64,000 nucleotides of DNA from Sphingobacteriales bacterium (GTDB taxonomy: Bacteria; Bacteroidota; Bacteroidia; Chitinophagales; CAIOSU01). The notes under the pieces are model-generated. The model made no database searches. It saw only the letters and a program-made list of their open reading frames with translations, and had not been told where the DNA came from. Position 1 is the stretch's first letter. Each line of letters begins with the position of its first letter. Shown here one piece after another: positions 1-64,000 of this stretch. The translations under genes were made by a program, and so were the position numbers. The DNA is taken from the NCBI GenBank assembly GCA_027483645.1, contig JAIXUD010000009.1, forward strand, positions 180,814 through 244,813, read 5' to 3'.

Positions 1-1181
1 TCGGTAAAGTCGAAGCTTTTCAGCTTCTGGGCAAGCATTTTTATCTTGTTGTGGAAGATCTCTTCGCCGTTCGGCACTTGTTTGCGCTCAAACTTTTTAC
101 CGCTAATACGCTCTAATTGGGCCACTTTGAACATCTCGCGGCTGTGAACGATAGAGATAGAGATACCGCTACGGCCGGCGCGGCCAGTACGACCACTACG
201 GTGAATGTAGGCTTCCAAATCATCAGGCAACTCGTAATTGATAACGTGCGTAAGGTGGTCAACGTCGATACCACGGGCTGCCACGTCGGTAGCTACCAAT
301 AGTTGTATACCACGGTTACGGAAACGTGCCATTACCTCGTCGCGCTGTTGCTGGGTAAGGTCGCCGTACAATGCATCGGCATTGTAGCCGTCCTCCATCA
401 GCTTAGTCGCAATCTCGCGGGTCTCGCGGCGGGTGCGGCAAAACACGATGCCATAAATATCAGGGTGCAAATCGGCAATACGTTTCAGGCCCTCGTAACG
501 GTCCTTGGCGCTTATTACATAGTAGTCGTGCTGTACGGTAGTTGCACCGGCATTTTTGCTACCCATGGTAATCTCTTCCGGATTGTTCATATACCTCTTA
601 GAGATACGGGCAATTTCCGTAGGCATGGTAGCACTGAAAAGCAAAGTCTGCTTTTCGGCAGGGGTTCCGGATAGGATAAAATCCAAATCCTCTTTGAAAC
701 CCATGTTCAGCATCTCGTCCGCCTCATCCAGTACCAAGTACTTAATGGCTTGTAGCTTCAGGGCGCCTTTGTTAATCATATCCAGCACACGGCCAGGAGT
801 ACCTACCACAATCTGGGCACCGCGACGCAGGTCCTTGATTTGCATAGAGATACTAGCACCACCATAAACGGCAACAATGTTGATGCCTTTCATGTGTTTG
901 GAGAACTCCTTCAAGTCGCCAACAATTTGAATGGCCAGCTCGCGGGTAGGGCTTAGGATAAGCGCTTGGATGTCGTTGCTAAACGGCTCAATGAGGTGCA
1001 ACACCGGCAAACCGAACGCAGCAGTCTTTCCTGTGCCTGTTTGGGCAAGGGCAACCAAGTCGTTTTTAGAGTTAAGCAGGTGTGGAATGGTTCTTTCCTG
1101 GATAGGAGTAGGATTCAAGAATCCGAGTTCGCTAACGGCGCGAACGAGTTCCGGTTTGAGGCCGGTTTCTTCAAATGTCAT
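1..1181 (-). CDS. DEAD-box ATP-dependent RNA helicase, 3' end cut by window edge
   Basis: ATP-dependent RNA helicase of the DeaD/CsdA type, which unwinds RNA duplexes in ribosome assembly, decay and cold adaptation. Translating the complement from ATG at 1181 gives about 393 residues with the core motifs in order: Q-motif region, AQTGTGKT (motif I), [17 protein letters not shown] (inside LDEADEM), SAT, then in RecA domain 2 TDVAARGID and HRSGRTGRAG. The frame is open to base 1, so the C-terminal tail is missing. That tail is often a DbpA-like RNA-binding domain in this family. It is divergent from groES, and a minus-strand -7 box lies about 85 bp upstream of the start. A second, RhlE-type paralogue lies at 10006-11325. 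The family is certain. Which subfamily cannot be settled without the C-terminus. Confidence 0.93.
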   Translation of the reverse strand, partial: MTFEETGLKPELVRAVSELGFLNPTPIQERTIPHLLNSKNDLVALAQTGTGKTAAFGLPVLHLIEPFSNDIQALILSPTRELAIQIVGDLKEFSKHMKGINIVAVYGGASISMQIKDLRRGAQIVVGTPGRVLDMINKGALKLQAIKYLVLDEADEMLNMGFKEDLDFILSGTPAEKQTLLFSATMPTEIARISKRYMNNPEEITMGSKNAGATTVQHDYYVISAKDRYEGLKRIADLHPDIYGIVFCRTRRETREIATKLMEDGYNADALYGDLTQQQRDEVMARFRNRGIQLLVATDVAARGIDVDHLTHVINYELPDDLEAYIHRSGRTGRAGRSGISISIVHSREMFKVAQLERISGKKFERKQVPNGEEIFHNKIKMLAQKLKSFDFT

Positions 1182-1266
1182 AAGATGTTGTTGCTCCCGT
1201 TCTGCCCGCCAACAATTCTAGCCATTAGGGAGCAACCAGGGAAAATGTTAATAATCAATTTCGCTG

Positions 1267-1274
1267 CAAAGATA
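1267..1274 (-). promoter_or_regulatory. -7 promoter box of the DEAD-box helicase
   Basis: The minus strand reads TATCTTTG, a full match to the Bacteroidetes -7 consensus TAnnTTTG, and continues as CAGC. The groES promoter on the other strand has the same TATCTTTGCAGC core. It predicts a leader of roughly 80 nt for the helicase mRNA. No clear -33 TTTG is visible. Confidence 0.55.
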
Positions 1275-1382
1275 CGGATATTTTATTACCGCGCCAGTTT
1301 TATTTATTTATGGTTGTTCCGGCTTCTTTGCGGTGTGTAAACCGAAGGGGCGGAAGGAAAGTTCAGTTAACAAGGGGGTTCA

Positions 1383-1415
1383 CCAATCAACCAATAACCA
1401 ATTAACCAATAACTA
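1383..1415. repeat. 7/8-bp degenerate tandem tract, CCAATAA dialect
   Basis: CCAAT recurs with spacings 8, 7, 8 in this interval of the divergent helicase/groES spacer (units CCAATCAA, CCAATAA, CCAATTAA, CCAATAA). It belongs to the same dialect as the tracts at 1831-1974, 7787-7817, 21124-21214 and 22989-23072. No gene is visible in the rest of this 375-bp spacer apart from the two promoter boxes. Confidence 0.7.
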
Positions 1416-1502
1416 AACCCTGCCACCTTTTCACCCAAAATGTCAAATTTCCCCTCCCCAACTGCCAACTTGCCAGTAAATAGCACTTGGCACAACTAAT
1501 GC

Positions 1503-1510
1503 TATCTTTG
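1503..1510 (+). promoter_or_regulatory. -7 promoter box of groES-groEL
   Basis: TATCTTTG matches TAnnTTTG and lies 46 bp before the groES ATG. A TTGG lies about 13 bp upstream, closer than the usual -33 spacing, so the -33 element is uncertain. No CIRCE heat-shock inverted repeat is seen between here and groES. Confidence 0.6.
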
Positions 1511-1556
1511 CAGCACAGTAAAAAAACACCTTTATAACCCTAAAAGTCACATTTAT

Positions 1557-1830
1557 ATGTCAGTAAACATTAAACCCCTTGCAGACCGCGTGCTGGTGAA
1601 AGCCGACGCTGCTGAAGAAACCACCAAGAGTGGCCTATTTATCCCTGATACCGCCAAAGAGAAGCCTATGCGTGGCGTAGTTATCGCCGTAGGAAACGGT
1701 AAAGTGGATGAGCCCATCACTGTAAAAGTTGGCGACAAAGTATTGTATGGCAAATATGCCGGCACTGAGTTGAGCGTAGAAGGCGAAGAGTACCTTATTA
1801 TGCGCGAAAGCGATATCTATGCAATACTAT

Positions 1831-1832
<2 letters not shown>
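1557..1832 (+). CDS. groES: Co-chaperonin GroES (Hsp10)
   Basis: The 10-kDa lid of the GroEL folding chamber; seven copies cap the GroEL ring in the cytoplasm. The 91-residue product has normal length. It opens with the family signature [12 protein letters not shown] and contains the mobile-loop region ([13 protein letters not shown]) that docks on GroEL and the [13 protein letters not shown] core strand. It is followed 143 bp later by groEL in the same orientation. The intervening spacer is filled by a heptad tract that reaches to within 1 bp of the groEL start. Confidence 0.98.
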
Positions 1833-3616
<1,784 letters not shown>

Positions 3617-3644
3617 TCTGCTTCTTTTGCTTATAATATTTTAG

Positions 3645-3676
3645 AACGCCCCACTCTTCCGAGTGGGGCGTTTTTT
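3645..3676 (+). terminator. Rho-independent terminator of groES-groEL
   Basis: A perfect 12-bp stem (AACGCCCCACTC with GAGTGGGGCGTT) around a TTCC tetraloop runs straight into TTTTTT. It sits 28 bp after the groEL stop. Confidence 0.93.
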
Positions 3677-3736
3677 ATATTGGTAGGTGAATCATGTTAC
3701 CAATTTGTTTTTTATCTGCATAGCTCTAAGACTATT

Positions 3737-4450
3737 ATGAAATACATGACTTCTCTTGCATTAATTTTAATAGCAACCCTTGTTTCCAGTTGTGTAGGTT
3801 CATCTAAAGAGGTGGAGAATGCATCTTTTGCACAGTTATTTAGCTTTGACTCTAACTTTATCGTACCAATAGATACTCCAGCAAGTTTTGTAAAAAACTA
3901 TGAAGGTGAGGATAATGTACTGTTTGCTTTTGTTGGCAAGAAGGTATCAGTTGAACCCTTACCATCAAAATGGTTATCAATGGATGCTTGCTTTAAAGCT
4001 AGGTATGCTATTCAGCAGAAAGTCTATGGGCAATTTCAAGAAGATACGATTGAGTTTGTTGTGTTCGACCATTACGGCATACCCGCGTTCTCCATGTTTG
4101 AAAATGTGCTATTGTTTGTTTCGGCTGAAAATGGCACTTACTACCACCAAAAGTACATGTATAATGAAGTGTACCGAACCAAAGATGGCAGATGGGCAGG
4201 GCCATATGCTAAGGAAGACTATCAACACAGTAATAACAAAAATACACCCATTAAGCCCATTCCAATTGATTTCATGGAAGAGGTTTCCCATCCATTGGGA
4301 GACGACATACAGTTTCAGGTAAAACACTTTTATCCCAAACCCTACTATAAAGTTGAGGGTAAAAAAGTCATTGCTGTTTATGGTAACTATGTTGAAGAGT
4401 TGTTTGCCCTAAAAAGAGATGGTTTTTTAACAGCGCGAGGTTTGTTTTAA
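3737..4450 (+). CDS. Hypothetical lipoprotein
   Basis: No family recognised. The chosen ATG at 3737 puts a lipoprotein signal peptide at the N-terminus (MKYMTSLALILIATLVSSC, lipobox VSSC with Cys about 19), so the 237-residue product is probably exported and lipid-anchored. A longer frame begins at 3680 but would start next to the groEL terminator and bury the signal peptide. The rest is a soluble domain rich in aromatic residues with no cofactor motif. The coding sequence is visibly more AT-rich than groEL and most neighbours, so it may be acquired or simply under weak selection. It is a single-gene unit followed by the repeat cluster. Confidence 0.7.
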   Translation: MKYMTSLALILIATLVSSCVGSSKEVENASFAQLFSFDSNFIVPIDTPASFVKNYEGEDNVLFAFVGKKVSVEPLPSKWLSMDACFKARYAIQQKVYGQFQEDTIEFVVFDHYGIPAFSMFENVLLFVSAENGTYYHQKYMYNEVYRTKDGRWAGPYAKEDYQHSNNKNTPIKPIPIDFMEEVSHPLGDDIQFQVKHFYPKPYYKVEGKKVIAVYGNYVEELFALKRDGFLTARGLF

Positions 4451-4513
4451 GCGGCTTTGCCCCGCCACTCTGGCTCATGACATGGGCCTGCAACACGGCC
4501 GTTTAACCCCCAT

Positions 4514-4563
4514 CTAGCGCAAGCATTTGCTTGTGCTTTTTATGCGACCAGTATTTACTGGTC
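4514..4563. repeat. REP-like double dyad
   Basis: Two adjacent dyads: AGCGCAAGC/GCTTGTGCT around ATTT (4515-4536) followed by a T-run, and GACCAGTA/TACTGGTC around TT (4546-4563). Paired small dyads in an intergenic space are typical of bacterial REP elements. The first may also terminate the lipoprotein transcript. Confidence 0.6.
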
Positions 4564-4600
4564 TACGTAACACGGCAACACAACACAGGCCATCTTCCAG

Positions 4601-4658
4601 CATCATCCCGCACCGCACCGACCACCCCCAACCCCTCCTTGAAAAAAGGAGGGGAGCT
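4601..4658 (-). repeat. CTCCCCTCC palindromic repeat, copy R1 (short form)
   Basis: On the minus strand it reads AGCTCCCCTCC...GGAGGGGTTGGGGGTGGTCGG. The inner spacer is shortened to a few bases compared with R2-R4. Its first 40 bases (4601-4640) match 5391-5430 of copy R4 at 39 of 40 positions, a direct repeat across the DUF559 gene. Confidence 0.8.
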
Positions 4659-4720
4659 TACATATTGCGTTTGAAATAAAACTCAATCCGTTACCCGTTT
4701 TGGTGCCGCTCAATAGAGCC

Positions 4721-4805
4721 GAAGCGCTGGCAGCTCCCCTCCTTAGCCTAGCCTTTTTTGAGCGTTTGGAAAAGGAGGGGTTGGGTGTGGTTGCACGCAA
4801 CACGG
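4721..4805 (+). repeat. CTCCCCTCC palindromic repeat, copy R2
   Basis: Plus orientation: GAAGCGCTGGCAGCTCCCCT, then a spacer with TTTTTTGAGCGTTTG, then AAGGAGGGGTTGGG and TGGTTGCACGCAACAC. CCCCTCCTT pairs with AAGGAGGGG. It shares its 5' flank GAAGCGCTGGCAGC with copy R3. Confidence 0.8.
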
Positions 4806-4856
4806 TAACATAACAACAAAGCTCAACATAATCATCCAGTGAGCGCCAAAAATGCG

Positions 4857-4940
4857 GAAGCGCTGGCAGCTCCCCTCCTTAGCCCGACCTTTTTGAGCGT
4901 TTGAAGAAGGAGGGGTTGGGGGTGGTTGCACGTAATGCGG
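4857..4940 (+). repeat. CTCCCCTCC palindromic repeat, copy R3
   Basis: Plus orientation, near-identical to R2 (same GAAGCGCTGGCAGC lead, CCCCTCCTT/AAGGAGGGG dyad, spacer with TTTTTGAGCGTTTG, tail GGGGGTGGTTGCACG). It is the copy closest upstream of the DUF559 gene, ending 70 bp before its ATG. Confidence 0.8.
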
Positions 4941-4989
4941 GCAGCAATTGATTGCAAAAATAATTAGCCAATAATTTGCTATTTAATTT

Positions 4990-5010
4990 AGTGTAAATTA
5001 TATTTACACT
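4990..5010. promoter_or_regulatory. Perfect 21-bp palindrome abutting the DUF559 start codon
   Basis: AGTGTAAAT and ATTTACACT are exact reverse complements around TAT, and the right arm ends at the base before ATG 5011. A weak -7 box (TAATTTAG, 4984-4991) overlaps its left end. The position suits an operator for a repressor or a translation-blocking hairpin; which of these is inference. Confidence 0.6.
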
Positions 5011-5373
5011 ATGACACAGCAAATACACAACCTAAAGCCATTGAAAGAATACCGAAGGGCTTTGAGAAGCAACGGTACGCCAGAAGAGGCGATGCTATGG
5101 AATGCACTACGCAACAGCCAACTAGAAGGTAAGAAGTTCCGGCGGCAACATAGCATCGGCAATTATATTGTCGACTTCTATTGCCCTAGCGAAAAGATTG
5201 TAATTGAACTGGACGGACAGCCACACTTTAATCCAGGTGCGCAAGCAAACGATTTCGAACGAGATGAATGGTTAAGGTCCCAACATTTCAGGGTGCTACG
5301 GTTTGAAAACTGCGAAGTAAGAAAAGATGTGAACAGGGTCATAGAGGCTATCCGGAAGGTGATATTTGAATAG
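5011..5373 (+). CDS. DUF559 domain endonuclease-like protein
   Basis: The 120-residue protein is a full-length member of the DUF559 family, which belongs to the PD-(D/E)XK/Vsr-like nuclease superfamily. Visible hallmarks are an N-terminal helical region (PEEAMLWNALRNSQL), then KFRRQHSIGNYIVDFYC with the candidate metal ligand Asp55, IELDGQPH with Glu66 and Asp68, and the C-terminal FRVLRFEN. All catalytic acids appear intact, so it is probably active. The family's biological role is not established. The gene stands alone, preceded by a perfect palindrome at its start codon. It is bracketed by palindromic repeats in opposite orientations (R2 and R3 upstream, R4 downstream), suggesting nuclease and repeats travel or act together. 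Domain call is firm; function is inference. Confidence 0.9.
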   Translation: MTQQIHNLKPLKEYRRALRSNGTPEEAMLWNALRNSQLEGKKFRRQHSIGNYIVDFYCPSEKIVIELDGQPHFNPGAQANDFERDEWLRSQHFRVLRFENCEVRKDVNRVIEAIRKVIFE

Positions 5374-5390
5374 GTTTCACCACCTTCAAA

Positions 5391-5470
5391 CATCATCCCG
5401 CACCGCACCGACCACCCCCAGCCCCTCCTTCTTCAAACGCTCAAAAAGGCTAGGCTAAGGAGGGGAGCTC
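5391..5470 (-). repeat. CTCCCCTCC palindromic repeat, copy R4
   Basis: Minus orientation copy starting 17 bp after the DUF559 stop. Its complement reads GAGCTCCCCTCCTTAGCCTA, a spacer with TTTTTGAGCGTTTGAAG, then AAGGAGGGGCTGGGGGTGG. With R3 it forms an inverted pair around the nuclease gene; with R1 it forms a direct repeat of 40 bp. From 5471 to 5735 I see no gene. Confidence 0.8.
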
Positions 5471-5735
5471 CGACTTCTCGGCTAGTTGGTTAATTTACTT
5501 CTCACTGTGAAAGGAAGCTTTAAATATCAACGCGGAAACAGGTTGATGTCGCGAACTTTACAGCTCCCCATCACTCTGCGAAAGTTACAATTCCGCAGCA
5601 CTGAAGACAAGAGGCTTTGCCTCATTTCACACCATGCACGTCACGCAATACCCTACCCCTACCCTACCCTCCAACTCTTTTCTGTTCCTTAGAAGTACGG
5701 TGACATTTCGGCCACTTTACCCTCACCCCACGCAC

Positions 5736-5936
5736 ATGACTAAAGTTTTGATAACCGGCGCTACCGGCAATGTGGGCATGGAGGTAGTAAAGGCGCTACA
5801 GCAAATGCCCCAAGGCTTACAGCTGTATGCTGGGGTAAGGGATGCGGCTACCGATTGGGTGCAGCGGCTTACTGGTAAGCCGAGCAACAGCTTGGTGCAG
5901 TTTATAGCGGATAACCGAAAGTTGCTTACCGCATAG
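5736..5936 (+). pseudogene. NmrA-like NAD(P)-binding protein remnant with internal deletion
   Basis: The 66-residue frame starts with a Rossmann nucleotide-binding motif (VLITGATGNVGMEV) of NmrA-like short-chain dehydrogenases, enzymes normally near 290 residues. After about residue 41 (ATDWVQ) the text jumps to RLTGKPSNSLVQFIADNRK. This resembles the extreme C-terminus of the same family (TGRPPRSFxxFxxxN). Some 220 residues in the middle are missing, yet the frame is kept. It lacks the catalytic and substrate regions, so it is almost certainly non-functional. It lies next to the repeat cluster and convergent with the SLC13 gene. The junction assignment rests on memory of the family, not an alignment. 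Confidence 0.65.
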
Positions 5937-5962
5937 CTTCGCTTCACCTAGTTCACCATAAA

Positions 5963-7738
5963 CTAAAACGGGTACATCCACGGGATGATAAACGTAGCCA
6001 ATAACCACATAATAATGGTGAGCGGGGTGCCGATGATTACGTAATCTTTAAAGCGGTAGTTGCCCGGGCCATATATCATGGCGTTGGTTTGGTAGCCCAT
6101 CGGGGTCATAAATGCCATACTTGCGGCAAAGGTTACCGCCATCAAAAACGGCCGTGGGTCTACATCAATAGCTTGTGCCGTTACTATGGCAATAGGCGCC
6201 AACAGCGCCGCAGTAGCATTGTTGCTCATAAAGTTGGTGAGCAAAAAAGTAACCCCAAAAAATGCCGAAAGCATTACGTGCGGGCCATAACTGCCTAGCA
6301 AATTCACCATGTTTTCCGCAAGCAGTTTATCAGCACCTGTTTTTTGGAGTGCCAGACCCATAGAAAGCACCCCAGCGAGCATAAATATCACCTTCCAGTG
6401 CACGGCCTTATAAGCCTCTTCAGGCGTTATGGTGCGTATCAATATCAGCAATACCACGCCTAACACAGCCGCCAAAGTGATGGGGGCAAGCCCCGTAGCA
6501 GCTACCACCACTATGGCCAAAGCTATCAGCAGCGTGGGTATCATGTGCTTAAAATTGTATTTCTCCGGCTGGTATTCCGATAGCAGCAGCACATCCTCCG
6601 ATTCCTTCAGCTCGAGCATTTGGGTAGGGTCGGCTTTTATTAGTAGCACATCGCCTTGTTGCAGCACTACCTTGCTTAGCCGCTCATGATGGGTGCCCTC
6701 TCTACTTCTTATCGCAATTACCAGTGCATCGTAGTGGTTTTTAAAGCGCAATTGCGATAAAGAGCGGTCAACAAAACTACTGGTAGATGGTATCATCACT
6801 TCATATAGTTTGTAACGGTCGTCGGCAAGGTTAATATCGTTTACCTTTTTGGCAGCGCTCATTATTGCCCCTTTTCGGTGTTGCAACTTCTCCATGCTCG
6901 GTAAGTCGCATACTATTTTCAGTTCGTCCCCCTCAAGTAATTCAGTACTCACATCCAGCCTCAACGTTCTGCCATTGCGGGTTATTTGTATCACCTGTAG
7001 GTTCTCGTCAGTGCCAATGGGCGATTCATTGAGGCGCTTACCCACCGATGGCGAATCTGCCTGCAAGATTATCTCCGTTAGGTAACTCCCGAGGTCGAAG
7101 GTATCGGTTAAGTCTTGCTCTACCTTTCGCTTAGGCAATAGAAACTGCCCAACTGCTACTATATAAATAATACCGGCAACCAAAAACCAGATACCCCCGC
7201 GGGTAAGCTCAAAAATACCGAAGGGCTCCAAGCCATTGGCTTCGGCTATACCACTTACTAATATGTTGGTAGAAGTGCCCAGTAAAGTACAGATGCCCCC
7301 TAGCAGCGCGCCAAACGATAGCGGCATCAGCATTTTAGCTGGGCTTATTTTGGTATCGCGCGATACTTGCATTACCACAGGCATTAGTAGCGCCACCACT
7401 GCAGTATCATTAATAAATGCAGAGAGTACCCCAGCAGAAGACATAAGGACTAACAAAAATAAGGTGTAGCTTTTTTTCCCCACAGTGGTGAGAATACCCC
7501 CAACATGTGACAATGCCCCAGCCCTGAAGATTGCGGCACTAAGCACAAACATGGCGGCTACAGTAATGGTAGCTGAGTTAGTAAATCCAGAAAAGCCCTC
7601 TTCGGGAGTGAGGATGCCGCTCACTACAAAAGCAAGCATTATCAACATTGCGATAGTATCTATCGATAACTTTTCCCAGATAAAAAGAACAATTGCGACA
7701 GCAATCACGCCCAATACAAAGGCAATTTCGAAGGTCAT
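5963..7738 (-). CDS. SLC13-family (DASS) permease with two TrkA-C domains
   Basis: Inner-membrane carrier of the SLC13/DASS type, a family that moves sulfate or di- and tricarboxylates with sodium. At 591 residues it has hydrophobic segments in residues 1-195 and 390-591. Between them is a soluble insert holding two RCK_C/TrkA-C ligand-binding modules (roughly 205-285 and 295-375). Family signatures are visible: SAFINDTAVVALLMPV near 108 and LTNFMSNNATAALLAP near 500, the paired Asn-containing hairpins that bind substrate. The TrkA-C modules suggest cytosolic ligand control. Substrate cannot be told from sequence. It is monocistronic, on the minus strand, and convergent with the NmrA remnant. 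Confidence 0.88.
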   Translation of the reverse strand: MTFEIAFVLGVIAVAIVLFIWEKLSIDTIAMLIMLAFVVSGILTPEEGFSGFTNSATITVAAMFVLSAAIFRAGALSHVGGILTTVGKKSYTLFLLVLMSSAGVLSAFINDTAVVALLMPVVMQVSRDTKISPAKMLMPLSFGALLGGICTLLGTSTNILVSGIAEANGLEPFGIFELTRGGIWFLVAGIIYIVAVGQFLLPKRKVEQDLTDTFDLGSYLTEIILQADSPSVGKRLNESPIGTDENLQVIQITRNGRTLRLDVSTELLEGDELKIVCDLPSMEKLQHRKGAIMSAAKKVNDINLADDRYKLYEVMIPSTSSFVDRSLSQLRFKNHYDALVIAIRSREGTHHERLSKVVLQQGDVLLIKADPTQMLELKESEDVLLLSEYQPEKYNFKHMIPTLLIALAIVVVAATGLAPITLAAVLGVVLLILIRTITPEEAYKAVHWKVIFMLAGVLSMGLALQKTGADKLLAENMVNLLGSYGPHVMLSAFFGVTFLLTNFMSNNATAALLAPIAIVTAQAIDVDPRPFLMAVTFAASMAFMTPMGYQTNAMIYGPGNYRFKDYVIIGTPLTIIMWLLATFIIPWMYPF

Positions 7739-7786
7739 GTGTGGTTAGTTTGCACAAAAAGACAATCAATTTAAGAGCCAATATTT

Positions 7787-7817
7787 GGTTTTTGGTTGAT
7801 TGGTTACTAGTTACTAG
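7787..7817. repeat. Short heptad tract upstream of the permease
   Basis: GGTTTTT, GGTTGATT, GGTTACT, AGTTACT follow each other in the TTGGTTA dialect, 49 bp upstream of the permease start. A small palindrome TCGCCT-T-AGGCGA follows at 7824-7836. Nothing else is seen in the 263-bp divergent spacer 7739-8001. Confidence 0.65.
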
Positions 7818-8001
7818 CTTGTGTCGCCTTAGGCGAGGGTTATTGGTGTTCCTTTATTGCAGTTGGATTTATCACATTACTAAAGCTGGTAATAACTTGT
7901 CGCAATCAACCCGAAAAAGGTCTTAATTGCACATGCCAAGTGATTGGATAGTTAACTATTTTTACAATACCAAACTACACTGTAAACACAACAAATATCG
8001 C

Positions 8002-8421
8002 ATGAGCAATTTTACCAAAATAACTATAGAGACTACCGTAAAAGCTCAAGTAGAAAAGGTATGGACCGTATGGACCAGCCCAGAACACATCACGCAATGG
8101 AACAACGCCTCACCCGACTGGCATACCCCCCGTGCAGAAAACGACCTTCGCAAAGGTGGTAAGTTTCTGTCGCGCATGGAGGCCAAAGATGGCAGCTTCG
8201 GTTTCGATTTTGAAGGTGTGTACGATGAAGTTGTTACCCACAAGCGTATTTCCTACAGCCTCGAGGATGGAAGGCAGACGGAAATAACCTTTGCTGCCAT
8301 AGGCAACGCTACCCAAGTGGTAGAAACCTTTGATGCAGAAGGCACTAACCCCATCGAGATGCAGCAAGCGGGATGGCAGGCCATTTTGGATAACTTTAAG
8401 AGGTATGCTGAGCAGGCGTAA
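8002..8421 (+). CDS. SRPBCC (AHSA1-type START-like) domain protein
   Basis: A small ligand-binding helix-grip protein of 139 residues, normal length for the AHSA1/START-like group. The N-terminal ITIETTVKAQVEKVWTVWTS and C-terminal QAGWQAILDNFKRYAE are characteristic (the latter resembles GWxxILxNFKxYLE in many Bacteroidetes homologues). ATG 8002 was preferred to the frame start at 7927 because the family begins a few residues before this IETTV strand. The natural ligand is unknown. Single gene between the permease and the DUF6855-like protein. Confidence 0.85.
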   Translation: MSNFTKITIETTVKAQVEKVWTVWTSPEHITQWNNASPDWHTPRAENDLRKGGKFLSRMEAKDGSFGFDFEGVYDEVVTHKRISYSLEDGRQTEITFAAIGNATQVVETFDAEGTNPIEMQQAGWQAILDNFKRYAEQA

Positions 8422-8540
8422 ACTGTTTGTCGTATATTGAGCTTAAGTACTTACGGCGCTTTTGCATCATTCTCAACTATCTAGTATCCTAACCCAATCC
8501 ACTGGCTAATTGCCTATTTTGTGTAGCAAAACCAACTATT

Positions 8541-8939
8541 ATGGAAGGCACCAAAGAAAATCGCTGGAAACTGAAAACCCCTCCCCTGTCATCAGAATAC
8601 GAAATGTACCGGGATAATGTGAAAGGCCAAGACGTGATTGTTTGCGTAGTGGGCAAAACTACCTTGCACTATGATGCCCGCGCCATAAACGACCTGCACA
8701 GCATGCTGCAAGTGCATGGCGACTGGATGGAACTGGGCAGCGCCGACGAGCAAAAGCCCGCCAAAGATGGCACTGTAGAAGCCTGGGGCCGCTCAGATAG
8801 AAACCCCATTCGCGGTTGGTATGGCTTAAAGAGTGGGCTGCGTGGTCGCTTCGGTATGTACATGCCGCCGCTGCTGGAGAAGCTGGGCCTTGCGGAGGTA
8901 ACCCACGAGGCTAAGGGGAATAAGATGCGGGCGAAGTAA
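8541..8939 (+). CDS. Conserved hypothetical protein, DUF6855-like
   Basis: The 132-residue soluble protein resembles a conserved family I recall as DUF6855; that label is from memory and not firm. Distinctive conserved-looking stretches are MEGTKENRWKLKTPP, HGDWMELGSADEQKPAK, GTVEAWGR and GWYGLKSGLRGRFG, ending with a basic tail. There is no signal peptide, membrane segment or nucleotide-binding motif. Function is unknown. It runs convergent with the small cytochrome c gene, 11 bp apart. Confidence 0.75.
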   Translation: MEGTKENRWKLKTPPLSSEYEMYRDNVKGQDVIVCVVGKTTLHYDARAINDLHSMLQVHGDWMELGSADEQKPAKDGTVEAWGRSDRNPIRGWYGLKSGLRGRFGMYMPPLLEKLGLAEVTHEAKGNKMRAK

Positions 8940-8950
8940 TGGAAACTAAC

Positions 8951-9280
8951 CTATCTACTCCCCATCGTAACCAAATATCTAAGTATCAGCTCTTGGCCAT
9001 CGGCATTTAGTACTTCACCTTTCTTGTTTACTTTGGCGGCCATGCGGGGCACTATTTTCTGCCACTGCTCCTCGCTTTTGGATGCCGGGTTTTTAAGGCC
9101 ATGGCAGTTGCCGCAATGGGTGGTAAACAAGGTTTTGCCTTGATCCAATTGCTGCAAGGTATAGCCAGGATATTTAGCGGCTATACGGTCAACATCAGCG
9201 TTGGTGGGCGTTATAACCATTTTGGTGGAAGCGCAGCTTACTAGAAAGAGCAGGGCGTAGAGTAATATGGCAGTTTTCAT
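8951..9280 (-). CDS. Small c-type cytochrome lipoprotein
   Basis: Monoheme cytochrome c of 109 residues. The N-terminus (MKTAILLYALLFLVSC) is a lipoprotein signal ending in lipobox LVSC, so the mature protein is tethered on the periplasmic side. One heme attachment site, CGNCH, sits near residue 56, with a downstream Met (IVPRMAAKV) as plausible distal ligand. Such small cytochromes pass electrons in the periplasm; the partner is unknown. It is transcribed from the same strand as the 4-TM protein 69 bp upstream, possibly as one unit. Confidence 0.87.
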   Translation of the reverse strand: MKTAILLYALLFLVSCASTKMVITPTNADVDRIAAKYPGYTLQQLDQGKTLFTTHCGNCHGLKNPASKSEEQWQKIVPRMAAKVNKKGEVLNADGQELILRYLVTMGSR

Positions 9281-9349
9281 GGACTATATTGAAGTTACAA
9301 TATTAGCAAAACAAAACAAACCATCACTAACGTTCAACCAGATATTCCG

Positions 9350-9841
9350 TTAATCTTCTTCAGTTTCCTGTGTAGAATTACTTTGTGGTAAAACTATGTT
9401 GCTAGCATTGGCACGGATTTCTTCATGCATTATTTCGCCGCCACTGGTGCCGGTTTGCTGTGCAAAAAACAGCACCACCAAACTAAAAACCAACACCGAT
9501 GCAGAAACAAACCCTGCAAAAGACTTGTGTTTCCAATTAGCCCAGAAACCAACGGCTGCCATTACTCCTAAAATATACGAAAGCACCGCAAATGTTTCCG
9601 CCAATTCCTCATGGTTACTAATATAGGCATCATTAGTAGCACTCTCAACAATTTCTTCAGCGCCTTCGCCAGTTACAAAAGCCGGAATAGTGAGCAATGC
9701 CCCAAGCATAAATATGGCTAAGCCAATTCGCTTGGTAATATCAGACTTAAATAAAAAACCGATAATCAATACCAATAAAGCCACCATAGGGATGATGATT
9801 GGCAAATGGTTGGCTAATAAATGAAGATGCGCTCCGTTCAT
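9350..9841 (-). CDS. Four-helix integral membrane protein, DUF2231-like
   Basis: 163 residues with about four transmembrane segments (roughly 10-30, 38-58, 83-103 and 108-128) and an acidic C-terminal tail. The N-terminus MNGAHLHLLANHLPII and a His in the loop (SNHEELAE) place histidines where heme or metal ligands occur in DUF2231-like membrane proteins of respiratory loci. The adjacent cytochrome c supports a respiratory link. Exact function not recognised. Confidence 0.72.
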   Translation of the reverse strand: MNGAHLHLLANHLPIIIPMVALLVLIIGFLFKSDITKRIGLAIFMLGALLTIPAFVTGEGAEEIVESATNDAYISNHEELAETFAVLSYILGVMAAVGFWANWKHKSFAGFVSASVLVFSLVVLFFAQQTGTSGGEIMHEEIRANASNIVLPQSNSTQETEED

Positions 9842-9942
9842 TGCAATTAAATTTAGGTGAGACTATATTCTTTGACCCAAACGTAATACAATAAGCGAGG
9901 CTAATGAATGACTTCGCATATCATAAAGCATGACACATATCA

Positions 9943-9984
9943 GCTAAAAAAAAGAGGTTGCCTCAATGAATGAGACAACCTCTT
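9943..9984 (-). terminator. Intrinsic terminator of the RhlE-type helicase gene
   Basis: AAGAGGTTGCCTCA pairs with TGAGACAACCTCTT with one mismatch around ATGAA (9952-9984). On the minus strand it is followed by a T-run (the A-run just left of it on the plus strand). It lies 21 bp past the helicase stop. Confidence 0.9.
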
Positions 9985-10005
9985 ATGCTAGGTAGTAATA
10001 AAATC

Positions 10006-11325
10006 TTAATTGGTACGCTGCGGACGGCCACCTTGCTGTCCAGCAGCATTGGGGGTACCACCACCAGTGCCTTTGCCACGGCGTTTCTGCCAGAAGCTCT
10101 TGCGGTCTTTGTTGCGGGTTGATGATGGCGGCACCACTTTGTGCGTGGCCACTTCAAGCGCGGCCATGGCGGCTGCAGCTTTGCCATCAATCTTCACCAA
10201 AAACGGGTGCTCGTCCACAATCGGTATTTGCTTAGCAATAAGCTTGTTAATGTCTTTTAGGAAAGGCCTTTCCTCCGCATCGCAAAACGAAATTGCGATA
10301 CCGCTTGCGCCAGCGCGGCCAGTACGGCCAATACGGTGTACGTAGGTCTCGGGCACGTTCGGCAACTCAAAGTTAATAACGTGCGATAACTGGTCCACAT
10401 CTATACCACGGGCCGCGATGTCGGTAGCAACCAATACACGGGTTTTGCCGCTTTTAAAATTGGTAAGTGCGGCTTGACGGGCGTTCTGGCTCTTGTTGCC
10501 ATGTATGGCTTCGGAGCGGATGCCTACGGCGTTCAGGTCTTTCTCAACCTTGTTGGCGCCATGCTTGGTACGGGTAAACACCAGTGCCGAGGCAATGGTA
10601 GTGTCTTTCAGGATGTGGCGAAGCAAATCTTTCTTGCTGCCTTTCTCCACATAATAAACCGATTGTTGTATGATCTCCACCGTAGATGATACTGGGGTAA
10701 CCGCCACTTGCGCAGGGTTGTTCAATATGCTATCGGCTAGTTGTTGGATATCCTTAGGCATGGTTGCCGAGAAAAACAAGGTCTGCTTTTTGGCAGGTAG
10801 CTTTTTCAGCACCTTCTTTACGTCGTTAATAAAGCCCATGTCCAACATACGGTCGGCTTCATCCAACACGAAAATCTCGATATGGCTCAGGTCAATAAAA
10901 CGTTGGTCAATCAAGTCTAGCAAGCGGCCCGGGGTGGCAATCAACACATCCACGCCACGTTTCAGGGCTTGGGTTTGTGGGGTTTGGCCCACGCCGCCAA
11001 ATATCACGAAATTCTTTAAACCCGTGTGCCTGCCGTAAGCAGTAAAGCTATCGCCAATTTGTATGGCCAGCTCGCGGGTTGGGGTTAAAATAAGGGCACC
11101 AATGTGGTTGTTGGGCCTGTTGGGTTTGGTAGCATACAAGCGCTGCAAAATAGGGATTGCGAAAGCGGCCGTTTTACCGGTGCCGGTTTGTGCGCAACCC
11201 AATAAGTCTTTACCGGTAAGTGCAATGGGGATAGCCTGTTGTTGTATAGGCGTAGGTTGGGTGTATCCTTCTTCGGCCAAAGCCTTTTGAATAGGGACAA
11301 TCAGATTCAATTCTTGAAATGTCAT
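10006..11325 (-). CDS. rhlE: DEAD-box ATP-dependent RNA helicase, RhlE type
   Basis: RNA helicase of 439 residues. It carries the Q motif [14 protein letters not shown] near 16-29, [11 protein letters not shown] (motif I) near 45, [28 protein letters not shown] (motif II), SATMP (III), TDIAARGID (V) and [10 protein letters not shown] (VI). The [11 protein letters not shown] signature and the short basic, Gly-rich tail ([10 protein letters not shown]) fit the RhlE subgroup. RhlE helicases act in ribosome maturation and RNA decay. A matching -7 box (TACCTTTG) far upstream predicts a leader near 160 nt, long for this genome. Terminated by the hairpin at 9943-9984. Confidence 0.94.
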
Positions 11326-11492
11326 AAATGATTGGGTAAGCCCACCGAGATTCCGTTATTGGATGCCTTGCATCCTGGTGCTGCTTATCTTAAAAATGAA
11401 ATGAAGTTATTATGAAAATACTAAGGTTTTCAATCGCTGGTTTATATATAACGGTTATAAGGATAGCAAACGCGATTGTGTAAATAATACCG
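11326..11492 (-). other. Probable long 5' leader of the RhlE-type helicase mRNA
   Basis: About 160 bp between the predicted promoter and the start codon hold no reading frame. The sequence is AT-rich, with a small hairpin GATGC-CTT-GCATC at 11359-11371. Long leaders are known on cold-shock helicase mRNAs such as csdA; whether this one is regulatory is inference. Confidence 0.4.
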
Positions 11493-11500
11493 CAAAGGTA
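11493..11500 (-). promoter_or_regulatory. -7 box of the RhlE-type helicase
   Basis: The minus strand reads TACCTTTG, a full match to TAnnTTTG. No closer match to the consensus was noticed between here and the ATG at 11325. The rest of the divergent spacer up to 11875 is AT-rich with no supported gene. Confidence 0.5.
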
Positions 11501-11875
11501 CGCCTATTATACGAATAAGTAAACTAAAAGGTTCATTGCAGGCATTTATGCAGCAAAACACAGATGCATCGCAAGTGAAAATTAGCCGTTCTAGTTTTTG
11601 GATATAATACAATACTTATTAATATCATATATACATAAACTTCACTTTTGCTGTGCCCTGCCACCGTATACTACTTTCCTATGACTTATACCGCTCGAAT
11701 TGACGGTTAATAAAGTATTGTACCTCGCTTCAACATTTGGGTAGCTTGAAAGCTTTCTGCTCCGTTTCCCCCAAATCATGAACCACACATAATCTGTAGG
11801 AAGGGAACAAAACACACACATCATTGTTTATAGAATACATGAAAATAGTTGACAGAATTTTATTTAAAATTGTTA

Positions 11876-13795
11876 ATGAAAATGAACATCGTTAAGTACC
11901 TTACCGTATTTATTGTATTCTTAATTTACAATAACTCTTTTGCCCAAATCCCAACTTGCTCCCCAACTGGTAATATTTTGCTTTTTTCAAATTATGATGG
12001 AGGAGAACTTAATATCAACATTGACCAGAATATCCCAAACTTAAAAATTGGTGTTTGCACCTATGAACCAGTTCGCATAACTATCAGCGGTCCTTTTGCC
12101 AGTAATGTTTCGCAAGTGTTGTATGCTGGATTCAATTCTATTCAAAATAACAACAACTGTAATATTGGAAATTTTCCTACATCCATTATTGGGGTGCCAT
12201 TACCCAATCAATCAATAATAACAGTGCCACCTGTAACATTAAACAATCCCAATGGCTACAATTTTGGGATTATTTGTGGCTATAGTTGTGATGCGAATAC
12301 AAATCAAGGAGGTTGTAATACCATTGACCAAATTGAAGACTATTTTACAACACAACTAGGTGGTTCCTTGCTTTCTTTGAATGCACAATATTGTTGTTGG
12401 TTGGGCTCAGACGTATATCGAGTTTCTCAATTAGTTGGAAGTTGTTGCAATAATAGTAATAGTACTACAACCTTAACATCTGCTATTGGCACTGATAATC
12501 AAAGTGTTTGTATCAACAATGCTATTGCAAGCATAACATATTCTTATAACAATTTCGCGCCCACAATATCAGGGCTTCCCAATGGCATAAACTTTACTAC
12601 TAATAACGGTATAGTAACAATCAATGGAACGCCAACTATTGCGGGTACATTCAATTATAATCTATCAATACCTGGTAATTGTGGTAGTGTACAAACTACA
12701 ACTGGAACTATCGTAGTAAGTAATTTCTCAGTAGGAACAATTGTGGCAAACGCTTGTAGCCCCTATACCGCTCCATGGGGAACTGTGTACACACAAAGCG
12801 GAACCTATACCGATACGCTAACCACCCTGAACGGCTGCGACAGCATCGTCAGCGTGAACCTTACTATTACCCCTGCAATCATTGCTCCACCCCTTACCAC
12901 AAGCGCTTGTAGCACCTATACTGCTCCGTGGGGAACTGTATACACACAAAGCGGATCTTATTCGGATACACTCACGAACGTGAATGGATGCGACAGTGTC
13001 TTCAGCGTGAATCTCACCATTACCGGTTTGCCCACGATAACAGCAACTTCGCAATCAGCATCCTGTGGATTGCCCGATGGGAACGCTACTGCCACTGCCG
13101 CAGGAGGTGCTGGCAATTACAGCTACAGTTGGTCAAATGGTGCCACGGGCAACTTTGTAACCGGAATTTCATCGGGCAACTACGTAGTTACTGCCACCGA
13201 CCAGAATGGCTGTGCCTCCTCAATTCAAGTAACCGTTTTAAACGATCCTCCATCTGATGTCTCAATCACTGCAAATGACTCATGCCTTGAAAATTACATC
13301 CCGTTTTCAATCTTAACAGCAGAAGCAATATCAAGCGTAACTTGGAATTTTGGCGACACAGCAAGTGGAGCAAATAATACCTCGTCTAGTTTATTGCCAA
13401 CACACTTGTTTTCGAGCACAGGAAGTTATAATGTAACCGCCAATATTATTGCCACCTGCGGCAGTTTTCAAATAAACTATCCCCTGCAAATAGTACAGTG
13501 TGACAGTATTATCAACGATTGTACATTATACCTTCCCAATGCATTTACGCCAAACGATGATGGCATAAATGATGAGTTCAATCCAATAACCATTTGCACA
13601 TTGGAACAGTATAAATTGTCGATTTTTGATAGGTGGGGCGAGCTAATTTTCAAAACATCAAACCAATCAGACAAATGGGATGGGAATTACAAAAATTCAG
13701 CATGTCCGGATGGTGCCTATGTTTATTTGATAGCATATAAATTCCCGACACTGCCGACAAAAAACGTTTACGGGACAATTACACTTTTAAGATGA
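11876..13795 (+). CDS. Secreted protein with T9SS type B (CHU_C) sorting domain
   Basis: Surface or secreted protein of about 639 residues. ATG 11876 gives a signal peptide (MKMNIVKYLTVFIVFL...SFAQ); the longer frame from 11849 starts with TTG. After a unique Cys-rich N-terminal half comes an Ig-like segment, then two copies of a roughly 50-residue repeat (TAPWGTVYTQSG...NGCDS...SVNLTIT) at about 12750-12880 and 12900-13026. These are followed by a SprB-like unit (SYSWSNGATG...DQNGC) and a PKD-like domain. The last 90 residues carry YLPNAFTPNDDGIND and IFDRWGELIF, the type B sorting signal read by the type IX secretion system. The N-terminal half is AT-rich and the repeat block more GC-rich, giving a mosaic look. 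A role in adhesion or gliding is plausible but unproven. Confidence 0.9.
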   Translation: MKMNIVKYLTVFIVFLIYNNSFAQIPTCSPTGNILLFSNYDGGELNINIDQNIPNLKIGVCTYEPVRITISGPFASNVSQVLYAGFNSIQNNNNCNIGNFPTSIIGVPLPNQSIITVPPVTLNNPNGYNFGIICGYSCDANTNQGGCNTIDQIEDYFTTQLGGSLLSLNAQYCCWLGSDVYRVSQLVGSCCNNSNSTTTLTSAIGTDNQSVCINNAIASITYSYNNFAPTISGLPNGINFTTNNGIVTINGTPTIAGTFNYNLSIPGNCGSVQTTTGTIVVSNFSVGTIVANACSPYTAPWGTVYTQSGTYTDTLTTLNGCDSIVSVNLTITPAIIAPPLTTSACSTYTAPWGTVYTQSGSYSDTLTNVNGCDSVFSVNLTITGLPTITATSQSASCGLPDGNATATAAGGAGNYSYSWSNGATGNFVTGISSGNYVVTATDQNGCASSIQVTVLNDPPSDVSITANDSCLENYIPFSILTAEAISSVTWNFGDTASGANNTSSSLLPTHLFSSTGSYNVTANIIATCGSFQINYPLQIVQCDSIINDCTLYLPNAFTPNDDGINDEFNPITICTLEQYKLSIFDRWGELIFKTSNQSDKWDGNYKNSACPDGAYVYLIAYKFPTLPTKNVYGTITLLR

Positions 13796-14022
13796 TGGCG
13801 TTCGAAATGGCCAGCTTCGCATAGCTGCGATACGTTATAAACAATATCACTGCTCCCTAAATTCATCTGCAATAACCTGGTATAGTTGGGTATAAATAAG
13901 CCCTGAGTTTTGGTGGCTTCTCGTTTTAAAATGACATGGCTAATCAATATCCTATCTTTTGGATAGTTGATTCATATCTTCGCCAACTCTTACAGCTCGT
14001 CAAAACATTTACATAATAATAC

Positions 14023-14030
14023 TATATTTG
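14023..14030 (+). promoter_or_regulatory. -7 box of the response regulator gene
   Basis: TATATTTG matches TAnnTTTG, 34 bp before ATG 14065. Upstream at 13942-13972 is a weak hairpin (AATCAA..CTATC / GATAGTTGATT) that could end the preceding gene's transcript. Confidence 0.5.
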
Positions 14031-14064
14031 CTATTATCCCTTAGTCTTTAACCTCACACTTACC

Positions 14065-14448
14065 ATGCCCTATAAGCACATACTGCTTATTGACGATGAT
14101 GAAGACGATCAGGAAATATTTCTGGCAGCAATGGAAGGCATCCATAGTTCCGTGTCGTGTTCCATTATGAGTAATGCCAAAGAGGCACTGCAAAAGTTGA
14201 TAGAAAAAAAGTTGGAACCAGATTTGATATTTCTTGACCTTAATATGCCCATCATGTCGGGCCAACAGTTTTTGTCGGAGATAAAGAAGCACCAGGGAAT
14301 TAAGGAAATCCCTATATTTATACTATCTACATCATCACATATCGCAACTATTGAGGCAACCAAGCTAATGGGGGCAAAGAATTTCATTACCAAACCTAAC
14401 AGCTTTGATGAATTGAAGGCGATATTAAAAAAGATAATTGAGGGTTGA
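14065..14448 (+). CDS. Single-domain response regulator (CheY-like)
   Basis: A 127-residue receiver domain with no output domain. The acidic pocket is DDDEDD (residues 10-15), the phospho-accepting Asp is Asp58 in FLDLNMP, and the switch residues Ser88/Thr89 and Lys110 (ITKP) are all present. It therefore should accept phosphate from a histidine kinase. The multi-PAS kinase starting 42 bp downstream in the same direction is the obvious partner. This resembles the Rcp1-type regulators paired with phytochrome-like kinases, which carry signals by protein contact and not by DNA binding. Confidence 0.93.
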   Translation: MPYKHILLIDDDEDDQEIFLAAMEGIHSSVSCSIMSNAKEALQKLIEKKLEPDLIFLDLNMPIMSGQQFLSEIKKHQGIKEIPIFILSTSSHIATIEATKLMGAKNFITKPNSFDELKAILKKIIEG

Positions 14449-14490
14449 CAGGAATATTTTTTGGGGATGAGGTTACTATAAATCTACATT

Positions 14491-16962
14491 ATGGATTTGA
14501 GGGAAGAACGAAAGGGGGTGGGTTACCTTTTGCTTAAGCAAGAGGGCGAAATGGCTACACTTGTAAAAAACTATGATTGGGCAAGCACTGCATTAGGAGA
14601 TACCGAACAATGGCCCACTAGCTTACGCACCGCCGTATCGCTGGTGCTATGCTCCAAATTCCCGATGTTATTGATGTGGGGAGACGACCTGATACAGTTC
14701 TATAATGATGCTTATAGAAGTAGCTTGGGTAATAATGGCAAGCACCCCCATGCGCTGGGGCAACGAGCCCAAGATCATTGGTCGGAAATGTGGGATGTTG
14801 TGTCGCCCCTTATTGAGCAGGTGCGAAACACGGGGAATGCCAGCTATAGCGAAGACCAACTTATCCCTATCAACCGAAATGGTAATATGGAAGATGCATA
14901 CTGGACTTTTAGCCATAGCCCTGTACTAAATGAGGCAGGCAAAGTGGAGGGGGTGCTGGTAGTAAGCAATGAAACTACGGAGAAAGTAAAAAGTAGAAAA
15001 CGAATTGAAGCATCGGATAAACGCTTCCAGAACCTAGTAAGAGATGCTACCGTAGGCATAATAGTGCTATTGGGGGAAGCCTGTTTAGTAGAGACAGCGA
15101 ATCAAGCCTATGGTGAGCTTATTAACAGTAAGCCAGAAGAGTTGATAGGTAGGCACTTATTTGACGTTATAACAGAAGCCGCAGAGCCCTTCAAATCGAT
15201 TATTGACTGGGTAAGGAATAGTGGCGAGTCGGTATATCTATACGATCAATACTACTATATAATAAAGAACGACGCTAAAAAAGAAGGCTTTTTAAACCTC
15301 ATCTATCAGCCATACAAAGAAGATGAAGGTAATATTGTAGGGGTAATGATATTGTGCCAAGATGTAACAGAACAAGTACTAGCCCGCCAAAAGATAGATT
15401 ATAGTGAGCAACGCTTGCAATCAATAATTCAAGCAGCGCCTGTAGCCATTGGCCTGTTTATAGGCAGGGATTTGATTGTTGAAATGCCCAACCAAGCCTT
15501 TATTGATATTGTTGGCAAGGGGCCTAATATATCTGGCATTCCGCTGCGCGAGGTAATGCCCGAACTGATAACCGAGAACCAGCCTTATCTGCAAATATTG
15601 GATGATGTATTCACTAGTGGGGTGGAGTATAAAACTTTCGGCTCGCAGGTAAGGATAGTCAGAAACGGGGTTCTTAACAACGATTATTACAACTTTACCT
15701 ATACGCCATTATTTAACCCAGAAGGCGAGGTTTATGCCATATTGGATATTGCAGTGGATGTTACCGAGCAAGTACATGCGCGTAAAAGGTTGGCGCAAAG
15801 CGAGGAAAACCTACGAAACACCATATTAAAAGCACCAACGGCAATGTGCATTCTTAAAGGACCGGACCAAATAATTGAAATTGCCAACCACCGGATGATA
15901 GAACTATGGGGCAAAGATGCCACCGTATTGAACAAACCATTGATAGAGGCATTACCAGAAATAGAAGGCCAAGGCTTTATGGAGTTGCTGCACGAGGTTT
16001 ACACTACTGGCCGCACCCATACGGATTATGGAGTACCTGTACAACTACCCAGAAATGGCAAGGTAATGGAAGTTTATTGCAATTATGTATACCAAGCTTA
16101 CCGCGAAACCGACGATATTATTACAGGTATTATTGTAGTAGCCAATGAAGTTACTGAGCAAGTACTGGCAAGGCAAAAAATAGAAGAAATAGTAGCCGAG
16201 CGAACGGAAGCACTGGCCGCGGCCAACACCGACCTGCACCGCTCGAATGCAGAGTTGGAACAGTTTGCTTACATTGCCTCGCACGATTTGCAGGAGCCTC
16301 TGCGAAAAGTGAGGACGTTTACTGAAATGCTGCAACAATCGCTGGGCCATATTGACGAGCGTTCGCAAGGCTATCTTAATAAAATCAACGTTTCTGCCGC
16401 CCGCATGACAGATCTTATTCGGGATGTATTGGCATACTCCCAGCTGTCCAAAGAGGACGAGAGCTACACAATGGTGGATTTGCAACAGGTGATACAAGAT
16501 GTTGCTGCCGATTTCGAGCTATTGATAGAACAGAAGACAGCTAAAATAACTTACGAAGCGCTGCCTACTATCGAAGCGATACCCTTACAGTTATCGCAAC
16601 TGTTCGGCAACCTTATATCAAATTCCTTAAAATTTACACATCTTGATAGATTGCCGGTGATAGAAATTACCGCCACTCTAGTAAATAGGCAAGATTTGAA
16701 ATACTCAGTATTGCCATTGGATGATAATGAGTATTACAAAATTGCAGTTCGCGATAATGGTATCGGTTTTAACGAAGCCTATGCCGACCGCATATTCAAC
16801 ATCTTCCAGCGGCTCCATGGAAAATCAAGTTTTACAGGTACTGGAATAGGGCTTTCTATCTGCAAAAAAATCGTTCAAAACCACCATGGCGAAATTTATG
16901 CCACTGGAGTTGAGGGCGAGGGCGCAACGTTTATTGTGATATTACCAGCCAAACAAATTTGA
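14491..16962 (+). CDS. Multi-PAS sensor histidine kinase
   Basis: 823-residue cytoplasmic sensor kinase without transmembrane segments or signal peptide. Four PAS-type domains are visible: about 30-165 (WASTALGDTEQWP...), 175-295 (FQNLVRDATVGI), 305-428 (LQSIIQAAPVAIG) and 437-560 (LRNTILKAPTAM). Each ends in the PAC-like tail (D/E)VTEQV. A short coiled coil (570-590) leads to HisKA, with the phospho-His about 598 in ASHDLQEPLRKV. The HATPase domain has the N box NLISNSLKFTH (~707), G1 DNGIGF (~755) and G2 GTGIGLSICKK (~783). No cofactor-binding Cys is evident in the PAS domains, so the stimulus is unknown. It is co-directional with the response regulator just upstream. Confidence 0.93.
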   Translation: MDLREERKGVGYLLLKQEGEMATLVKNYDWASTALGDTEQWPTSLRTAVSLVLCSKFPMLLMWGDDLIQFYNDAYRSSLGNNGKHPHALGQRAQDHWSEMWDVVSPLIEQVRNTGNASYSEDQLIPINRNGNMEDAYWTFSHSPVLNEAGKVEGVLVVSNETTEKVKSRKRIEASDKRFQNLVRDATVGIIVLLGEACLVETANQAYGELINSKPEELIGRHLFDVITEAAEPFKSIIDWVRNSGESVYLYDQYYYIIKNDAKKEGFLNLIYQPYKEDEGNIVGVMILCQDVTEQVLARQKIDYSEQRLQSIIQAAPVAIGLFIGRDLIVEMPNQAFIDIVGKGPNISGIPLREVMPELITENQPYLQILDDVFTSGVEYKTFGSQVRIVRNGVLNNDYYNFTYTPLFNPEGEVYAILDIAVDVTEQVHARKRLAQSEENLRNTILKAPTAMCILKGPDQIIEIANHRMIELWGKDATVLNKPLIEALPEIEGQGFMELLHEVYTTGRTHTDYGVPVQLPRNGKVMEVYCNYVYQAYRETDDIITGIIVVANEVTEQVLARQKIEEIVAERTEALAAANTDLHRSNAELEQFAYIASHDLQEPLRKVRTFTEMLQQSLGHIDERSQGYLNKINVSAARMTDLIRDVLAYSQLSKEDESYTMVDLQQVIQDVAADFELLIEQKTAKITYEALPTIEAIPLQLSQLFGNLISNSLKFTHLDRLPVIEITATLVNRQDLKYSVLPLDDNEYYKIAVRDNGIGFNEAYADRIFNIFQRLHGKSSFTGTGIGLSICKKIVQNHHGEIYATGVEGEGATFIVILPAKQI

Positions 16963-17012
16963 AAGTAGTCTTTTGCAGGAGTAACCATTGTGCACTAACA
17001 AGTACTATACTA

Positions 17013-17522
17013 CTAGGTACGAGGCAACAGCCATTTCCAAAGCAATCCATCTTCCGGATCTTCTATCTCGCCAACTTTCACAAATCCAATTTTTCGAAGC
17101 ACCTTCACCGATGGGTTTTCTTCTGCTAGCGTATGTGCTAGCACATTATTTATTGTTGGAAAGCCAAAGGCATGTTGCACCAAAGCTACCGCTAGCTCTG
17201 TTGCATAACCTTGATTACGTTGGTTTTCACTTATCTCATAGCCTATCTCCACAATTCCATGCTCATCTGGTAGACCTTTATAGCCGCAACTGCCTATCAG
17301 CGTGCGGCTATCCTTAATCACGGGCAACCAAGTCAACCAAGGTTGTTCATCGGGGTGTTTGCTAAGCCGTTCTAATGAATATTGAAATATTGGTGCCCCA
17401 TGCTCACTCCAATTTTCGGGCACGTTCACCTTTAAATATTCAGCTAAAGGCTGGTTGCCTTCTATTAATTTTTCAAGTATCGCCAAGTCGCCGTTTATCA
17501 GCAACAATCTTTTAGTTTCCAT
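17013..17522 (-). CDS. GNAT-family N-acetyltransferase (RimJ/RimL type)
   Basis: Acetyl-CoA-dependent N-acetyltransferase of 169 residues. It begins METKRLLLI, the usual opening of RimJ/RimL-like GNAT proteins. The acetyl-CoA loop lies in the ENQRNQGYATELAVAL segment near 110, and the C-terminal NPSVKVLRKIGFVKVGE hallmark follows. The start was set at 17522 because the longer frame runs back through the tRNA-Ser gene. Substrate unknown; the family acetylates ribosomal protein N-termini, amino acids or antibiotics. A terminator hairpin for the upstream tRNA lies 8 bp before its start, so it probably needs its own promoter or read-through. Confidence 0.9.
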   Translation of the reverse strand: METKRLLLINGDLAILEKLIEGNQPLAEYLKVNVPENWSEHGAPIFQYSLERLSKHPDEQPWLTWLPVIKDSRTLIGSCGYKGLPDEHGIVEIGYEISENQRNQGYATELAVALVQHAFGFPTINNVLAHTLAEENPSVKVLRKIGFVKVGEIEDPEDGLLWKWLLPRT

Positions 17523-17529
17523 AATATTT

Positions 17530-17564
17530 AAATAAAAAAGCGGGCTTCGTAATACGAAGCCCGC
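17530..17564 (-). terminator. Terminator of tRNA-Ser
   Basis: A perfect 11-bp stem GCGGGCTTCGT/ACGAAGCCCGC around AAT (17540-17564), followed on the minus strand by a T-rich run, just past the 3' end of the tRNA. Confidence 0.9.
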
Positions 17565-17570
17565 CTTAAG

Positions 17571-17655
17571 CGGAGAGAGAGGGATTCGAACCCCCGGGCC
17601 TTTAACAGCCAACGGTTTTCAAGACCGCCGCATTCGACCGCTCTGCCATCTCTCC
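17571..17655 (-). tRNA. tRNA-Ser (anticodon TGA)
   Basis: On the minus strand: acceptor GGAGAGA/TCTCTCC, discriminator G, anticodon loop CTTGAAA giving anticodon TGA, a long class II variable arm, and T arm with GGTTCGAATCC. The 3' CCA is not encoded. It reads UCN serine codons. Its transcript ends at the hairpin immediately downstream. Confidence 0.95.
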
Positions 17656-17813
17656 GAGGGCAAAAGTAACAATAGTTAGGATTATTTTAACACACCGACC
17701 AAAATTATTGTGGCCGAACTACCCTACCGTCAATTTAAAGGCTAATAATGAGCACTTTATCGGTTTTACTGCCACTATTTTTATGGCAAACAAACCTATT
17801 CCCCCATTCTGCC

Positions 17814-17821
17814 TAACTTTG
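17814..17821 (+). promoter_or_regulatory. -7 box of aroQ
   Basis: TAACTTTG, full match to TAnnTTTG, 20 bp before ATG 17842. Confidence 0.5.
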
Positions 17822-17841
17822 CGCTACCAATCACCCACCAC

Positions 17842-18264
17842 ATGAAACTACTCATCATCAACGGCCCCAACCTCAACCTACTGGGTAAGCGCGAACCCCA
17901 CATCTATGGAAACCTTGATTTCGATACTTACCTAGAGCAGTTGCAAGCTTTGTTTCCTGAAACGGTTATTGAGTACTTCCAGAGCAACCATGAGGGCGCT
18001 ATGATTGATAAGCTGCAGGAGGCAAATGGACAGTACACAGGCATCATACTTAATGCAGCCAGCCTCACTCACACATCAGTAGGCTTGGCCGATGCCCTTG
18101 CTGCCATTGATACGCCCGTACTGGAGGTGCACATCAGCAACCCGCAGGCACGCGAAGAGTTTAGGCACCATTCCTACATAAGCGCCAAGGCCAAGGGAAT
18201 TATTTCAGGTTTGGGTTTATTTGGATATGAAGCCGGTGTGCGATTCTTTTTGAAAGGAAAATAA
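17842..18264 (+). CDS. aroQ: 3-dehydroquinate dehydratase, type II
   Basis: Third step of the shikimate pathway: removes water from 3-dehydroquinate to give 3-dehydroshikimate on the way to aromatic amino acids. The 140-residue product has standard length for the dodecameric type II enzyme. Landmarks are IINGPNLNLLGKREPHIYG at the N-terminus (catalytic Tyr22 and the flexible lid Arg), FQSNHEGAMIDKL near 54, NAASLTHTSVGLADAL, and EVHISNPQAREEFRHHSY near 101-118. Cytoplasmic. No other shikimate genes are adjacent. Confidence 0.97.
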   Translation: MKLLIINGPNLNLLGKREPHIYGNLDFDTYLEQLQALFPETVIEYFQSNHEGAMIDKLQEANGQYTGIILNAASLTHTSVGLADALAAIDTPVLEVHISNPQAREEFRHHSYISAKAKGIISGLGLFGYEAGVRFFLKGK

Positions 18265-18413
18265 AAATTTTAAAGGTTGGCACACTTTTTCGATAGTAGT
18301 ATCGTCTTGTTATCACCAACCATTATCATGAAACACTTTTTTACCCCAAATGCTGTTGATAAACTTGGGATAAATATTCGTACCCATTCATACATCCATC
18401 CAGAAAATCAATC

Positions 18414-18421
18414 TAACTTTG
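18414..18421 (+). promoter_or_regulatory. -7 box supporting the downstream start of the next gene
   Basis: TAACTTTG, full match to TAnnTTTG, lies inside the longest reading frame but 62 bp upstream of ATG 18484. It favours that ATG as the true start. Confidence 0.45.
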
Positions 18422-18483
18422 CATTAGCTTACAGTGCTATATGGCAAGGTAAGGCTGCAAACAATATTATCCTCCAAGCCCTT

Positions 18484-19431
18484 ATGTACACAGGCATTAG
18501 CCTCCGCAATTTCAACCAAACCGGCTTTTCGTACCTGTTTGCGTTTTTATTTATGTTTTCATATGTACCTAGCCAAGCACAACAGCTTAAGCAAGAAGAC
18601 CCATTGGCGCCACTCTTTAAGGTGAAGAAAGTGAAAAGCATCACTGCATATCAGCAAGGGGCTTCTAGTAGCGAACAGATAAAGTCTTATTACAAGGAAT
18701 TTAATACGAACGGCCAGCTGGTAATGGAGTTGGTGTATGCGGAAGACGGCAAAGTAGTAAAGAAGTACCAAGGAATATACACCACCGACTACCGCATAGC
18801 TAAAGAGATTTGGGTACAAGACGATACCGATAGCGTAACCTACAAATACAAAAACGGCAAGATAGCCGAAGAGAGCTGGTATTGGGGTGCCGACAAATCA
18901 AAAACGCGGGTGATACACTTTTTTGATACCCTGGGTCACAAAGTTTGCACCGTGAGCAAAAACAATTGGGGTGTATACATTGACTCGTTTTTTTACCAAA
19001 ACAACCGTGTGTTACAAGCCAAAAACTACAACGAGCATGGCCTATTGAACAGCACTGTTGAAAATACTTATGATACCAAAGGAAGGATAGTAAAAACCAT
19101 ATTAGTAGATGAACATGGCACTACCATGCAAACCACTACTACCCTATATGCTGAAACCGGCCCTATAAAGTCATTTGAAACGGTGTTGTACGCTGCTCCC
19201 AACAAAACCAAGATAACCACCGTAGCGGCTAGTATGGCCGAAAACTATAAATACGACACACAAAAGCAATTGAAAGAAGTAAACATACAATCGTATACCA
19301 ATAATGAGCTGCTGGTAAACAACAAATCCATCTATACATACGGAGACAAGGGTTTACCTACCTCTCAAACGGTACAAAACATAGCTACCAGTACCAAGCA
19401 GGTCTTCCGTTTTAATTACACATTCTTCTAA
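18484..19431 (+). CDS. Hypothetical secreted protein with YD-like repeats
   Basis: No family recognised with confidence. From ATG 18484 the protein has 315 residues with an N-terminal export signal (hydrophobic SYLFAFLFMFSYVPSQAQQ, likely cleaved after SQA). Longer frames start at 18328 or 18277 but would place about 50 residues before the signal. The body contains short repeated strands of the kind YKEFNTNGQLVMELVY, YDTKGRIVKTILV and YDTQKQLKEVNI. These resemble the loose YD/WxxxG repeats of secreted Bacteroidetes beta-proteins. No catalytic motif seen. Confidence 0.65.
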   Translation: MYTGISLRNFNQTGFSYLFAFLFMFSYVPSQAQQLKQEDPLAPLFKVKKVKSITAYQQGASSSEQIKSYYKEFNTNGQLVMELVYAEDGKVVKKYQGIYTTDYRIAKEIWVQDDTDSVTYKYKNGKIAEESWYWGADKSKTRVIHFFDTLGHKVCTVSKNNWGVYIDSFFYQNNRVLQAKNYNEHGLLNSTVENTYDTKGRIVKTILVDEHGTTMQTTTTLYAETGPIKSFETVLYAAPNKTKITTVAASMAENYKYDTQKQLKEVNIQSYTNNELLVNNKSIYTYGDKGLPTSQTVQNIATSTKQVFRFNYTFF

Positions 19432-19532
19432 AGTTATACACACAACTAAGTATTAGCTTGAAAGATGGAATAAGTTTATGTACTTTTATCCATTAGCTAG
19501 TCAATATATAGATATATTTTAATTCAAGAAAA

Positions 19533-19605
19533 GAATCCCGTAGGGGCAAGTACGCAACATTCCTAATTTGCTGTTAGTTAAATCGCTGCTGCTCCTACGG
19601 GATTC
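19533..19605. repeat. REP-like inverted repeat
   Basis: GAATCCCGTAGGGGC (19533-19547) and GCTCCTACGGGATTC (19591-19605) are reverse complements with one mismatch, separated by 43 bp. It sits in the 241-bp spacer between convergent genes, where it may also end transcription in both directions. Confidence 0.75.
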
Positions 19606-19672
19606 CCCTTGTATCGAAATACAAGCCGTACGATCAATATAATGGCGAAAAACTAATTTGTAAAGTAGTATT

Positions 19673-20455
19673 TTACTTGTCCAGCAATTTATTTACTCGG
19701 GTAAAAACGTAGCCTATCCCCAGGCTCACGTGGTCATTGAAGCTGTCGAAACTTCCTTTGGAGAGTACAAAGTCATTTTCGCGATGCTCGTATGTAGCAT
19801 GAAACATAGGCCTAATGCCTGCGCTGTATCGTACCGCAAACTTTACCATATTCATACTGCGCAGCACCCAATGGTATTCCAAACCCATATCAAAGTTAAC
19901 AAAGGGGTTTGGGCGTTGGTATTGTAGCTCGAGCCGATATTGCTCCTGCCCCTGTGGGTTGCCTGACAAGCTGGCGACCGTTTTAAGCCTTTCAGCAGAT
20001 ACAATGTTTACCGATATACCCGTTACCACCCCCAATACATGCCGCTGCTGAAACCTAAACCGTACATTCATTTCAATAGGTACTGATAAATAAGGCTTTA
20101 CCGAACTGAGACTAACTGGCTGAAACACGCTAGAGTCGCTAGGCCCAGGCTCAAAATCAAACCGAAAGGAATGGATACCCGCCAAAGCACCCATGCGAAT
20201 GGCAAAATAATCATTGAGATTTATGTGGTACTTATAGCCCAAATACATGCCGGGCCTGTAAGATAGGGTCATATTACCCTGCCCCACTTCTGATAAAGGC
20301 CGCACCCTGAGCAGCGTAAAACCACTCTCCAAACTCATATGGTTGCGCAAAAAGAGCAGTGTTTTGCTATCGCCATCGCCAGGCGATGCCATGGCAGTTG
20401 CGGCGCAGGTAAATAAGAAACAGGAAAAGATTAGTTGCCGCAACATCTTATACAT
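19673..20455 (-). CDS. Outer-membrane beta-barrel-like protein
   Basis: 260 residues with a signal peptide (MYKMLRQLIFSCFLFTCAATAMAS). The body has alternating aromatic/hydrophobic strands such as MYLGYKYHINLNDYFAIRMGALAGI, EMNVRFRF and MGLEYHWVLRSM, ending in a strand with GIGYVFTRV. This pattern fits the porin-like/PorT-like outer membrane beta-barrels common in Bacteroidetes. No specific substrate or partner is evident. It is divergent from the downstream lipoprotein gene with a 137-bp spacer. Confidence 0.72.
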   Translation of the reverse strand: MYKMLRQLIFSCFLFTCAATAMASPGDGDSKTLLFLRNHMSLESGFTLLRVRPLSEVGQGNMTLSYRPGMYLGYKYHINLNDYFAIRMGALAGIHSFRFDFEPGPSDSSVFQPVSLSSVKPYLSVPIEMNVRFRFQQRHVLGVVTGISVNIVSAERLKTVASLSGNPQGQEQYRLELQYQRPNPFVNFDMGLEYHWVLRSMNMVKFAVRYSAGIRPMFHATYEHRENDFVLSKGSFDSFNDHVSLGIGYVFTRVNKLLDK

Positions 20456-20592
20456 AGCAATTGTAACGCAATCTTGTATTGCATATTGCTAATACGCACA
20501 ACTATTTATGAAGTTACCTTAGCTTATAAAACGTCTATCCAAACTTGGCAAACTCTTTGCTATACCCCAGCCAAACACAAAACGCATCACCT

Positions 20593-21120
20593 ATGAAGAC
20601 ATATCTACTCTTACTACCATTTGCATTGCTTTTAGCATCGTGCAGCACTTACAAACCCCTTACAGAAAAAGACCGGATTGAGAACAACTGGACCGAGAAA
20701 GAACTAAAACAGGTGCAGTTTTATCTATCAAGCGATATCGTGATACAGCGAAAACTTGGCAGCGAAACTAGCACCATACAAAATGGGAAAGTGCGCATCG
20801 TAAACGGCGAGCGCATTGAGGAAATCATCATTAAGAAGGGTACGCCAGGCGTATTAGTGTATAATTCGGTGGACAACCGTGTAGGCATTAGCTTTGAAGA
20901 TGGCGATGATAAGTTCTTGATGTTCGGTGCGAACAAAGGCAAAGGCGGACGATATTACTTACTTGCTAGCGACTGGCAAAACCAAGTAGGCAAAGTACAG
21001 TATGAAGGCCAAACCTATTACTGTACCCCCGAAAGCGGCAAGGCCTTCCTTACGCTCGACCTAAAGAAACTCCACCAAATAGAATTGGAAAAGAGAACGG
21101 CCAAGGGAAGAAAGATTTAA
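20593..21120 (+). CDS. Hypothetical lipoprotein
   Basis: 175 residues from ATG 20593, which gives a clean lipoprotein signal (MKTYLLLLPFALLLASC, lipobox LASC). The frame also opens upstream at 20545 but that would bury the signal. The mature part is polar with IEEIIIKKGTPGVLVYN and a basic C-terminus. No domain recognised. The gene ends at an inverted heptad tract shared with the convergent universal stress protein gene. Confidence 0.72.
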   Translation: MKTYLLLLPFALLLASCSTYKPLTEKDRIENNWTEKELKQVQFYLSSDIVIQRKLGSETSTIQNGKVRIVNGERIEEIIIKKGTPGVLVYNSVDNRVGISFEDGDDKFLMFGANKGKGGRYYLLASDWQNQVGKVQYEGQTYYCTPESGKAFLTLDLKKLHQIELEKRTAKGRKI

Positions 21121-21123
21121 TTT

Positions 21124-21214
21124 GGTTATTGGTTACGGGTTATTGGTTATTGGTTATTGGTAAGACGAAAATATTTGAATGCACCAATCAACCAATAACT
21201 AATCAACAAATAAC
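21124..21214. repeat. Inverted pair of heptad tracts between convergent genes
   Basis: The left arm has GGTTATT, GGTTACG, GGTTATT, GGTTATT, GGTTATT (21124-21158). The right arm (21183-21214) is the complementary dialect with alternating 8- and 7-bp units (CCAATCAA, CCAATAA, CTAATCAA, CAAATAA). The arms can pair into a long imperfect stem and end against both stop codons, which suits a two-way transcription end. Confidence 0.8.
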
Positions 21215-22081
21215 CTATTTATAGCCTGGTCTGATACTTAATACCGGTGTAAGGCTTTCGGAGATGATGCTGCGGGCACTGGAGCCAACGGTAAACTCGG
21301 AGATTTTTAATTCGGCACTGGTCATAATGATGATGAGGTCGGCCCCTACTTCTTGGGCATACTCAATCACGCTATCGGCAATATCATCCTTCCGGATAAC
21401 CTTAGTTACAACCTTTACTCCAGCCTTTTGTATATCGGCTGATACCTCTTCCAACTGCTTTTTCATCTTATCGCCACCCACGCGCCATTCATCCCAGCGG
21501 GTTGAAACGGAGATAACGTGGATAGTGGCGTCGAACACCTTGGCAATCTTGATGGCCGAGGCTACTTTGCCTTGTGTTTCTTTAGTAGTATCAATCGGCA
21601 GCACTATTTTTTTAAAAAGCACATCGCCTGCTGATTGGCGTATGGTTATTACCGGGCAATCTGCTACACGGATGATGCGATAGGCATTGCTGCCCAATAT
21701 GTATTTCTCCAAGCTATCAATACCGGGGTTGCCGTGCGTACCCATCACAACCAGGTCAATACCGTCCTCTGCAAGAATGTCAGTTATCACTTTATATATT
21801 TTACCAGATTCCAAGCGCACATTAATCTTTATACCCCAAAGGTTTATGTTGTCTGTTTTAATTTGCGATAGCTTTTCGTTAACAGCTTTCTTGATGGTGT
21901 CAGTAAGATTAATTACTTGGTTGAGCGCCACGTTGTCGCCATAGTTTTCCATTACGTGTAGCAGCACAATTTCAGCATCCGAATGCTTGGCCATGGCGGC
22001 GGCATAATGAAGAGCGCTGAGGGAGTGTTCAGAAAAATCAGTAGGAACCAGTATCTTCTTCAAATTAAATTTCAGCGCCAT
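21215..22081 (-). CDS. Universal stress protein with tandem UspA domains
   Basis: Two UspA folds in 288 residues: about 5-150 (KILVPTDFSEHSLSALHYAA ... VMGTHGNPGIDSL ... GSNAYRIIRVADCPVITIR) and 155-285 (KIVLPIDTTKETQGKVASAI ... TVGSSARSIISESLTPVLSIR). The first half keeps the ATP-binding pattern G-x2-G-x9-G-S; the second is partly degenerate (MTSAELKISEFTVGSSA). Such proteins respond to starvation and oxidative or respiratory stress in the cytoplasm. Its start lies 40 bp from the divergent nucleoside phosphorylase gene. Confidence 0.93.
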   Translation of the reverse strand: MALKFNLKKILVPTDFSEHSLSALHYAAAMAKHSDAEIVLLHVMENYGDNVALNQVINLTDTIKKAVNEKLSQIKTDNINLWGIKINVRLESGKIYKVITDILAEDGIDLVVMGTHGNPGIDSLEKYILGSNAYRIIRVADCPVITIRQSAGDVLFKKIVLPIDTTKETQGKVASAIKIAKVFDATIHVISVSTRWDEWRVGGDKMKKQLEEVSADIQKAGVKVVTKVIRKDDIADSVIEYAQEVGADLIIIMTSAELKISEFTVGSSARSIISESLTPVLSIRPGYK

Positions 22082-22092
22082 CGTTAGTTTTA

Positions 22093-22111
22093 TTACTTTG
22101 CCACAAAATTA
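22093..22111. promoter_or_regulatory. Overlapping divergent -7 boxes (usp / nucleoside phosphorylase)
   Basis: The minus strand at 22104-22111 reads TAATTTTG (full match) for the stress protein. The plus strand at 22093-22100 reads TTACTTTG (one mismatch) for the phosphorylase. In a 40-bp spacer each predicted transcription start falls in or beside the other promoter's core, so the two promoters should exclude each other. Confidence 0.5.
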
Positions 22112-22121
22112 CAACACTGCC

Positions 22122-22985
22122 ATGCCCCAACCAATAGCTGCAAGCGAATTAGTTTTAAATAACGACGGAAGCGTATATCACCTCAACCTACATCCTGAGA
22201 ATATCGGCAATACCATCATCACCGTGGGCGACCCCGACCGCGTAGGCGAAGTGAGCAAACACTTTGATAGGGTAGACTTTAAAACTGCAAAGCGCGAGTT
22301 TGTAACCCATAGCGGATACATTGGCCATAAACGCATCACTGTAATCTCTACCGGTATTGGTACAGACAATATAGATATCGTTTTCAACGAATTGGATGCA
22401 TTGGTGAACATCGATTTGCCAAAGCGCGAAATAAAAGATAAGCTTACTTCGCTCAACATCATCCGCATCGGCACTGCAGGTGGCCTACAACCTGAATTGG
22501 GTGTAGATAGCGTGGTGCTTACCGAAGAATCAATTGGCTTGGATGGGTTGATGCCGTTCTACCATAGCACCCGCCAGCACATATCGCCCCTGTTAGTGAG
22601 CCTCAATAGCCACTTAGGCTTGGATGGGTTGTGTATACCCTACTCCTACCCTGCTTCAGAAAAATTGCTCCGCTTGTTTGGAGAGGGCTTTACTAAGGGC
22701 ATCACCGTAACCTGTACCGGTTTTTATGGCCCACAAGGCCGCCAGTTGCGCCTAGCACCGGCCATTGATGGGTTTATTACAAAGCTCTCCTTTTTCCGCC
22801 ACGAGGGGCGCAAAGTATCCAACTTCGAAATGGAAACCAGCGGCATCTATGGCTTAGGTAGTGCCTTGGGCCACAACTGCCTTTCGGCCAGCTTAATTGT
22901 TGCTAACCGGGCAACCGGTGAGTTCAGCGCCCACCACGAAAAAGCGCTGGAGAAGCTGATTGTGCAGGTACTGGAAAGAGTTTAA
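22122..22985 (+). CDS. Nucleoside phosphorylase (PNP/Udp family, uridine phosphorylase-like)
   Basis: Splits nucleosides with phosphate into base and ribose-1-phosphate for salvage. The 287-residue product carries the family's GDPDRV motif near 40, ISTGIGTDNIDIVFNEL near 80, IRIGTAGGLQPEL near 115, and SNFEMETSGIYGLG near 230, where the Glu binds ribose. The specificity segment (TCTGFYGPQGRQLR) is not the enterobacterial Udp form, so the base preferred is uncertain. ATG 22122 was preferred; the longer frame starts with TTG inside the promoter region. Divergent from the stress protein gene. Confidence 0.88.
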   Translation: MPQPIAASELVLNNDGSVYHLNLHPENIGNTIITVGDPDRVGEVSKHFDRVDFKTAKREFVTHSGYIGHKRITVISTGIGTDNIDIVFNELDALVNIDLPKREIKDKLTSLNIIRIGTAGGLQPELGVDSVVLTEESIGLDGLMPFYHSTRQHISPLLVSLNSHLGLDGLCIPYSYPASEKLLRLFGEGFTKGITVTCTGFYGPQGRQLRLAPAIDGFITKLSFFRHEGRKVSNFEMETSGIYGLGSALGHNCLSASLIVANRATGEFSAHHEKALEKLIVQVLERV

Positions 22986-22988
22986 AAT

Positions 22989-23072
22989 GGTTATTGGTTA
23001 TTGGTTACTAGTAAATATTTAAGGCAAAAAGCTTCACTTCTCAACCAATAACTAATAACCAACAACCAAATA
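22989..23072. repeat. Inverted pair of heptad tracts
   Basis: The left arm GGTTATT, GGTTATT, GGTTACT, AGTAAAT (22989-23016) and the right arm AACCAATA, ACTAATA, ACCAACA, ACCAAAT (23043-23072) flank a short loop. It lies between convergent genes, as at 21124-21214, with a separate hairpin just to the right. Confidence 0.8.
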
Positions 23073-23101
23073 AAAAGGACCACCTTTCGGCAGTCCTTTC
23101 T
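23073..23101. terminator. Terminator hairpin between convergent genes
   Basis: AAAGGAC pairs with GTCCTTT around a 13-nt loop, with A-rich and T-rich edges on the two sides, so it can work in both directions. It is 20 bp past the TPR gene's stop. Confidence 0.7.
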
Positions 23102-23121
23102 TATCTATATCAAAAAAGCAA

Positions 23122-24330
23122 TTACTTCTTAATTTTCGCGATTTCCTTCTTCATGGCATCTGCTTTTTCGTACTCGCCAATTTTGGCGTATAAGGTGCGC
23201 AGTACGTCCATAATCTCCAAGCTACCAGGCTTCAGCTCATTGGCCTTTTCTAGGGCCGGTACGGCCTTTTGAAGGTACTCCATGCGCTTTGCCTCATACT
23301 CGTTGTATTTCGGGTCTTTGAGGTCTGCATTGTCTTTTTTGGTCGAAAATTCATTGCTCTGCTCAAGGTATACCGCCCCTATGTTATTATAAGCATCAGC
23401 ATAAGTTGGATCAATAGCTAAAGCCTTATTGTAGTATTCGATGGCCTTATCATAGTTCTTGATTTTACCATAAGCCACGCCTGTTACGAAATACAGTTGG
23501 TGGTTTTTAGGGTCAAGCTCTATGGCTTTAATCATAATATCGATGGCCTCAGTCTCCCTGCCGCTCTGCAGATAAATGTTAATCATCTCAATTACCAAGC
23601 CCAAATCTTCAGGGAACTGCTTCATGCCTTTTTGCAAGGTAGCTACAGCTTCTGCCTCATTGCCTTCGGCTTTATGCATGTTTGCCACTTTCAAATATAA
23701 GTCGGCAGTGCTGAAACCTTCTGCAATCAACTCATTAAACAATCTCTTGGCGTCCTCAGTTTTATTAAGAGCTGAGGCATACTGCGCATAGTAGTATTTA
23801 GCCTCGGTGGTAAGGGTAAGTTTGTTTTTAGCAGCAAAGCCTTTCTTCTTCATGTACTCGCTCACTTCGTAAGAACGCTTGAACGCTTTGTATGCCTCAG
23901 CGTCATTCTTAGCCATACCAGCCTCTACAGCACGGTTGTATAGTATTACGGTTACTTCCCCCATCCGCTGTTGGGTCTCATCCATAAACTTGAACTTAGG
24001 CGCTTCTGGCACGGTAGCCAATTCCACAGCCTTTTCCAAAGCATCCGCAGCTTCATAAATAACATCAGGATACTTTGGGGAAAGCACTGAATCTTGATCA
24101 ATCAGCAGGCGGATGTAGGCGCCATACCACCAAGTTTTGGGCTCGATCTTAGTATTTTCATGCACTTCGGCCTTTTTGATGTATTCATAACCTTGTTCAA
24201 GAGACTTTTTATCGTCCGGAAATTGGAGGTACGTTGAATAACTATTGAATGCTCCTTGCACGTTAATACCTTGTGCCATAATGCCTGTCGAAAACACCGC
24301 AGCGCAAATCAATATTAAAAGATGTTTCAT
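23122..24330 (-). CDS. Exported tetratricopeptide-repeat protein
   Basis: 402 residues with a signal peptide (MKHLLILICAAVFSTGIMAQ) followed by an alpha-helical body. At least four clear TPR units lie near 195-320 (AKRLFNELIAEGFSTADLYLKVANMHKAEGNE..., YFVTGVAYGKIKNYDKAIEYYNKALAIDP, YADAYNNIGAVYLEQS), plus a final one ending KIGEYEKADAMKKE. TPRs bind other proteins; this one should do so in the periplasm. The next gene upstream is gyrA on the same strand, separated by 207 bp that include a heptad tract. Confidence 0.88.
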   Translation of the reverse strand: MKHLLILICAAVFSTGIMAQGINVQGAFNSYSTYLQFPDDKKSLEQGYEYIKKAEVHENTKIEPKTWWYGAYIRLLIDQDSVLSPKYPDVIYEAADALEKAVELATVPEAPKFKFMDETQQRMGEVTVILYNRAVEAGMAKNDAEAYKAFKRSYEVSEYMKKKGFAAKNKLTLTTEAKYYYAQYASALNKTEDAKRLFNELIAEGFSTADLYLKVANMHKAEGNEAEAVATLQKGMKQFPEDLGLVIEMINIYLQSGRETEAIDIMIKAIELDPKNHQLYFVTGVAYGKIKNYDKAIEYYNKALAIDPTYADAYNNIGAVYLEQSNEFSTKKDNADLKDPKYNEYEAKRMEYLQKAVPALEKANELKPGSLEIMDVLRTLYAKIGEYEKADAMKKEIAKIKK

Positions 24331-24449
24331 TGTATTTCGGGGTTTGGTTCGTTTAAGTTTAGGAGTAAGTAGGAATTTTTTTGTGAATAGTAACTAGCCA
24401 TTAGATTGTAAATAGTGGCATTCGTTTAAAACAGTTGCCAAATTTATAA

Positions 24450-24535
24450 AAGTAAGTAGGAAATAAGAAGCAATAACTAGAACAATCTAATTTCTACTTC
24501 CTATTTCCTAATTGCTAAAAACTACTTCCTAAAAA
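24450..24535. repeat. Heptad tract, CTACTTC dialect, with inverted left arm
   Basis: Seven consecutive 7-bp units run from 24487 to 24535: CTAATTT, CTACTTC, CTATTTC, CTAATTG, CTAAAAA, CTACTTC, CTAAAAA. A left arm at about 24450-24480 (AGTAAGTAGGAAATAAGAAG) is roughly complementary. The tract ends 2 bp from the gyrA stop codon. Confidence 0.8.
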
Positions 24536-24537
24536 AA

Positions 24538-27237
24538 TTATTCCTCCGTTTCTGGCTCTGTGCCTTCTACTTCGCCTGTTGGCTGTTCTCCGCTAGGCAG
24601 TTCGCCTGTCGGTACAGTTCCTTCAGTGGCTTCGCCTTCTTCACCTAATATCTCTGCAGGCAATGCCTGTATTTTGGTTACGGCAGCAATGGCATCCTTC
24701 GCATCTAGCTTAATCAACCTTACGCCTTGTGTGGCGCGGCCCATTACGCGTAGCTCATCAACCCCCATACGAATGGTGATGCCGGATTTGTTGATAATCA
24801 TCAAATCATCCTCGTTGCTCACATCCTTAATGGCTATCAGGTTACCGGTTTTCTCGGTGATGCTGATGGTTTTAACACCCTTCGCGCCACGGTTGGTAAA
24901 GCGGTACTCTTCAAAGTCACTACGTTTGCCGTATCCTTTCTCCGATACTACCAAAATAGTCTGCATCGTCCTAAAAGCTTCAGCCAGTTCAGGCGTTAAC
25001 TCCGCTTCCTCACCGTTGGCGGCATAGAATGCTTCTAGCTGCTTGTTGGTTTCCTCTGCGTGCTTCAGCTGGGCTTGGCTCAAGGTAATCATACCGATTA
25101 TCTCGTCCTTCTCATCATCAAAACGCATTCCGGTAACACCTGATGCGCCGCGGCCCATTGGGCGTACGTTGCTCTCGTTGAAACGGATACACTTACCGCT
25201 GCGCACCGCCATCATAATGTCGCTGCTGCCGTCGGTCAGTTTCGCTTCCAACAACGTATCGCCTTCGCGCACGGTCAAGGCTATGATACCGTTGGTACGT
25301 GGGCGGGAGTATGCTTCCAAAGTGGTTTTCTTAATGATGCCCTGCTTGGTACACAATACAATGTATTGGTTGTTCAGCGCTTCTTCGCTCTTCAGGTCAT
25401 ATACGTTGATGAAGGCCTTCACTTTGTCGTCCTTATCAATGTTGATGATGTTCTGTATCGCGCGGCCTTTGCTGGTTTTGGTACCTTCTGGCAACTCATA
25501 CACCTTCAGCCAGAAACACTTGCCCTGCTCGGTAAAGAACAGGATGTAGTTGTGCATATCGGCACTAAAGATGTACTCAATAAAGTCTTCCTCACGGGTA
25601 GCACCGCCACGAGAACCGCGACCGCCACGGCCTTGCGACCTAAACTCGGATGAGTTGGTACGCTTGATGTAGCCCAAGTGAGAAATGGTAACCACTACTT
25701 TATCATTCGAAATCAAATCCTCGATATCGATGTCCTCGCCAGAGTAAATGATGTCGGTACGGCGCTCATCGCCGTACTTCTTCTTCACGTCTTGCAATTC
25801 GCCTTTGATGATTTCCATGCGCAGGTGCAAATTGCCTTCCTCCAAAATGGATTTCAAGTAAGCAATACGGGCCATTACCTCATCGTACTCTTGTTTCAAC
25901 TTAGTAAGCTCTAGGCCTGTAAGTTTCTGCAAGCGTAGGTCAAGTATCGCACGGGCTTGTATGTCGCTCAGCTCGAAGTTGGTCATCAACCCTTCGCGGG
26001 CAACTTCCACTGTCTCAGCAGCGCGAATCAATTTGATTACCGCATCCAAGTTGTCGATGGCAATCATCAAACCTTCCAAAATGTGGGCACGCTTCTCGGC
26101 TTCTTTCAGCTCAAACTGCGTGCGGCGCACTATTACCTCGTGGCGGAACTCCACGAAGTGCAAAATCATTTCCTTGAGGTTCAAAAGTTTCGGCCTGCCA
26201 GCTACCAAGGCAATGTTGTTTACCCCATAAGAAGTTTGCAGCGCTGTGTTTTTGTACAGCATGTTCAGCACTACGCTGGCATTCGCATCGCGCCTAAGCT
26301 CAATAACGATGCGCATACCCTGCCTATCCGATTCGTCTCGGATATCGGTAATGCCCTCAATCTTACCTTCGTTCACCAATTCGGCGGCGCGGGCAATCAG
26401 GTTGCTTTTGTTTACTTGGTAAGGTATCTGACTAATAATAATACGCTCGTGGTTCTGGTGCTCTTCTATCTCAGCCACGGCACGTACTACAATTTTACCA
26501 CGGCCGGTTTCAAATGCCTGGCGTACGCCTTCATAACCATAGATGGTACCACCGGTAGGGAAATCGGGAGCCTTAACGTGCTCCATCAACTCCGTAATGG
26601 TAATGTCGTGGTTATCGATATAGGCCATAATGCCATCAATCACCTCGCTGAGGTTATGCGGCAATATGTTAGTAGCCATACCTACTGCAATACCCGATGA
26701 ACCGTTGATCAACAAGTTCGGGATCCTGGTAGGGAGCACGGTAGGCTCCTTCAACGTATCGTCGAAGTTGAGCTGCATGTCCACAGTATCCTTGTCGATG
26801 TCTTCCAACATCTCCTCGGCTATCTTCTGGAAACGCGCTTCGGTATAACGCATGGCGGCCGGCTCATCGCCATCCACCGAGCCAAAGTTACCCTGGCCAT
26901 CTACTAGTGGATAGCGAAGGCTCCAAGGCTGGGCCATACGCACCATAGTATCATATACTGATGTATCGCCGTGCGGGTGGAACTTACCCAAAACCTCACC
27001 CACGATACGGGCCGATTTCTTGTGGGGTTTGTTGCTACCTACGCCCAGTTCGTTCATGCCGAACAATACCCGGCGGTGAACGGGCTTAAAGCCATCGCGC
27101 ACATCGGGTATGGCGCGTGATACAATTACCGACATCGAATAATCGATATAGGCCGTCTTCATTTCATCTTCGATATTGATAGGGATAATACTACCCCCAC
27201 TGCCCAATTCTGGAACGATTTCGTCTTCCTCTGCCAT
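24538..27237 (-). CDS. gyrA: DNA gyrase subunit A
   Basis: Breakage-reunion subunit of DNA gyrase, which with GyrB introduces negative supercoils. The 899-residue protein has the N-terminal VRDGFKPVHRRVL and KKSARIVGEVLGKFHPHGD segments (quinolone region around Ser75), and catalytic Tyr131 in AAMRYTEARF. Its C-terminal beta-pinwheel opens with SQGRGGRGSRGG, a variant of the GyrA box QRRGGKG that distinguishes gyrase from topoisomerase IV. The last 40 residues are an acidic linker-like tail with repeated PTGE/PSGE units. A full -7 box and a perfect palindrome lie just upstream. Confidence 0.96.
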   Translation of the reverse strand: MAEEDEIVPELGSGGSIIPINIEDEMKTAYIDYSMSVIVSRAIPDVRDGFKPVHRRVLFGMNELGVGSNKPHKKSARIVGEVLGKFHPHGDTSVYDTMVRMAQPWSLRYPLVDGQGNFGSVDGDEPAAMRYTEARFQKIAEEMLEDIDKDTVDMQLNFDDTLKEPTVLPTRIPNLLINGSSGIAVGMATNILPHNLSEVIDGIMAYIDNHDITITELMEHVKAPDFPTGGTIYGYEGVRQAFETGRGKIVVRAVAEIEEHQNHERIIISQIPYQVNKSNLIARAAELVNEGKIEGITDIRDESDRQGMRIVIELRRDANASVVLNMLYKNTALQTSYGVNNIALVAGRPKLLNLKEMILHFVEFRHEVIVRRTQFELKEAEKRAHILEGLMIAIDNLDAVIKLIRAAETVEVAREGLMTNFELSDIQARAILDLRLQKLTGLELTKLKQEYDEVMARIAYLKSILEEGNLHLRMEIIKGELQDVKKKYGDERRTDIIYSGEDIDIEDLISNDKVVVTISHLGYIKRTNSSEFRSQGRGGRGSRGGATREEDFIEYIFSADMHNYILFFTEQGKCFWLKVYELPEGTKTSKGRAIQNIINIDKDDKVKAFINVYDLKSEEALNNQYIVLCTKQGIIKKTTLEAYSRPRTNGIIALTVREGDTLLEAKLTDGSSDIMMAVRSGKCIRFNESNVRPMGRGASGVTGMRFDDEKDEIIGMITLSQAQLKHAEETNKQLEAFYAANGEEAELTPELAEAFRTMQTILVVSEKGYGKRSDFEEYRFTNRGAKGVKTISITEKTGNLIAIKDVSNEDDLMIINKSGITIRMGVDELRVMGRATQGVRLIKLDAKDAIAAVTKIQALPAEILGEEGEATEGTVPTGELPSGEQPTGEVEGTEPETEE

Positions 27238-27252
27238 AATATTTTAAGTCAG

Positions 27253-27267
27253 GTTAATAGTATTAAC
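27253..27267. promoter_or_regulatory. Perfect palindrome at the gyrA transcription start
   Basis: GTTAATA-G-TATTAAC is a perfect 15-bp dyad 16 bp upstream of the gyrA ATG and just downstream of its -7 box, where a repressor could bind. Confidence 0.45.
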
Positions 27268-27275
27268 TCAGCTTA

Positions 27276-27283
27276 CAAAAATA
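27276..27283 (-). promoter_or_regulatory. -7 box of gyrA
   Basis: The minus strand reads TATTTTTG, full match to TAnnTTTG, 38 bp upstream of the start. From 27284 to 27635 I see no gene, repeat or other motif. Confidence 0.55.
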
Positions 27284-27635
27284 ACCATTCTGCATGAACT
27301 ATATGTTATGGTTATCAACAGGCGTTTATAATGTGGGGATGTGCTGATGTGCCAATTTTATTGCTTCGGCATTGTGTGTTTATCTGAATTGAGATTTTTT
27401 GGATTAATGGACAAAAAGGGATTAAAGAAATTACCTTTAGAATATTAAATCGCCCCCACAACCGCCACTGCACCCACTACCGCAACCTAGAATCACTATC
27501 CACGCCGCACCGCTATCGCTGGGTTTCTGCATTCGTGGTATAAAAATGAGCAAATAATATCATACCCTTAAAATCAAGCCTCAAAACTAACTCGTTTTAA
27601 GAACCTATGCCAACTCTTTACCCTAAAGCTCATCG

Positions 27636-28052
27636 TCACCTTAGTTTCAATTTCAACGGCCCCTGCTCATTCAAGGCCTTCGCTTCTAGCAATATTTCTT
27701 TGATGCCTTCTGCCGGTATATCATCAGCAGGATATAAAACAACGTGCTTGATGAGATTGCCATCGCCTTGTAACAGGCCGTTGGCGTTGGAGAGGTGGAT
27801 GCCACGGTATAGGCCCAACACGACAGTCGACTTTTGAATATTAATGTAGCAAAGATTACCCTGGCACATATAGAAAGGCAGCTCCCACTTTAGCGACTCG
27901 TGGACATCAGGCAAGGTGCGCTTAATTAGATTTCGCAAGGCTAAAGCCAATTCTTGCAAATCAGGCTTCGCAATGCAATCGAAGTAGTGATCAACGCTTT
28001 GCGGCTTGGGTTTTCGGTTTGGCTTTTGCATTGGCTTTCGCTCCTTTTTCAT
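27636..28052 (-). CDS. DUF1801 domain protein
   Basis: 138-residue soluble protein of the DUF1801 (YdhG-like) family. Typical features are the N-terminal VDHYFDCIAKPDLQELALALRNLIKR, the conserved HESLKWELPFYM, the central strand LCYINIQKSTVVLGLYRG, and LLQGDGNLIKHVVLYPADDIP. Function of the family is not established. The first residues are very Lys/Pro-rich and overlap the end of the DoxX-like gene by about 60 bp in another frame. A second ATG at 28031 would shorten but not remove the overlap. It appears translationally coupled to the upstream DoxX and MORN genes. Confidence 0.85.
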   Translation of the reverse strand: MKKERKPMQKPNRKPKPQSVDHYFDCIAKPDLQELALALRNLIKRTLPDVHESLKWELPFYMCQGNLCYINIQKSTVVLGLYRGIHLSNANGLLQGDGNLIKHVVLYPADDIPAEGIKEILLEAKALNEQGPLKLKLR

Positions 28053-28413
28053 CTCGGGTGTGCCACCACGCCCATGCTATTAATAGTAGCTGTATCGGCA
28101 GCCTACCCCAAGCTGCAGCAGCAGAGATACCTATTACCTCGCCATTGGTTTGCGCCAAATATACATGGGAAGGGAGAACCGCCAGCAACAATGCTACCAC
28201 GCCCCAAGCAGCCCACTTTCTATACTTGGGCACAAAGAGTAGCGCGCCCAAGCCTATCTCAATCAATCCACTAATGAGCACCAACTCCTTATGCCAAAGG
28301 ATGTAAGGCGGCATTATTTTCATATAGAATTCAGGTATTACGAAGTGATTGATACCCGCTAGTATATAGAAAATGCCCATTATGTACAGGCTTACGGTCT
28401 TTAGCTTACTCAT
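27991..28413 (-). CDS. DoxX-like small integral membrane protein
   Basis: 140 residues with four predicted transmembrane helices (about 8-25, 45-63, 70-88, 100-116) and the DoxX-type opening MGIFYILAGINHFVIPEFY. The C-terminus is a basic Lys/Ala tail that overlaps the DUF1801 gene. The ATG at 28413 overlaps the stop of the MORN gene in the arrangement ATGAGTAA, so the three genes form a tightly coupled minus-strand operon. DoxX family members are linked to redox or thiol stress; the role here is unknown. Confidence 0.83.
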   Translation of the reverse strand: MSKLKTVSLYIMGIFYILAGINHFVIPEFYMKIMPPYILWHKELVLISGLIEIGLGALLFVPKYRKWAAWGVVALLLAVLPSHVYLAQTNGEVIGISAAAAWGRLPIQLLLIAWAWWHTRDEKGAKANAKAKPKTQAAKR

Positions 28414-30259
28414 TGGCACAATGCTTTTGAATGGTTTCGTTTACGCTATTATCACCTAGCTCCAGCGCCTTCTTCCAATCCTCACATGCTTTGGCTTTTT
28501 CATTCAGCGACCAATATACGTCACCGCGGTATTTATACATAAAATTAGCCTCAGGATTTACGCTAATAATGCGATTATAATCAATCAAAGCCAAACCGTA
28601 TTGCTGCTGTTTCATGTATACTGTGGCCCGCTCTAGGTAGGCCTCCATATTATTGCCATCAAGGGCAATGGTTTGGTTAAAGTCGGCCAGCGCATCTTCA
28701 TAATGGCCCAGCTTGGCCTGTAACTCACCTCTGTAATAGTAAGCCAACGATGCGGTCGGGCCCAGGTCGATGGCTTTGTGGTAGTACTTCAGCGCCTCAT
28801 CCAGTTGCTGCAGATCATAACTCACTATGCCAGCATATAGGTATCCATCAGGTCGGTCGGGTAAGAGCTTTATTATCTGCCTAAAATGCTGCAACGCTCC
28901 GGCGAAGTCGCCCAAACCATACTTTAAGTTGCCAAGTTCGTAGGTCACCTCTGCCCAATCAGGCTTTATCTCCAAGGCTTTGGCATAGTCTTGCAGGGCG
29001 CCGGTTTTGTTGCCCAGTTCTACTTTTAGTTTCCCACGGTAAGCTATTGCTTCGGCATAATTGGGGTTCTTTACAATCGCTTGGTCTAGCAGTGCTAGAG
29101 CCGTGTTGCGGTCGTCAGCATTCCATTTGGCTACTGCCTGTTGATATAGTTCCTCAGCAGCTATCAGGTCAGCTGCAAGCAGGGTGGTTTCGGCTACGGC
29201 TTTGCCGTTCTGCCACCTACCTTCCCGCTCTTGACCGGTAGCATAGCTAAACTTGCCCTGCCCGTGCGGCATGCCCCTTAGCCAATCACCTTGGTACTTA
29301 TCGCCGTTGGCAAATACCATGGTGCCCTTGCCGCTTGGTAATACATCCACATCCCAGTCGCCAGTGTACACATCGTCGTTAATGTAGCTTATAGTACCCT
29401 TACCGCCCAGCATAAAAAATTGCCCAGTGGCCGTGCCGCCCAATAACAACGCCATTTCTCCTATACCTTCGGGATACAATTCTTCGGACACCTCGCCCGT
29501 GTAAACGCTGCCATCAGCAAAGCGGATGATGCCTTTCTCAATATAATCGCCAGCCCAAATACCTTCTACCTCATCGCCATTGCTTAGGTACAAAACACCA
29601 TGTTCTTCACGGAAGCCGCCGCCAATTAAGCCCACATACCTATCGCCGTTTTTATAGCGCATTACGCAGTTGCAAGCTGCGGTATCCCATCGGCCTGTTG
29701 CCGTATCCCCTGTGCTGTAGTACATGGTACCCATGCCACTGCGTATGCCCTCGTTGTACTCGCCCTGATAGTTGTCGCCCGTTTTAAAGACCATGGTGCC
29801 CATGCCGTGTTTCATTCCGTATTGGTACTCGCCTTCATATCGCTCGCCATTGGCCCACTTATAAATGCCGATGCCGTGAAATTTGCCATTCAATAAATTA
29901 CCTTCATAAACATCGCCATTGGGGAAATGAAACTTACCAGGGCCAGTTTTCTGTCCGCCTTTGAATTGTCCTTCAAATTGCTGCCCTGATGGCCAAGTGT
30001 AGATGCCCTGCCCGTGAAATTGCCCATCGAGAAACGGGCCGAAATACTTCTCGCCACTTGCTAGCATAAGCGTTCCCTTGTTGGGTTGGCTATTGGTAAA
30101 GCTGCCTTCAAACCTATTGCCCTCCTCAAAAATAAATACGCCCGTGCCGTTGGTACAATCGCCCTCAATACAACCTTTCTTCTCCTGCGCCGAGGCAGGA
30201 AAAGATAAAAGGACCATACCTACAATCAACACCAATAAACCAACACAGCGGGTATACAT
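28406..30259 (-). CDS. MORN-repeat and TPR-repeat protein
   Basis: 617 residues with a signal peptide (MYTRCVGLLVLIVGMVLLSFPASAQ) from ATG 30259; the longer frame starts with TTG. Residues about 40-345 are a run of some twelve MORN repeats (pattern GxxYxGxFxxGxxHGxGxxxxxxG, for example GERYEGEYQYGMKHGMGTM), an extended beta structure. Residues about 370-610 are six to seven TPR units (AEAIAYRGKLKVELGNKTGA, DALADFNQTIALDGNN). Both halves are protein or membrane contact modules, so this is probably a periplasmic scaffold. It heads the minus-strand operon with the DoxX and DUF1801 genes and is divergent from dnaX. Confidence 0.9.
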   Translation of the reverse strand: MYTRCVGLLVLIVGMVLLSFPASAQEKKGCIEGDCTNGTGVFIFEEGNRFEGSFTNSQPNKGTLMLASGEKYFGPFLDGQFHGQGIYTWPSGQQFEGQFKGGQKTGPGKFHFPNGDVYEGNLLNGKFHGIGIYKWANGERYEGEYQYGMKHGMGTMVFKTGDNYQGEYNEGIRSGMGTMYYSTGDTATGRWDTAACNCVMRYKNGDRYVGLIGGGFREEHGVLYLSNGDEVEGIWAGDYIEKGIIRFADGSVYTGEVSEELYPEGIGEMALLLGGTATGQFFMLGGKGTISYINDDVYTGDWDVDVLPSGKGTMVFANGDKYQGDWLRGMPHGQGKFSYATGQEREGRWQNGKAVAETTLLAADLIAAEELYQQAVAKWNADDRNTALALLDQAIVKNPNYAEAIAYRGKLKVELGNKTGALQDYAKALEIKPDWAEVTYELGNLKYGLGDFAGALQHFRQIIKLLPDRPDGYLYAGIVSYDLQQLDEALKYYHKAIDLGPTASLAYYYRGELQAKLGHYEDALADFNQTIALDGNNMEAYLERATVYMKQQQYGLALIDYNRIISVNPEANFMYKYRGDVYWSLNEKAKACEDWKKALELGDNSVNETIQKHCANE

Positions 30260-30306
30260 CAAAAACAATAGGTTGTAGCAGGGTGTAAAAATAAGGATTA
30301 GTTTTT

Positions 30307-30372
30307 AGACACAAGATATGTGACACAAGACGCAAGAATACCCAAGACACAAGACATAAGACGCAAGACATA
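30307..30372. repeat. Heptad tract, GACACAA dialect (left arm)
   Basis: 7-bp units AGACACA, AGATATG, TGACACA, AGACGCA, then after a 10-bp break AGACACA, AGACATA, AGACGCA, AGACATA. It lies in the divergent MORN/dnaX spacer and faces the complementary tract at 30569-30603. Confidence 0.85.
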
Positions 30373-30568
30373 AGACTGCTGCAGTTTTTACATACGATGT
30401 ATAAAACACGATAACGAGTTAAAGGTACCCGAACGTGGTTTAGTGCCGTTAGAATAAGGCACCGCCCTATTTTTCATTGCGTTTCCGGAAAATCGATACG
30501 TTCCTTGGGCAAAAAGGCCCTAGGCTAAAACTATTGTGCCCCATTGGGGCGGAAGATTTTGAAGCAAA

Positions 30569-30603
30569 TCTTGTGTCTTGTGTCTTGCGTCTTGTGTCTA
30601 AAA
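30569..30603. repeat. Heptad tract, TTGTGTC dialect (right arm), at the dnaX promoter
   Basis: TCTTGTG, TCTTGTG, TCTTGCG, TCTTGTG, TCTAAAA in strict 7-bp register. It is the reverse complement of the tract at 30307-30372 and ends 6 bp before the dnaX -7 box, occupying the place where a -33 element would lie. Confidence 0.85.
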
Positions 30604-30609
30604 ATTCGC

Positions 30610-30617
30610 TAATTTTG
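30610..30617 (+). promoter_or_regulatory. -7 box of dnaX, leaderless spacing
   Basis: TAATTTTG, full match to TAnnTTTG, is only 6 bp before the dnaX ATG (30624). The transcript should therefore start at or next to the start codon. This also argues that the longer frame from 30477 is not translated. Confidence 0.6.
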
Positions 30618-30623
30618 CACCCG

Positions 30624-32405
30624 ATGGAGCAATACGTGGTTTCGGCGCGGAAATACCGCCCACGGAAATTTGAGGATGTAGTAGGGCAAGAGGGCGTGAC
30701 CAACACGCTCAAAAATGCCATACGCAGCGGCCACTTGGCCCACGCGCTACTATTCTGTGGTCCGCGCGGGGTGGGCAAAACCACCTGTGCCCGTATCCTT
30801 GCCCGTATGATTAACTCCATCCACCCGGTGGATAGCTTCGACCCGGCAAACGAGCCTGCCATCGACGAGAGCTTTAACGTTTACGAACTCGATGCGGCCT
30901 CTAATAACTCGGTGGACGACATCCGTACATTGGTGGACCAGGTGCGCATACCGCCACAAGGTGCCAAGTACAAAGTATATATCATCGATGAGGTGCACAT
31001 GCTCTCTACGGCGGCTTTTAACGCGTTCCTAAAAACGCTGGAAGAACCGCCACCGTATGCCATATTCATTTTGGCAACAACGGAGAAGCACAAGATTATC
31101 CCGACCATTCTATCGCGTTGCCAGATATATGATTTCAACCGCATTACTATTGACGATACGGTGAACCACTTGGAAGGCATCTGTAAAACGGAAGGCATCA
31201 CTGCTGACCCTAATGCCCTCCACATCATCGCCCAAAAGGCTGATGGTGCTTTGAGGGATGCGCTCTCGTTATTTGATAGATTGGTGGACTATACCACTCG
31301 CCAGTTAACGTATGAAAGCGTACTGGTAAACTTGAACATCCTAGATTATGATTACTTCTTCCGCATTACCGATCAACTGCTTTCGCAAGACCTTACCGGC
31401 TTGATGCTGAGCTACGATGAGATTGTGCGCAAGGGCTTTGAGGGCGATACGTTCATTGGCGGCTTGGCCGACCACTTCCGCAACCTGATGGTGGCCCGCG
31501 ACCCGCAAACCATTAGAGTACTGGAAGTAAGCGGCGACCTAAAACTACGCTACCAACAGCAAGCCGGGCTGGTGCCGATGGGCTTTTTAATAAACGCCCT
31601 AAACTTGGCCGCACAGTGTGAAGTGACCTTTAAAAGTAGCCGGAACAAACGCCTGCAAGTAGAGCTGGCACTGATGAAAATGTGCTACCTACCTGCAGCC
31701 ATGCAACTTGCCTCAAACGGCGAGGCCACAAAAAAAAACTCTAGTAATGAACAGGTAGCACCTTTGCAAGCTGCACAACCGCCTGTAAACCAATACTCCA
31801 CTGCTACCCAGGTTGCGGAGCCAAAACCAAAGCTGGAAATGCCCAGCAAGTTAAGCGGCGAAACCCAAACCGGTAGTAGCGCACCACCACCAAATACCAA
31901 CAACACGGCCAAGCCCTTACCACCGCCCAGTATGAGCGGTGGCCTAATGGGCATGCCCAGCTTGAAACCACCGGTAAGGACGGAAGCACCGAAAAAGGAA
32001 GAGGAGGCCGAAACGGCTGCCCAAATATCAAACATAGAACCCGAAAAACTGGCAGCGGCGTGGGCAGCATACAAAGCCAAGCTGGGAGCCGATAACAAGA
32101 TAAGCATGCAGAGCCTGGTAGAGCGCAGCCTTTACCGCCTAGTAGAAGGCAAGGTAATAGTAGTGCTGGGCAACACCGTGGAGCGCGACCTGTTTGAGCC
32201 GGAACGCATGGCATTTAAAGAGTTTGTGGAGAAAGAAATGGGCGTGCAACGCGTATTTGTGGAGGTGGAGGTGGATAGAAGCCTAGCCGAAGCAAACATA
32301 CCTCGTAAAGCCTTTAGCAGCAAAGAGAAATTAGCCCAAATGGCGGAAAAGAACCCCGCCATCTTGAAATTAAAAGATAACTTAGACTTGAAGTTTGATT
32401 TGTAG
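30624..32405 (+). CDS. dnaX: DNA polymerase III subunits gamma/tau
   Basis: AAA+ clamp-loader ATPase that loads the sliding clamp and links the replisome. ATG 30624 gives the family opening VVSARKYRPRKFEDVVGQE and 593 residues; the track's upstream extension crosses a heptad tract. Walker A GPRGVGKT is at 46-53, the Walker B region VYIIDEVHML near 122, and sensor 1 ATTEKHKIIPTILSRC follows. A Pro/Ala/Gln-rich linker (about 365-480) leads to a C-terminal tau-like domain. Unusually, the zinc module between Walker A and ELDAASNN (about 64-88) has no cysteines, where most DnaX proteins have four. Confidence 0.95.
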   Translation: MEQYVVSARKYRPRKFEDVVGQEGVTNTLKNAIRSGHLAHALLFCGPRGVGKTTCARILARMINSIHPVDSFDPANEPAIDESFNVYELDAASNNSVDDIRTLVDQVRIPPQGAKYKVYIIDEVHMLSTAAFNAFLKTLEEPPPYAIFILATTEKHKIIPTILSRCQIYDFNRITIDDTVNHLEGICKTEGITADPNALHIIAQKADGALRDALSLFDRLVDYTTRQLTYESVLVNLNILDYDYFFRITDQLLSQDLTGLMLSYDEIVRKGFEGDTFIGGLADHFRNLMVARDPQTIRVLEVSGDLKLRYQQQAGLVPMGFLINALNLAAQCEVTFKSSRNKRLQVELALMKMCYLPAAMQLASNGEATKKNSSNEQVAPLQAAQPPVNQYSTATQVAEPKPKLEMPSKLSGETQTGSSAPPPNTNNTAKPLPPPSMSGGLMGMPSLKPPVRTEAPKKEEEAETAAQISNIEPEKLAAAWAAYKAKLGADNKISMQSLVERSLYRLVEGKVIVVLGNTVERDLFEPERMAFKEFVEKEMGVQRVFVEVEVDRSLAEANIPRKAFSSKEKLAQMAEKNPAILKLKDNLDLKFDL

Positions 32406-32410
32406 ATGGG

Positions 32411-32557
32411 TTGATTGGTTGACTGGTTAAGTGGTTAACTAGTAAGACATTTAAAACAAAGGCAAATAAATACGGTTAGAGTTTTTTTAAGTAATAACAT
32501 CTAGTTAATCAATAGCTATCAAATCAACCAGTCAACCAATAAACTAATCAACTAACA
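32411..32557. repeat. Inverted pair of 8-bp tandem tracts
   Basis: Here the period is 8, not 7. The left arm is TTGATTGG, TTGACTGG, TTAAGTGG, TTAACTAG (32411-32442). The right arm is CTAGTTAA, TCAATAGC, TATCAAAT, CAACCAGT, CAACCAAT, AAACTAAT, CAACTAAC (32501-32556). The arms are complementary in kind (TTGGTTGA versus TCAACCAA) and the right arm ends 4 bp before the M16 protease ATG. Confidence 0.8.
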
Positions 32558-32560
32558 CGA

Positions 32561-35497
32561 ATGAAAAGTACCTCGCTATATACCTACCTTTTGCTGCTCG
32601 TAGCACCAATGTTCATTTTCTCGAAATGTGAAGATGGCGCGGCTCCTGAGGCTGAATCGAAATACAAGTACGAATCGGTACCGAACGACCCGCTGGATGC
32701 GCGAATTTATACTTTGGCGAACGGCTTGAAAGTGTACCTCACCGTTAACAAAAAAGAGCCTAGGATACAGACGTACGTGGCGGTTCGTGCGGGCTCAAAA
32801 TCTGACCCAAAGGAAACGACCGGCTTGGCGCATTACCTAGAGCACATGGTGTTCAAGGGTTCGCACAACATTGGCACCATTAACTGGGAAGCCGAAAAAG
32901 TGTTGCTAGACGCTATAAGCGACCTATACGAAAAGCACCGCGAAACCGCTGACCCAGCCCAAAAGAAAGCCATCTACCACCAAATTGACAGCCTATCTCA
33001 CGAAGCATCAAAATTTGCCGTGCCTAACGAGTACGACAAAATGATTACCTCGCTGGGCGCAAAGGGTACCAATGCTTACACTTGGGTGGAGCAAACCGTG
33101 TACGTGAACGATATTCCTAGCAACGAGTTGGAAAAGTGGCTGATGGTGGAGTCTGAGCGCTTCCAAACTTTGGTATTGCGCTTGTTCCATACCGAGTTGG
33201 AGACCGTTTATGAGGAGTTTAACCGCGGCGAGGATTCTGATACCCGCAAATCATGGCAAGCCATGTACAAAGGCTTGTTCCCCAATCACCCTTATGGCAC
33301 CCAAACTACCATAGGCGAAGGCGAGCACTTGAAGAACCCTAGCATGGTGAACATCCACAACTACTTTGATAAATACTACGTGCCCAACAACATAGCCATT
33401 TGCCTTTCTGGCGATTTGGACCCCGATGCCACCATTGATTTGATTGACCAATACTTCGGCAAATGGCAGAAGAAAGATGTGGAGCCATTCTCCTTTACTC
33501 CGGACGAGCCACTAGCCGCAGTGCAAGAAATTAACGTAACCGGTGTCCAGCCGGAGCATGTGCGCATTGGTTACCGCTTGGATGGCGCAGGCAGCAAAGA
33601 TGCCATTATGGGCAAGCTGTTGGGCGAGGTATTGAGCAACGGCCAAGCAGGCTTGCTTGACCTGAACGTAAACCAGAAACAAACCGTGCTGGGCGCATCG
33701 GCCAGCATCGTGGATATGGTAGATTACAGCGCCTTTATGTTTTACGGCCAGCCCCGCCAAGGGCAAACCTTGCAACAGGTAAAAGATACATTGCTAGCAC
33801 AGATTGAGCTGGTAAAACAAGGTAAGTTCGACGATTGGTTGATGGAAGCCTGCATCAAAAACCTGAAACTGCGCCGCATGCAAGAGCTGGAAAGCAACAG
33901 CAGCCGTGCCGATTACTTCGTTAGCGCGTTTACCCAAGGCCGCGATTGGAAGGACTACATCTTCGAGTTGGATGCGATGTCGAAAATCACCAAGAAGGAA
34001 TTGGTGGATTGGACCAACGCTAAGTTTGGTAACAACTACGTCGCTGTTTATAAAAACTTCGGCGAAGACCCGAACCGCCACAAGGTAGAGAAGCCTATTA
34101 TTACCCCAGTGGTAATGAACCGCGATACCACATCGGCCTTCTTTACCAAGTTCGATAGCCTAAAATCAGACCGTCTAGAAGCGCAGTTTTTGGAGTACGA
34201 TAAGCTGATAAGCGAAAATGCCTTGGTTAGCGGCGTACCCGTAAGCTACATCAAAAATGACGTTAACGGCCTCTTTAGCCTTTACTACATATTGGATATG
34301 GGCACCGACAACGATAAGAAACTTGGCTTGGCTATCGAGTACCTACCTTACTTGGGCACTGACAAATATACTGCCGAAGACTTGCAAAAGGAGTTCTTTA
34401 AATTGGGGTTGAGCTTTGATGTATTCAACAGCCGCGATAGGATTTATGTAACGCTTAGTGGTTTGGATGAGTCGTTTGAAGAAGGTGTAAAACTGTTTGA
34501 ACATATCCTAACCTCGGTACAACCCAATGACCAAGCATTGGCCGACCGTATTGATGGTATCTTGAAACAGCGCTCGGATGCGAAGAAAAACAAAGGTGCC
34601 ATCCTTAATGGTGGTATGGTGAATTACGCCAAGTTTGGCGAAAATTCGCCCTACCGTAACGTTCTAAGCGAGAAAGACTTGAAGCAGTTAACCGGTGCTG
34701 AACTGGTGGAACAATTGAAAAAACTGACCTCATATAAGCACCGCATATTCTACTTCGGCACACAAGCCCCTAAGGCGGTAGTAGGTGTGTTGAATAATTA
34801 TCACAAAACCCCTGCTACCCTGGCGGAATATCCGCAGCCAGTGAAGTTTAATGAGTTGGACATCACCCAAAACCAGGTATACTTTGTGCACTACGATATG
34901 AAGCAAACCGAGCTATACCTGATTACCAAGGGCGTGAAGTTTGACAAAAACTTGATGGCTTATGCCTCCATCTTCAACGAGTACTTTGGCTCGGGCTTAT
35001 CGTCTATTGTGTTCCAAGAAATCCGCGAACAGAAGGCCTTGGCCTACTCAGCCTACAGCTATGTGAGCAGCCCAAGGTTGAGCAGCGAGAGCCATTATAT
35101 TGCAGCCTATATTGGCACACAGGCCGATAAATTGGGCGACGCCACCAGTGCGATGATAACGCTGATGAACGAAATGCCGCAAGTGGATGCACAGTTTAAA
35201 GGTGCCAAAGATGCCGCACTAAAACAGATTGAAAGCAGCCGAACCATAGGCGAGGCAATCTTCTGGAGCCGCGAAGCCGCCCGCAACCGTGGCCTGGATT
35301 ATGACCTTACCAAAGAGATTTACGCTGCCATCGGAAAGATGGATGTAGCGACGCTGAAAAACTTTTTTGACACCAACATCAAGGGGAAAAGCTATACTTT
35401 CTTAGTTTTGGGGAATAGAAAGGATGTGGACATGAACGTGCTGAAGAAACTCGGCCCGGTGAAGGAGCTACAATTGGAAGAGATTTTTGGATACTAA
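32561..35497 (+). CDS. M16-family (insulinase/pitrilysin-like) zinc peptidase
   Basis: 978-residue exported metallopeptidase made of tandem M16 domains. The N-terminus (MKSTSLYTYLLLLVAPMFIFSKC) looks like a lipoprotein signal, though the lipobox FSKC is not ideal. The inverted zinc motif HYLEH is at 91-95 (HxxEH), and the third ligand lies in HTELETVYEEFNRG about 130 residues later, after a helical insert longer than the usual about 75. The second, inactive half begins near residue 560 and has the typical YFGSGLSSIVFQEIREQKALAYSAYS segment near 805. It degrades peptides in the periplasm or at the outer membrane. Confidence 0.93.
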   Translation: MKSTSLYTYLLLLVAPMFIFSKCEDGAAPEAESKYKYESVPNDPLDARIYTLANGLKVYLTVNKKEPRIQTYVAVRAGSKSDPKETTGLAHYLEHMVFKGSHNIGTINWEAEKVLLDAISDLYEKHRETADPAQKKAIYHQIDSLSHEASKFAVPNEYDKMITSLGAKGTNAYTWVEQTVYVNDIPSNELEKWLMVESERFQTLVLRLFHTELETVYEEFNRGEDSDTRKSWQAMYKGLFPNHPYGTQTTIGEGEHLKNPSMVNIHNYFDKYYVPNNIAICLSGDLDPDATIDLIDQYFGKWQKKDVEPFSFTPDEPLAAVQEINVTGVQPEHVRIGYRLDGAGSKDAIMGKLLGEVLSNGQAGLLDLNVNQKQTVLGASASIVDMVDYSAFMFYGQPRQGQTLQQVKDTLLAQIELVKQGKFDDWLMEACIKNLKLRRMQELESNSSRADYFVSAFTQGRDWKDYIFELDAMSKITKKELVDWTNAKFGNNYVAVYKNFGEDPNRHKVEKPIITPVVMNRDTTSAFFTKFDSLKSDRLEAQFLEYDKLISENALVSGVPVSYIKNDVNGLFSLYYILDMGTDNDKKLGLAIEYLPYLGTDKYTAEDLQKEFFKLGLSFDVFNSRDRIYVTLSGLDESFEEGVKLFEHILTSVQPNDQALADRIDGILKQRSDAKKNKGAILNGGMVNYAKFGENSPYRNVLSEKDLKQLTGAELVEQLKKLTSYKHRIFYFGTQAPKAVVGVLNNYHKTPATLAEYPQPVKFNELDITQNQVYFVHYDMKQTELYLITKGVKFDKNLMAYASIFNEYFGSGLSSIVFQEIREQKALAYSAYSYVSSPRLSSESHYIAAYIGTQADKLGDATSAMITLMNEMPQVDAQFKGAKDAALKQIESSRTIGEAIFWSREAARNRGLDYDLTKEIYAAIGKMDVATLKNFFDTNIKGKSYTFLVLGNRKDVDMNVLKKLGPVKELQLEEIFGY

Positions 35498-35502
35498 AAA
35501 TT

Positions 35503-35644
35503 AGTTACGAGTTACGAGTTGCCGGTTACGAGTTGTCTTAGTGCACTTTGTGAAATTCCTTTGTGTACTTCGTGGTTCATTTTTAATACCTATCCTCTCA
35601 AAACAGTATTTGATACTTGATACTCACTACTTGATACTTAAAAA
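35503..35644. repeat. Two heptad tracts (CGAGTTA and GATACTT dialects) before the E2 gene
   Basis: Strict 7-bp units at 35503-35537 (AGTTACG, AGTTACG, AGTTGCC, GGTTACG, AGTTGTC). After a stretch of loose CTTAGTG/CTTTGTG words (35538-35578), a second run follows at 35610-35644 (TTGATAC, TTGATAC, TCACTAC, TTGATAC, TTAAAAA), ending 8 bp before ATG 35653. Confidence 0.75.
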
Positions 35645-35652
35645 ATACAACT

Positions 35653-36945
35653 ATGGCTGAAGTGATCCGAATGCCGCGCATGAGCGACACGATGGAAGAA
35701 GGGGTGATAGTGGCCTGGCACAAAAAAATAGGCGACACCGTAAAATCGGGCGACCTGCTTGCCGAAGTGGAAACCGATAAAGCCACCATGGAGCTAGAAA
35801 GCTATCAAGAGGGCGTGCTACTATACATTGGTGTAGAAGCTGGCAAAGCCGTGCAAGTAAACGGCATACTAGCCATAGTGGGCAAAAAAGGCGAGGACTA
35901 TAAGCCCTTGCTGACTGAAGGCGGCGGAGAAGCCCCTAAAGAGGCTGCGAAAGATGAGCCGAAGAAAGAGGAGAAAACCGAAGCAGCGCCTGTTGCCGAA
36001 GCGAAGCCTGAGCCGAAAGAAGTAGAGGCCCAGCCCGAGCCAAAGCAAACCGAAGATAAAGGTGGCGACAGCCGCTTGAAGATATCGCCATTGGCGCGCA
36101 AGATTGCCGAGGAAAAAGGTATCGACCTTAATGCCCTAAAAGGTAGCGGCGACGAAGGTCGCATTGTGAAGCGCGATGTGGATGAGTATAAGCCTACTGA
36201 GCAAAAAGCCGAGGGCAAAACCGCCGCAGCACCAATCCAATTGCCTAAGGTAGTTGGCGAGGAAAGCTATGAGGAGGTAACTGTTTCGCAGATGCGCAAA
36301 ACCATTGCCAAGCGGTTGAGCGAAAGCTTGTACACCGCGCCGCACTTCTACCTTACCATGGAGATAAACATGGATAAGGCGATGGTGGCCCGCGAAGGGA
36401 TGAACGCCTTCTCTCCAGTGAAAATTTCGTTTAACGACTTAGTATTGAAAGCCGCGGCAGCAGCCCTGCGCCGTCACCCAAAAGTGAATAGCAGTTGGTT
36501 GGGCGATAAAATACGCTACAACCACCACATCCATATTGGAGTGGCCGTTGCAGTTGAGGAAGGTTTGCTGGTGCCGGTTATCCGCTTTGTAGATAACAAG
36601 AGCCTAAGCCACATCGCCAGCGAAGTGCGCGACCTGGCAGGCAAAGCTAAAGACAAGAAATTGTCGCTGGACGAAATGAAGGGCAACACCTTTACCATCA
36701 GTAACTTGGGCATGTTCGGCATCGAAGAGTATACTGCCATCATCAACCCGCCCGATGCCTGCATTATGGCTATTGGTGGCATCAATAAGCGGTTGGTAAT
36801 GGACGACGACGGCACGCTCCGCAACGAGAACATTATGAAAGTAACCCTCTCTTGCGATCACCGCGTGGTGGACGGCGCAACTGGTGCGCAGTTCCTACAA
36901 ACCTTCAAATCGTTATTGGAAGACCCAGTGAGAATGTTGGTGTAA
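35653..36945 (+). CDS. aceF: Dihydrolipoamide acetyltransferase, pyruvate dehydrogenase E2
   Basis: Core acetyl-transfer subunit of the pyruvate dehydrogenase complex, 430 residues. Domains in order: a single lipoyl domain (about 1-77) with the lipoylated Lys in VETDKATMELES near 43; an acidic Pro/Lys/Glu linker (95-142); a peripheral-subunit-binding domain (145-180, RLKISPLARKIAEEKGI and GRIVKRDVDEY); and the catalytic domain (205-430), ending in the active-site motif DHRVVDGATGAQFL. The LSLDEMKGNTFTISNLGMFG segment is typical of E2p. E1 and E3 genes are not adjacent, so assignment to pyruvate over a branched-chain substrate is by resemblance. Confidence 0.92.
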   Translation: MAEVIRMPRMSDTMEEGVIVAWHKKIGDTVKSGDLLAEVETDKATMELESYQEGVLLYIGVEAGKAVQVNGILAIVGKKGEDYKPLLTEGGGEAPKEAAKDEPKKEEKTEAAPVAEAKPEPKEVEAQPEPKQTEDKGGDSRLKISPLARKIAEEKGIDLNALKGSGDEGRIVKRDVDEYKPTEQKAEGKTAAAPIQLPKVVGEESYEEVTVSQMRKTIAKRLSESLYTAPHFYLTMEINMDKAMVAREGMNAFSPVKISFNDLVLKAAAAALRRHPKVNSSWLGDKIRYNHHIHIGVAVAVEEGLLVPVIRFVDNKSLSHIASEVRDLAGKAKDKKLSLDEMKGNTFTISNLGMFGIEEYTAIINPPDACIMAIGGINKRLVMDDDGTLRNENIMKVTLSCDHRVVDGATGAQFLQTFKSLLEDPVRMLV

Positions 36946-36979
36946 GGGATATCTTTTTAACACAATGAATTTTTACGAT

Positions 36980-37010
36980 GGACACTAGGGAATTAATTTT
37001 CTTAGTGTCC
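36980..37010 (+). terminator. Terminator-like hairpin after the E2 gene
   Basis: GGACACTA (36980-36987) pairs with TAGTGTCC (37003-37010), followed 6 bp later by a T-run (TTCGTGTTTTTT). It lies 35 bp after the stop. The downstream words CTTAGTGT, CCTTCGTG, CTTAGTGG recall the 8-bp tandem tracts. Confidence 0.6.
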
Positions 37011-37054
37011 TTCGTGTTTTTTACTCTGTGTGCTTAGTGGTTGTTCTTGTGTTG

Positions 37055-37109
37055 CGTGGGCGTCTGGAGACGCAATGTCCGTTGCATCCGCGTTTTAAAA
37101 CGCGGACAA
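37055..37109. repeat. REP-like double dyad
   Basis: GCGTCT-GG-AGACGC (37060-37073) followed by a perfect 20-bp palindrome TCCGCGTTTT/AAAACGCGGA (37087-37106). Confidence 0.7.
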
Positions 37110-37126
37110 GTGAGTGAATAGGATGT

Positions 37127-37366
37127 GGTCAGACGGCTACGGTGATGCGGGTATTAAAGTTGAAAAACCGAGGGAATCTCATTCGCAGTGCCGTCCGACC
37201 GCTAATAACAGGGCTGCCGTTGCTACAAGTAGGGATTATAAAGTAATACTTGCAAAACAGGGCAGCGGTAACCTGGCCCTCCTGACACTAGCGGTCGGAC
37301 GCCCTTTCCGAAGTAAACCTCTCCAACGTGCAGGTTTACCCCCGGTATTACCGTAGTCGTCTGACC
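37127..37366. repeat. 240-bp nested palindromic element (MITE-like or structured RNA)
   Basis: Outer arms GGTCAGACGGCTACGGTGAT (37127-37146, continuing to 37151) and the complement of 37341-37366 (GGTCAGACGACTACGGTAAT...) agree at all but about three positions. Inside lie a perfect 12-bp pair CGTCCGACCGCT (37192-37203) / AGCGGTCGGACG (37290-37301), and a hairpin GTAAACCT/AGGTTTAC (37313-37339). No credible protein is encoded, although an 80-codon frame happens to be open. It may be a miniature inverted-repeat element or a folded RNA. Confidence 0.65.
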
Positions 37367-37381
37367 GCTTCAAACATTTCA

Positions 37382-37475
37382 GTCTCATTTTCACATTCTC
37401 ATTTCATCGTACATTGCACATTGTGCATCTTTTTGCAGCAGTCTTGTGTCTTATGTCTAACATCTTGTGTCTAAC
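37382..37475. repeat. Heptad tracts before the lipoprotein gene
   Basis: Seven 7-bp units at 37382-37430 (GTCTCAT, TTTCACA, TTCTCAT, TTCATCG, TACATTG, CACATTG, TGCATCT) and five at 37441-37475 (GTCTTGT, GTCTTAT, GTCTAAC, ATCTTGT, GTCTAAC, the TTGTGTC dialect). Confidence 0.8.
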
Positions 37476-37486
37476 AATATTTTCCA

Positions 37487-37494
37487 TAACTTTA
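37487..37494 (+). promoter_or_regulatory. -7 box of the lipoprotein/protease operon
   Basis: TAACTTTA (one mismatch to TAnnTTTG) is 4 bp before ATG 37499, again predicting transcription start at or near the start codon. Confidence 0.4.
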
Positions 37495-37498
37495 AACT

Positions 37499-38227
37499 AT
37501 GAAATACTCTTGGGGCTATTTGTGTGCCATACTCTTTGCCAGCACTGTTGTTTTGCCTTCCTGCAACAAGGAGGATGATTTTGTGGCCGACTTTAAATAC
37601 GAATACTTCCCGACCGACAGTGGGCGTTATGTTATTTATGATGTGGACTCTATCAATTTCAACTCCTTCTTTATCCCGCCACTGAAGGATACCATTCAAT
37701 TTCAGGTGAGGGAAGTATACCAAGAGGTGTTTATTGATGGCGAAGGCAACCGTATGCGCCGTATTGAACGCAGCCGCCGAAACGATACTATTGGCAACTG
37801 GCAGCTTACGGATGTGTGGTACGCCGGCATTATTGACAATCAAGCCATTTGGGTGGAGGAAAACCTGAGGTATCTAAAACTGGTATTCCCCCCGAAAGTT
37901 GGCTCAAACTGGAACAGCAACCAATACATCAACATTAAGCCGGGTATAGAGTTTATGGAAGGTTGGCAGCCGGAAATCACAGAAATTGACGTTCCTAAAA
38001 CCATTAATGGCATCACGTTCGACTCGACATTAACGGTGGTGTTGGCAAATAATACGGAGTCGTTAATCGAAAGAATAACTGCAACTGAAACCTATGCCAA
38101 GGGAGTTGGGTTAATACACAAAGATTGGCAATGGCTCAAAAAGCAGAATGTGGTGGCCCAGTTCCCCCAAGGCACCGAGGATGGCTTTATAGTGCGCATG
38201 CGGGTTAAGGAATACGGAAACTTATGA
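37499..38227 (+). CDS. Hypothetical lipoprotein, coupled to a subtilase
   Basis: 242 residues with a lipoprotein signal (MKYSWGYLCAILFASTVVLPSC, lipobox LPSC, Cys22) followed by an acidic stretch (NKEDDF). The body is beta-rich with no catalytic motif, and I do not recognise a named domain. Its last codons overlap the start of the subtilisin-like protease (ATGA overlap), so the two are translated together and may act together at the cell surface, for example as inhibitor, chaperone or anchor; that is inference. Confidence 0.8.
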   Translation: MKYSWGYLCAILFASTVVLPSCNKEDDFVADFKYEYFPTDSGRYVIYDVDSINFNSFFIPPLKDTIQFQVREVYQEVFIDGEGNRMRRIERSRRNDTIGNWQLTDVWYAGIIDNQAIWVEENLRYLKLVFPPKVGSNWNSNQYINIKPGIEFMEGWQPEITEIDVPKTINGITFDSTLTVVLANNTESLIERITATETYAKGVGLIHKDWQWLKKQNVVAQFPQGTEDGFIVRMRVKEYGNL

Positions 38228-39882
38228 AGAAGTTAATAGCTACTACTTGTTTATTGCTGGTGATATTGACGGCTGCCACTGCTGGGGAGCAGGCTAAGTT
38301 TTACCACAAGTATTGGGTACAACTGGCTGATAAACAAGATAACGGCTATACGCTGGATAATCCATCGGCGTACCTTACACCCCGCGCGCTGGAGCGCCGC
38401 AACAAGTTTGGCATCGGTATCGACTCTACCGATATGCCTATTACCGAAGCTTACGTAACCCAAATTGCCGCTACTGGCGCTACCGTACTGCACCGCAGCC
38501 GCTGGTTCAATGCCTTAAGCGTGCAAGTTACCGACACCAATATGGTTAACGCCATCCGCTCGCTGCCATTTGTGGTGCGCATTCAGCCCGTGGCAGCTAC
38601 CAATGTAGAATCGATGGACGATTGCGAAGCCGGTGGCAACAAAAAAAGAAACAAAAAAGCCGATAAGCAGAGTGAATATGGCGAGGCCCTCACCCAAACT
38701 ACGATGGTGAACGGCCACTACCTGCACGAAATGGGCTTTAAGGGCGATGGTATGTACATCGCCGTGCTGGATGCAGGTTTTGAGAACGTTCACCTTATTG
38801 GTGCTTTTGATAGCCTGCGCCTGCAAGGCCGGCTGCTAGGCACATACGATTTTGTGCGCGACCAAGAGCAGGTGTTTGATGTGGGCAGCCACGGGCGCAA
38901 CGTGCTTTCCATTATGGCGGGTAATATCCCTGGCTCATTTTTAGGTAGCGCACCGAATGCCTCTTATTTCCTGTTCCGCACGGAGGAAGGCGCCAGCGAG
39001 TATATGATTGAGGAAGACAACTGGGTGGCCGCCGCCGAGCGCGCCGATAGCTTGGGCGTGGACCTGATGAATACCTCTTTGGGCTACACCAACTACGACG
39101 ATGCTGCGATGAGCTATACCTATGCCGATATGGATGGCAAAGTGGCACGTATCAGCATGGCATCCACCATTGCGGCTCGCAAGGGTATGATAGTGGTAAA
39201 TAGCGCAGGCAACTTAGGCCGTAGCGCTTGGAAATACATCTCTGCTCCCGGCGATGCAGACAGTATACTTACCATTGGCGCGGTTGATGGCGAGGGCAAT
39301 TTTGCTAAGTTTAGCTCTTACGGCCCAACTGCCGATGGCCGCGTAAAGCCCGATATTACGGGCATGGGCCTAGGTACTTCTTATGTGGATGTTACCGGCA
39401 CGGTAAAGCAAGGTAACGGTACCTCCTACTCCGCTCCACTATTAGCGGGGTTTGTGGCCTGCCTATGGCAAAGCGAGCCAAATATGAAGCCGCAAGAGTT
39501 GATGCAATTGATTCGCCAAAGCGCCAGCACCTTCGCCAACCCAAGCGATTCATTGGGTTATGGCACCCCCGATTTCCAGAAAGCCCACTTTGAGATATTG
39601 AAAACGCAGAACTCGGTTTACAGCAAACTAATGCCGGTGGTATTCCCGAACCCATTTAACGACCGCTTTGAGGTAGTTATAAATGCTGAAACCGTTGGTA
39701 AATACCTAATCGAAGTAGTAGATCTAATGGGTAGCCGTTTGTACAAAGAAGAGCGGAATGTATCGGCATCTTCTTATCAAACCTTTAACCCAAGTGGCTT
39801 CGGCAGGGTGGCTACGGGTATGTATATTGTGCGCATCACGCACCCAGAGGGGACTACTGAGGTGAAGGTGGTAAAGTGGTGA
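38224..39882 (+). CDS. Secreted subtilisin-like (S8) peptidase with T9SS type A sorting domain
   Basis: 552-residue serine protease with a signal peptide (MKKLIATTCLLLVILTAATAG). The catalytic triad is Asp183 (VLDAGF), His223 (GSHGRNV) and Ser401 (GTSYSAP), with oxyanion Asn in NSAGN near 326-330. An inhibitor-like propeptide region lies between about 25 and 130. The last 80 residues (PNPFNDRFEVVI ... GMYIVRITHPEG) form the type A C-terminal signal used by the type IX secretion system, so the enzyme is exported across the outer membrane. It overlaps the upstream lipoprotein by 4 bp. Confidence 0.94.
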   Translation: MKKLIATTCLLLVILTAATAGEQAKFYHKYWVQLADKQDNGYTLDNPSAYLTPRALERRNKFGIGIDSTDMPITEAYVTQIAATGATVLHRSRWFNALSVQVTDTNMVNAIRSLPFVVRIQPVAATNVESMDDCEAGGNKKRNKKADKQSEYGEALTQTTMVNGHYLHEMGFKGDGMYIAVLDAGFENVHLIGAFDSLRLQGRLLGTYDFVRDQEQVFDVGSHGRNVLSIMAGNIPGSFLGSAPNASYFLFRTEEGASEYMIEEDNWVAAAERADSLGVDLMNTSLGYTNYDDAAMSYTYADMDGKVARISMASTIAARKGMIVVNSAGNLGRSAWKYISAPGDADSILTIGAVDGEGNFAKFSSYGPTADGRVKPDITGMGLGTSYVDVTGTVKQGNGTSYSAPLLAGFVACLWQSEPNMKPQELMQLIRQSASTFANPSDSLGYGTPDFQKAHFEILKTQNSVYSKLMPVVFPNPFNDRFEVVINAETVGKYLIEVVDLMGSRLYKEERNVSASSYQTFNPSGFGRVATGMYIVRITHPEGTTEVKVVKW

Positions 39883-39924
39883 GGTGGTGAAGTGAGGAAA
39901 AGCTTTTGCGCTACATTTCCGATG

Positions 39925-40038
39925 TGTCATGGTGAGCGGAGCCGAACCATCCGCACTATGTACACATAATATGTACACGCCACACGTTGGTATTTTGCCA
40001 CCTACAGTATGGATGGTTCGGCTCCGCTCACCATGACA
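39925..40038. repeat. Perfect 28-bp inverted repeat, REP/MITE-like
   Basis: 39925-39952 (TGTCATGGTGAGCGGAGCCG...) and 40011-40038 (...CGGCTCCGCTCACCATGACA) are exact reverse complements over 28 bp around a 58-bp centre. The centre holds a direct repeat of ATGTACAC. The arms resemble the widespread GTCATGGTGAGC / GCTCACCATGAC class of intergenic repeats. Confidence 0.9.
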
Positions 40039-40044
40039 CACTAC

Positions 40045-40079
40045 AGTCCATCGTCCATCGTCTATCGTCCTTGGTCCAA
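40045..40079. repeat. Heptad tract, CGTCCAT dialect
   Basis: AGTCCAT, CGTCCAT, CGTCTAT, CGTCCTT, GGTCCAA in strict 7-bp register, ending 1 bp before the rnhA stop codon. Confidence 0.8.
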
Positions 40080-40080
40080 C

Positions 40081-40533
40081 CTAAGGCTTATACCCCACAT
40101 CATCCAGCCAAGGACCATTTTCGGCTGCAGCTACGGCAAGCACATCGCAGCGCTCGTTCATCGGGTGGTTGTTATGGCCCTTTATCCACTTCATTTCTAC
40201 CTTAAATTTCTTGCTTACTTCTAGGTATTTGCGCCACAGGTCTTCGTTCTTTTTTCCAGCAAAACCTTTCTTCTGCCAGCCATATACCCAACCTAGCGAA
40301 ATGGAGTCCACCACATATTTGCTATCAGAAAACACCTTGACTACCAACCCGTCGCGGGTGAGGGCTTCCAGGCCTTTTATCACGGCCAGCAGCTCCATGC
40401 GGTTATTGGTGGTGTGGGTGTAGCCCTGCGACAGTTCTTTTTCGTGGCCTTTATAGCGCAAGATGGTGCCATAGCCGCCCTTGCCGGGGTTTCCCTTGGC
40501 CGCGCCATCGGTGTACATTTCCACAATATCCAT
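40081..40533 (-). CDS. rnhA: Ribonuclease HI
   Basis: Cuts the RNA strand of RNA-DNA hybrids, for example R-loops and primers. 150 residues from ATG at 40533. The longer frame to 40617 would translate a heptad tract. Active-site acids follow the RNase HI order: Asp in MYTDGAAKGNPG near 9, Glu in NNRMELLAV near 46, Asp in FSDSKYV near 69, and the late Asp in NERCDVLA near 130, preceded by the His-bearing loop KGHNNHP. A -7-like TAACTTCG lies 5 bp upstream of the start on the minus strand. Confidence 0.95.
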   Translation of the reverse strand: MDIVEMYTDGAAKGNPGKGGYGTILRYKGHEKELSQGYTHTTNNRMELLAVIKGLEALTRDGLVVKVFSDSKYVVDSISLGWVYGWQKKGFAGKKNEDLWRKYLEVSKKFKVEMKWIKGHNNHPMNERCDVLAVAAAENGPWLDDVGYKP

Positions 40534-40538
40534 GGCTG

Positions 40539-40546
40539 CGAAGTTA
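40539..40546 (-). promoter_or_regulatory. -7-like box of rnhA, leaderless spacing
   Basis: The minus strand reads TAACTTCG (one mismatch to TAnnTTTG) 5 bp before the ATG. Confidence 0.4.
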
Positions 40547-40553
40547 CATTTTA

Positions 40554-40657
40554 GACACAAGATTTGAGACACAAGACACATGACAGCTTCAAATTGATAG
40601 TACATATTGTTTCTCAAAAAAATCTTGTGTCTTGTGTCTTATGTCTTGTGTCTAAAC
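40554..40657. repeat. Inverted pair of GACACAA/TTGTGTC heptad tracts in a divergent promoter region
   Basis: The left arm at 40554-40588 is GACACAA, GATTTGA, GACACAA, GACACAT, GACAGCT. The right arm at 40623-40657 is TCTTGTG, TCTTGTG, TCTTATG, TCTTGTG, TCTAAAC. They lie back to back between rnhA and the thioredoxin-like gene, one arm upstream of each. Confidence 0.88.
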
Positions 40658-40690
40658 TTTTAAGTAAATTGGCATCATAAATCCACCGTG

Positions 40691-41152
40691 ATGAAAGGTT
40701 TTTTCGTGATATTGCTATTTTCAACCATTACTATGCTGCAAGCGCAAACCCCCACCGGCCTTGGCACACGCCAACAATTGGAAGCCTTCGACTGGTTTAA
40801 GAAAGAGTACGACAGCTACAAAGTCTCCAAAAAGGGCGTAAAGGAGCTAAAGGAGGTGGACAAGGTAAAAGACTACCGTATTGTAATAGTGTTGGGCACA
40901 TGGTGCGGCGATAGTAAGCGCGAGGTACCACGCTTCTTTAAAATACTGGATGAACTGGGTTTCCCGAAGGATAAAGTATTGGTAGTACTGGTTGACGAAA
41001 ACAAAAACGACCCTAGCGGACTAAATAAACAGTTCAACATCAAGTATGTGCCTACCTTTATCTTCGTAGATGCTGCAAGCAACGAGATAGGCCGCATTGT
41101 AGAAAGCCCAGACAAGAGTTTGGAGGCCGATTGGAAGGCGGTGATTGATTGA
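40691..41152 (+). CDS. Exported thioredoxin-like protein with a single-Cys TWCGDS motif
   Basis: 153 residues with a signal peptide (MKGFFVILLFSTITMLQAQ). The thioredoxin fold is indicated by the strand IVIVLGTWCGDSKREVPRF near 63-80 and the cis-Pro loop KYVPTFIFVD near 122. The active-site sequence is WCGDS, so only one of the two redox cysteines of CxxC is present. It cannot work as a standard disulfide reductase and may instead act through a mixed disulfide or bind thiols. The frame also has a GTG one codon earlier. Divergent from rnhA. Confidence 0.85.
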   Translation: MKGFFVILLFSTITMLQAQTPTGLGTRQQLEAFDWFKKEYDSYKVSKKGVKELKEVDKVKDYRIVIVLGTWCGDSKREVPRFFKILDELGFPKDKVLVVLVDENKNDPSGLNKQFNIKYVPTFIFVDAASNEIGRIVESPDKSLEADWKAVID

Positions 41153-41171
41153 TGCCTAAAGAACATCCCCC

Positions 41172-41870
41172 TCAACAAATCATCAATAACCTCAACTCCC
41201 CGGCTTTTTCTTTTGGTGCGCGGTGAACACAAGCAGGAACCTGGCTTTCGGGATGATCAACAGCCAAACGCCATAAGTTACCCAGCCCTAAATTGATGGG
41301 CTGCGCATTGGGCTTTGCTTGATAGTGCAAATCAAAGAAATACTCGGCCAAGAACGCTTCGAAACCATCTTCCGGTCCATCATACAGCTCTTTAAGCGCT
41401 GTGCGTATTTCCGGAATTAACACCTTCTGCTCACAATCCGCATTAGGGATGATTTCGCTTGGCTCGCCGTAGTAGGTACATAAAAATGTATCGGTTGCTA
41501 TGGGCGAGCGATCTACATGGAAAGAATACACATCCGTCGGAAAAAACGGAAAGTCCTCGTCCCTATCGTAGTATTCAATTACATTCAGCACTGGCGATGC
41601 ACCGTGCGCTTCCAACAACTTCCAATCACTTAAAATAACTTCGCGTGCCAGTTGCCCTTGCTTGCTTAAGTCGAGTGCCAGCAGCTGTTTTGGCTGCACT
41701 ACCGTAATATTCCCATGCAGTGCTATCTTATCTACAATCTCTTTGAAATCCCCTATCAGCTCACGCTTCCAACCAATCGCATTGATGGTACCTGTAAATG
41801 GGATGGTTACCAAGGCTTGGAAGTTGGTGGTGTGGAGGGTTTGGGAAACAGTTGGAAGTTGATTAATCAT
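41172..41870 (-). CDS. DUF1826 domain protein
   Basis: 232-residue soluble protein resembling DUF1826, a family often found near zinc-homeostasis (Zur) genes. Visible conserved-looking parts are FHVDRSPIATDTFLCTYYGEPSEIIPN near 133-160, where His, Asp and the later HRAPKE motif could bind metal, much as in Fe(II)/2-oxoglutarate oxygenase-like folds. The family assignment is from recognition of this pattern. Function is unknown, and no Zur-type gene is next to it here. Confidence 0.72.
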   Translation of the reverse strand: MINQLPTVSQTLHTTNFQALVTIPFTGTINAIGWKRELIGDFKEIVDKIALHGNITVVQPKQLLALDLSKQGQLAREVILSDWKLLEAHGASPVLNVIEYYDRDEDFPFFPTDVYSFHVDRSPIATDTFLCTYYGEPSEIIPNADCEQKVLIPEIRTALKELYDGPEDGFEAFLAEYFFDLHYQAKPNAQPINLGLGNLWRLAVDHPESQVPACVHRAPKEKAGELRLLMIC

Positions 41871-41975
41871 TATGAGTCTCCTGGATTTTTAAAATTGTAG
41901 CTAAGATAGTTACCATTCGGTGTCTAAACGTTGTATATATTGTACCAGAATACTGCTTTCTGCAAAACTATGTTG

Positions 41976-42461
41976 ATGAAAACTTCCATCTTGGCCCTAT
42001 TGATTTTAATGTGTGTCCATTTATCCCTAGCGCAAAATAATGGTTTGGAGATAGTAGAGTGCAATTTATTAGCAAAACAAGTTAACGTTGAATGCAAACA
42101 GCATTCTTGCAAGCTGACATCTATACAATTGGGAACGTTCGGGTTTGGAGTAGATTTAATCAGTTGCAAGCGTGCCGAGGACACTATCTTTATTGACGGA
42201 ATAATTTATGTTTCGCAGATGTATAATGAAAATATGGATACAGTATATAGGCATGCAGATAACCCTGTTAAGATTTACTCTTATTCTGGCGAGTTAAAAA
42301 AATATGGAGATAAAATTATTAAAAAGCAGTTATTGGGTAATACTAATGAAGTAGGCAGATTTAGCGTCAAGCTATCCTTGCTTAATCCAGAGTGGATTGT
42401 TTTTCAAAGTAAAAAATATACCTCCGTTGCAGTTTTTATTTGCTTTGATAAGACCAATTAA
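41976..42461 (+). CDS. Hypothetical exported protein
   Basis: 161 residues from ATG 41976, which gives a signal peptide (MKTSILALLILMCVHLSLAQ). An in-frame ATG two codons earlier (41970) is equally possible. The mature protein has several cysteines (ECNLLAKQVNVECKQHSCK and ISCKRAED), probably in disulfides, and no recognised domain. The gene is AT-rich compared with its neighbours and stands alone. Confidence 0.65.
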   Translation: MKTSILALLILMCVHLSLAQNNGLEIVECNLLAKQVNVECKQHSCKLTSIQLGTFGFGVDLISCKRAEDTIFIDGIIYVSQMYNENMDTVYRHADNPVKIYSYSGELKKYGDKIIKKQLLGNTNEVGRFSVKLSLLNPEWIVFQSKKYTSVAVFICFDKTN

Positions 42462-42736
42462 AACCTGGCAGCGTAGGATTTATAGATCCGAAGCAAGCGA
42501 GCTGTGGATTTCCACCCGTAACACCAAGCATTTATACACTATGTAAAAAGGCTACTCCACTCACCTCACCTTCACCACACCATCACCCGAAGGTTCCTCG
42601 TGAAAAACTCGGAATGACAATACGGGGAAAATGCAACAGGCTATTTATCAACCACTTATATTACAACAAACCAATGTAAAAAAATAATAATCAGCAAGTT
42701 ACATCTTTACTACTCATCATTCTGCCTAAGCCTTAC

Positions 42737-42947
42737 AACCCTCATCAATTCTCACTTCGTGGACGACAAAACTCGGTTAGTGAAGGCCATTCTTCGTAGT
42801 GGGAGGATTGCTTCAAGCCATTTGAAGGCATTTGGAGCCGCAACATCAAGTAGGCTTTCGCAATGACGCTCCTTTTGTAGGGGAAATCAATATAAACCAA
42901 CCCAAAACCCTCATCAAAAATCACTTCTTGGACGACAAAACCCCGTT
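42737..42947. repeat. 42-bp imperfect direct repeat in a repeat-rich spacer
   Basis: 42737-42778 and 42906-42947 both read AACCCTCATCAA..TCACTTC.TGGACGACAAAA and CGTT with a few mismatches. They lie in the 670-bp gene-free spacer before menD. The stretch 42462-42736 holds no gene or clear motif. Confidence 0.65.
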
Positions 42948-42961
42948 TTGGCAGAGGTGTT

Positions 42962-43038
42962 GGCAGCTCCCCTCCTTCGTGCGGCTTTTTTGCGCGTTTT
43001 TGGCCAAGGAGGGGTTGGGGGTGGTTAGCACGCAACAC
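42962..43038 (+). repeat. CTCCCCTCC palindromic repeat, solo copy R5
   Basis: GGCAGCTCCCCTCCTT, spacer with TTTTTTGCGCGTTTTTGG, then AAGGAGGGGTTGGGGGTGGT and a GCACGCAACAC tail. It is the same family and orientation as R2/R3 near the DUF559 gene 38 kb away, with no nuclease gene nearby. Confidence 0.8.
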
Positions 43039-43083
43039 TTAAACACACAAGCCCACACCAACACCCGATGTTACTAACTTTTT

Positions 43084-43127
43084 CCATCTACCATCGACCA
43101 TGGACTATGGACCATTGACTATCTTTG
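43084..43127 (+). repeat. Heptad tract (CCATGGA dialect) merging into the menD -7 box
   Basis: CCATCTA, CCATCGA, CCATGGA, CTATGGA, CCATTGA, CTATCTT in strict 7-bp register (43084-43125). The last unit supplies most of the -7 box TATCTTTG (43120-43127), which lies 5 bp before the menD ATG (43133). Confidence 0.8.
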
Positions 43128-43132
43128 CATCC

Positions 43133-44827
43133 ATGCTCGATACCGACAAATTCTGGATAAAAGACCTGGTGAGTATTTGCGCGCGGAAAGGGTTGCGGCA
43201 CGTGGTGTTGTCGCCCGGCTCTCGGTGCGCGCCGCTGGTGATAGCTTTCAACCAGCACCCCGGCATTAAGTGCATCAGCATTATCGATGAGCGCAGTGCG
43301 GCGTTTTTTGCACTCGGTATGGCGCAGCAGTTGCAAGAGCCCGTGGGGCTGGTGTGTACTAGCGGTTCGGCCACGCTTAACTATGCGCCTGCGGTGGCGG
43401 AGGCGTTTTATAGCAAAGTGCCGTTGGTACTCTTCACCGCCGACCGCCCCAACGAGTGGATAGGCCAGGCCGATGGGCAGGCCATCAGCCAATACGAGAT
43501 TTACCGCAACTACATCAAGAAGAGCTACGAGCTGCCCAACGACATCAAAACCGACGACAAACTGTGGTATAGCAACCGCATAGTAAGCGAGGCGATTAAT
43601 ACCAGTACCATACCCGATATGGGCCCCGTACACATCAACGTGCCATTGGCCGAGCCACTGTACAACCTGGCGGAATATGAGGCATACGACGAACCACGCA
43701 TCATTGATAGCACCCCCATAAAGCCCTATATAAGCCCTGAGGCTGAGGAGCGGTTGGTGGAAAGCTGGAACAAATACCAGCGCATCTTGATAGTGGCGGG
43801 TTCTTTAACGCCCGACCACCGCCTGCAAAACCTGTTGAACCGCCTGAGCGACAAAGGCTACGTGCCTGTATTGGCCGAGATAACCAGCAACCTGAACGGC
43901 CCGAACCTGATAAAGGTACTGGACCCGGCGCTGGAGGTGATACCCAAAGACCAAAAGGAAATCTTCCAGCCCGATTTGCTGATAACCTTTGGCGGGGCGA
44001 TTGTGAGCAAAAAGCTGAAACGCTTCCTGCGTCAATACCAGCCCGCAGAGCATTGGTTTGTAGACGAGAGTGGTGACCATACCGATACGTACCAAACCCT
44101 GAGCAACGTTATCCGCCTGCACCCTGCCGACTTTGTGGAGATGCTGCTAGACCGCGCCACCATGCCCAACCCCGATTATTGGCGCCTATGGCAACAAGCC
44201 TACGACCGCTCACTGGATAGGCATGAGGAAATGCTGGATAACGCCCCGTTTTGCGACTTGGTGGTATTCGATAGGATATTGAAAAACCTGCCCGAGGGCA
44301 CCAACCTACAACTGGCCAACAGCACGCCGGTGCGCTATGTGGGCTTGTTCGATACCAACAAACTGCTCAACGCCACCATCAATTGCAACCGTGGTACCAG
44401 CGGTATAGACGGCACGGTAAGCACCGCAGCCGGCGCGGCCTACGCGAGCGGCAAGCCCACCACAGTGGTTACGGGCGACCTCTCCTTTGTATACGACAGC
44501 AATGCCCTGTGGAACAAACACCTGAGCGGCAACCTACGCATCATCGTTATTAATAACGGGGGTGGCAACATCTTCCGCATTATTCAGGGTCCGTCAGACT
44601 TGGGTAGGGAGATACTAGAAACCTACTTTGAAACCCCACACGAAGTTGATATTAGTCACTTAGCACAGGCTTTCGGCATTCCTTATTACTTTTGCGATAG
44701 CTTGGAGACTTTGGAAGATGTTTTGCCGCGTTTTTATCAACCACACGACGGCAAATGTGTTATACTGGAAGCGAAGACCCCGAACGAAACGAGCGCGAAC
44801 ATCCTTAAAAAATACCTCAACATATAA
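43133..44827 (+). CDS. menD: 2-succinyl-5-enolpyruvyl-6-hydroxy-3-cyclohexene-1-carboxylate synthase
   Basis: Thiamine-diphosphate enzyme of menaquinone synthesis that joins isochorismate and 2-oxoglutarate. ATG 43133 gives 564 residues; the longer frame from 43100 would translate the heptad tract. Landmarks are the N-terminal Pyr domain with SPGSRCAPL (about 25) and the catalytic Glu in IDERSAAFFALG (about 55), then CTSGSATLNYAPAVAEA. The C-terminal PP domain has GTSGIDGTVSTAAG and GDLSFVYDSNALW...NNGGGNIF. The stop is 3 bp before menB, and menA follows, so this is a menaquinone operon. Confidence 0.95.
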   Translation: MLDTDKFWIKDLVSICARKGLRHVVLSPGSRCAPLVIAFNQHPGIKCISIIDERSAAFFALGMAQQLQEPVGLVCTSGSATLNYAPAVAEAFYSKVPLVLFTADRPNEWIGQADGQAISQYEIYRNYIKKSYELPNDIKTDDKLWYSNRIVSEAINTSTIPDMGPVHINVPLAEPLYNLAEYEAYDEPRIIDSTPIKPYISPEAEERLVESWNKYQRILIVAGSLTPDHRLQNLLNRLSDKGYVPVLAEITSNLNGPNLIKVLDPALEVIPKDQKEIFQPDLLITFGGAIVSKKLKRFLRQYQPAEHWFVDESGDHTDTYQTLSNVIRLHPADFVEMLLDRATMPNPDYWRLWQQAYDRSLDRHEEMLDNAPFCDLVVFDRILKNLPEGTNLQLANSTPVRYVGLFDTNKLLNATINCNRGTSGIDGTVSTAAGAAYASGKPTTVVTGDLSFVYDSNALWNKHLSGNLRIIVINNGGGNIFRIIQGPSDLGREILETYFETPHEVDISHLAQAFGIPYYFCDSLETLEDVLPRFYQPHDGKCVILEAKTPNETSANILKKYLNI

Positions 44828-44830
44828 GCC

Positions 44831-45652
44831 ATGAGCCAACGCAACTGGACTACCATTAAAGAATACGAAGAAATACTGTTTGACTTTTACGACGGCATAG
44901 CCAAAATAACCATCAACCGCCCGCGCTACCGCAACGCATTCACTCCTAAAACCAACCAGGAGATGATTGATGCCATGATGATATGCCGCGAAAACCCGGA
45001 CATCTGCGTGGTAATATTGACCGGTGCCGGCGACAAGGCCTTCTGCAGTGGTGGAGACCAAAACCTAAAGGGCGTTGGCGGCTACATGGGTACCGATAAA
45101 GTACCGCGCCTAAACGTGCTGGACCTGCAAAAACTCATCCGCAGCTTGCCTAAGCCAGTAATTGCTATGGTAAACGGATATGCCATCGGCGGCGGGCACG
45201 TATTGCACGTGGTGTGCGACCTAACCCTAGCGAGTGAGAACGCCATCTTCGGCCAAACAGGACCAAAAGTAGGCAGCTTTGATGGAGGCTTCGGCTCATC
45301 ATTCTTGGCGCGCCATGTTGGCCAAAAGAAAGCCCGAGAAATATGGTTCCTATGCGAGCAATATACTGCCCAAGAGGCTTTGGATATGGGCATGGTAAAC
45401 AAAGTAGTGCCCTTGGCAGAGCTAGAAAACGAAACCGTGCGCTGGTGCCAAACCATTATGAAACGCAGCCCATTGGCATTGCGTATGCTAAAGTCGGCCT
45501 TTAATGCCGAGCTGGATGGCCAAGCGGGTATACAGGAGTTGGCTGGCAACGCTACCCTACTCTACTACTTTACCGAAGAAGCGCAAGAAGGCAAAAATGC
45601 ATTCCTAGAGAAGAGGGATCCTGATTTTAAGAAATATCCGAAGTTTCCATAG
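44831..45652 (+). CDS. menB: 1,4-dihydroxy-2-naphthoyl-CoA synthase
   Basis: Crotonase-fold enzyme that closes the second ring of the naphthoate head group from succinylbenzoyl-CoA. 273 residues, normal length. The oxyanion-hole and active-site segments are [11 protein letters not shown] near 64-74, [16 protein letters not shown] near 119, [21 protein letters not shown] near 142-162 (Asp in the family-specific SFDGG), and the late Tyr (YFTEEAQEG). It starts 3 bp after menD ends. Confidence 0.96.
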
Positions 45653-45657
45653 TTTTT

Positions 45658-45734
45658 AGACACAAGACGCGAGACACAAGACACAAGATACAAGACTTGT
45701 TGCGGGTTGGGAGTTACGGGTTACGATTTGAGAT
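45658..45734. repeat. Eleven-unit heptad tract, two dialects fused
   Basis: AGACACA, AGACGCG, AGACACA, AGACACA, AGATACA, AGACTTG (45658-45699) pass without a break in register into TTGCGGG, TTGGGAG, TTACGGG, TTACGAT, TTGAGAT (45700-45734). It lies in the menB-menA spacer. The switch of word without loss of the 7-bp phase is notable. Confidence 0.82.
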
Positions 45735-45746
45735 GGCGCGATTATG

Positions 45747-45779
45747 TCCCTCTCCCTCCGGAAGAGGTTAGGTGAGGGT
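45747..45779. repeat. REP-like CCCTCTCCCTCC...GAGGTTAGGTGAGGG element
   Basis: The interval reads GTCCCTCTCCCTCCGGAAGA followed by GGTTAGGTGAGGG. It is an imperfect palindrome of the widespread CCCTCTCCC/GGGAGAGGG class, distinct from R1-R5. Confidence 0.6.
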
Positions 45780-45828
45780 TGCTCAGGCGAGCAGGAAACT
45801 AGAATAAAGATATGAGGCCAGTACGTGC

Positions 45829-46746
45829 ATGAGCAATAGCAAAGACAACACCATAAAACCCTGGCTTTCTGCCTTCCGGCTGCGCACGCTGCCGCTGGCG
45901 TTGAGTACCATTATTATGGGTTCGTTTTTGGCAGCTAACGTGTTTGCATTCCGTTGGCCGGTGTTTGTGTTGGCCGTTGCCACTACCCTATTTTTACAAA
46001 TCCTCAGCAACCTGGCCAACGACTATGGCGATAGCCAGCACGGTGCCGATAATGCCGGCCGTGTGGGCCCCAAGCGTGCGGTACAGAGCGGTGCCATAAG
46101 CGCCGCCGATATGAGTATAGCTATGATTGTATTTGCCTTGTTGGCCTTGGGCAGCGGCATTGCGTTGCTTGCAGTGGCTTTTAAAAATTGGCTGAACATC
46201 TTGCTATTTCTTGGCTTGGGCATAGGCGCTATTGCAGCTGCCATAAAATACACCGCAGGCAAAAACCCTTATGGTTACCGCGGCATGGGCGATATCTTTG
46301 TGTTTATCTTCTTTGGGTTGGTGGGTACTGCTGGAACCTACTTCCTCTATACCAATCATTTGGATCCATTGGTGCTGCTACCCGCCATCAGTATGGGTTG
46401 CCTAAGTACCGGCGTGCTTAACCTCAACAACCTACGAGACCACATAAACGATAAAAAAGCAGGCAAGATAACCATGGTGGTTCGCTTGGGTTATGAAAAG
46501 GCCAAGCAATACCAGCAAGCACTTATCATTACGGCATTTGCGGCGGCCATCTTGTTTACCATTATCCGCTATGAGAGCATTTGGCAGTTGCCATTTCTGT
46601 TGACCGCACCCATTTTTCTCAACCAGCTACGCACCATCAACCAAACCGAAGACCCTGCCCTGCTTGATCCGCAATTGAAGGTGCTTGCCTTGAGTACGTT
46701 GCTGTTTAGTGTATTGTTTGGGGCAGGGCTGTATTTGAGTACGTAG
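45829..46746 (+). CDS. menA: 1,4-dihydroxy-2-naphthoate polyprenyltransferase
   Basis: Integral membrane UbiA-family prenyltransferase that attaches the isoprenoid tail to dihydroxynaphthoate. 305 residues with about eight transmembrane helices. The Asp-rich substrate motif is NLANDYGDSQHGAD near 62-75, and a second Asp-containing loop LNLNNLRDHINDKKAGK lies near 199-215. N-terminal WLSAFRLRTLPLALSTI is typical of MenA. It follows menD-menB after a 176-bp spacer filled by the heptad tract and a REP-like element. Confidence 0.95.
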   Translation: MSNSKDNTIKPWLSAFRLRTLPLALSTIIMGSFLAANVFAFRWPVFVLAVATTLFLQILSNLANDYGDSQHGADNAGRVGPKRAVQSGAISAADMSIAMIVFALLALGSGIALLAVAFKNWLNILLFLGLGIGAIAAAIKYTAGKNPYGYRGMGDIFVFIFFGLVGTAGTYFLYTNHLDPLVLLPAISMGCLSTGVLNLNNLRDHINDKKAGKITMVVRLGYEKAKQYQQALIITAFAAAILFTIIRYESIWQLPFLLTAPIFLNQLRTINQTEDPALLDPQLKVLALSTLLFSVLFGAGLYLST

Positions 46747-46770
46747 TTTAGTTACTGGTTATTAGCAATA
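46743..46770. repeat. Short heptad tract after menA
   Basis: GTAGTTT, AGTTACT, GGTTATT, AGCAATA in 7-bp register, in the TTGGTTA dialect, starting on the last bases of menA. Confidence 0.5.
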
Positions 46771-46807
46771 TCAATTACAAAAGAGCGTTTAAACCGAAAA
46801 CCATCCG

Positions 46808-47176
46808 ATGAAATCAATCTATACCCTTGCCGCTGCGGCATTGTTACTGTTTACTACTTCTTGCGAAACTGCCCCAAAATTTGACCGTGCTTTGCTGGAA
46901 GGCGGCTGGAATTGTGTAGCCTCTAACACTGGCGGCGTTGACGACCTTAACCCGCAAACCATCAAGTTCAATTTTAACTTGGATAGTACGTACAGCTATA
47001 CTGGCGGTGCTTACACCGAAAGCGGCAAGTGGCGTTTGGAAGGTGATAAGTTGGTAACTATTGCAGATGGTGACTTAGAGAAAAAAGTGCAGATTGATAA
47101 ACTTACCGCCGACAGCCTAGTGCTGAAAATGAACGACCGCGGTACCGACGTAACCCTTATCTTGCTGCAACAGTAA
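46808..47176 (+). CDS. Lipocalin-like small lipoprotein
   Basis: 122 residues with a lipoprotein signal (MKSIYTLAAAALLLFTTSC, lipobox TTSC). The mature part (LLEGGWNCVASN ... YTESGKWRLEGDKLVTI ... LVLKMNDRGTDVTLILLQ) has the W-x-Y/S-x-G...GKWxxxGDxL layout of Bacteroidetes lipocalin-like/META-like domains. These are small beta-barrels on the periplasmic or outer face. Ligand unknown. The PLD-like gene starts 10 bp downstream, probably in the same transcript. Confidence 0.78.
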   Translation: MKSIYTLAAAALLLFTTSCETAPKFDRALLEGGWNCVASNTGGVDDLNPQTIKFNFNLDSTYSYTGGAYTESGKWRLEGDKLVTIADGDLEKKVQIDKLTADSLVLKMNDRGTDVTLILLQQ

Positions 47177-47186
47177 CGAACCCCTT

Positions 47187-47864
47187 ATGCAAGATATAGC
47201 AGAGCGCTTAGCCGCAAACCTTTCGCAGGGTGTAATGACCAATGCGGACAAAAAAGACCTAAAAGCTGCCATACAAGCCCGCAACCCCGATAAGCACCAA
47301 CTCGCGTGGCTGCGCAGCCGTATTTTCGACCTTAGCAAAGAAGGCCTTGGCACCCAATCACCTGAGCTGGTAATTGCGTGGCTAGAAGAGGCCAACAAAC
47401 TGCTACTGCCCGATGAGGATTACAACGAGCCTTACGACTTGGTAACCTTCAGCCCTGGTGTGGACGGAAAGAACTTGATTAAAAACCAATTAGCTTCTGC
47501 CTTGGCTACGCTGGATATTTGCGTGTTTACCATCAGCGATAACGACATTAGCAACATCATTATCCAAGCACAGCGCAGGGGTATAGTTGTAAGGGTAGTA
47601 ACCGACGACCAGAAACAATATGATGCGGGCAGCGATATTGAGATGCTCATAAAAGCGGGCATACCCGTGCGTATGGATACCAGCGACCAGCACATGCACC
47701 ACAAGTTTGCCATTATTGATGGCAAGCGCCTACTTACCGGCAGCTACAACTGGACCCGCACAGCAGCCGATTACAATTATGAAAACCTGATGGTAACTAA
47801 CGACGCAGGTTTGGTAAAACCTTTTGCGGATGAGTTTGATAGGTTGTGGGTGATGTGGGGGTGA
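47187..47864 (+). CDS. Phospholipase D-like protein with a single HKD motif
   Basis: 225 residues without a signal peptide. The C-terminal half (about 85-225) is a PLDc_2 domain with one HxKx4D motif, HHKFAIIDG (near 172), followed by the usual LLTGSYNWTRTA. Proteins with one HKD act as dimers and include nucleases (Nuc, Zucchini type) as well as lipid hydrolases. The N-terminal 80 residues are a helical region of unknown role. Cytoplasmic location favours a nuclease or phosphodiesterase over a secreted lipase, but that is inference. Confidence 0.85.
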   Translation: MQDIAERLAANLSQGVMTNADKKDLKAAIQARNPDKHQLAWLRSRIFDLSKEGLGTQSPELVIAWLEEANKLLLPDEDYNEPYDLVTFSPGVDGKNLIKNQLASALATLDICVFTISDNDISNIIIQAQRRGIVVRVVTDDQKQYDAGSDIEMLIKAGIPVRMDTSDQHMHHKFAIIDGKRLLTGSYNWTRTAADYNYENLMVTNDAGLVKPFADEFDRLWVMWG

Positions 47865-47907
47865 AAATATTTTTCTCAGCAGTTGCAAGTAATTTGCGGT
47901 TATTGCT

Positions 47908-47915
47908 TAAATTTG
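47908..47915 (+). promoter_or_regulatory. -7 box of tRNA-His
   Basis: TAAATTTG, full match to TAnnTTTG, 13 bp before the tRNA. A TTG at 47883-47885 lies 22 bp upstream in -33 position. Confidence 0.6.
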
Positions 47916-47928
47916 CACTCCATTACAT

Positions 47929-48003
47929 GGTAGTTGTAGCTCAGTCGGTTAGAGCGCCTGATTGTGGTTCAGGAGGTCGCCGGTTCGAACCCGGTCTTCT
48001 ACC
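47929..48003 (+). tRNA. tRNA-His (anticodon GTG)
   Basis: Encoded G-1 opposite discriminator C73 (the histidine identity pair), D arm with GCTCAGTCGGTTAGAGC, anticodon loop TTGTGGT giving anticodon GTG, T arm GGTTCGAACC. CCA is not encoded. In the acceptor GTAGTTG/CTTCTAC two central positions are T opposite T, leaving five of seven pairs. Followed by a terminator. Confidence 0.93.
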
Positions 48004-48010
48004 CTACCGA

Positions 48011-48044
48011 GGGCAATCCCGTTAAGTCGTGGTTGCCCTTTTTT
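48011..48044 (+). terminator. Terminator of tRNA-His
   Basis: GGGCAA (48011-48016) pairs with TTGCCC (48033-48038) and is followed directly by TTTTTT. Confidence 0.85.
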
Positions 48045-48114
48045 ATTGGGGTGAAACTCGCGGTGAAAATACCATGTGCATTGGAATTTCCCGCCACGAA
48101 TTACACCTCTCTAA

Positions 48115-48146
48115 CCCTTCCTTCGACAAGGGCTCAGGACGAGCTC
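48115..48146. repeat. REP-like CTTCGACAAGGGCTCAGGAC element
   Basis: The sequence CCTTCGACAAGGGCTCAGGA belongs to the widespread CTTCGAC...GCTCAGG intergenic repeat class. Only one arm is clear, so it looks like a fragment. No gene lies in the 300-bp spacer 48004-48310. Confidence 0.5.
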
Positions 48147-48264
48147 TTTTTAGGAGCGAAGTGTTATGTGTTATTTTTTGACATAAAATGGAACATTTAA
48201 AAGCCTTGTTAGGTTATTAAGCCAAATCAAAAACGTGCCTGTCCTCGGCATATTTCACTGTCCA

Positions 48265-48306
48265 AGTCTTGTGTCTTGCGTCTTGTGTCTTGTGTCTCAA
48301 CCTTTG
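48265..48306 (+). repeat. TTGTGTC heptad tract joined to the mnmA -7 box
   Basis: AGTCTTG, TGTCTTG, CGTCTTG, TGTCTTG, TGTCTCA (48265-48299) in strict register run into AACCTTTG (48299-48306, one mismatch to TAnnTTTG), which is 4 bp before the GTG start of mnmA. Confidence 0.78.
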
Positions 48307-48310
48307 AACT

Positions 48311-49417
48311 GTGAAAAAAGGAAAAGTTTTAGTAGCCATGAGCGGCGGTATAGATAGTACCGTGGCTGCCGTAATGCTGCACCAGCAGGGTTATGAGGTA
48401 ATTGGCATTACCATGAAAACGTGGGACTATGCAACTTCTGGCGGCAGTAAGAAGGAGACGGGCTGCTGCAGCTTGGATAGCATCAATGATGCGCGCCAAG
48501 TAGCCGTGGAAGTAGGTTTCCCGCACTATATTATCGACATCCGCTCGGAGTTTGGCGATTATGTTATCGATAACTTTGTGGAAGAATATCTGGCTGGCCG
48601 CACACCCAACCCCTGTGTGCTTTGCAATACCCACATCAAGTGGGAAGCGCTGCTAAAACGTGCCGATGCCATGGGCTGCGATTTTATCGCTACTGGTCAC
48701 TATGCCCGTGTGCGTGAAGAGAACGGCCGCCATATCATTAGCAAAGCGAAAGACCTTACCAAAGACCAAAGCTACGTGCTGTGGGGCGTTACCCAAAAAT
48801 GCCTTGCCCGTACCATATTCCCTTTGGGAGAGTACATGAAAACGGACATCCGCCAAATGTGCTTCGACTGGGGCTATACCGAGCTATCAAAAAAGGCGGA
48901 AAGCTATGAGATTTGTTTTGTGCCCGATAACGATTACCGAGGTTTCCTTAAACGCCGTGTGCCTACCTTGCAAGAGGAAGTTAATGGCGGCTTGTTTGTT
49001 GATAAAGATGGCAAAATCCTTGGCAAGCACGAGGGTTACCCTTTCTATACCATTGGCCAACGCAAAGGCTTGGGCATTGCCTTGGGCGAACCCATGTTTG
49101 TAACCGAGATACACCCGGCCACCAACACCGTAGTGCTGGGCCGCGACGAAGATTTGCAAAAAACCACTATGATCGTGGGCGGGCTTAACCTTATTAAATA
49201 TGCCCAAGTACCTGATGGCCTGGAAAGCGTAACCAAAATACGCTACAAAGATGCTGGCGCCCTAAGCACCCTACAACCGCAAGCCGATGGCAAAGTGCTG
49301 GTAGAATTTAGTACCATAGTACGCGCCATTGCCCCTGGTCAGTCTGCAGTGTTTTACGAAGGCGATGATTTGATTGGCGGTGGCATTATACATGCGCCGG
49401 TGGCGGTGCTGGCTTAA
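48311..49417 (+). CDS. mnmA: tRNA-specific 2-thiouridylase MnmA
   Basis: Thiolates the wobble uridine of tRNA for Lys, Glu and Gln, using ATP and sulfur relayed from a desulfurase. 368 residues, standard length, starting with GTG. Landmarks are the P-loop AMSGGIDSTVAAVML near 9, the first catalytic Cys in GRTPNPCVLCNTHIKW near 98, SYVLWGV, and the second Cys in SYEICFVPD near 200. The family's C-terminal beta domain follows with YTIGQRKGLG. The start is supported by the -7 box just upstream. Confidence 0.96.
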   Translation: MKKGKVLVAMSGGIDSTVAAVMLHQQGYEVIGITMKTWDYATSGGSKKETGCCSLDSINDARQVAVEVGFPHYIIDIRSEFGDYVIDNFVEEYLAGRTPNPCVLCNTHIKWEALLKRADAMGCDFIATGHYARVREENGRHIISKAKDLTKDQSYVLWGVTQKCLARTIFPLGEYMKTDIRQMCFDWGYTELSKKAESYEICFVPDNDYRGFLKRRVPTLQEEVNGGLFVDKDGKILGKHEGYPFYTIGQRKGLGIALGEPMFVTEIHPATNTVVLGRDEDLQKTTMIVGGLNLIKYAQVPDGLESVTKIRYKDAGALSTLQPQADGKVLVEFSTIVRAIAPGQSAVFYEGDDLIGGGIIHAPVAVLA

Positions 49418-49441
49418 ACTCGGTTGATTACTGGGTAGATG

Positions 49442-50431
49442 CTACTTCCATTTCACATCACTTAGCAGCATTTTGCATTCGGAGTTTATTGTTCCCGTTT
49501 CGGGGTCGTATACTTTTAAGTGCAAGTAAGGCTCCGCTGCCCAATGTACTTCTATTACAGGTGCCTTTTGTTCCGAAACGCATGGCTGCATATACCGGTT
49601 TTTGGCCAAGCGGGGGCGTTCTACATTGTTAATTCCTGCGGCCATTATCTCGAAGGTGTAATAGTTTAGTACCTTAGGGCTTCTTAACACCTCCACATAG
49701 TGCTGGTCGCCAGTAATAAACAACACCTTCTCGGCACCGGTCTCCTTGATGAGGTTAAACAAACGCTTCCGACTCCTGCCTATTTTCACTAACGCCTCCC
49801 AACTGGTAGGGCGCTTCAGCAACATTTGGTAGCCGTTTACAATAAACCGAACATCTGCAGGTTGGCGTAGTTGCGCATCCAGCCATTTCCATTGGTTTTC
49901 GCCATAGGCATCGGCGAGGGGCTTTAACGGATTGTCGCGGTTGCTGCGGCCATCCAGCATGATGAATTGTATGACCTTACCATTGGGCTGGGTATCCAGT
50001 TTAGCATAGTATATCCCATCTTGCTCGGCAGGTATCTCATCCTCTAGCCTCCAAAACTTGCGGTGTATTTGCTTGCTTTGCTCCTTTAGTACATAGTGCT
50101 TGCCTGCATCGTTCAGGCCAAAATCATGGTCATCCCACGTTACCCTGAATTTCGATACTTCGCGCAGTTGCTTATAGCCCTCTTTATTCTCCAATACCTC
50201 CAATTGCCGCTGTATATGCTGCGGGTCGGTTTCGGTATCAGCATATACGTTGTCGCCCACCCATACACTATAGTTTGGCTTTATGGTATTAGCCAAGAAG
50301 GGAATAGTGGGAGCCGGTATACCTTGGCTATGGCAGCCCAGCACCGCTATGGTGGTTACGGTTTCGGTTTGAGCAAATAAAGCGTTGCCGAATACAAACA
50401 GCAATAATGTGGAGAATAGCATGCGATACAT
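49442..50431 (-). CDS. PhoD-like metallophosphatase
   Basis: Exported phosphodiesterase/alkaline phosphatase D-type enzyme of 329 residues with a signal peptide (MYRMLFSTLLLFVFGNALFAQ). Metal-binding motifs are visible: GCHSQG near 33, VWVGDNVYADTETDP near 56-70, TWDDHDFGLNDAG near 96-108 and FITGDQHYVEVL near 233-244. This order fits the PhoD-like superfamily, which acts on phosphodiesters or phospholipids in the periplasm. Substrate is unknown. Monocistronic, minus strand. Confidence 0.9.
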   Translation of the reverse strand: MYRMLFSTLLLFVFGNALFAQTETVTTIAVLGCHSQGIPAPTIPFLANTIKPNYSVWVGDNVYADTETDPQHIQRQLEVLENKEGYKQLREVSKFRVTWDDHDFGLNDAGKHYVLKEQSKQIHRKFWRLEDEIPAEQDGIYYAKLDTQPNGKVIQFIMLDGRSNRDNPLKPLADAYGENQWKWLDAQLRQPADVRFIVNGYQMLLKRPTSWEALVKIGRSRKRLFNLIKETGAEKVLFITGDQHYVEVLRSPKVLNYYTFEIMAAGINNVERPRLAKNRYMQPCVSEQKAPVIEVHWAAEPYLHLKVYDPETGTINSECKMLLSDVKWK

Positions 50432-50599
50432 GAGGAGTAGTGTTGTGCGACGGTATAGTTAGCCACAATTTACTAATTATCAAAACCTGCCTTAAAACTT
50501 AAGATTGCACTAACATAGCCGAGGCCAAAACCCTTGCTATTTAGCTTTACAAATGGCAATACAAAAAGCTTGCTATCAGAGGACTTCCATTACCAATAG

Positions 50600-51739
50600 C
50601 TACACACTTAGCACGGGCCATACCATCGCAATAAGATGCTGGGCATTGGCATTGTTGCTGTAGTTTTCTTCCAGCACCTCGCGGCGGCGTTCTAGGTCGG
50701 CTTCGGTGAATTCTTTATCGAATAGGGATTTAACAGTTTCCTTCATGTCGTCGGCAGAGTCGCAAACGTGGCAGAGGCTTTCTAATCCGGTTTTTTCTAC
50801 CATCGCTTGGTTCACCACGCAATGGCGGCCATTGAAAAGGGCGTTCAACAGCTTTAGTTTAATGCCTGTGGCTTGGAAGGTCGGTAATATATTAATATGC
50901 GCACCCTGTATCAAAGCAGACATTTTTTCATCTTCTGGGTCGGCAATCAGCTCAAAGTTCGAGCGCTGCTTTACTTCTTGCTGCAACATGCTCGATGGTT
51001 TTCTGCCTGCAATCTTCAACGGCAAATCAATATCATCGAATATTTTGCGGGTAACGTAAATGGCGGCCTGGTTGTTTTCCTGCACGCTCAGGTTACCATG
51101 GTACAGCGCATAACCCCCATTACCCACTTGGCTGAGCACCTCAGTATGCGGGTGGAATGCCGACAGGTGTGCCACATTCGGGAAACGTTGGCTGAGGTAA
51201 TCGGCATCATTGGGCGATATACCCAAGATTAGGTTTGCGTCTTTTAAAACCTCCTCGTACTCCTTGAGCTTCTTTGATTCTGCATAGAAGTAAAACTTAC
51301 GGAAGAAATTACGCTCGGCCTTGCCGAGGCTGTTGTAATAATCCCACTCAATATTGTGCATCCGCACTATCTTAAATCGATTGAGGATAGATGGGTGGCT
51401 AAGGTAGAAACAGGTGTGCAAACCTTCGAACAGAATAGGATACTCATCTTCCACCAAATTCGACAACAGACTATCGGATTGACGGGAGCCTACTATGTAA
51501 GGTACTCGGCTGTAAATGGCTTGGTAAAACTTCTGGCGCGGGTAGTAGTGCACCGCTTCGCAGAGTTCGTTCAACTTATCCGTCTCCTCACGCCCGTAAT
51601 GGAAAGTATGCAAGTGAACTTTGATACCCAACTCGGCCAACGACTTTATCTTATAGAACACATCGATAACCCCACCGTAGTTTGGCGGGTAGGGTACATT
51701 GAAAGAGACGATATGGATATGCCGGAAATCAGATGCCAC
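50600..51739 (-). CDS. Glycosyltransferase, GT4-like
   Basis: 379 residues with a GT-B architecture. The N-terminal domain carries a flexible sugar-acceptor loop (NVPYPPNYGGVIDVFYKI near 14-31) and the C-terminal donor domain has the NILPTFQATGIKLKLLNALFNGRHCVVN stretch near 290-317. There the expected E-x7-E donor motif is degenerate. It probably adds a sugar to a cell-envelope or polysaccharide acceptor. It is the last gene of the recQ-GT-GT operon and its start overlaps the end of the next glycosyltransferase by 11 bp. Confidence 0.85.
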   Translation of the reverse strand: MASDFRHIHIVSFNVPYPPNYGGVIDVFYKIKSLAELGIKVHLHTFHYGREETDKLNELCEAVHYYPRQKFYQAIYSRVPYIVGSRQSDSLLSNLVEDEYPILFEGLHTCFYLSHPSILNRFKIVRMHNIEWDYYNSLGKAERNFFRKFYFYAESKKLKEYEEVLKDANLILGISPNDADYLSQRFPNVAHLSAFHPHTEVLSQVGNGGYALYHGNLSVQENNQAAIYVTRKIFDDIDLPLKIAGRKPSSMLQQEVKQRSNFELIADPEDEKMSALIQGAHINILPTFQATGIKLKLLNALFNGRHCVVNQAMVEKTGLESLCHVCDSADDMKETVKSLFDKEFTEADLERRREVLEENYSNNANAQHLIAMVWPVLSV

Positions 51740-52820
51740 GGTACAATTTTAACAAATTCCCCGCTTCTATTTGCCATGTGAAGCTACTTTTTGCATTTCG
51801 ACATGCAACTATTAATTCGCTATATGCGTCCCTCTCTCGCTGTAAGTGTTGCACCACGTCAATTATGGCCTCTGGCGATAGCTCCTTTAGCAACACTGCC
51901 ACGGGATACTTTTCTACCAAAGCGCGGTACTCAGGGAAGTCCATATGCACGGCTGGTACCTCTGCCTGTATATAATCAAAACATTTATTCGCGAGGGAGT
52001 AATAGTAGCTCAAACCCATATTTTCCAAAAGGTTTAGCCCCAGCCACGCCCCTGCGGTAAGCTTAGGCAAATCAATAGGCTTTACAAAACCAAGGAACTC
52101 AACTTTGTGCTGTAAACCTAAGTGGGTGGTCATTTTGCGCAACTCAATGGAGAGGTCGCCCTCCCCAGCAATCTTGAGCTTAATATCTAGGTGCTGCATG
52201 GCTTCTAGCAGCGCCTCCAAGCCACGCCCTTTGTTGAGCGCCCCTTGATAAAGTAGATAGCCGGTTTCTTTGGGTATGATGGGCTTCACCACCACATCTG
52301 GTACATTTCGAATGGTGTGGAACGATATGCCATACCGCTGGGTAAATATCCCCGCCAGCGCTGGTCCCACGGTATACGCCAAATCGGCCTTTGGGATGAA
52401 TTTATCGGCCACCCACTCCCAGGTTTGCTTTACCCTTGGGCGGTTTACTACTTCGGGCACTTCGCTAAAGTATTCGTGGGCATCGTACACCTTTTTCCAG
52501 CCTTTCCACTTGCCTATCACAAATGCCGGGACAATGGTATCCAAATCCACGGCACAAACAATATCTGCTTTTCGCCCTAGCAAATAGAAGAATAACCGCA
52601 GGTTGAACTCGATATAGAATAGCTTTCCTTTATTAAACCTACACTTTAGCCTATACTGCTTATACTCTTCTATTTCAAGCATTTTTGAGTTATCCAACTC
52701 TCTACCCACTAGCATTACATCATATCCGTCGGCAGCCAAGGTGCGGCAGATGCGCTGCATTCGGCGGTCGAAGGTTAAGTCGTTGGTTACGGTGGCTATA
52801 ATGCGTTTCACTCCAGCCAA
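51729..52820 (-). CDS. Glycosyltransferase, GT-B fold
   Basis: 363 residues. The N-terminal part has the ATVTNDLTFDRRMQRICRTLAADGYDV opening seen in GT4-like enzymes, a Rossmann-like core (DIVCAVDLDTIVPAF), then LLYQGALNKGRGLEALLEAM near 190-210 and the donor site LNLLENMGLSYYYSLANKCFDYIQAEVP near 270-300. Likely cytoplasmic and involved in surface glycan synthesis; sugar and acceptor unknown. It overlaps recQ upstream by 13 bp and the other glycosyltransferase downstream by 11 bp. Confidence 0.87.
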   Translation of the reverse strand: MAGVKRIIATVTNDLTFDRRMQRICRTLAADGYDVMLVGRELDNSKMLEIEEYKQYRLKCRFNKGKLFYIEFNLRLFFYLLGRKADIVCAVDLDTIVPAFVIGKWKGWKKVYDAHEYFSEVPEVVNRPRVKQTWEWVADKFIPKADLAYTVGPALAGIFTQRYGISFHTIRNVPDVVVKPIIPKETGYLLYQGALNKGRGLEALLEAMQHLDIKLKIAGEGDLSIELRKMTTHLGLQHKVEFLGFVKPIDLPKLTAGAWLGLNLLENMGLSYYYSLANKCFDYIQAEVPAVHMDFPEYRALVEKYPVAVLLKELSPEAIIDVVQHLQRERDAYSELIVACRNAKSSFTWQIEAGNLLKLYRGI

Positions 52821-54706
52821 GTTAGTTGGTTATCGTCAGTTAGCGAAATGCGGCCCACATCCAGCAAGTGGCGCAATGTGGTGAGGATGGCATCTTCCGC
52901 ATATTGTGGCATTAGCACTATTAGTTCGTGGCTGGTCATGGGCGCCGCTTTCAGTGCCGTTTCCATATCTGCTACCAATGCCTCGCCGTCGTCCTCGGTT
53001 TTGGCGCCTTCCTTACAAATGTCGCACTGCCCGCAGGGTTCTGAGTTCATTTCGCCAAAGTATTCCAATATAAACTGACTACGGCATTGCTGTGTATTGA
53101 GGGCATAGCTCAGCATGGCTTTCACCTGCTCTTCAAATACCCGCTTTCGCTCAAGCACAAACTGTTTATCTAGCCGCAAGTATTTGGGGCTTTCCCGGGG
53201 TTTTAGGTAAGTTACCTGTGGCTGATCGGTTTGGGGCAGGTATTCAATCAAGCCCGCTTTCTTGAAGAAGTTGAGGTAGTTCTGTATGTCTTTCAAGTTC
53301 AACCCCGCCTTTTGCGCCAAATCAAACTCCTTGAAGGTGGTAAACTCCTCGAAAAGACCAGGATATGTGCGCAGCAACAACTTTATAAATGGGTCGAACT
53401 TCTTATTCGCAATCTGAAATTTATACAGTTCTTCCTTATCAGCCAAAAACCGGATACGCGACGGCATAAATACCGCCTCGGTAAGGCTCAATAAGCTTTG
53501 CTGCTCCAGTATCTTGAGCGCTCCCACCGTTTTAATAGCTTGTAGATTGAAATTTTGGGTAAGGGCATTCAAGTCCAGTGGGAAGCTCTCGCCCTCGCCA
53601 GCGCCCACTGCTAGTTGCAAGAAGTTGCCCAAAGCCGCATATACCGCCAATATCTCCTCTGGTGAGGGGAACTGGTTCTCCAGCCGGTAACGCATTTCGT
53701 TTTCATCAGCCAAATTGTACAATAGCAAAGCGAAGGCATGTTTGCCATCGCGACCTGCCCTACCCGCTTCTTGATAGTAAGACTCAATATTCTCGGGCAA
53801 ATCCAAATGGATTACCGTGCGGACATCGGCCTTGTCTATCCCCATCCCGAAGGCATTGGTACATACCATTACCCGCAGCTTGTTTTGGAGCCACTCTTCC
53901 TGCCGTTTGCTGCGCAAGTCATGGCTCATACCAGCATGATAATATGCAGCCTTAATACCCTTCTTACCCAGCATATCGGCCACCTCTTGCGTTTTTCGGC
54001 GCGAGCGTACATAAATGATAGCCAAGCCATTAACACTATTCAATGCCTGTAATACTTTACCCATTTTATCATCGGTACGGCGAACTACAAACGAGATATT
54101 AGGCCGCGCAAAACTGGCTTGGAAAACCCTTTGGTTCTTGAACATCAACCGCAATTGGATATCCTCTTTTACCTTGGGCGTAGCACTGGCCGTAAGCGCA
54201 AGTATTGGCACATTGGGTATCAATGGGCGTACATCGGCAATATTGAGGTAGGCAGGCCTAAAATCATAGCCCCATTGACTGATGCAGTGCGCCTCGTCCA
54301 CCGCAAATAGGCTTACTCTCATTTTGGGTAGGCGGACTAAGAAAATATCGGTTTTTAAACGCTCAGGCGATAGGTAGAGAAACTTGAAGTTGCCGTACAC
54401 GGCATTATCCAGCGCGATATCAATCTCTTCCCTGCTCATACCCGCATGCACGGAGATAGATTTGATGCCGCGCTTTTTAAGTCCCTCCACTTGGTCTTTC
54501 ATCAAAGCGATGAGCGGCGTAACCACAATACAAATGCCAGGCTGCGCCAGCGCGGGAATCTGGTAGCACAACGATTTACCGCCACCTGTAGGCAATATGG
54601 CCAAGGCATCTTGCCCAGCCAATACGGCATCCATGATTTCCTCCTGTAACGGGCGAAACTCCGTGAATTGCCAGTACAGCTCTAGTATGCCCTTGAGGTT
54701 GTGCAT
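52808..54706 (-). CDS. recQ: ATP-dependent DNA helicase RecQ
   Basis: 3'-5' DNA helicase of recombination repair, 632 residues. Motif I ILPTGGGKSLCYQIPAL is near 37-53, DEAHCISQWGYDFRP (II) near 139, SATPK (III), motif V TNAFGMGIDKADVR and motif VI QEAGRAGRDGK. The C-terminal zinc-binding module has Cys in QQCRSQFILEYFGE and PCGQCDICKEG near 545-570. The last 60 residues are short and acidic; an HRDC domain is not evident, so this is the shorter Bacteroidetes form. It heads a tight operon with two glycosyltransferases, an unusual partnership. Confidence 0.94.
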   Translation of the reverse strand: MHNLKGILELYWQFTEFRPLQEEIMDAVLAGQDALAILPTGGGKSLCYQIPALAQPGICIVVTPLIALMKDQVEGLKKRGIKSISVHAGMSREEIDIALDNAVYGNFKFLYLSPERLKTDIFLVRLPKMRVSLFAVDEAHCISQWGYDFRPAYLNIADVRPLIPNVPILALTASATPKVKEDIQLRLMFKNQRVFQASFARPNISFVVRRTDDKMGKVLQALNSVNGLAIIYVRSRRKTQEVADMLGKKGIKAAYYHAGMSHDLRSKRQEEWLQNKLRVMVCTNAFGMGIDKADVRTVIHLDLPENIESYYQEAGRAGRDGKHAFALLLYNLADENEMRYRLENQFPSPEEILAVYAALGNFLQLAVGAGEGESFPLDLNALTQNFNLQAIKTVGALKILEQQSLLSLTEAVFMPSRIRFLADKEELYKFQIANKKFDPFIKLLLRTYPGLFEEFTTFKEFDLAQKAGLNLKDIQNYLNFFKKAGLIEYLPQTDQPQVTYLKPRESPKYLRLDKQFVLERKRVFEEQVKAMLSYALNTQQCRSQFILEYFGEMNSEPCGQCDICKEGAKTEDDGEALVADMETALKAAPMTSHELIVLMPQYAEDAILTTLRHLLDVGRISLTDDNQLTWLE

Positions 54707-54713
54707 TGGATAT

Positions 54714-54780
54714 GTACGTTATATCCCGAGGGCGTTGCCCCCGGTTAACATTATTATGCCCAGCCTTAGGCTGGCGTACC
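54714..54780. repeat. REP-like double dyad
   Basis: CCGAGGGCGTTGCCCCCGG (dyad GGGC-GTT-GCCC) followed by CCAGCCT-T-AGGCTGG at 54760-54774, in the spacer upstream of recQ. This is the GGGCGTTGCCC class of intergenic repeats common in Bacteroidetes. Confidence 0.7.
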
Positions 54781-54791
54781 GCAATATGGAT

Positions 54792-54820
54792 ACAAGGTAA
54801 AAATAGGATTTTTACCTTGT
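54792..54820 (-). terminator. Terminator hairpin of the aspartate aminotransferase gene
   Basis: ACAAGGTAAAAA and TTTTTACCTTGT are perfect complements over 12 bp around TAGGA, 10 bp past the aminotransferase stop. The U-run lies in the stem itself and there is no further T-run. Confidence 0.75.
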
Positions 54821-54830
54821 AGGCGCGTTG

Positions 54831-56024
54831 TTAATTCAATTTCGCCAACGCCGCCTTAATCCTCGCGCAGGCCTCGGTCAATTGTTTTTCGCTGGCGGCA
54901 TAGCTTATACGCACACACTCGGGTGAACCGAATGCAGCACCCGAAACCAACGATACTAACCCCTCAGCCAATAAATAGAGCGCTAAATCATCGGCATCTT
55001 TTATCGTTTCGCCATTGTAAGATTTGCCAAAGTAAGCACTTACATCGGGGAACAGGTAGAAAGCCCCTGGCGGCGTATTTACCTTTAATCCGGGTATTTC
55101 GCTCAATAAGGCAATCACCATATCGCGGCGATGGTGAAACTGGTCGCGCATATCCCAAGTAGGCTGCATGTCGCCGTTCAAGGCTGCCTCAGCGGCCTTT
55201 TGGGCGATGCTGCACGTAGCACTAGTAAACTGGCCTTGTAACTTATCGCAAGCCTTGGCAATCCACAGCGGGGCGCCAATGTAACCTACGCGCCAGCCCG
55301 TCATAGCAAAACCTTTTGCAAAACCATTTACGGTAATGGTTTGGTTGAACACTTCTGGGAACTGGGCAATGCTTTCGTGCTTGCCATCGTAATTGATGTA
55401 CTCGTAGATTTCGTCGGAAACAATGTAGATTTCCGGATACTTCGCCAATACTTTAGCCAAACTTTGCAATTCTTCCTTGCTATACACAGAGCCCGAAGGG
55501 TTGCTCGGTGAACTGAATATTATCATACGCGTTTTAGGCGTAATGGCAGCTTCCAATTGCTCTGCGGTAATCTTAAAGTCTTGCTCAATGTTGGTAAACA
55601 CGTTCACCATCTTGCCCTCGGCCAACTCTACCATAGCGGCATAGCTCACCCAAAACGGTGCAGGAACTATCACTTCATCGCCAGGGTTTACAAGGCACAA
55701 CACTACATTAATGAGGCTCTGCTTGGCACCCGTAGAAACTACTATCTGCTCAGGAGAATATTCCAACCCATTATCCCGTTTAAACTTGGCTGCAATGGCT
55801 TTGCGCAACTCAATGGTACCTGGCACGGCGGTATAGAAAGTAAAACCTTCGTCGATGGCCTTTTTTGCCGCTTCACGGATGTGCGTTGGCGTTACAAAAT
55901 CGGGCTCACCCAGGCTTAGGCTGATGATATCGTGGCCTTGAGCCTTAAGTTCGCGGCCCATTTGGGCCATTTTGATAGTTGCAGATTCGTGAAGGTTGGC
56001 TATCCTGTCTGATAAATGGGGCAT
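54831..56024 (-). CDS. Aspartate aminotransferase-like PLP enzyme (class I, AspC type)
   Basis: Pyridoxal-phosphate aminotransferase of 397 residues that moves the amino group between aspartate (or a related amino acid) and 2-oxoglutarate. Landmarks are SLGEPDFVTPTHIREAA near 37, the substrate/PLP region STGAKQSL near 93, SSPSNPSGSVYSKEEL near 170, VSDEIYEYINYDG, the PLP Lys in NGFAKGFAMTGWRVGY near 235-250, and the C-terminal FGSPECVRISYAAS with the carboxylate-binding Arg. A -7-like TAATTTCG lies at 56042-56049 on the minus strand. Confidence 0.93.
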   Translation of the reverse strand: MPHLSDRIANLHESATIKMAQMGRELKAQGHDIISLSLGEPDFVTPTHIREAAKKAIDEGFTFYTAVPGTIELRKAIAAKFKRDNGLEYSPEQIVVSTGAKQSLINVVLCLVNPGDEVIVPAPFWVSYAAMVELAEGKMVNVFTNIEQDFKITAEQLEAAITPKTRMIIFSSPSNPSGSVYSKEELQSLAKVLAKYPEIYIVSDEIYEYINYDGKHESIAQFPEVFNQTITVNGFAKGFAMTGWRVGYIGAPLWIAKACDKLQGQFTSATCSIAQKAAEAALNGDMQPTWDMRDQFHHRRDMVIALLSEIPGLKVNTPPGAFYLFPDVSAYFGKSYNGETIKDADDLALYLLAEGLVSLVSGAAFGSPECVRISYAASEKQLTEACARIKAALAKLN

Positions 56025-56159
56025 ACCACTATTATTTTGTGCGAAATTAGGAATTGCATAGCATAAAACACCTTTTATTTTTACGGTTGCAATATTCTCG
56101 TCCTATCGTGTTATTTTTATGGGAGCACTATTACTAAATCTTGAAAACTACTACCTAGC

Positions 56160-57431
56160 ATGACTCTTAAAAAGAAGCTTGTAGCAGGAACTGCTGTATT
56201 GTTTACCGTGGCGTTGGTTTACGTTTTTTATCCTTCGTCAACTATTGATACCGAGGTAGATGCCATGCGCATTGAAGCGGAAAAGGAGGAGCAAGTTGAA
56301 TTTCTATTCGGTATACAGAAGAATGAGTATGATGTGGTTCAAGGTAAAGTAAAGCCTAACCAAAACCTAGCTAGTATATTAACAGGCAACGACTTAAATG
56401 CTGGAAACATCTTAAACCTTTCGGCCAAGTACAGCGATGTATTTGATACCCGCTACATGAAATTCGATAGGCCCTATACCATCATGGCACTAGAAGGTGA
56501 CACCAATAAGAGCGTGGCTTACCTTATCTATGAGAAGAGCAACGTGGAGTTTATTGTATACGATTTGTTGAAGGACTCTGTATACAAAGGCCAAAAGGAA
56601 GTAACCATTGAGCGCAAGTACATATCTGGTACCATCAACTCATCATTATCAGAAACTTTGCAAAACGCTGGTGTTGATGTAGGCTTGGCTTACAACATGG
56701 CCAGCATTTACGATTGTACTATCGACTTCTACAAATTGCAGAAGGGCGATTTCTTTAAAGTAATCTATACCGAGAAGTTGGTTGAAGGCAAATCGGTTGG
56801 TGTTGACCGAATTGAAGCTATTGAGTTTACGCACAATAGCAAACCCTTTTACGCCTTCTACTTTGAGCAGGATAGTGTAGGTGCTTACTACGACGATAAA
56901 GCAGAGAGCATGAAACGTGCCTTCTTAAAAGCACCGTTGAAGTACGGCTATCGCATCAGCTCTAAGTACAACAAGAACCGCCTGCACCCAGTATTGAAGG
57001 TGAACCGCCCACACTTGGGTACCGATTATGCAGCAGCGCATGGCACCCCTATTATAACTGTAGGAGATGGCGTAGTATTGGAAGCTAGCTTTACCAAAGG
57101 CAATGGCAACTATGTAAAAATCAAGCATAATGGTACCTACACTACCCAATACCTGCACATGAGCAAGTTTGCCAGCGGTATGAAAAAGGGCAAACGCGTG
57201 AGCCAAGGCGACGTGATTGGATATGTAGGCAGCACTGGCCTAGCTACTGGCCCGCACGTTTGTTTCCGTTTCTGGAAAGATGGCGTACAAGTTGATCCTT
57301 TCAAAGTAATGCCTCCACCAGCCGAGCCTATCGCTAAGAAAAACTTGGATGAATACAACGCCAAAGTAGAAACCCTTAAGAAAGAACTGGAAGGTATCAA
57401 GAGCCCCGAGTTGACGGCTAGTCTTAAATAG
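56160..57431 (+). CDS. M23-family peptidoglycan metallopeptidase with HxC motif
   Basis: 423-residue cell-wall endopeptidase anchored by one N-terminal transmembrane segment (about 5-24). After a long non-catalytic domain with OapA/LysM-like character (residues 45-260), the M23 domain follows: HLGTD at about 284-288 (His and Asp zinc ligands), catalytic-region YLHMSKF near 328, and GPHVCFRFW near 363-371. The last motif is normally HxH. Here the second His, a zinc ligand in LytM, is Cys, which could still bind zinc. Followed by a strong terminator. Confidence 0.9.
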   Translation: MTLKKKLVAGTAVLFTVALVYVFYPSSTIDTEVDAMRIEAEKEEQVEFLFGIQKNEYDVVQGKVKPNQNLASILTGNDLNAGNILNLSAKYSDVFDTRYMKFDRPYTIMALEGDTNKSVAYLIYEKSNVEFIVYDLLKDSVYKGQKEVTIERKYISGTINSSLSETLQNAGVDVGLAYNMASIYDCTIDFYKLQKGDFFKVIYTEKLVEGKSVGVDRIEAIEFTHNSKPFYAFYFEQDSVGAYYDDKAESMKRAFLKAPLKYGYRISSKYNKNRLHPVLKVNRPHLGTDYAAAHGTPIITVGDGVVLEASFTKGNGNYVKIKHNGTYTTQYLHMSKFASGMKKGKRVSQGDVIGYVGSTGLATGPHVCFRFWKDGVQVDPFKVMPPPAEPIAKKNLDEYNAKVETLKKELEGIKSPELTASLK

Positions 57432-57563
57432 TCCACAGACAGCGGACGACGGACCACGGTTTACATAGTATCTCAAAAAAAACAAAGGAAGAAAAGGTCG
57501 AATGGCAATGCCATTCGACCTTTTTTTAAGCAACTGTAGTCCGTCGTCTGTCGTCCGTGGAGC
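57430..57563. repeat. Inverted heptad pair flanking a terminator
   Basis: The left arm AGTCCAC, AGACAGC, GGACGAC, GGACCAC, GGTTTAC (57430-57464) and the right arm GTAGTCC, GTCGTCT, GTCGTCC, GTGGAGC (57536-57563) are in 7-bp register and roughly complementary. They enclose the hairpin at 57492-57527. Confidence 0.8.
57492..57527 (+). terminator. Intrinsic terminator of the M23 peptidase gene
   Basis: A perfect 15-bp stem AAAAGGTCGAATGGC/GCCATTCGACCTTTT around AAT, followed by TTT. Confidence 0.93.
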
Positions 57564-57591
57564 AGGAAAGCAACTATGTCAGAAAAAATGG

Positions 57592-57599
57592 TATCTTTA
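57592..57599 (+). promoter_or_regulatory. -7 box of the lipoprotein/beta-barrel operon
   Basis: TATCTTTA, one mismatch to TAnnTTTG, 19 bp before ATG 57619 and inside the longer frame that opens at 57601. Confidence 0.4.
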
Positions 57600-57618
57600 G
57601 TTGATAACAAACCTTGCT

Positions 57619-58062
57619 ATGAGAAATTTTGTGCGTGTATTGATACTATTGGGTGTTGTTAGTGTTGGTTTTTCCGGTTGCAATAAATATGATGAGGGTC
57701 CGGCGTTTTCGCTTCGTTCTAAAACTTTTAGGGCTACCAACAACTGGTTCACTACTGTAGCGGCCAAAAACGGCATTGATGTAACAGCCGATACTCGCAT
57801 CGGCATTAATCTAAAAAGTGACGGTACCGTTGTATATCAAGATACGGTTGCCACTGCCGAGGGCGACATAATTACCGAGCGACGCGGTGTTTGGGAATTT
57901 GATAACAGTGCAGAAAATCTGTTACTGGTATTTACCAACCCAGGCGGTGGGGCTATTGGTGCCAAAATATGGTACATCCTCCGCTTAACAACCGACGAGC
58001 TTTGGGTAACTGAAACCATTGGCCAAGACTTGTACCGCTACGAGTTTGAACCTCAGGAATAA
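57619..58062 (+). CDS. Hypothetical lipocalin-like lipoprotein
   Basis: 147 residues from ATG 57619, giving the lipoprotein signal MRNFVRVLILLGVVSVGFSGC (lipobox FSGC). The mature part has FRATNNWFTTVAAKNG, NLKSDGTVVYQDTV and RGVWEFDNSAENLLLVF, the GTxxY...GxWxF pattern of lipocalin-like Bacteroidetes proteins. Ligand unknown. The beta-barrel gene starts 8 bp later, so the two are probably cotranscribed and may sit together in the outer membrane. Confidence 0.78.
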   Translation: MRNFVRVLILLGVVSVGFSGCNKYDEGPAFSLRSKTFRATNNWFTTVAAKNGIDVTADTRIGINLKSDGTVVYQDTVATAEGDIITERRGVWEFDNSAENLLLVFTNPGGGAIGAKIWYILRLTTDELWVTETIGQDLYRYEFEPQE

Positions 58063-58070
58063 AAGCTTTC

Positions 58071-58841
58071 ATGGCTAGTCGTTTTATCATTATAGCTGCT
58101 CTAGCATGTTGCTGTTTTGCAGCATCTGCGCAGATAATAAGTGAAGATTTGCCCCTTTCCAGTCCTGACACCCGCAATACTCGGCAATATGATAATGACA
58201 GGCCTTCGTTTATTATTATTAACCTAGGTATAGCGGCACCAGCTGGGGCTTATGGCTCTGCCAATATATTGGAAGATGATGCAGGCTACGCCACCCCGGG
58301 GCTCGACTTGCACATAAACTATGGCCGCACCTTTAATCGGTTTATTGGCATCACAGCCACAGCGGGCTATCTGGTGCAAAACATCCGCATTGCAGAGATT
58401 GTAGATAACATCAACCGCTATAGCCTTAATACTATTGTCTATGAATACGATTACCCAGGCATGCGCTACCTATATGCAGCAGGAGGCTTACTGGTTACGA
58501 TACCTGCTACCCCTAGCTTTAATATCGACCTAAAGCTACAGGGCGGTATTGCTTTTGGTAAAGACAATGAATTGGTTTGGAAAGTGGAAGACCCTACCGG
58601 TATCTATATTGAGAAGTACGGCTCTGCCACGGACATTGCCTTTTTGCCCGATATCGGCCTCAACTTTAGGCTTTTGGTAACGGAGGGCTTCACCATAAAC
58701 TTCTTTACCGATTTCGTGATGGCTAATTTCGAGTTCAGCAATGTACCCGTTTATAGAAATGGAGTGCCTATCGGCAGTTACAATTATCCTTTAAAAATGC
58801 GCAACGTAAATGTGGGTATTGGTGCTGGATACCGGTTCTAA
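58071..58841 (+). CDS. Outer-membrane beta-barrel-like protein
   Basis: 256 residues with a signal peptide (MASRFIIIAALACCCFAASAQ). Amphipathic strands ending in aromatics follow: DLHINYGRTFNRFIGITATAGY, MRYLYAAGGLLVTI, DIGLNFRLLV, INFFTDFVMANFEF. The protein ends with VGIGAGYRF, a C-terminal aromatic typical of barrels inserted by BamA. No specific function is evident. Cotranscribed with the lipoprotein upstream; convergent with the cytochrome c gene. Confidence 0.78.
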   Translation: MASRFIIIAALACCCFAASAQIISEDLPLSSPDTRNTRQYDNDRPSFIIINLGIAAPAGAYGSANILEDDAGYATPGLDLHINYGRTFNRFIGITATAGYLVQNIRIAEIVDNINRYSLNTIVYEYDYPGMRYLYAAGGLLVTIPATPSFNIDLKLQGGIAFGKDNELVWKVEDPTGIYIEKYGSATDIAFLPDIGLNFRLLVTEGFTINFFTDFVMANFEFSNVPVYRNGVPIGSYNYPLKMRNVNVGIGAGYRF

Positions 58842-58866
58842 CTGACCGAATTATCGTTTAACCAAA

Positions 58867-59859
58867 TCAACGCTCCGCAACGCCACCTGGGGTAAATCGT
58901 TCCACAGTGTTATCATGCTGTTCTACCGTGCGTAAATATTCATAGATGGCAGCTAGATCTTCTTCGGTCATACCAGCATACATCGTCCATGGCATAACGG
59001 TTTGGAACTCACCAGGTGCCACTTTTGGCGGCGTGTAGATAGCTAAGTCGTGGTTTTTGAATTTGCCAACAAACATTTCTTTCGTCCAAGCACCGATACC
59101 GGTTGGGTGGGCGGTAATGTTCATGGAGCGCACTACACTACCATCGGGCATCTTAAATTCGAAGCCACCCGCAAATGCTTTGCTCATATCCAGCTTGCCT
59201 GGGCTGCTCATAGGGGTATGGCAATCGCCACAGGCGGCTATGGTGGTCATATAACGGCCATACTCCACCACATTGCCCTTGTCTGGTATGGCTTGGTGGT
59301 TTGCAATAGTGGGAGTGGTATTAATCAAAATATTTACCGGAAAATCAAGTTCGCGTGCTGGGTATGGCTTAGTGGTTACGGGCTCTAAACTGCGAATGTA
59401 GGCTATCACCGCCTCAATATCTTTCATATCAGCTTGGCCATAAGATAGGTATGGCATAATGTTGAACATGGCACGGCCATCTGCACCCACGCCGTTGGTA
59501 ATAGCTCGGTAAAGCTCGCCATCCGTTAAGTTTGCAGTATAAGCGGGCGTAATGTTAGTAGAGAAAATCTCACCTGGCAAGCCAATATCGTGGCCAAACC
59601 TTTCACCACCGCCGCCGTGTGTGCCATCTACTATCGGGCCGCTAAATACCGAAAAGTCGCGGGTGGAATGGCAATCAATGCATACCATCACGTTATTGGC
59701 CAAGTATTTGCCTCTCTCTATCAACTCTGGGGTTGGCTGAACCACCAGTTTAGGCAACTCAATATTAGGTAAAGCTAGGCTCACGTAGGCTGCCAAGCCA
59801 CTTACCGCCAAAACAAGCAACACGGCAATGGCACCGAAGATTTTCAAAAAACGTTTCAT
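58867..59859 (-). CDS. Diheme c-type cytochrome
   Basis: 330 residues with an N-terminal membrane anchor or signal (about 5-28, IFGAIAVLLVLAVSGLAAYV). Two heme attachment motifs, CIDCH near 59-63 and CGDCH near 212-216, each start a cytochrome c domain. Downstream Met residues (NIMPYLSY and TVMPWTMYAGM) are plausible distal heme ligands. The arrangement resembles the diheme cytochrome subunits of membrane alcohol/aldehyde dehydrogenases, but no dehydrogenase gene is adjacent. A role in periplasmic electron transfer is safe; the partner is unknown. Confidence 0.9.
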   Translation of the reverse strand: MKRFLKIFGAIAVLLVLAVSGLAAYVSLALPNIELPKLVVQPTPELIERGKYLANNVMVCIDCHSTRDFSVFSGPIVDGTHGGGGERFGHDIGLPGEIFSTNITPAYTANLTDGELYRAITNGVGADGRAMFNIMPYLSYGQADMKDIEAVIAYIRSLEPVTTKPYPARELDFPVNILINTTPTIANHQAIPDKGNVVEYGRYMTTIAACGDCHTPMSSPGKLDMSKAFAGGFEFKMPDGSVVRSMNITAHPTGIGAWTKEMFVGKFKNHDLAIYTPPKVAPGEFQTVMPWTMYAGMTEEDLAAIYEYLRTVEQHDNTVERFTPGGVAER

Positions 59860-59999
59860 AAAAACAGGTTAGTTGGTTAGTAGTGTTCAAAAACGGGTAG
59901 TGAGCGCAGAGGGTTGCCTATAGGTAAAAAAAATGGCAACCTATGCACAGCGAATATATGCACATTTTATTAATAGAACAAAAAGGATAGTATTTTCAA

Positions 60000-62900
60000 T
60001 TACCGCAGTAGTGTAACTGATTGCGCCTTCCTTTCCGAGGTAAGGTCGTAGAACTCGATGTAGACATCGATAACAAATACGCCTGGCGGCATCTTCTTGC
60101 CATTCATGGTGCCATCCCAACCGGCGTTGATATCGGTGGAGGTAAACACTACTTCACCCCATCTATCGAAGACGCTCCATACGGTGCGTTTCACGCCTTT
60201 GGCATATACATATAGCAAGTCGTTTCGGCCATCGCCGTTAGGGCTGAAGGCGTTGGGTATGTAAAGAATATGGTCGCTGTCAACAATTACCAAAATAGTA
60301 TCTGTTGTTCGGCAACCGTTGTTATCTATCGTTACGGTAAACTCCGTATCCCAATAAACCTCAACTTCTGGTGCGGCACAGTTATCGCAAGACAGGCCCG
60401 CAGCAGGCTCCCAATAGTAGGAAATCGTTCCAGGATTGGTTACCGAGTTGGTAAACAAGGTATCTGTCAAGCCCAGTCGCAAGGTATCGATGGGTAAAAT
60501 ATCCACGCTGATGGCAGCCGGTTCTATAACCATAAACGCAAACGACGTATCGCAGCCATTATCATCAATCAGGTTGATGGTGTAACTGCCCGGCGCAATG
60601 CCCGCATAGTTGTTGTCCGGGTATTCGCCATTGGCCCAATTAGCGGTAATGGCACCTGTGCCGCCGCTAAAGGTAAGGTCGAGGAAACCATCATTAAAGC
60701 CAAAGCAGCTCACATCAATTACTGCGTAGCTAAAGCTAATGGCCGGCGGAAACACCACATCCGCAGTGGCGGTGGCGGTACAACTGTTTAGGTCGGTAAC
60801 GGTTATTAGGTAGTTGCCCTCTCCTACCGCGGTAAGATTGGCCGTGGTACTGGTTTCACTCCACAGATAAGTATAGGTGGGCACGCCCCCCACCACGATG
60901 CTAGTAATATCCGCCTCAGTATCGCCGTTGCAACCTATGCCGCTTATAGCTAAGGTAACGGTTAGTTGAGTAGGCTCGGTGATGGTGGCGCTATTGGAGA
61001 TGGTGCAGCCATTGGCATCGGTAATGGTTACAGTATACCCTCCGGCAAAGATGCCCGTTAAATCCTCGCTTGTGCTATTGTTGCTCCAACCAAATGTGTA
61101 AGGTGCAGTAGCATCAGCGGGTGTTAAGTCAATACCACCGTCATTGCCATTAAAGCAGCTCACGTTGGTGGTAGTTGAAGTTGCAGACAAGGCCGTAGCG
61201 GGCTGAGTGAGCGTAGCCGATAACGTAGCGGTGCAACCGTTATTGTCAGTAACCGTTAAGGTGTACAAGCCCGCTGGCTGAGCCGTAAGGTCTTGGGTGA
61301 TTGCAGCATTGCTCCATGCATATCCATATGGCACCGTTCCTCCCGCAGGTATCAAATCCACTGCCCCTGTAGATCCGCCGAAACAGGCTACTTGGGTTAA
61401 GTTGGTATCGAGGGTAAGTGCCGCAACAGGTTCGGTTATGCTAGTGGTAGCGATTTCTTGGCAACCATTAGCATCGGTTACAGTGAGGGTAAAGCTGCCC
61501 GCTCCCAAGGTGGTAACATCCGGCGTGATGGCCGCATTGCTCCATAAGTAACCATAGCTGGTTGTTCCGCCTGTTACAGTGCTAGTTATTTCGCCAGTAG
61601 ATTCGCCAAAGCAAGCCACGGCAGTTGGGGTAAGCGTTACCACCAAATCAGTAGGTTGGGTAATAGTAGCAGTATGGGTTAAAGTGCAACTGCTTGCATC
61701 GGTAATGGTAACGGTGTAAGTGCCCGCTATAACATTCGTCAAATCCTCGCTGGTGGCCGTATTGCTCCATGCAAAAGTATAAGGCGCGATGCCACCTACT
61801 GGCGAAAGGTCGATGTCGCCATCTGTACCCCCAAAGCATAAGGTATTGGTTACTGCCGAAGTAGCCGAAAGGCCGCTGGCAGGCTGGGTTAAAGTAGCGG
61901 AAAGTACAGCTGTGCAGCTGTTCGCATCCGTAGTAGTAACCGTATATAGACCAGCAACTACATTTGTTAGGTCTTGAGTAATGGCAGTATTACTCCATAC
62001 ATATCCATAAGGCAAGGTGCCACCCGCTGGTATCAAATCCACCGCTCCCGTGGCTGCGCCGAAGCACGCCACTTGCGTAAGGTTGGTATCGAGGGTGAGT
62101 GCGGCTGTGGGTTGGGTGATAGTGGCAGTGGCGGTTTCGGTACAACCGTTTGCATCGGTTACCGTCAAAGTATAGCTGCCCGCTATTGCACCGCTCAAGT
62201 TCTGGGTGGTAGCCGCATTGCTCCACAGATAACCGTAACTGGTGGTTCCACCAGCAACGGTGCTGGTAATGGCACCCGTGCTTTGCCCAAAGCAGTTGAC
62301 GTTGGTAGGCGTAAGGTTTAGGGTTAAATCAGCCGGTTGGGTAATAGTGGCCGTGTGTGTGATGGAGCAGTTTGATGCATCGGTAATGGTAACCGTGTAA
62401 GTGCCTGCTATAACGTTGGTCAAATCCTCGCTTGTAGCAGTATTGCTCCATGCAAAAGTATAAGGCACAGTGCCGCCAACAGGAGATAAGTCAATATCTC
62501 CGTCATTACCACCAAAGCATAAAGTATTGGTAACTGCCGAAGTAGCCGACAGACCACTGGCGGGCTGGGTTAAGGTAGCGGAAAGTACGGCGGTGCAACT
62601 GTTCGCATCCGTTGTAGTTACCGTGTACAAACCCGCAACCACATTACTAAGGTCTTGGGTGATGGCAGCATTGCTCCAAGCATAGCTGTAAGGAGTGGTG
62701 CCACCCGCTGGTATCAAATCAATAGCTCCTGTGGCTGCTCCGAAGCACGCTACTTGGGTAAGGTTGGTGTCGAGGGTAAGTGCGGCGGTGGGTTGGGTAA
62801 TGGTAATCGAAATAGTGGTATCGCACAGTTGGGCATCCGTAACCGTTAGTGTGTATGTACCGGCTATCAAAGTGCTCACATCCTGCGTCGTTGGGCCGTG

Positions 62901-64000
62901 GCTCCAAGCATACGCAAGTGGTGCTTGGCCGCCTACTACACTTACATTAATGCTACCCGTATTCGCCCCAAAACAATTCACATTTACATGCGTTTCCGTA
63001 AGGCCTATAAGCGGTATGGCAACCACGGTTTCGCTAGCGGTGGCGGTGCAGCCGTTACCAGGGTCCGTAGCGGTCACGGTATAAGTGCCAGCCGCGTTCA
63101 CGGTTCGGGTATTGGTATTGTTTCCGCCGCCCCAAGCATAGGTAGTGCCTGTGGTGGTGCTAGATGCCATCAAGTTTACCGTTGAGGTGTTGCAATTAAT
63201 AACCGCTGGCGGGGCTATGCTTGCATTAGGCGGGGCAATATTCTGTGCAACTACAATAGTAGTGCTGGTGTCGCAATTGTTAATAGGCTCAGTAACGGTA
63301 ACCACATAGTTGCCCGGTGCAAATACCGAATAGGTAGGATTGGTATTCGACCCGCCCCAGTTGTAGGTAGCGCCCGGCGCAGTAGAAGAGGCCGTAAGCA
63401 CCACCGAGGTTCGGTTGCACTTCAACGTATCGGGCACCAAAACCGCAAGATTGGGCGTAGTGGCTGAATCATCAAAAAACACCGGAACCGAAGGCTTGGT
63501 TAACCCACACGGGCGGGTGCCCGCCACACTATAGTTGCCGCTTGTGGTGGCTACGTAGGTTTGGTTGGTTGCGCCCGGAATGGCCACTTCATCCAAATAC
63601 CATTGGTACGGGTTGTATCCTGGCTCGGCAGTTAACAGCGCCTCTTGGCATCGCCCATTGGGTGCCAAAGTGGGCGGATCTAATATCTCATTAAACGAAG
63701 AAAAGAAGGCCGACATCGAAAATCCACCACCCTGTTGCACGATGGATATATTCATGCGCACACTGCTGTTAATGAGGATATTGAGCGGAGAGCCAATCTG
63801 CACCTCATTAAACCGAATCATGTAATAGCCCGTAGTACCTATCTGGAAACGGGGGGCGGTAATGGTTTCCAAGTTGGTGCCGTTCAAGAAAACAAGCGCC
63901 GTGGGGTCTTCAATCAGCACATAGCCATTATAGGGTAACAGTGTGTTCAGGTAACTTTTGAAATTAGTAGTCTCTACCCTAAACGAACCGGCACAGGGCC
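60000..64000 (-). CDS. Giant SprB-repeat surface protein with T9SS type B sorting domain, 5' end cut
   Basis: At least 1333 residues; the frame is open to base 64000 with no start needed at 63920. In order it has a unique N-terminal part, an Ig-like segment, two PKD/Ig-like repeats of about 70 residues (YNWGGSN..., YAWGGGN...), and then eleven SprB-type repeats of about 75 residues (CFG...G(A/D)I...YAWSN...LxxGxYTxTxTDxxxC...ITQP). Nine of these form three near-identical triplets of 227 residues (681 bp): about 62109-62789, 61428-62108 and 60749-61427. The end carries YIPNAFSPNGDGRNDLL and FDRWGEVVF, the type B sorting signal. SprB-like proteins are gliding adhesins moved along the cell surface. 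This one is probably such an adhesin. Confidence 0.95.
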   Translation of the reverse strand, partial: PCAGSFRVETTNFKSYLNTLLPYNGYVLIEDPTALVFLNGTNLETITAPRFQIGTTGYYMIRFNEVQIGSPLNILINSSVRMNISIVQQGGGFSMSAFFSSFNEILDPPTLAPNGRCQEALLTAEPGYNPYQWYLDEVAIPGATNQTYVATTSGNYSVAGTRPCGLTKPSVPVFFDDSATTPNLAVLVPDTLKCNRTSVVLTASSTAPGATYNWGGSNTNPTYSVFAPGNYVVTVTEPINNCDTSTTIVVAQNIAPPNASIAPPAVINCNTSTVNLMASSTTTGTTYAWGGGNNTNTRTVNAAGTYTVTATDPGNGCTATASETVVAIPLIGLTETHVNVNCFGANTGSINVSVVGGQAPLAYAWSHGPTTQDVSTLIAGTYTLTVTDAQLCDTTISITITQPTAALTLDTNLTQVACFGAATGAIDLIPAGGTTPYSYAWSNAAITQDLSNVVAGLYTVTTTDANSCTAVLSATLTQPASGLSATSAVTNTLCFGGNDGDIDLSPVGGTVPYTFAWSNTATSEDLTNVIAGTYTVTITDASNCSITHTATITQPADLTLNLTPTNVNCFGQSTGAITSTVAGGTTSYGYLWSNAATTQNLSGAIAGSYTLTVTDANGCTETATATITQPTAALTLDTNLTQVACFGAATGAVDLIPAGGTLPYGYVWSNTAITQDLTNVVAGLYTVTTTDANSCTAVLSATLTQPASGLSATSAVTNTLCFGGTDGDIDLSPVGGIAPYTFAWSNTATSEDLTNVIAGTYTVTITDASSCTLTHTATITQPTDLVVTLTPTAVACFGESTGEITSTVTGGTTSYGYLWSNAAITPDVTTLGAGSFTLTVTDANGCQEIATTSITEPVAALTLDTNLTQVACFGGSTGAVDLIPAGGTVPYGYAWSNAAITQDLTAQPAGLYTLTVTDNNGCTATLSATLTQPATALSATSTTTNVSCFNGNDGGIDLTPADATAPYTFGWSNNSTSEDLTGIFAGGYTVTITDANGCTISNSATITEPTQLTVTLAISGIGCNGDTEADITSIVVGGVPTYTYLWSETSTTANLTAVGEGNYLITVTDLNSCTATATADVVFPPAISFSYAVIDVSCFGFNDGFLDLTFSGGTGAITANWANGEYPDNNYAGIAPGSYTINLIDDNGCDTSFAFMVIEPAAISVDILPIDTLRLGLTDTLFTNSVTNPGTISYYWEPAAGLSCDNCAAPEVEVYWDTEFTVTIDNNGCRTTDTILVIVDSDHILYIPNAFSPNGDGRNDLLYVYAKGVKRTVWSVFDRWGEVVFTSTDINAGWDGTMNGKKMPPGVFVIDVYIEFYDLTSERKAQSVTLLR

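Follow-up and report, generated by a model that had tools for sequence, protein, structure and literature searches.

The window, by which we mean the whole 64-kb stretch of DNA that was analysed, carries on its plus strand a stand-alone DUF559 nuclease gene (5011-5373), the 120-aa product of which matches PF04480 (E=1.7e-35) and has a Vsr-like/EDxHD fold. Around this gene lie four palindromes of a type capable of forming triplexes. Upstream are R1, a short-loop element on the minus strand (4621-4656; CTCCCCTCC-TTTTTTC-AAGGAGGGG TT GGGGGTGG), R2, a long-loop element on the plus strand (4732-4792), and R3, also on the plus strand (4868-4928), whose tail is directed towards the gene. On the 3' side, R4 (5411-5469, minus strand) likewise points its tail towards the gene. 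R5 (42962-43038, plus strand) is a solo copy with no DUF559 gene near it. A scan of the whole window with a fuller motif returns exactly these five elements, R1-R4 all falling within ~400 bp of the DUF559 gene, which bears out an earlier, sequence-only reading that had counted four copies around the gene and one solo copy. Two further claims of that reading stand, that is, that R3 and R4 form an inverted pair around the gene (59 nt, 93% complementary) and that R1 and R4 share a 40-bp direct repeat with one mismatch. The copies of this repeat are the tail-side flanks of R1 (4601-4640) and R4 (5391-5430), and they are nested in a 51-bp match (92%). R1 and R2 make up a gene-free doublet, separated by 81 bp, in which both tails are directed away from the partner element (a tail-out pair), while R2 and R3 are tandem duplicates. 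A possible truncated half copy (AGCTCCCC, 5562-5569, plus strand), weak because it spans 8 bp only, sits at the place predicted for the plus-strand half of a second doublet. No gene other than DUF559 lies between R3 and R4 and there is no HUH transposase, as had been claimed; a composite HUH/RAYT unit was rejected because the cassette lacks any such gene. Genome-wide (4.27 Mb), the exact-stem pattern occurs 10 times and its reversed control 0 times.

Read as a single strand, a window element consists of a pyrimidine arm (CCCCTCCTT), a loop, a purine arm (AAGGAGGGG), a short linker and a tail (GGGGTGG). This G-rich tail mirrors the purine arm, with G opposite G and T or A opposite A, so that the window elements combine a Y/R hairpin with an adjacent mirror third strand matching the R arm. 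As far as sequence can tell, the layout is that of an antiparallel intrastrand triplex of the BoxC/PIT/TM(ECO) class, with a predicted fold-back of the tail. The sequence-only reading had included both the palindrome and the G-rich tail in its motif, but had left the third-strand nature of the tail uninterpreted. When DNA hairpin energies were compared with those of shuffled sequences, R1 stood out (z=-3.3) and R2-R4 did not, the program used being one that ignores triplexes. The tails were also compared with their arms in a set of palindromes found near DUF559 genes, which have a G-rich side and were not selected for match (33 distinct arms, one count per element). A fraction of 0.949 of positions fit the element's own purine arm, versus 0.787 after permutation (z=9.5, 0/5000). 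Since tails fit their own arms better than permuted ones, arm and tail covary, which is what selection on a three-stranded fold would be expected to produce. This bears on whether the palindromes, which sit directly up- and downstream of the DUF559 gene, are simply its ordinary terminators or regulatory hairpins. They have no T-run, however, carry a covarying third-strand tail, are inverted on both sides of the gene and are enriched there over other intergenic regions (see below), and we find this explanation hardly credible. An Rfam search of the repeat gave no match, and a terminator or RNA family was rejected on that ground, together with the missing T-run and the inverted pairs.

The association of these repeats with DUF559 reaches far beyond the window. 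DUF559 loci were picked by protein, without regard to repeats (GTDB genomes gave 80 and a Bacteroidota survey 29, to which those of the window's genus were added), and the usable set comprised 100 stand-alone genes from many phyla. An inverted-repeat pair spans the gene with a score of at least 14 at 60 of the 100, as opposed to 25 of 1100 shifted positions on the same contigs (2.3%, p=1e-33), the flanking palindromes seen in the alignments being of CCCCTCC-, CCCTCTCC-, CCCCTCCCC- and CCCCCTTT-type. The triplex motif itself is present within 350 bp of 60% of the 100 solo genes, compared with 0.85% of 1175 control flanks and ~1% of shuffles, some 40% of solo genes having no motif by the detector used. 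When only intergenic stretches of the same contigs are considered, those with the motif number 78/162 beside DUF559 (48%) and 7/186 elsewhere (3.8%, p=9e-24). Chance is ruled out by these shifted, shuffled and intergenic-only controls. The repeat is thus very strongly enriched around DUF559 genes, relative both to other positions and to other intergenic regions, and the earlier statement that similar CTCCC/GGGAG repeats lie beside DUF559 genes in other bacteria proved right, the enrichment holding across phyla. Among longer proteins with a DUF559 domain (n=6), the motif is found on one side of the gene in 2 and on both sides in 0. A replication sample of 13 genes was made up of E. coli ycjD and genes for YcjD-related proteins on records from other phyla (hosts include Azospirillum, Sphingomonas, Sinorhizobium, Neisseria, Klebsiella, Photobacterium, Deinococcus and cyanobacteria). 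The motif lies near 10 of these 13 genes, and in 14/26 flanks versus 10/153 control flanks (p=4e-8). A DUF559 gene of N. gonorrhoeae (L231), for example, is bracketed by CCCTCTCCC-type palindromes. A phage element was set aside as a candidate, with only 17 viral-contig loci for the alignment and none for YcjD, and membership of a defence system, for which PADLOC matches were weak only, was rejected.

On a tree of 59 DUF559 proteins, stem type needs 22 changes versus 29.9 when shuffled (0/200), and the CCCCTTT stem type clusters in one part of the tree although its hosts include Nitrospirota, Chlorobiota, Chloroflexota and Planctomycetota; stem type therefore goes with the protein rather than with the host. 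Across 296 Bacteroidota genomes, a strong DUF559 match is present in 19/22 genomes with the strict motif versus 107/274 without it (p=1.5e-5, in a test that ignores kinship), and is missing in three repeat-bearing genomes. These findings bear on the possibility that another machinery moves the repeats and that DUF559 has merely been captured between them. Some repeats do lie at a distance from any DUF559 gene, a few genomes have repeats but no DUF559, and the unit encodes no strand-transfer enzyme, all of which a passenger gene would explain; a passenger would not, however, be expected to accompany the repeats across many phyla, nor to have a tree that stem type tracks in preference to the host, and we regard a passenger role as very improbable.

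The same pattern is repeated within the window's own genome, whose stand-alone DUF559 genes number three, besides a single Vsr-like gene (C2:150127). The other two DUF559 genes (C1:391015 and C19:36717, with inverted-repeat scores of 23.5 and 28.5, respectively) show the same layout, but their flanking inverted repeat is another one, TGGCAGATACCCTC-TTGGGAGGGTCG...GGGGTGGGT, which by inspection may also be triplex-capable. The inverted pairs of this second family lie at 1610-1690 and 2100-2215 of L016 and at 1885-2000 and 2415-2535 of L017, and the loop of the second triplex may itself contain a hairpin. Beside the Vsr-like gene, neither repeat family nor any triplex feature was found. Copy numbers of the strict window-family motif across five genomes of the genus are 12, 13 and 7 where there is DUF559 and 1 and 2 where no DUF559 was found; other genera of the family have none, and the reversed control is zero throughout. 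The DUF559 gene of one relative (G002:C66) is bracketed by repeats like that of the window. A separate short repeat, approximately GTTTTGTCGTCCACGAAGTGAGTATTGGTGATGG, occurs right beside triplex doublets in the genus (L022 ~2050-2085 and ~2200-2240; L195 ~1430-1470).

Are these elements mobile? Sites with and without the repeat do exist between relatives, a comparison that the sequence-only reading had proposed. A doublet of G003 (C57:48979-49194) is missing in G005, where the left flank is 96% identical and the junction reads CCCCC on both sides, which could reflect insertion into a tail-like target or, equally well, a microhomology deletion; at another site, it is G005 that has a single element and G003 that lacks it. 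None of the occupied/empty comparisons revealed a clean insertion with target-site duplication. For the window cassette, no empty site was found because relatives match the groEL side and gene order beyond it differs. In E. coli K-12, ycjD has a BoxC/PIT element (...CCCTCGCCCCTCTGGGGAGAGGGTTAGGGTGAGGGG) ~165 bp downstream, and an apparent second, decayed BoxC is at its 3' end. The locus was rejected as a clean empty site, since the two strains lacking ycjD that were compared hold a different operon there. In these strains, the place upstream of fabI is taken by an operon that encodes an RND efflux system and a TetR regulator (L169, L172). At thiQ-yabI and ypfG-tkt, a minority of strains have BoxC, and the other alleles that were read carry REP/BIME-like sequence, hence no clean junction; BoxC and REP/BIME-like elements thus alternate at these two places between strains (L199, L200, L203-L208). 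BoxC is retained in most E. coli genomes even without the ycjD region, which, together with the three Bacteroidota genomes lacking a strong DUF559 match, indicates that repeat copies persist without the gene. That triplex motifs vary between strains was reported earlier, whether by insertion or deletion being posed as a question (Holder 2015, PMC4666352). Taken with the gene-free inverted doublets, the species-specific occupied sites suggest mobility.

What could the enzyme contribute? The AlphaFold2 model of the window protein (pLDDT 90) was matched best by Foldseek to the DUF559 protein 3HRL (1.8e-7), which is the solved structure of N. gonorrhoeae NGO0050, and to I-Bth0305I (3R3P, 8e-4), while Vsr (1VSR) gave a weak match. 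Residues that are invariant or near-invariant in DUF559 include E26, Q46, D55, E66, D68, H72 and D81. The 3R3P match and the near-invariance of E26, D55, E66, D68 and H72 place the protein within the EDxHD catalytic fold, in agreement with an earlier assignment of DUF559 to that family (PMC9403480), and the conserved residues are consistent with an EDxHD-type active site, in which their individual roles remain putative. With its 120 aa, the window protein has no separate DNA-binding domain.

This kinship raises the prospect that DUF559 is a homing enzyme, which would cut repeat copies and have its gene copied in by double-strand-break repair, the repeats being landing sites rather than cargo. 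The fold match to a homing endonuclease and the EDxHD assignment both speak for it, as does the first of two recurring layouts, '- gene +', in which the DUF559 gene lies inside a tail-out pair (13 loci). A homing event, however, divides one site and leaves its halves in direct orientation, and what is seen here is different, namely whole elements lying inverted to one another on the two sides of the gene: the nearest ones are oppositely oriented at 30/38 loci (p=2e-4). In the second recurring layout, '-+ gene -(+)', the gene lies between doublets, and this is the form seen in the window, that is, R1(-) R2(+) R3(+) gene R4(-), perhaps followed by the truncated plus half at 5562. Nor would homing account for gene-free doublets that are dispersed and have a constant gap. 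All seven gene-free pairs in the window's genus, R1/R2 included, are tail-out with 81-182 bp between elements, and in five gene-free doublets of S. meliloti the elements are exactly 50 bp apart. A DUF559 gene of S. meliloti lies between two doublets of this 50-bp-gap type, one of which is split by ISRm16, and in Sinorhizobium the gene is found within inverted repeat pairs with arms of up to 114 bp. We consider homing improbable. The ISRm16 insertion inside the doublet was seen at ~3529 and ~4810 of L234. The S. meliloti doublets (L234 2819-2946, CP090106.1; two palindromes, 126 bp) may be the known RIME intergenic mosaic elements. Two records from the plasmid collection, CP090106.1 and NZ_CP119142.1 (3.7 Mb and 2.2 Mb), resemble mislabelled chromosomes.

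The locus is probably an autonomous unit of a repeat system with two parts, which would work much as REPIN/RAYT does but use a metal-dependent nuclease where REPIN/RAYT has an HUH transposase. The sequence-only reading had proposed a REP/RAYT-like unit with a different enzyme, which is supported by the enrichment, the site polymorphism and the absence of an HUH transposase, but it had missed that the repeats belong to a known intrastrand-triplex class. In the mechanism that we propose, (i) the single-stranded palindrome would form a hairpin and its G-rich tail would fold back to supply the third strand of G*G.C and T/A*A.T triads, (ii) the DUF559 protein, a dedicated nuclease, would recognise its own folded version of the element, (iii) it would cut the element at its foot or tail during single-stranded phases such as those on the lagging-strand template, and (iv) these cuts, made at the ends of the gene cassette or of the gene-free inverted doublets, would allow host repair or replication to copy or move either of them to new intergenic sites. 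That a folded single strand is the substrate recognised is argued from the covariation of tail and stem, and that DUF559 is the dedicated nuclease of the repeats from association and co-evolution; recognition, cleavage, mobilisation and the strand involved are all inferred. Strand joining, which would have to be supplied by the host since a metal-dependent nuclease makes no covalent intermediate, is the weakest step of this mechanism.

Association and co-evolution would be predicted equally well if DUF559 were a policing or repair enzyme, cleaving or resolving stalled triplex hairpins and adjoining the repeats for regulation or linkage, while these spread by other means. Vsr, the distant relative detected by weak fold match, is indeed a repair nuclease, and triplex motifs have been tied to genome instability (Holder 2015, PMC4666352). 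Such an enzyme, however, would have little reason to lie, as a mobile unit would, inside inverted repeat pairs with the long arms found in Sinorhizobium, and one genome may hold several DUF559 genes with different repeats; a policing role is to our mind unlikely, although less so than homing.

The two-part system would, if true, have implications reaching well beyond one locus. The recurrence of the pairing, with matching repeat types, in many phyla and beside E. coli ycjD suggests that DUF559 is the missing partner that spreads BoxC/PIT triplex repeats, and a specific enzyme makes the origin of these long-known, unexplained repeats directly testable. It would give a function to a large uncharacterised family, including E. 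coli YcjD and NGO0050, and provide a natural example of selection for DNA triple-helix formation. More tentatively, and with slightly less than even confidence, stand-alone DUF559 proteins might represent a new class of mobility enzymes, that is, triplex-recognising nucleases driving selfish repeats (BoxC/PIT and relatives) bacteria-wide, in a form of dispersal that needs no transposase and in which a DNA triple helix is the structure recognised. No published link between DUF559 and palindromic/REP repeats, triplexes or YcjD was found, subscription papers and preprints lying outside the search.

How does this system compare with those already known? A strand-transfer transposase inside the unit, the trait of insertion sequences/MITEs, was not found in the window cassette. 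I-Bth0305I shares the catalytic fold with DUF559 (Foldseek E=8e-4), but it has an extended DNA-binding region and one long homing site, whereas the window has a 120-aa protein and dispersed short repeats, and its free-standing gene, intergenic and between palindromes, showed no intron/intein or homing-site context. Vsr is a mismatch endonuclease, and the Vsr-like gene of the window genome, unlike the DUF559 gene, goes without triplex-type repeats. The closest parallel in organisation is REP/REPIN with its RAYT (TnpA-REP), in which a single small nuclease gene also lies within inverted palindromes, gene-free inverted doublets and intergenic copies are dispersed, and enzyme type is matched to repeat type; inverted repeats at the gene, with solo copies and doublets elsewhere, are found here too. 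RAYT, however, is a Y1 HUH transposase while the window enzyme is a PD-(D/E)XK/EDxHD-like nuclease, the foot tag GTAG (or CGTC) of REP is absent in the window, where stem feet are AGCT/TTGGGGGTGG, and a third-strand tail sets the window repeats apart. In repeat architecture, it is BoxC/PIT/TM(ECO) that the window elements resemble, with Y-arm, loop, R-arm, ~3-nt linker and mirror G-rich third strand, and both kinds of repeat are intergenic, occur in inverted pairs and are polymorphic between strains. The loop limit of that class is 1-6 nt, and most window elements have longer loops. For the class itself, a triplex in solution was shown for the E. coli motif only, no DUF gene was mentioned, no mobility function was found near the motifs and their origin was left open (Holder 2015, PMC4666352). 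BoxC/PIT/TM repeats were thus described with no partner gene, whereas for the repeats of the window type, the partner that we propose is DUF559.
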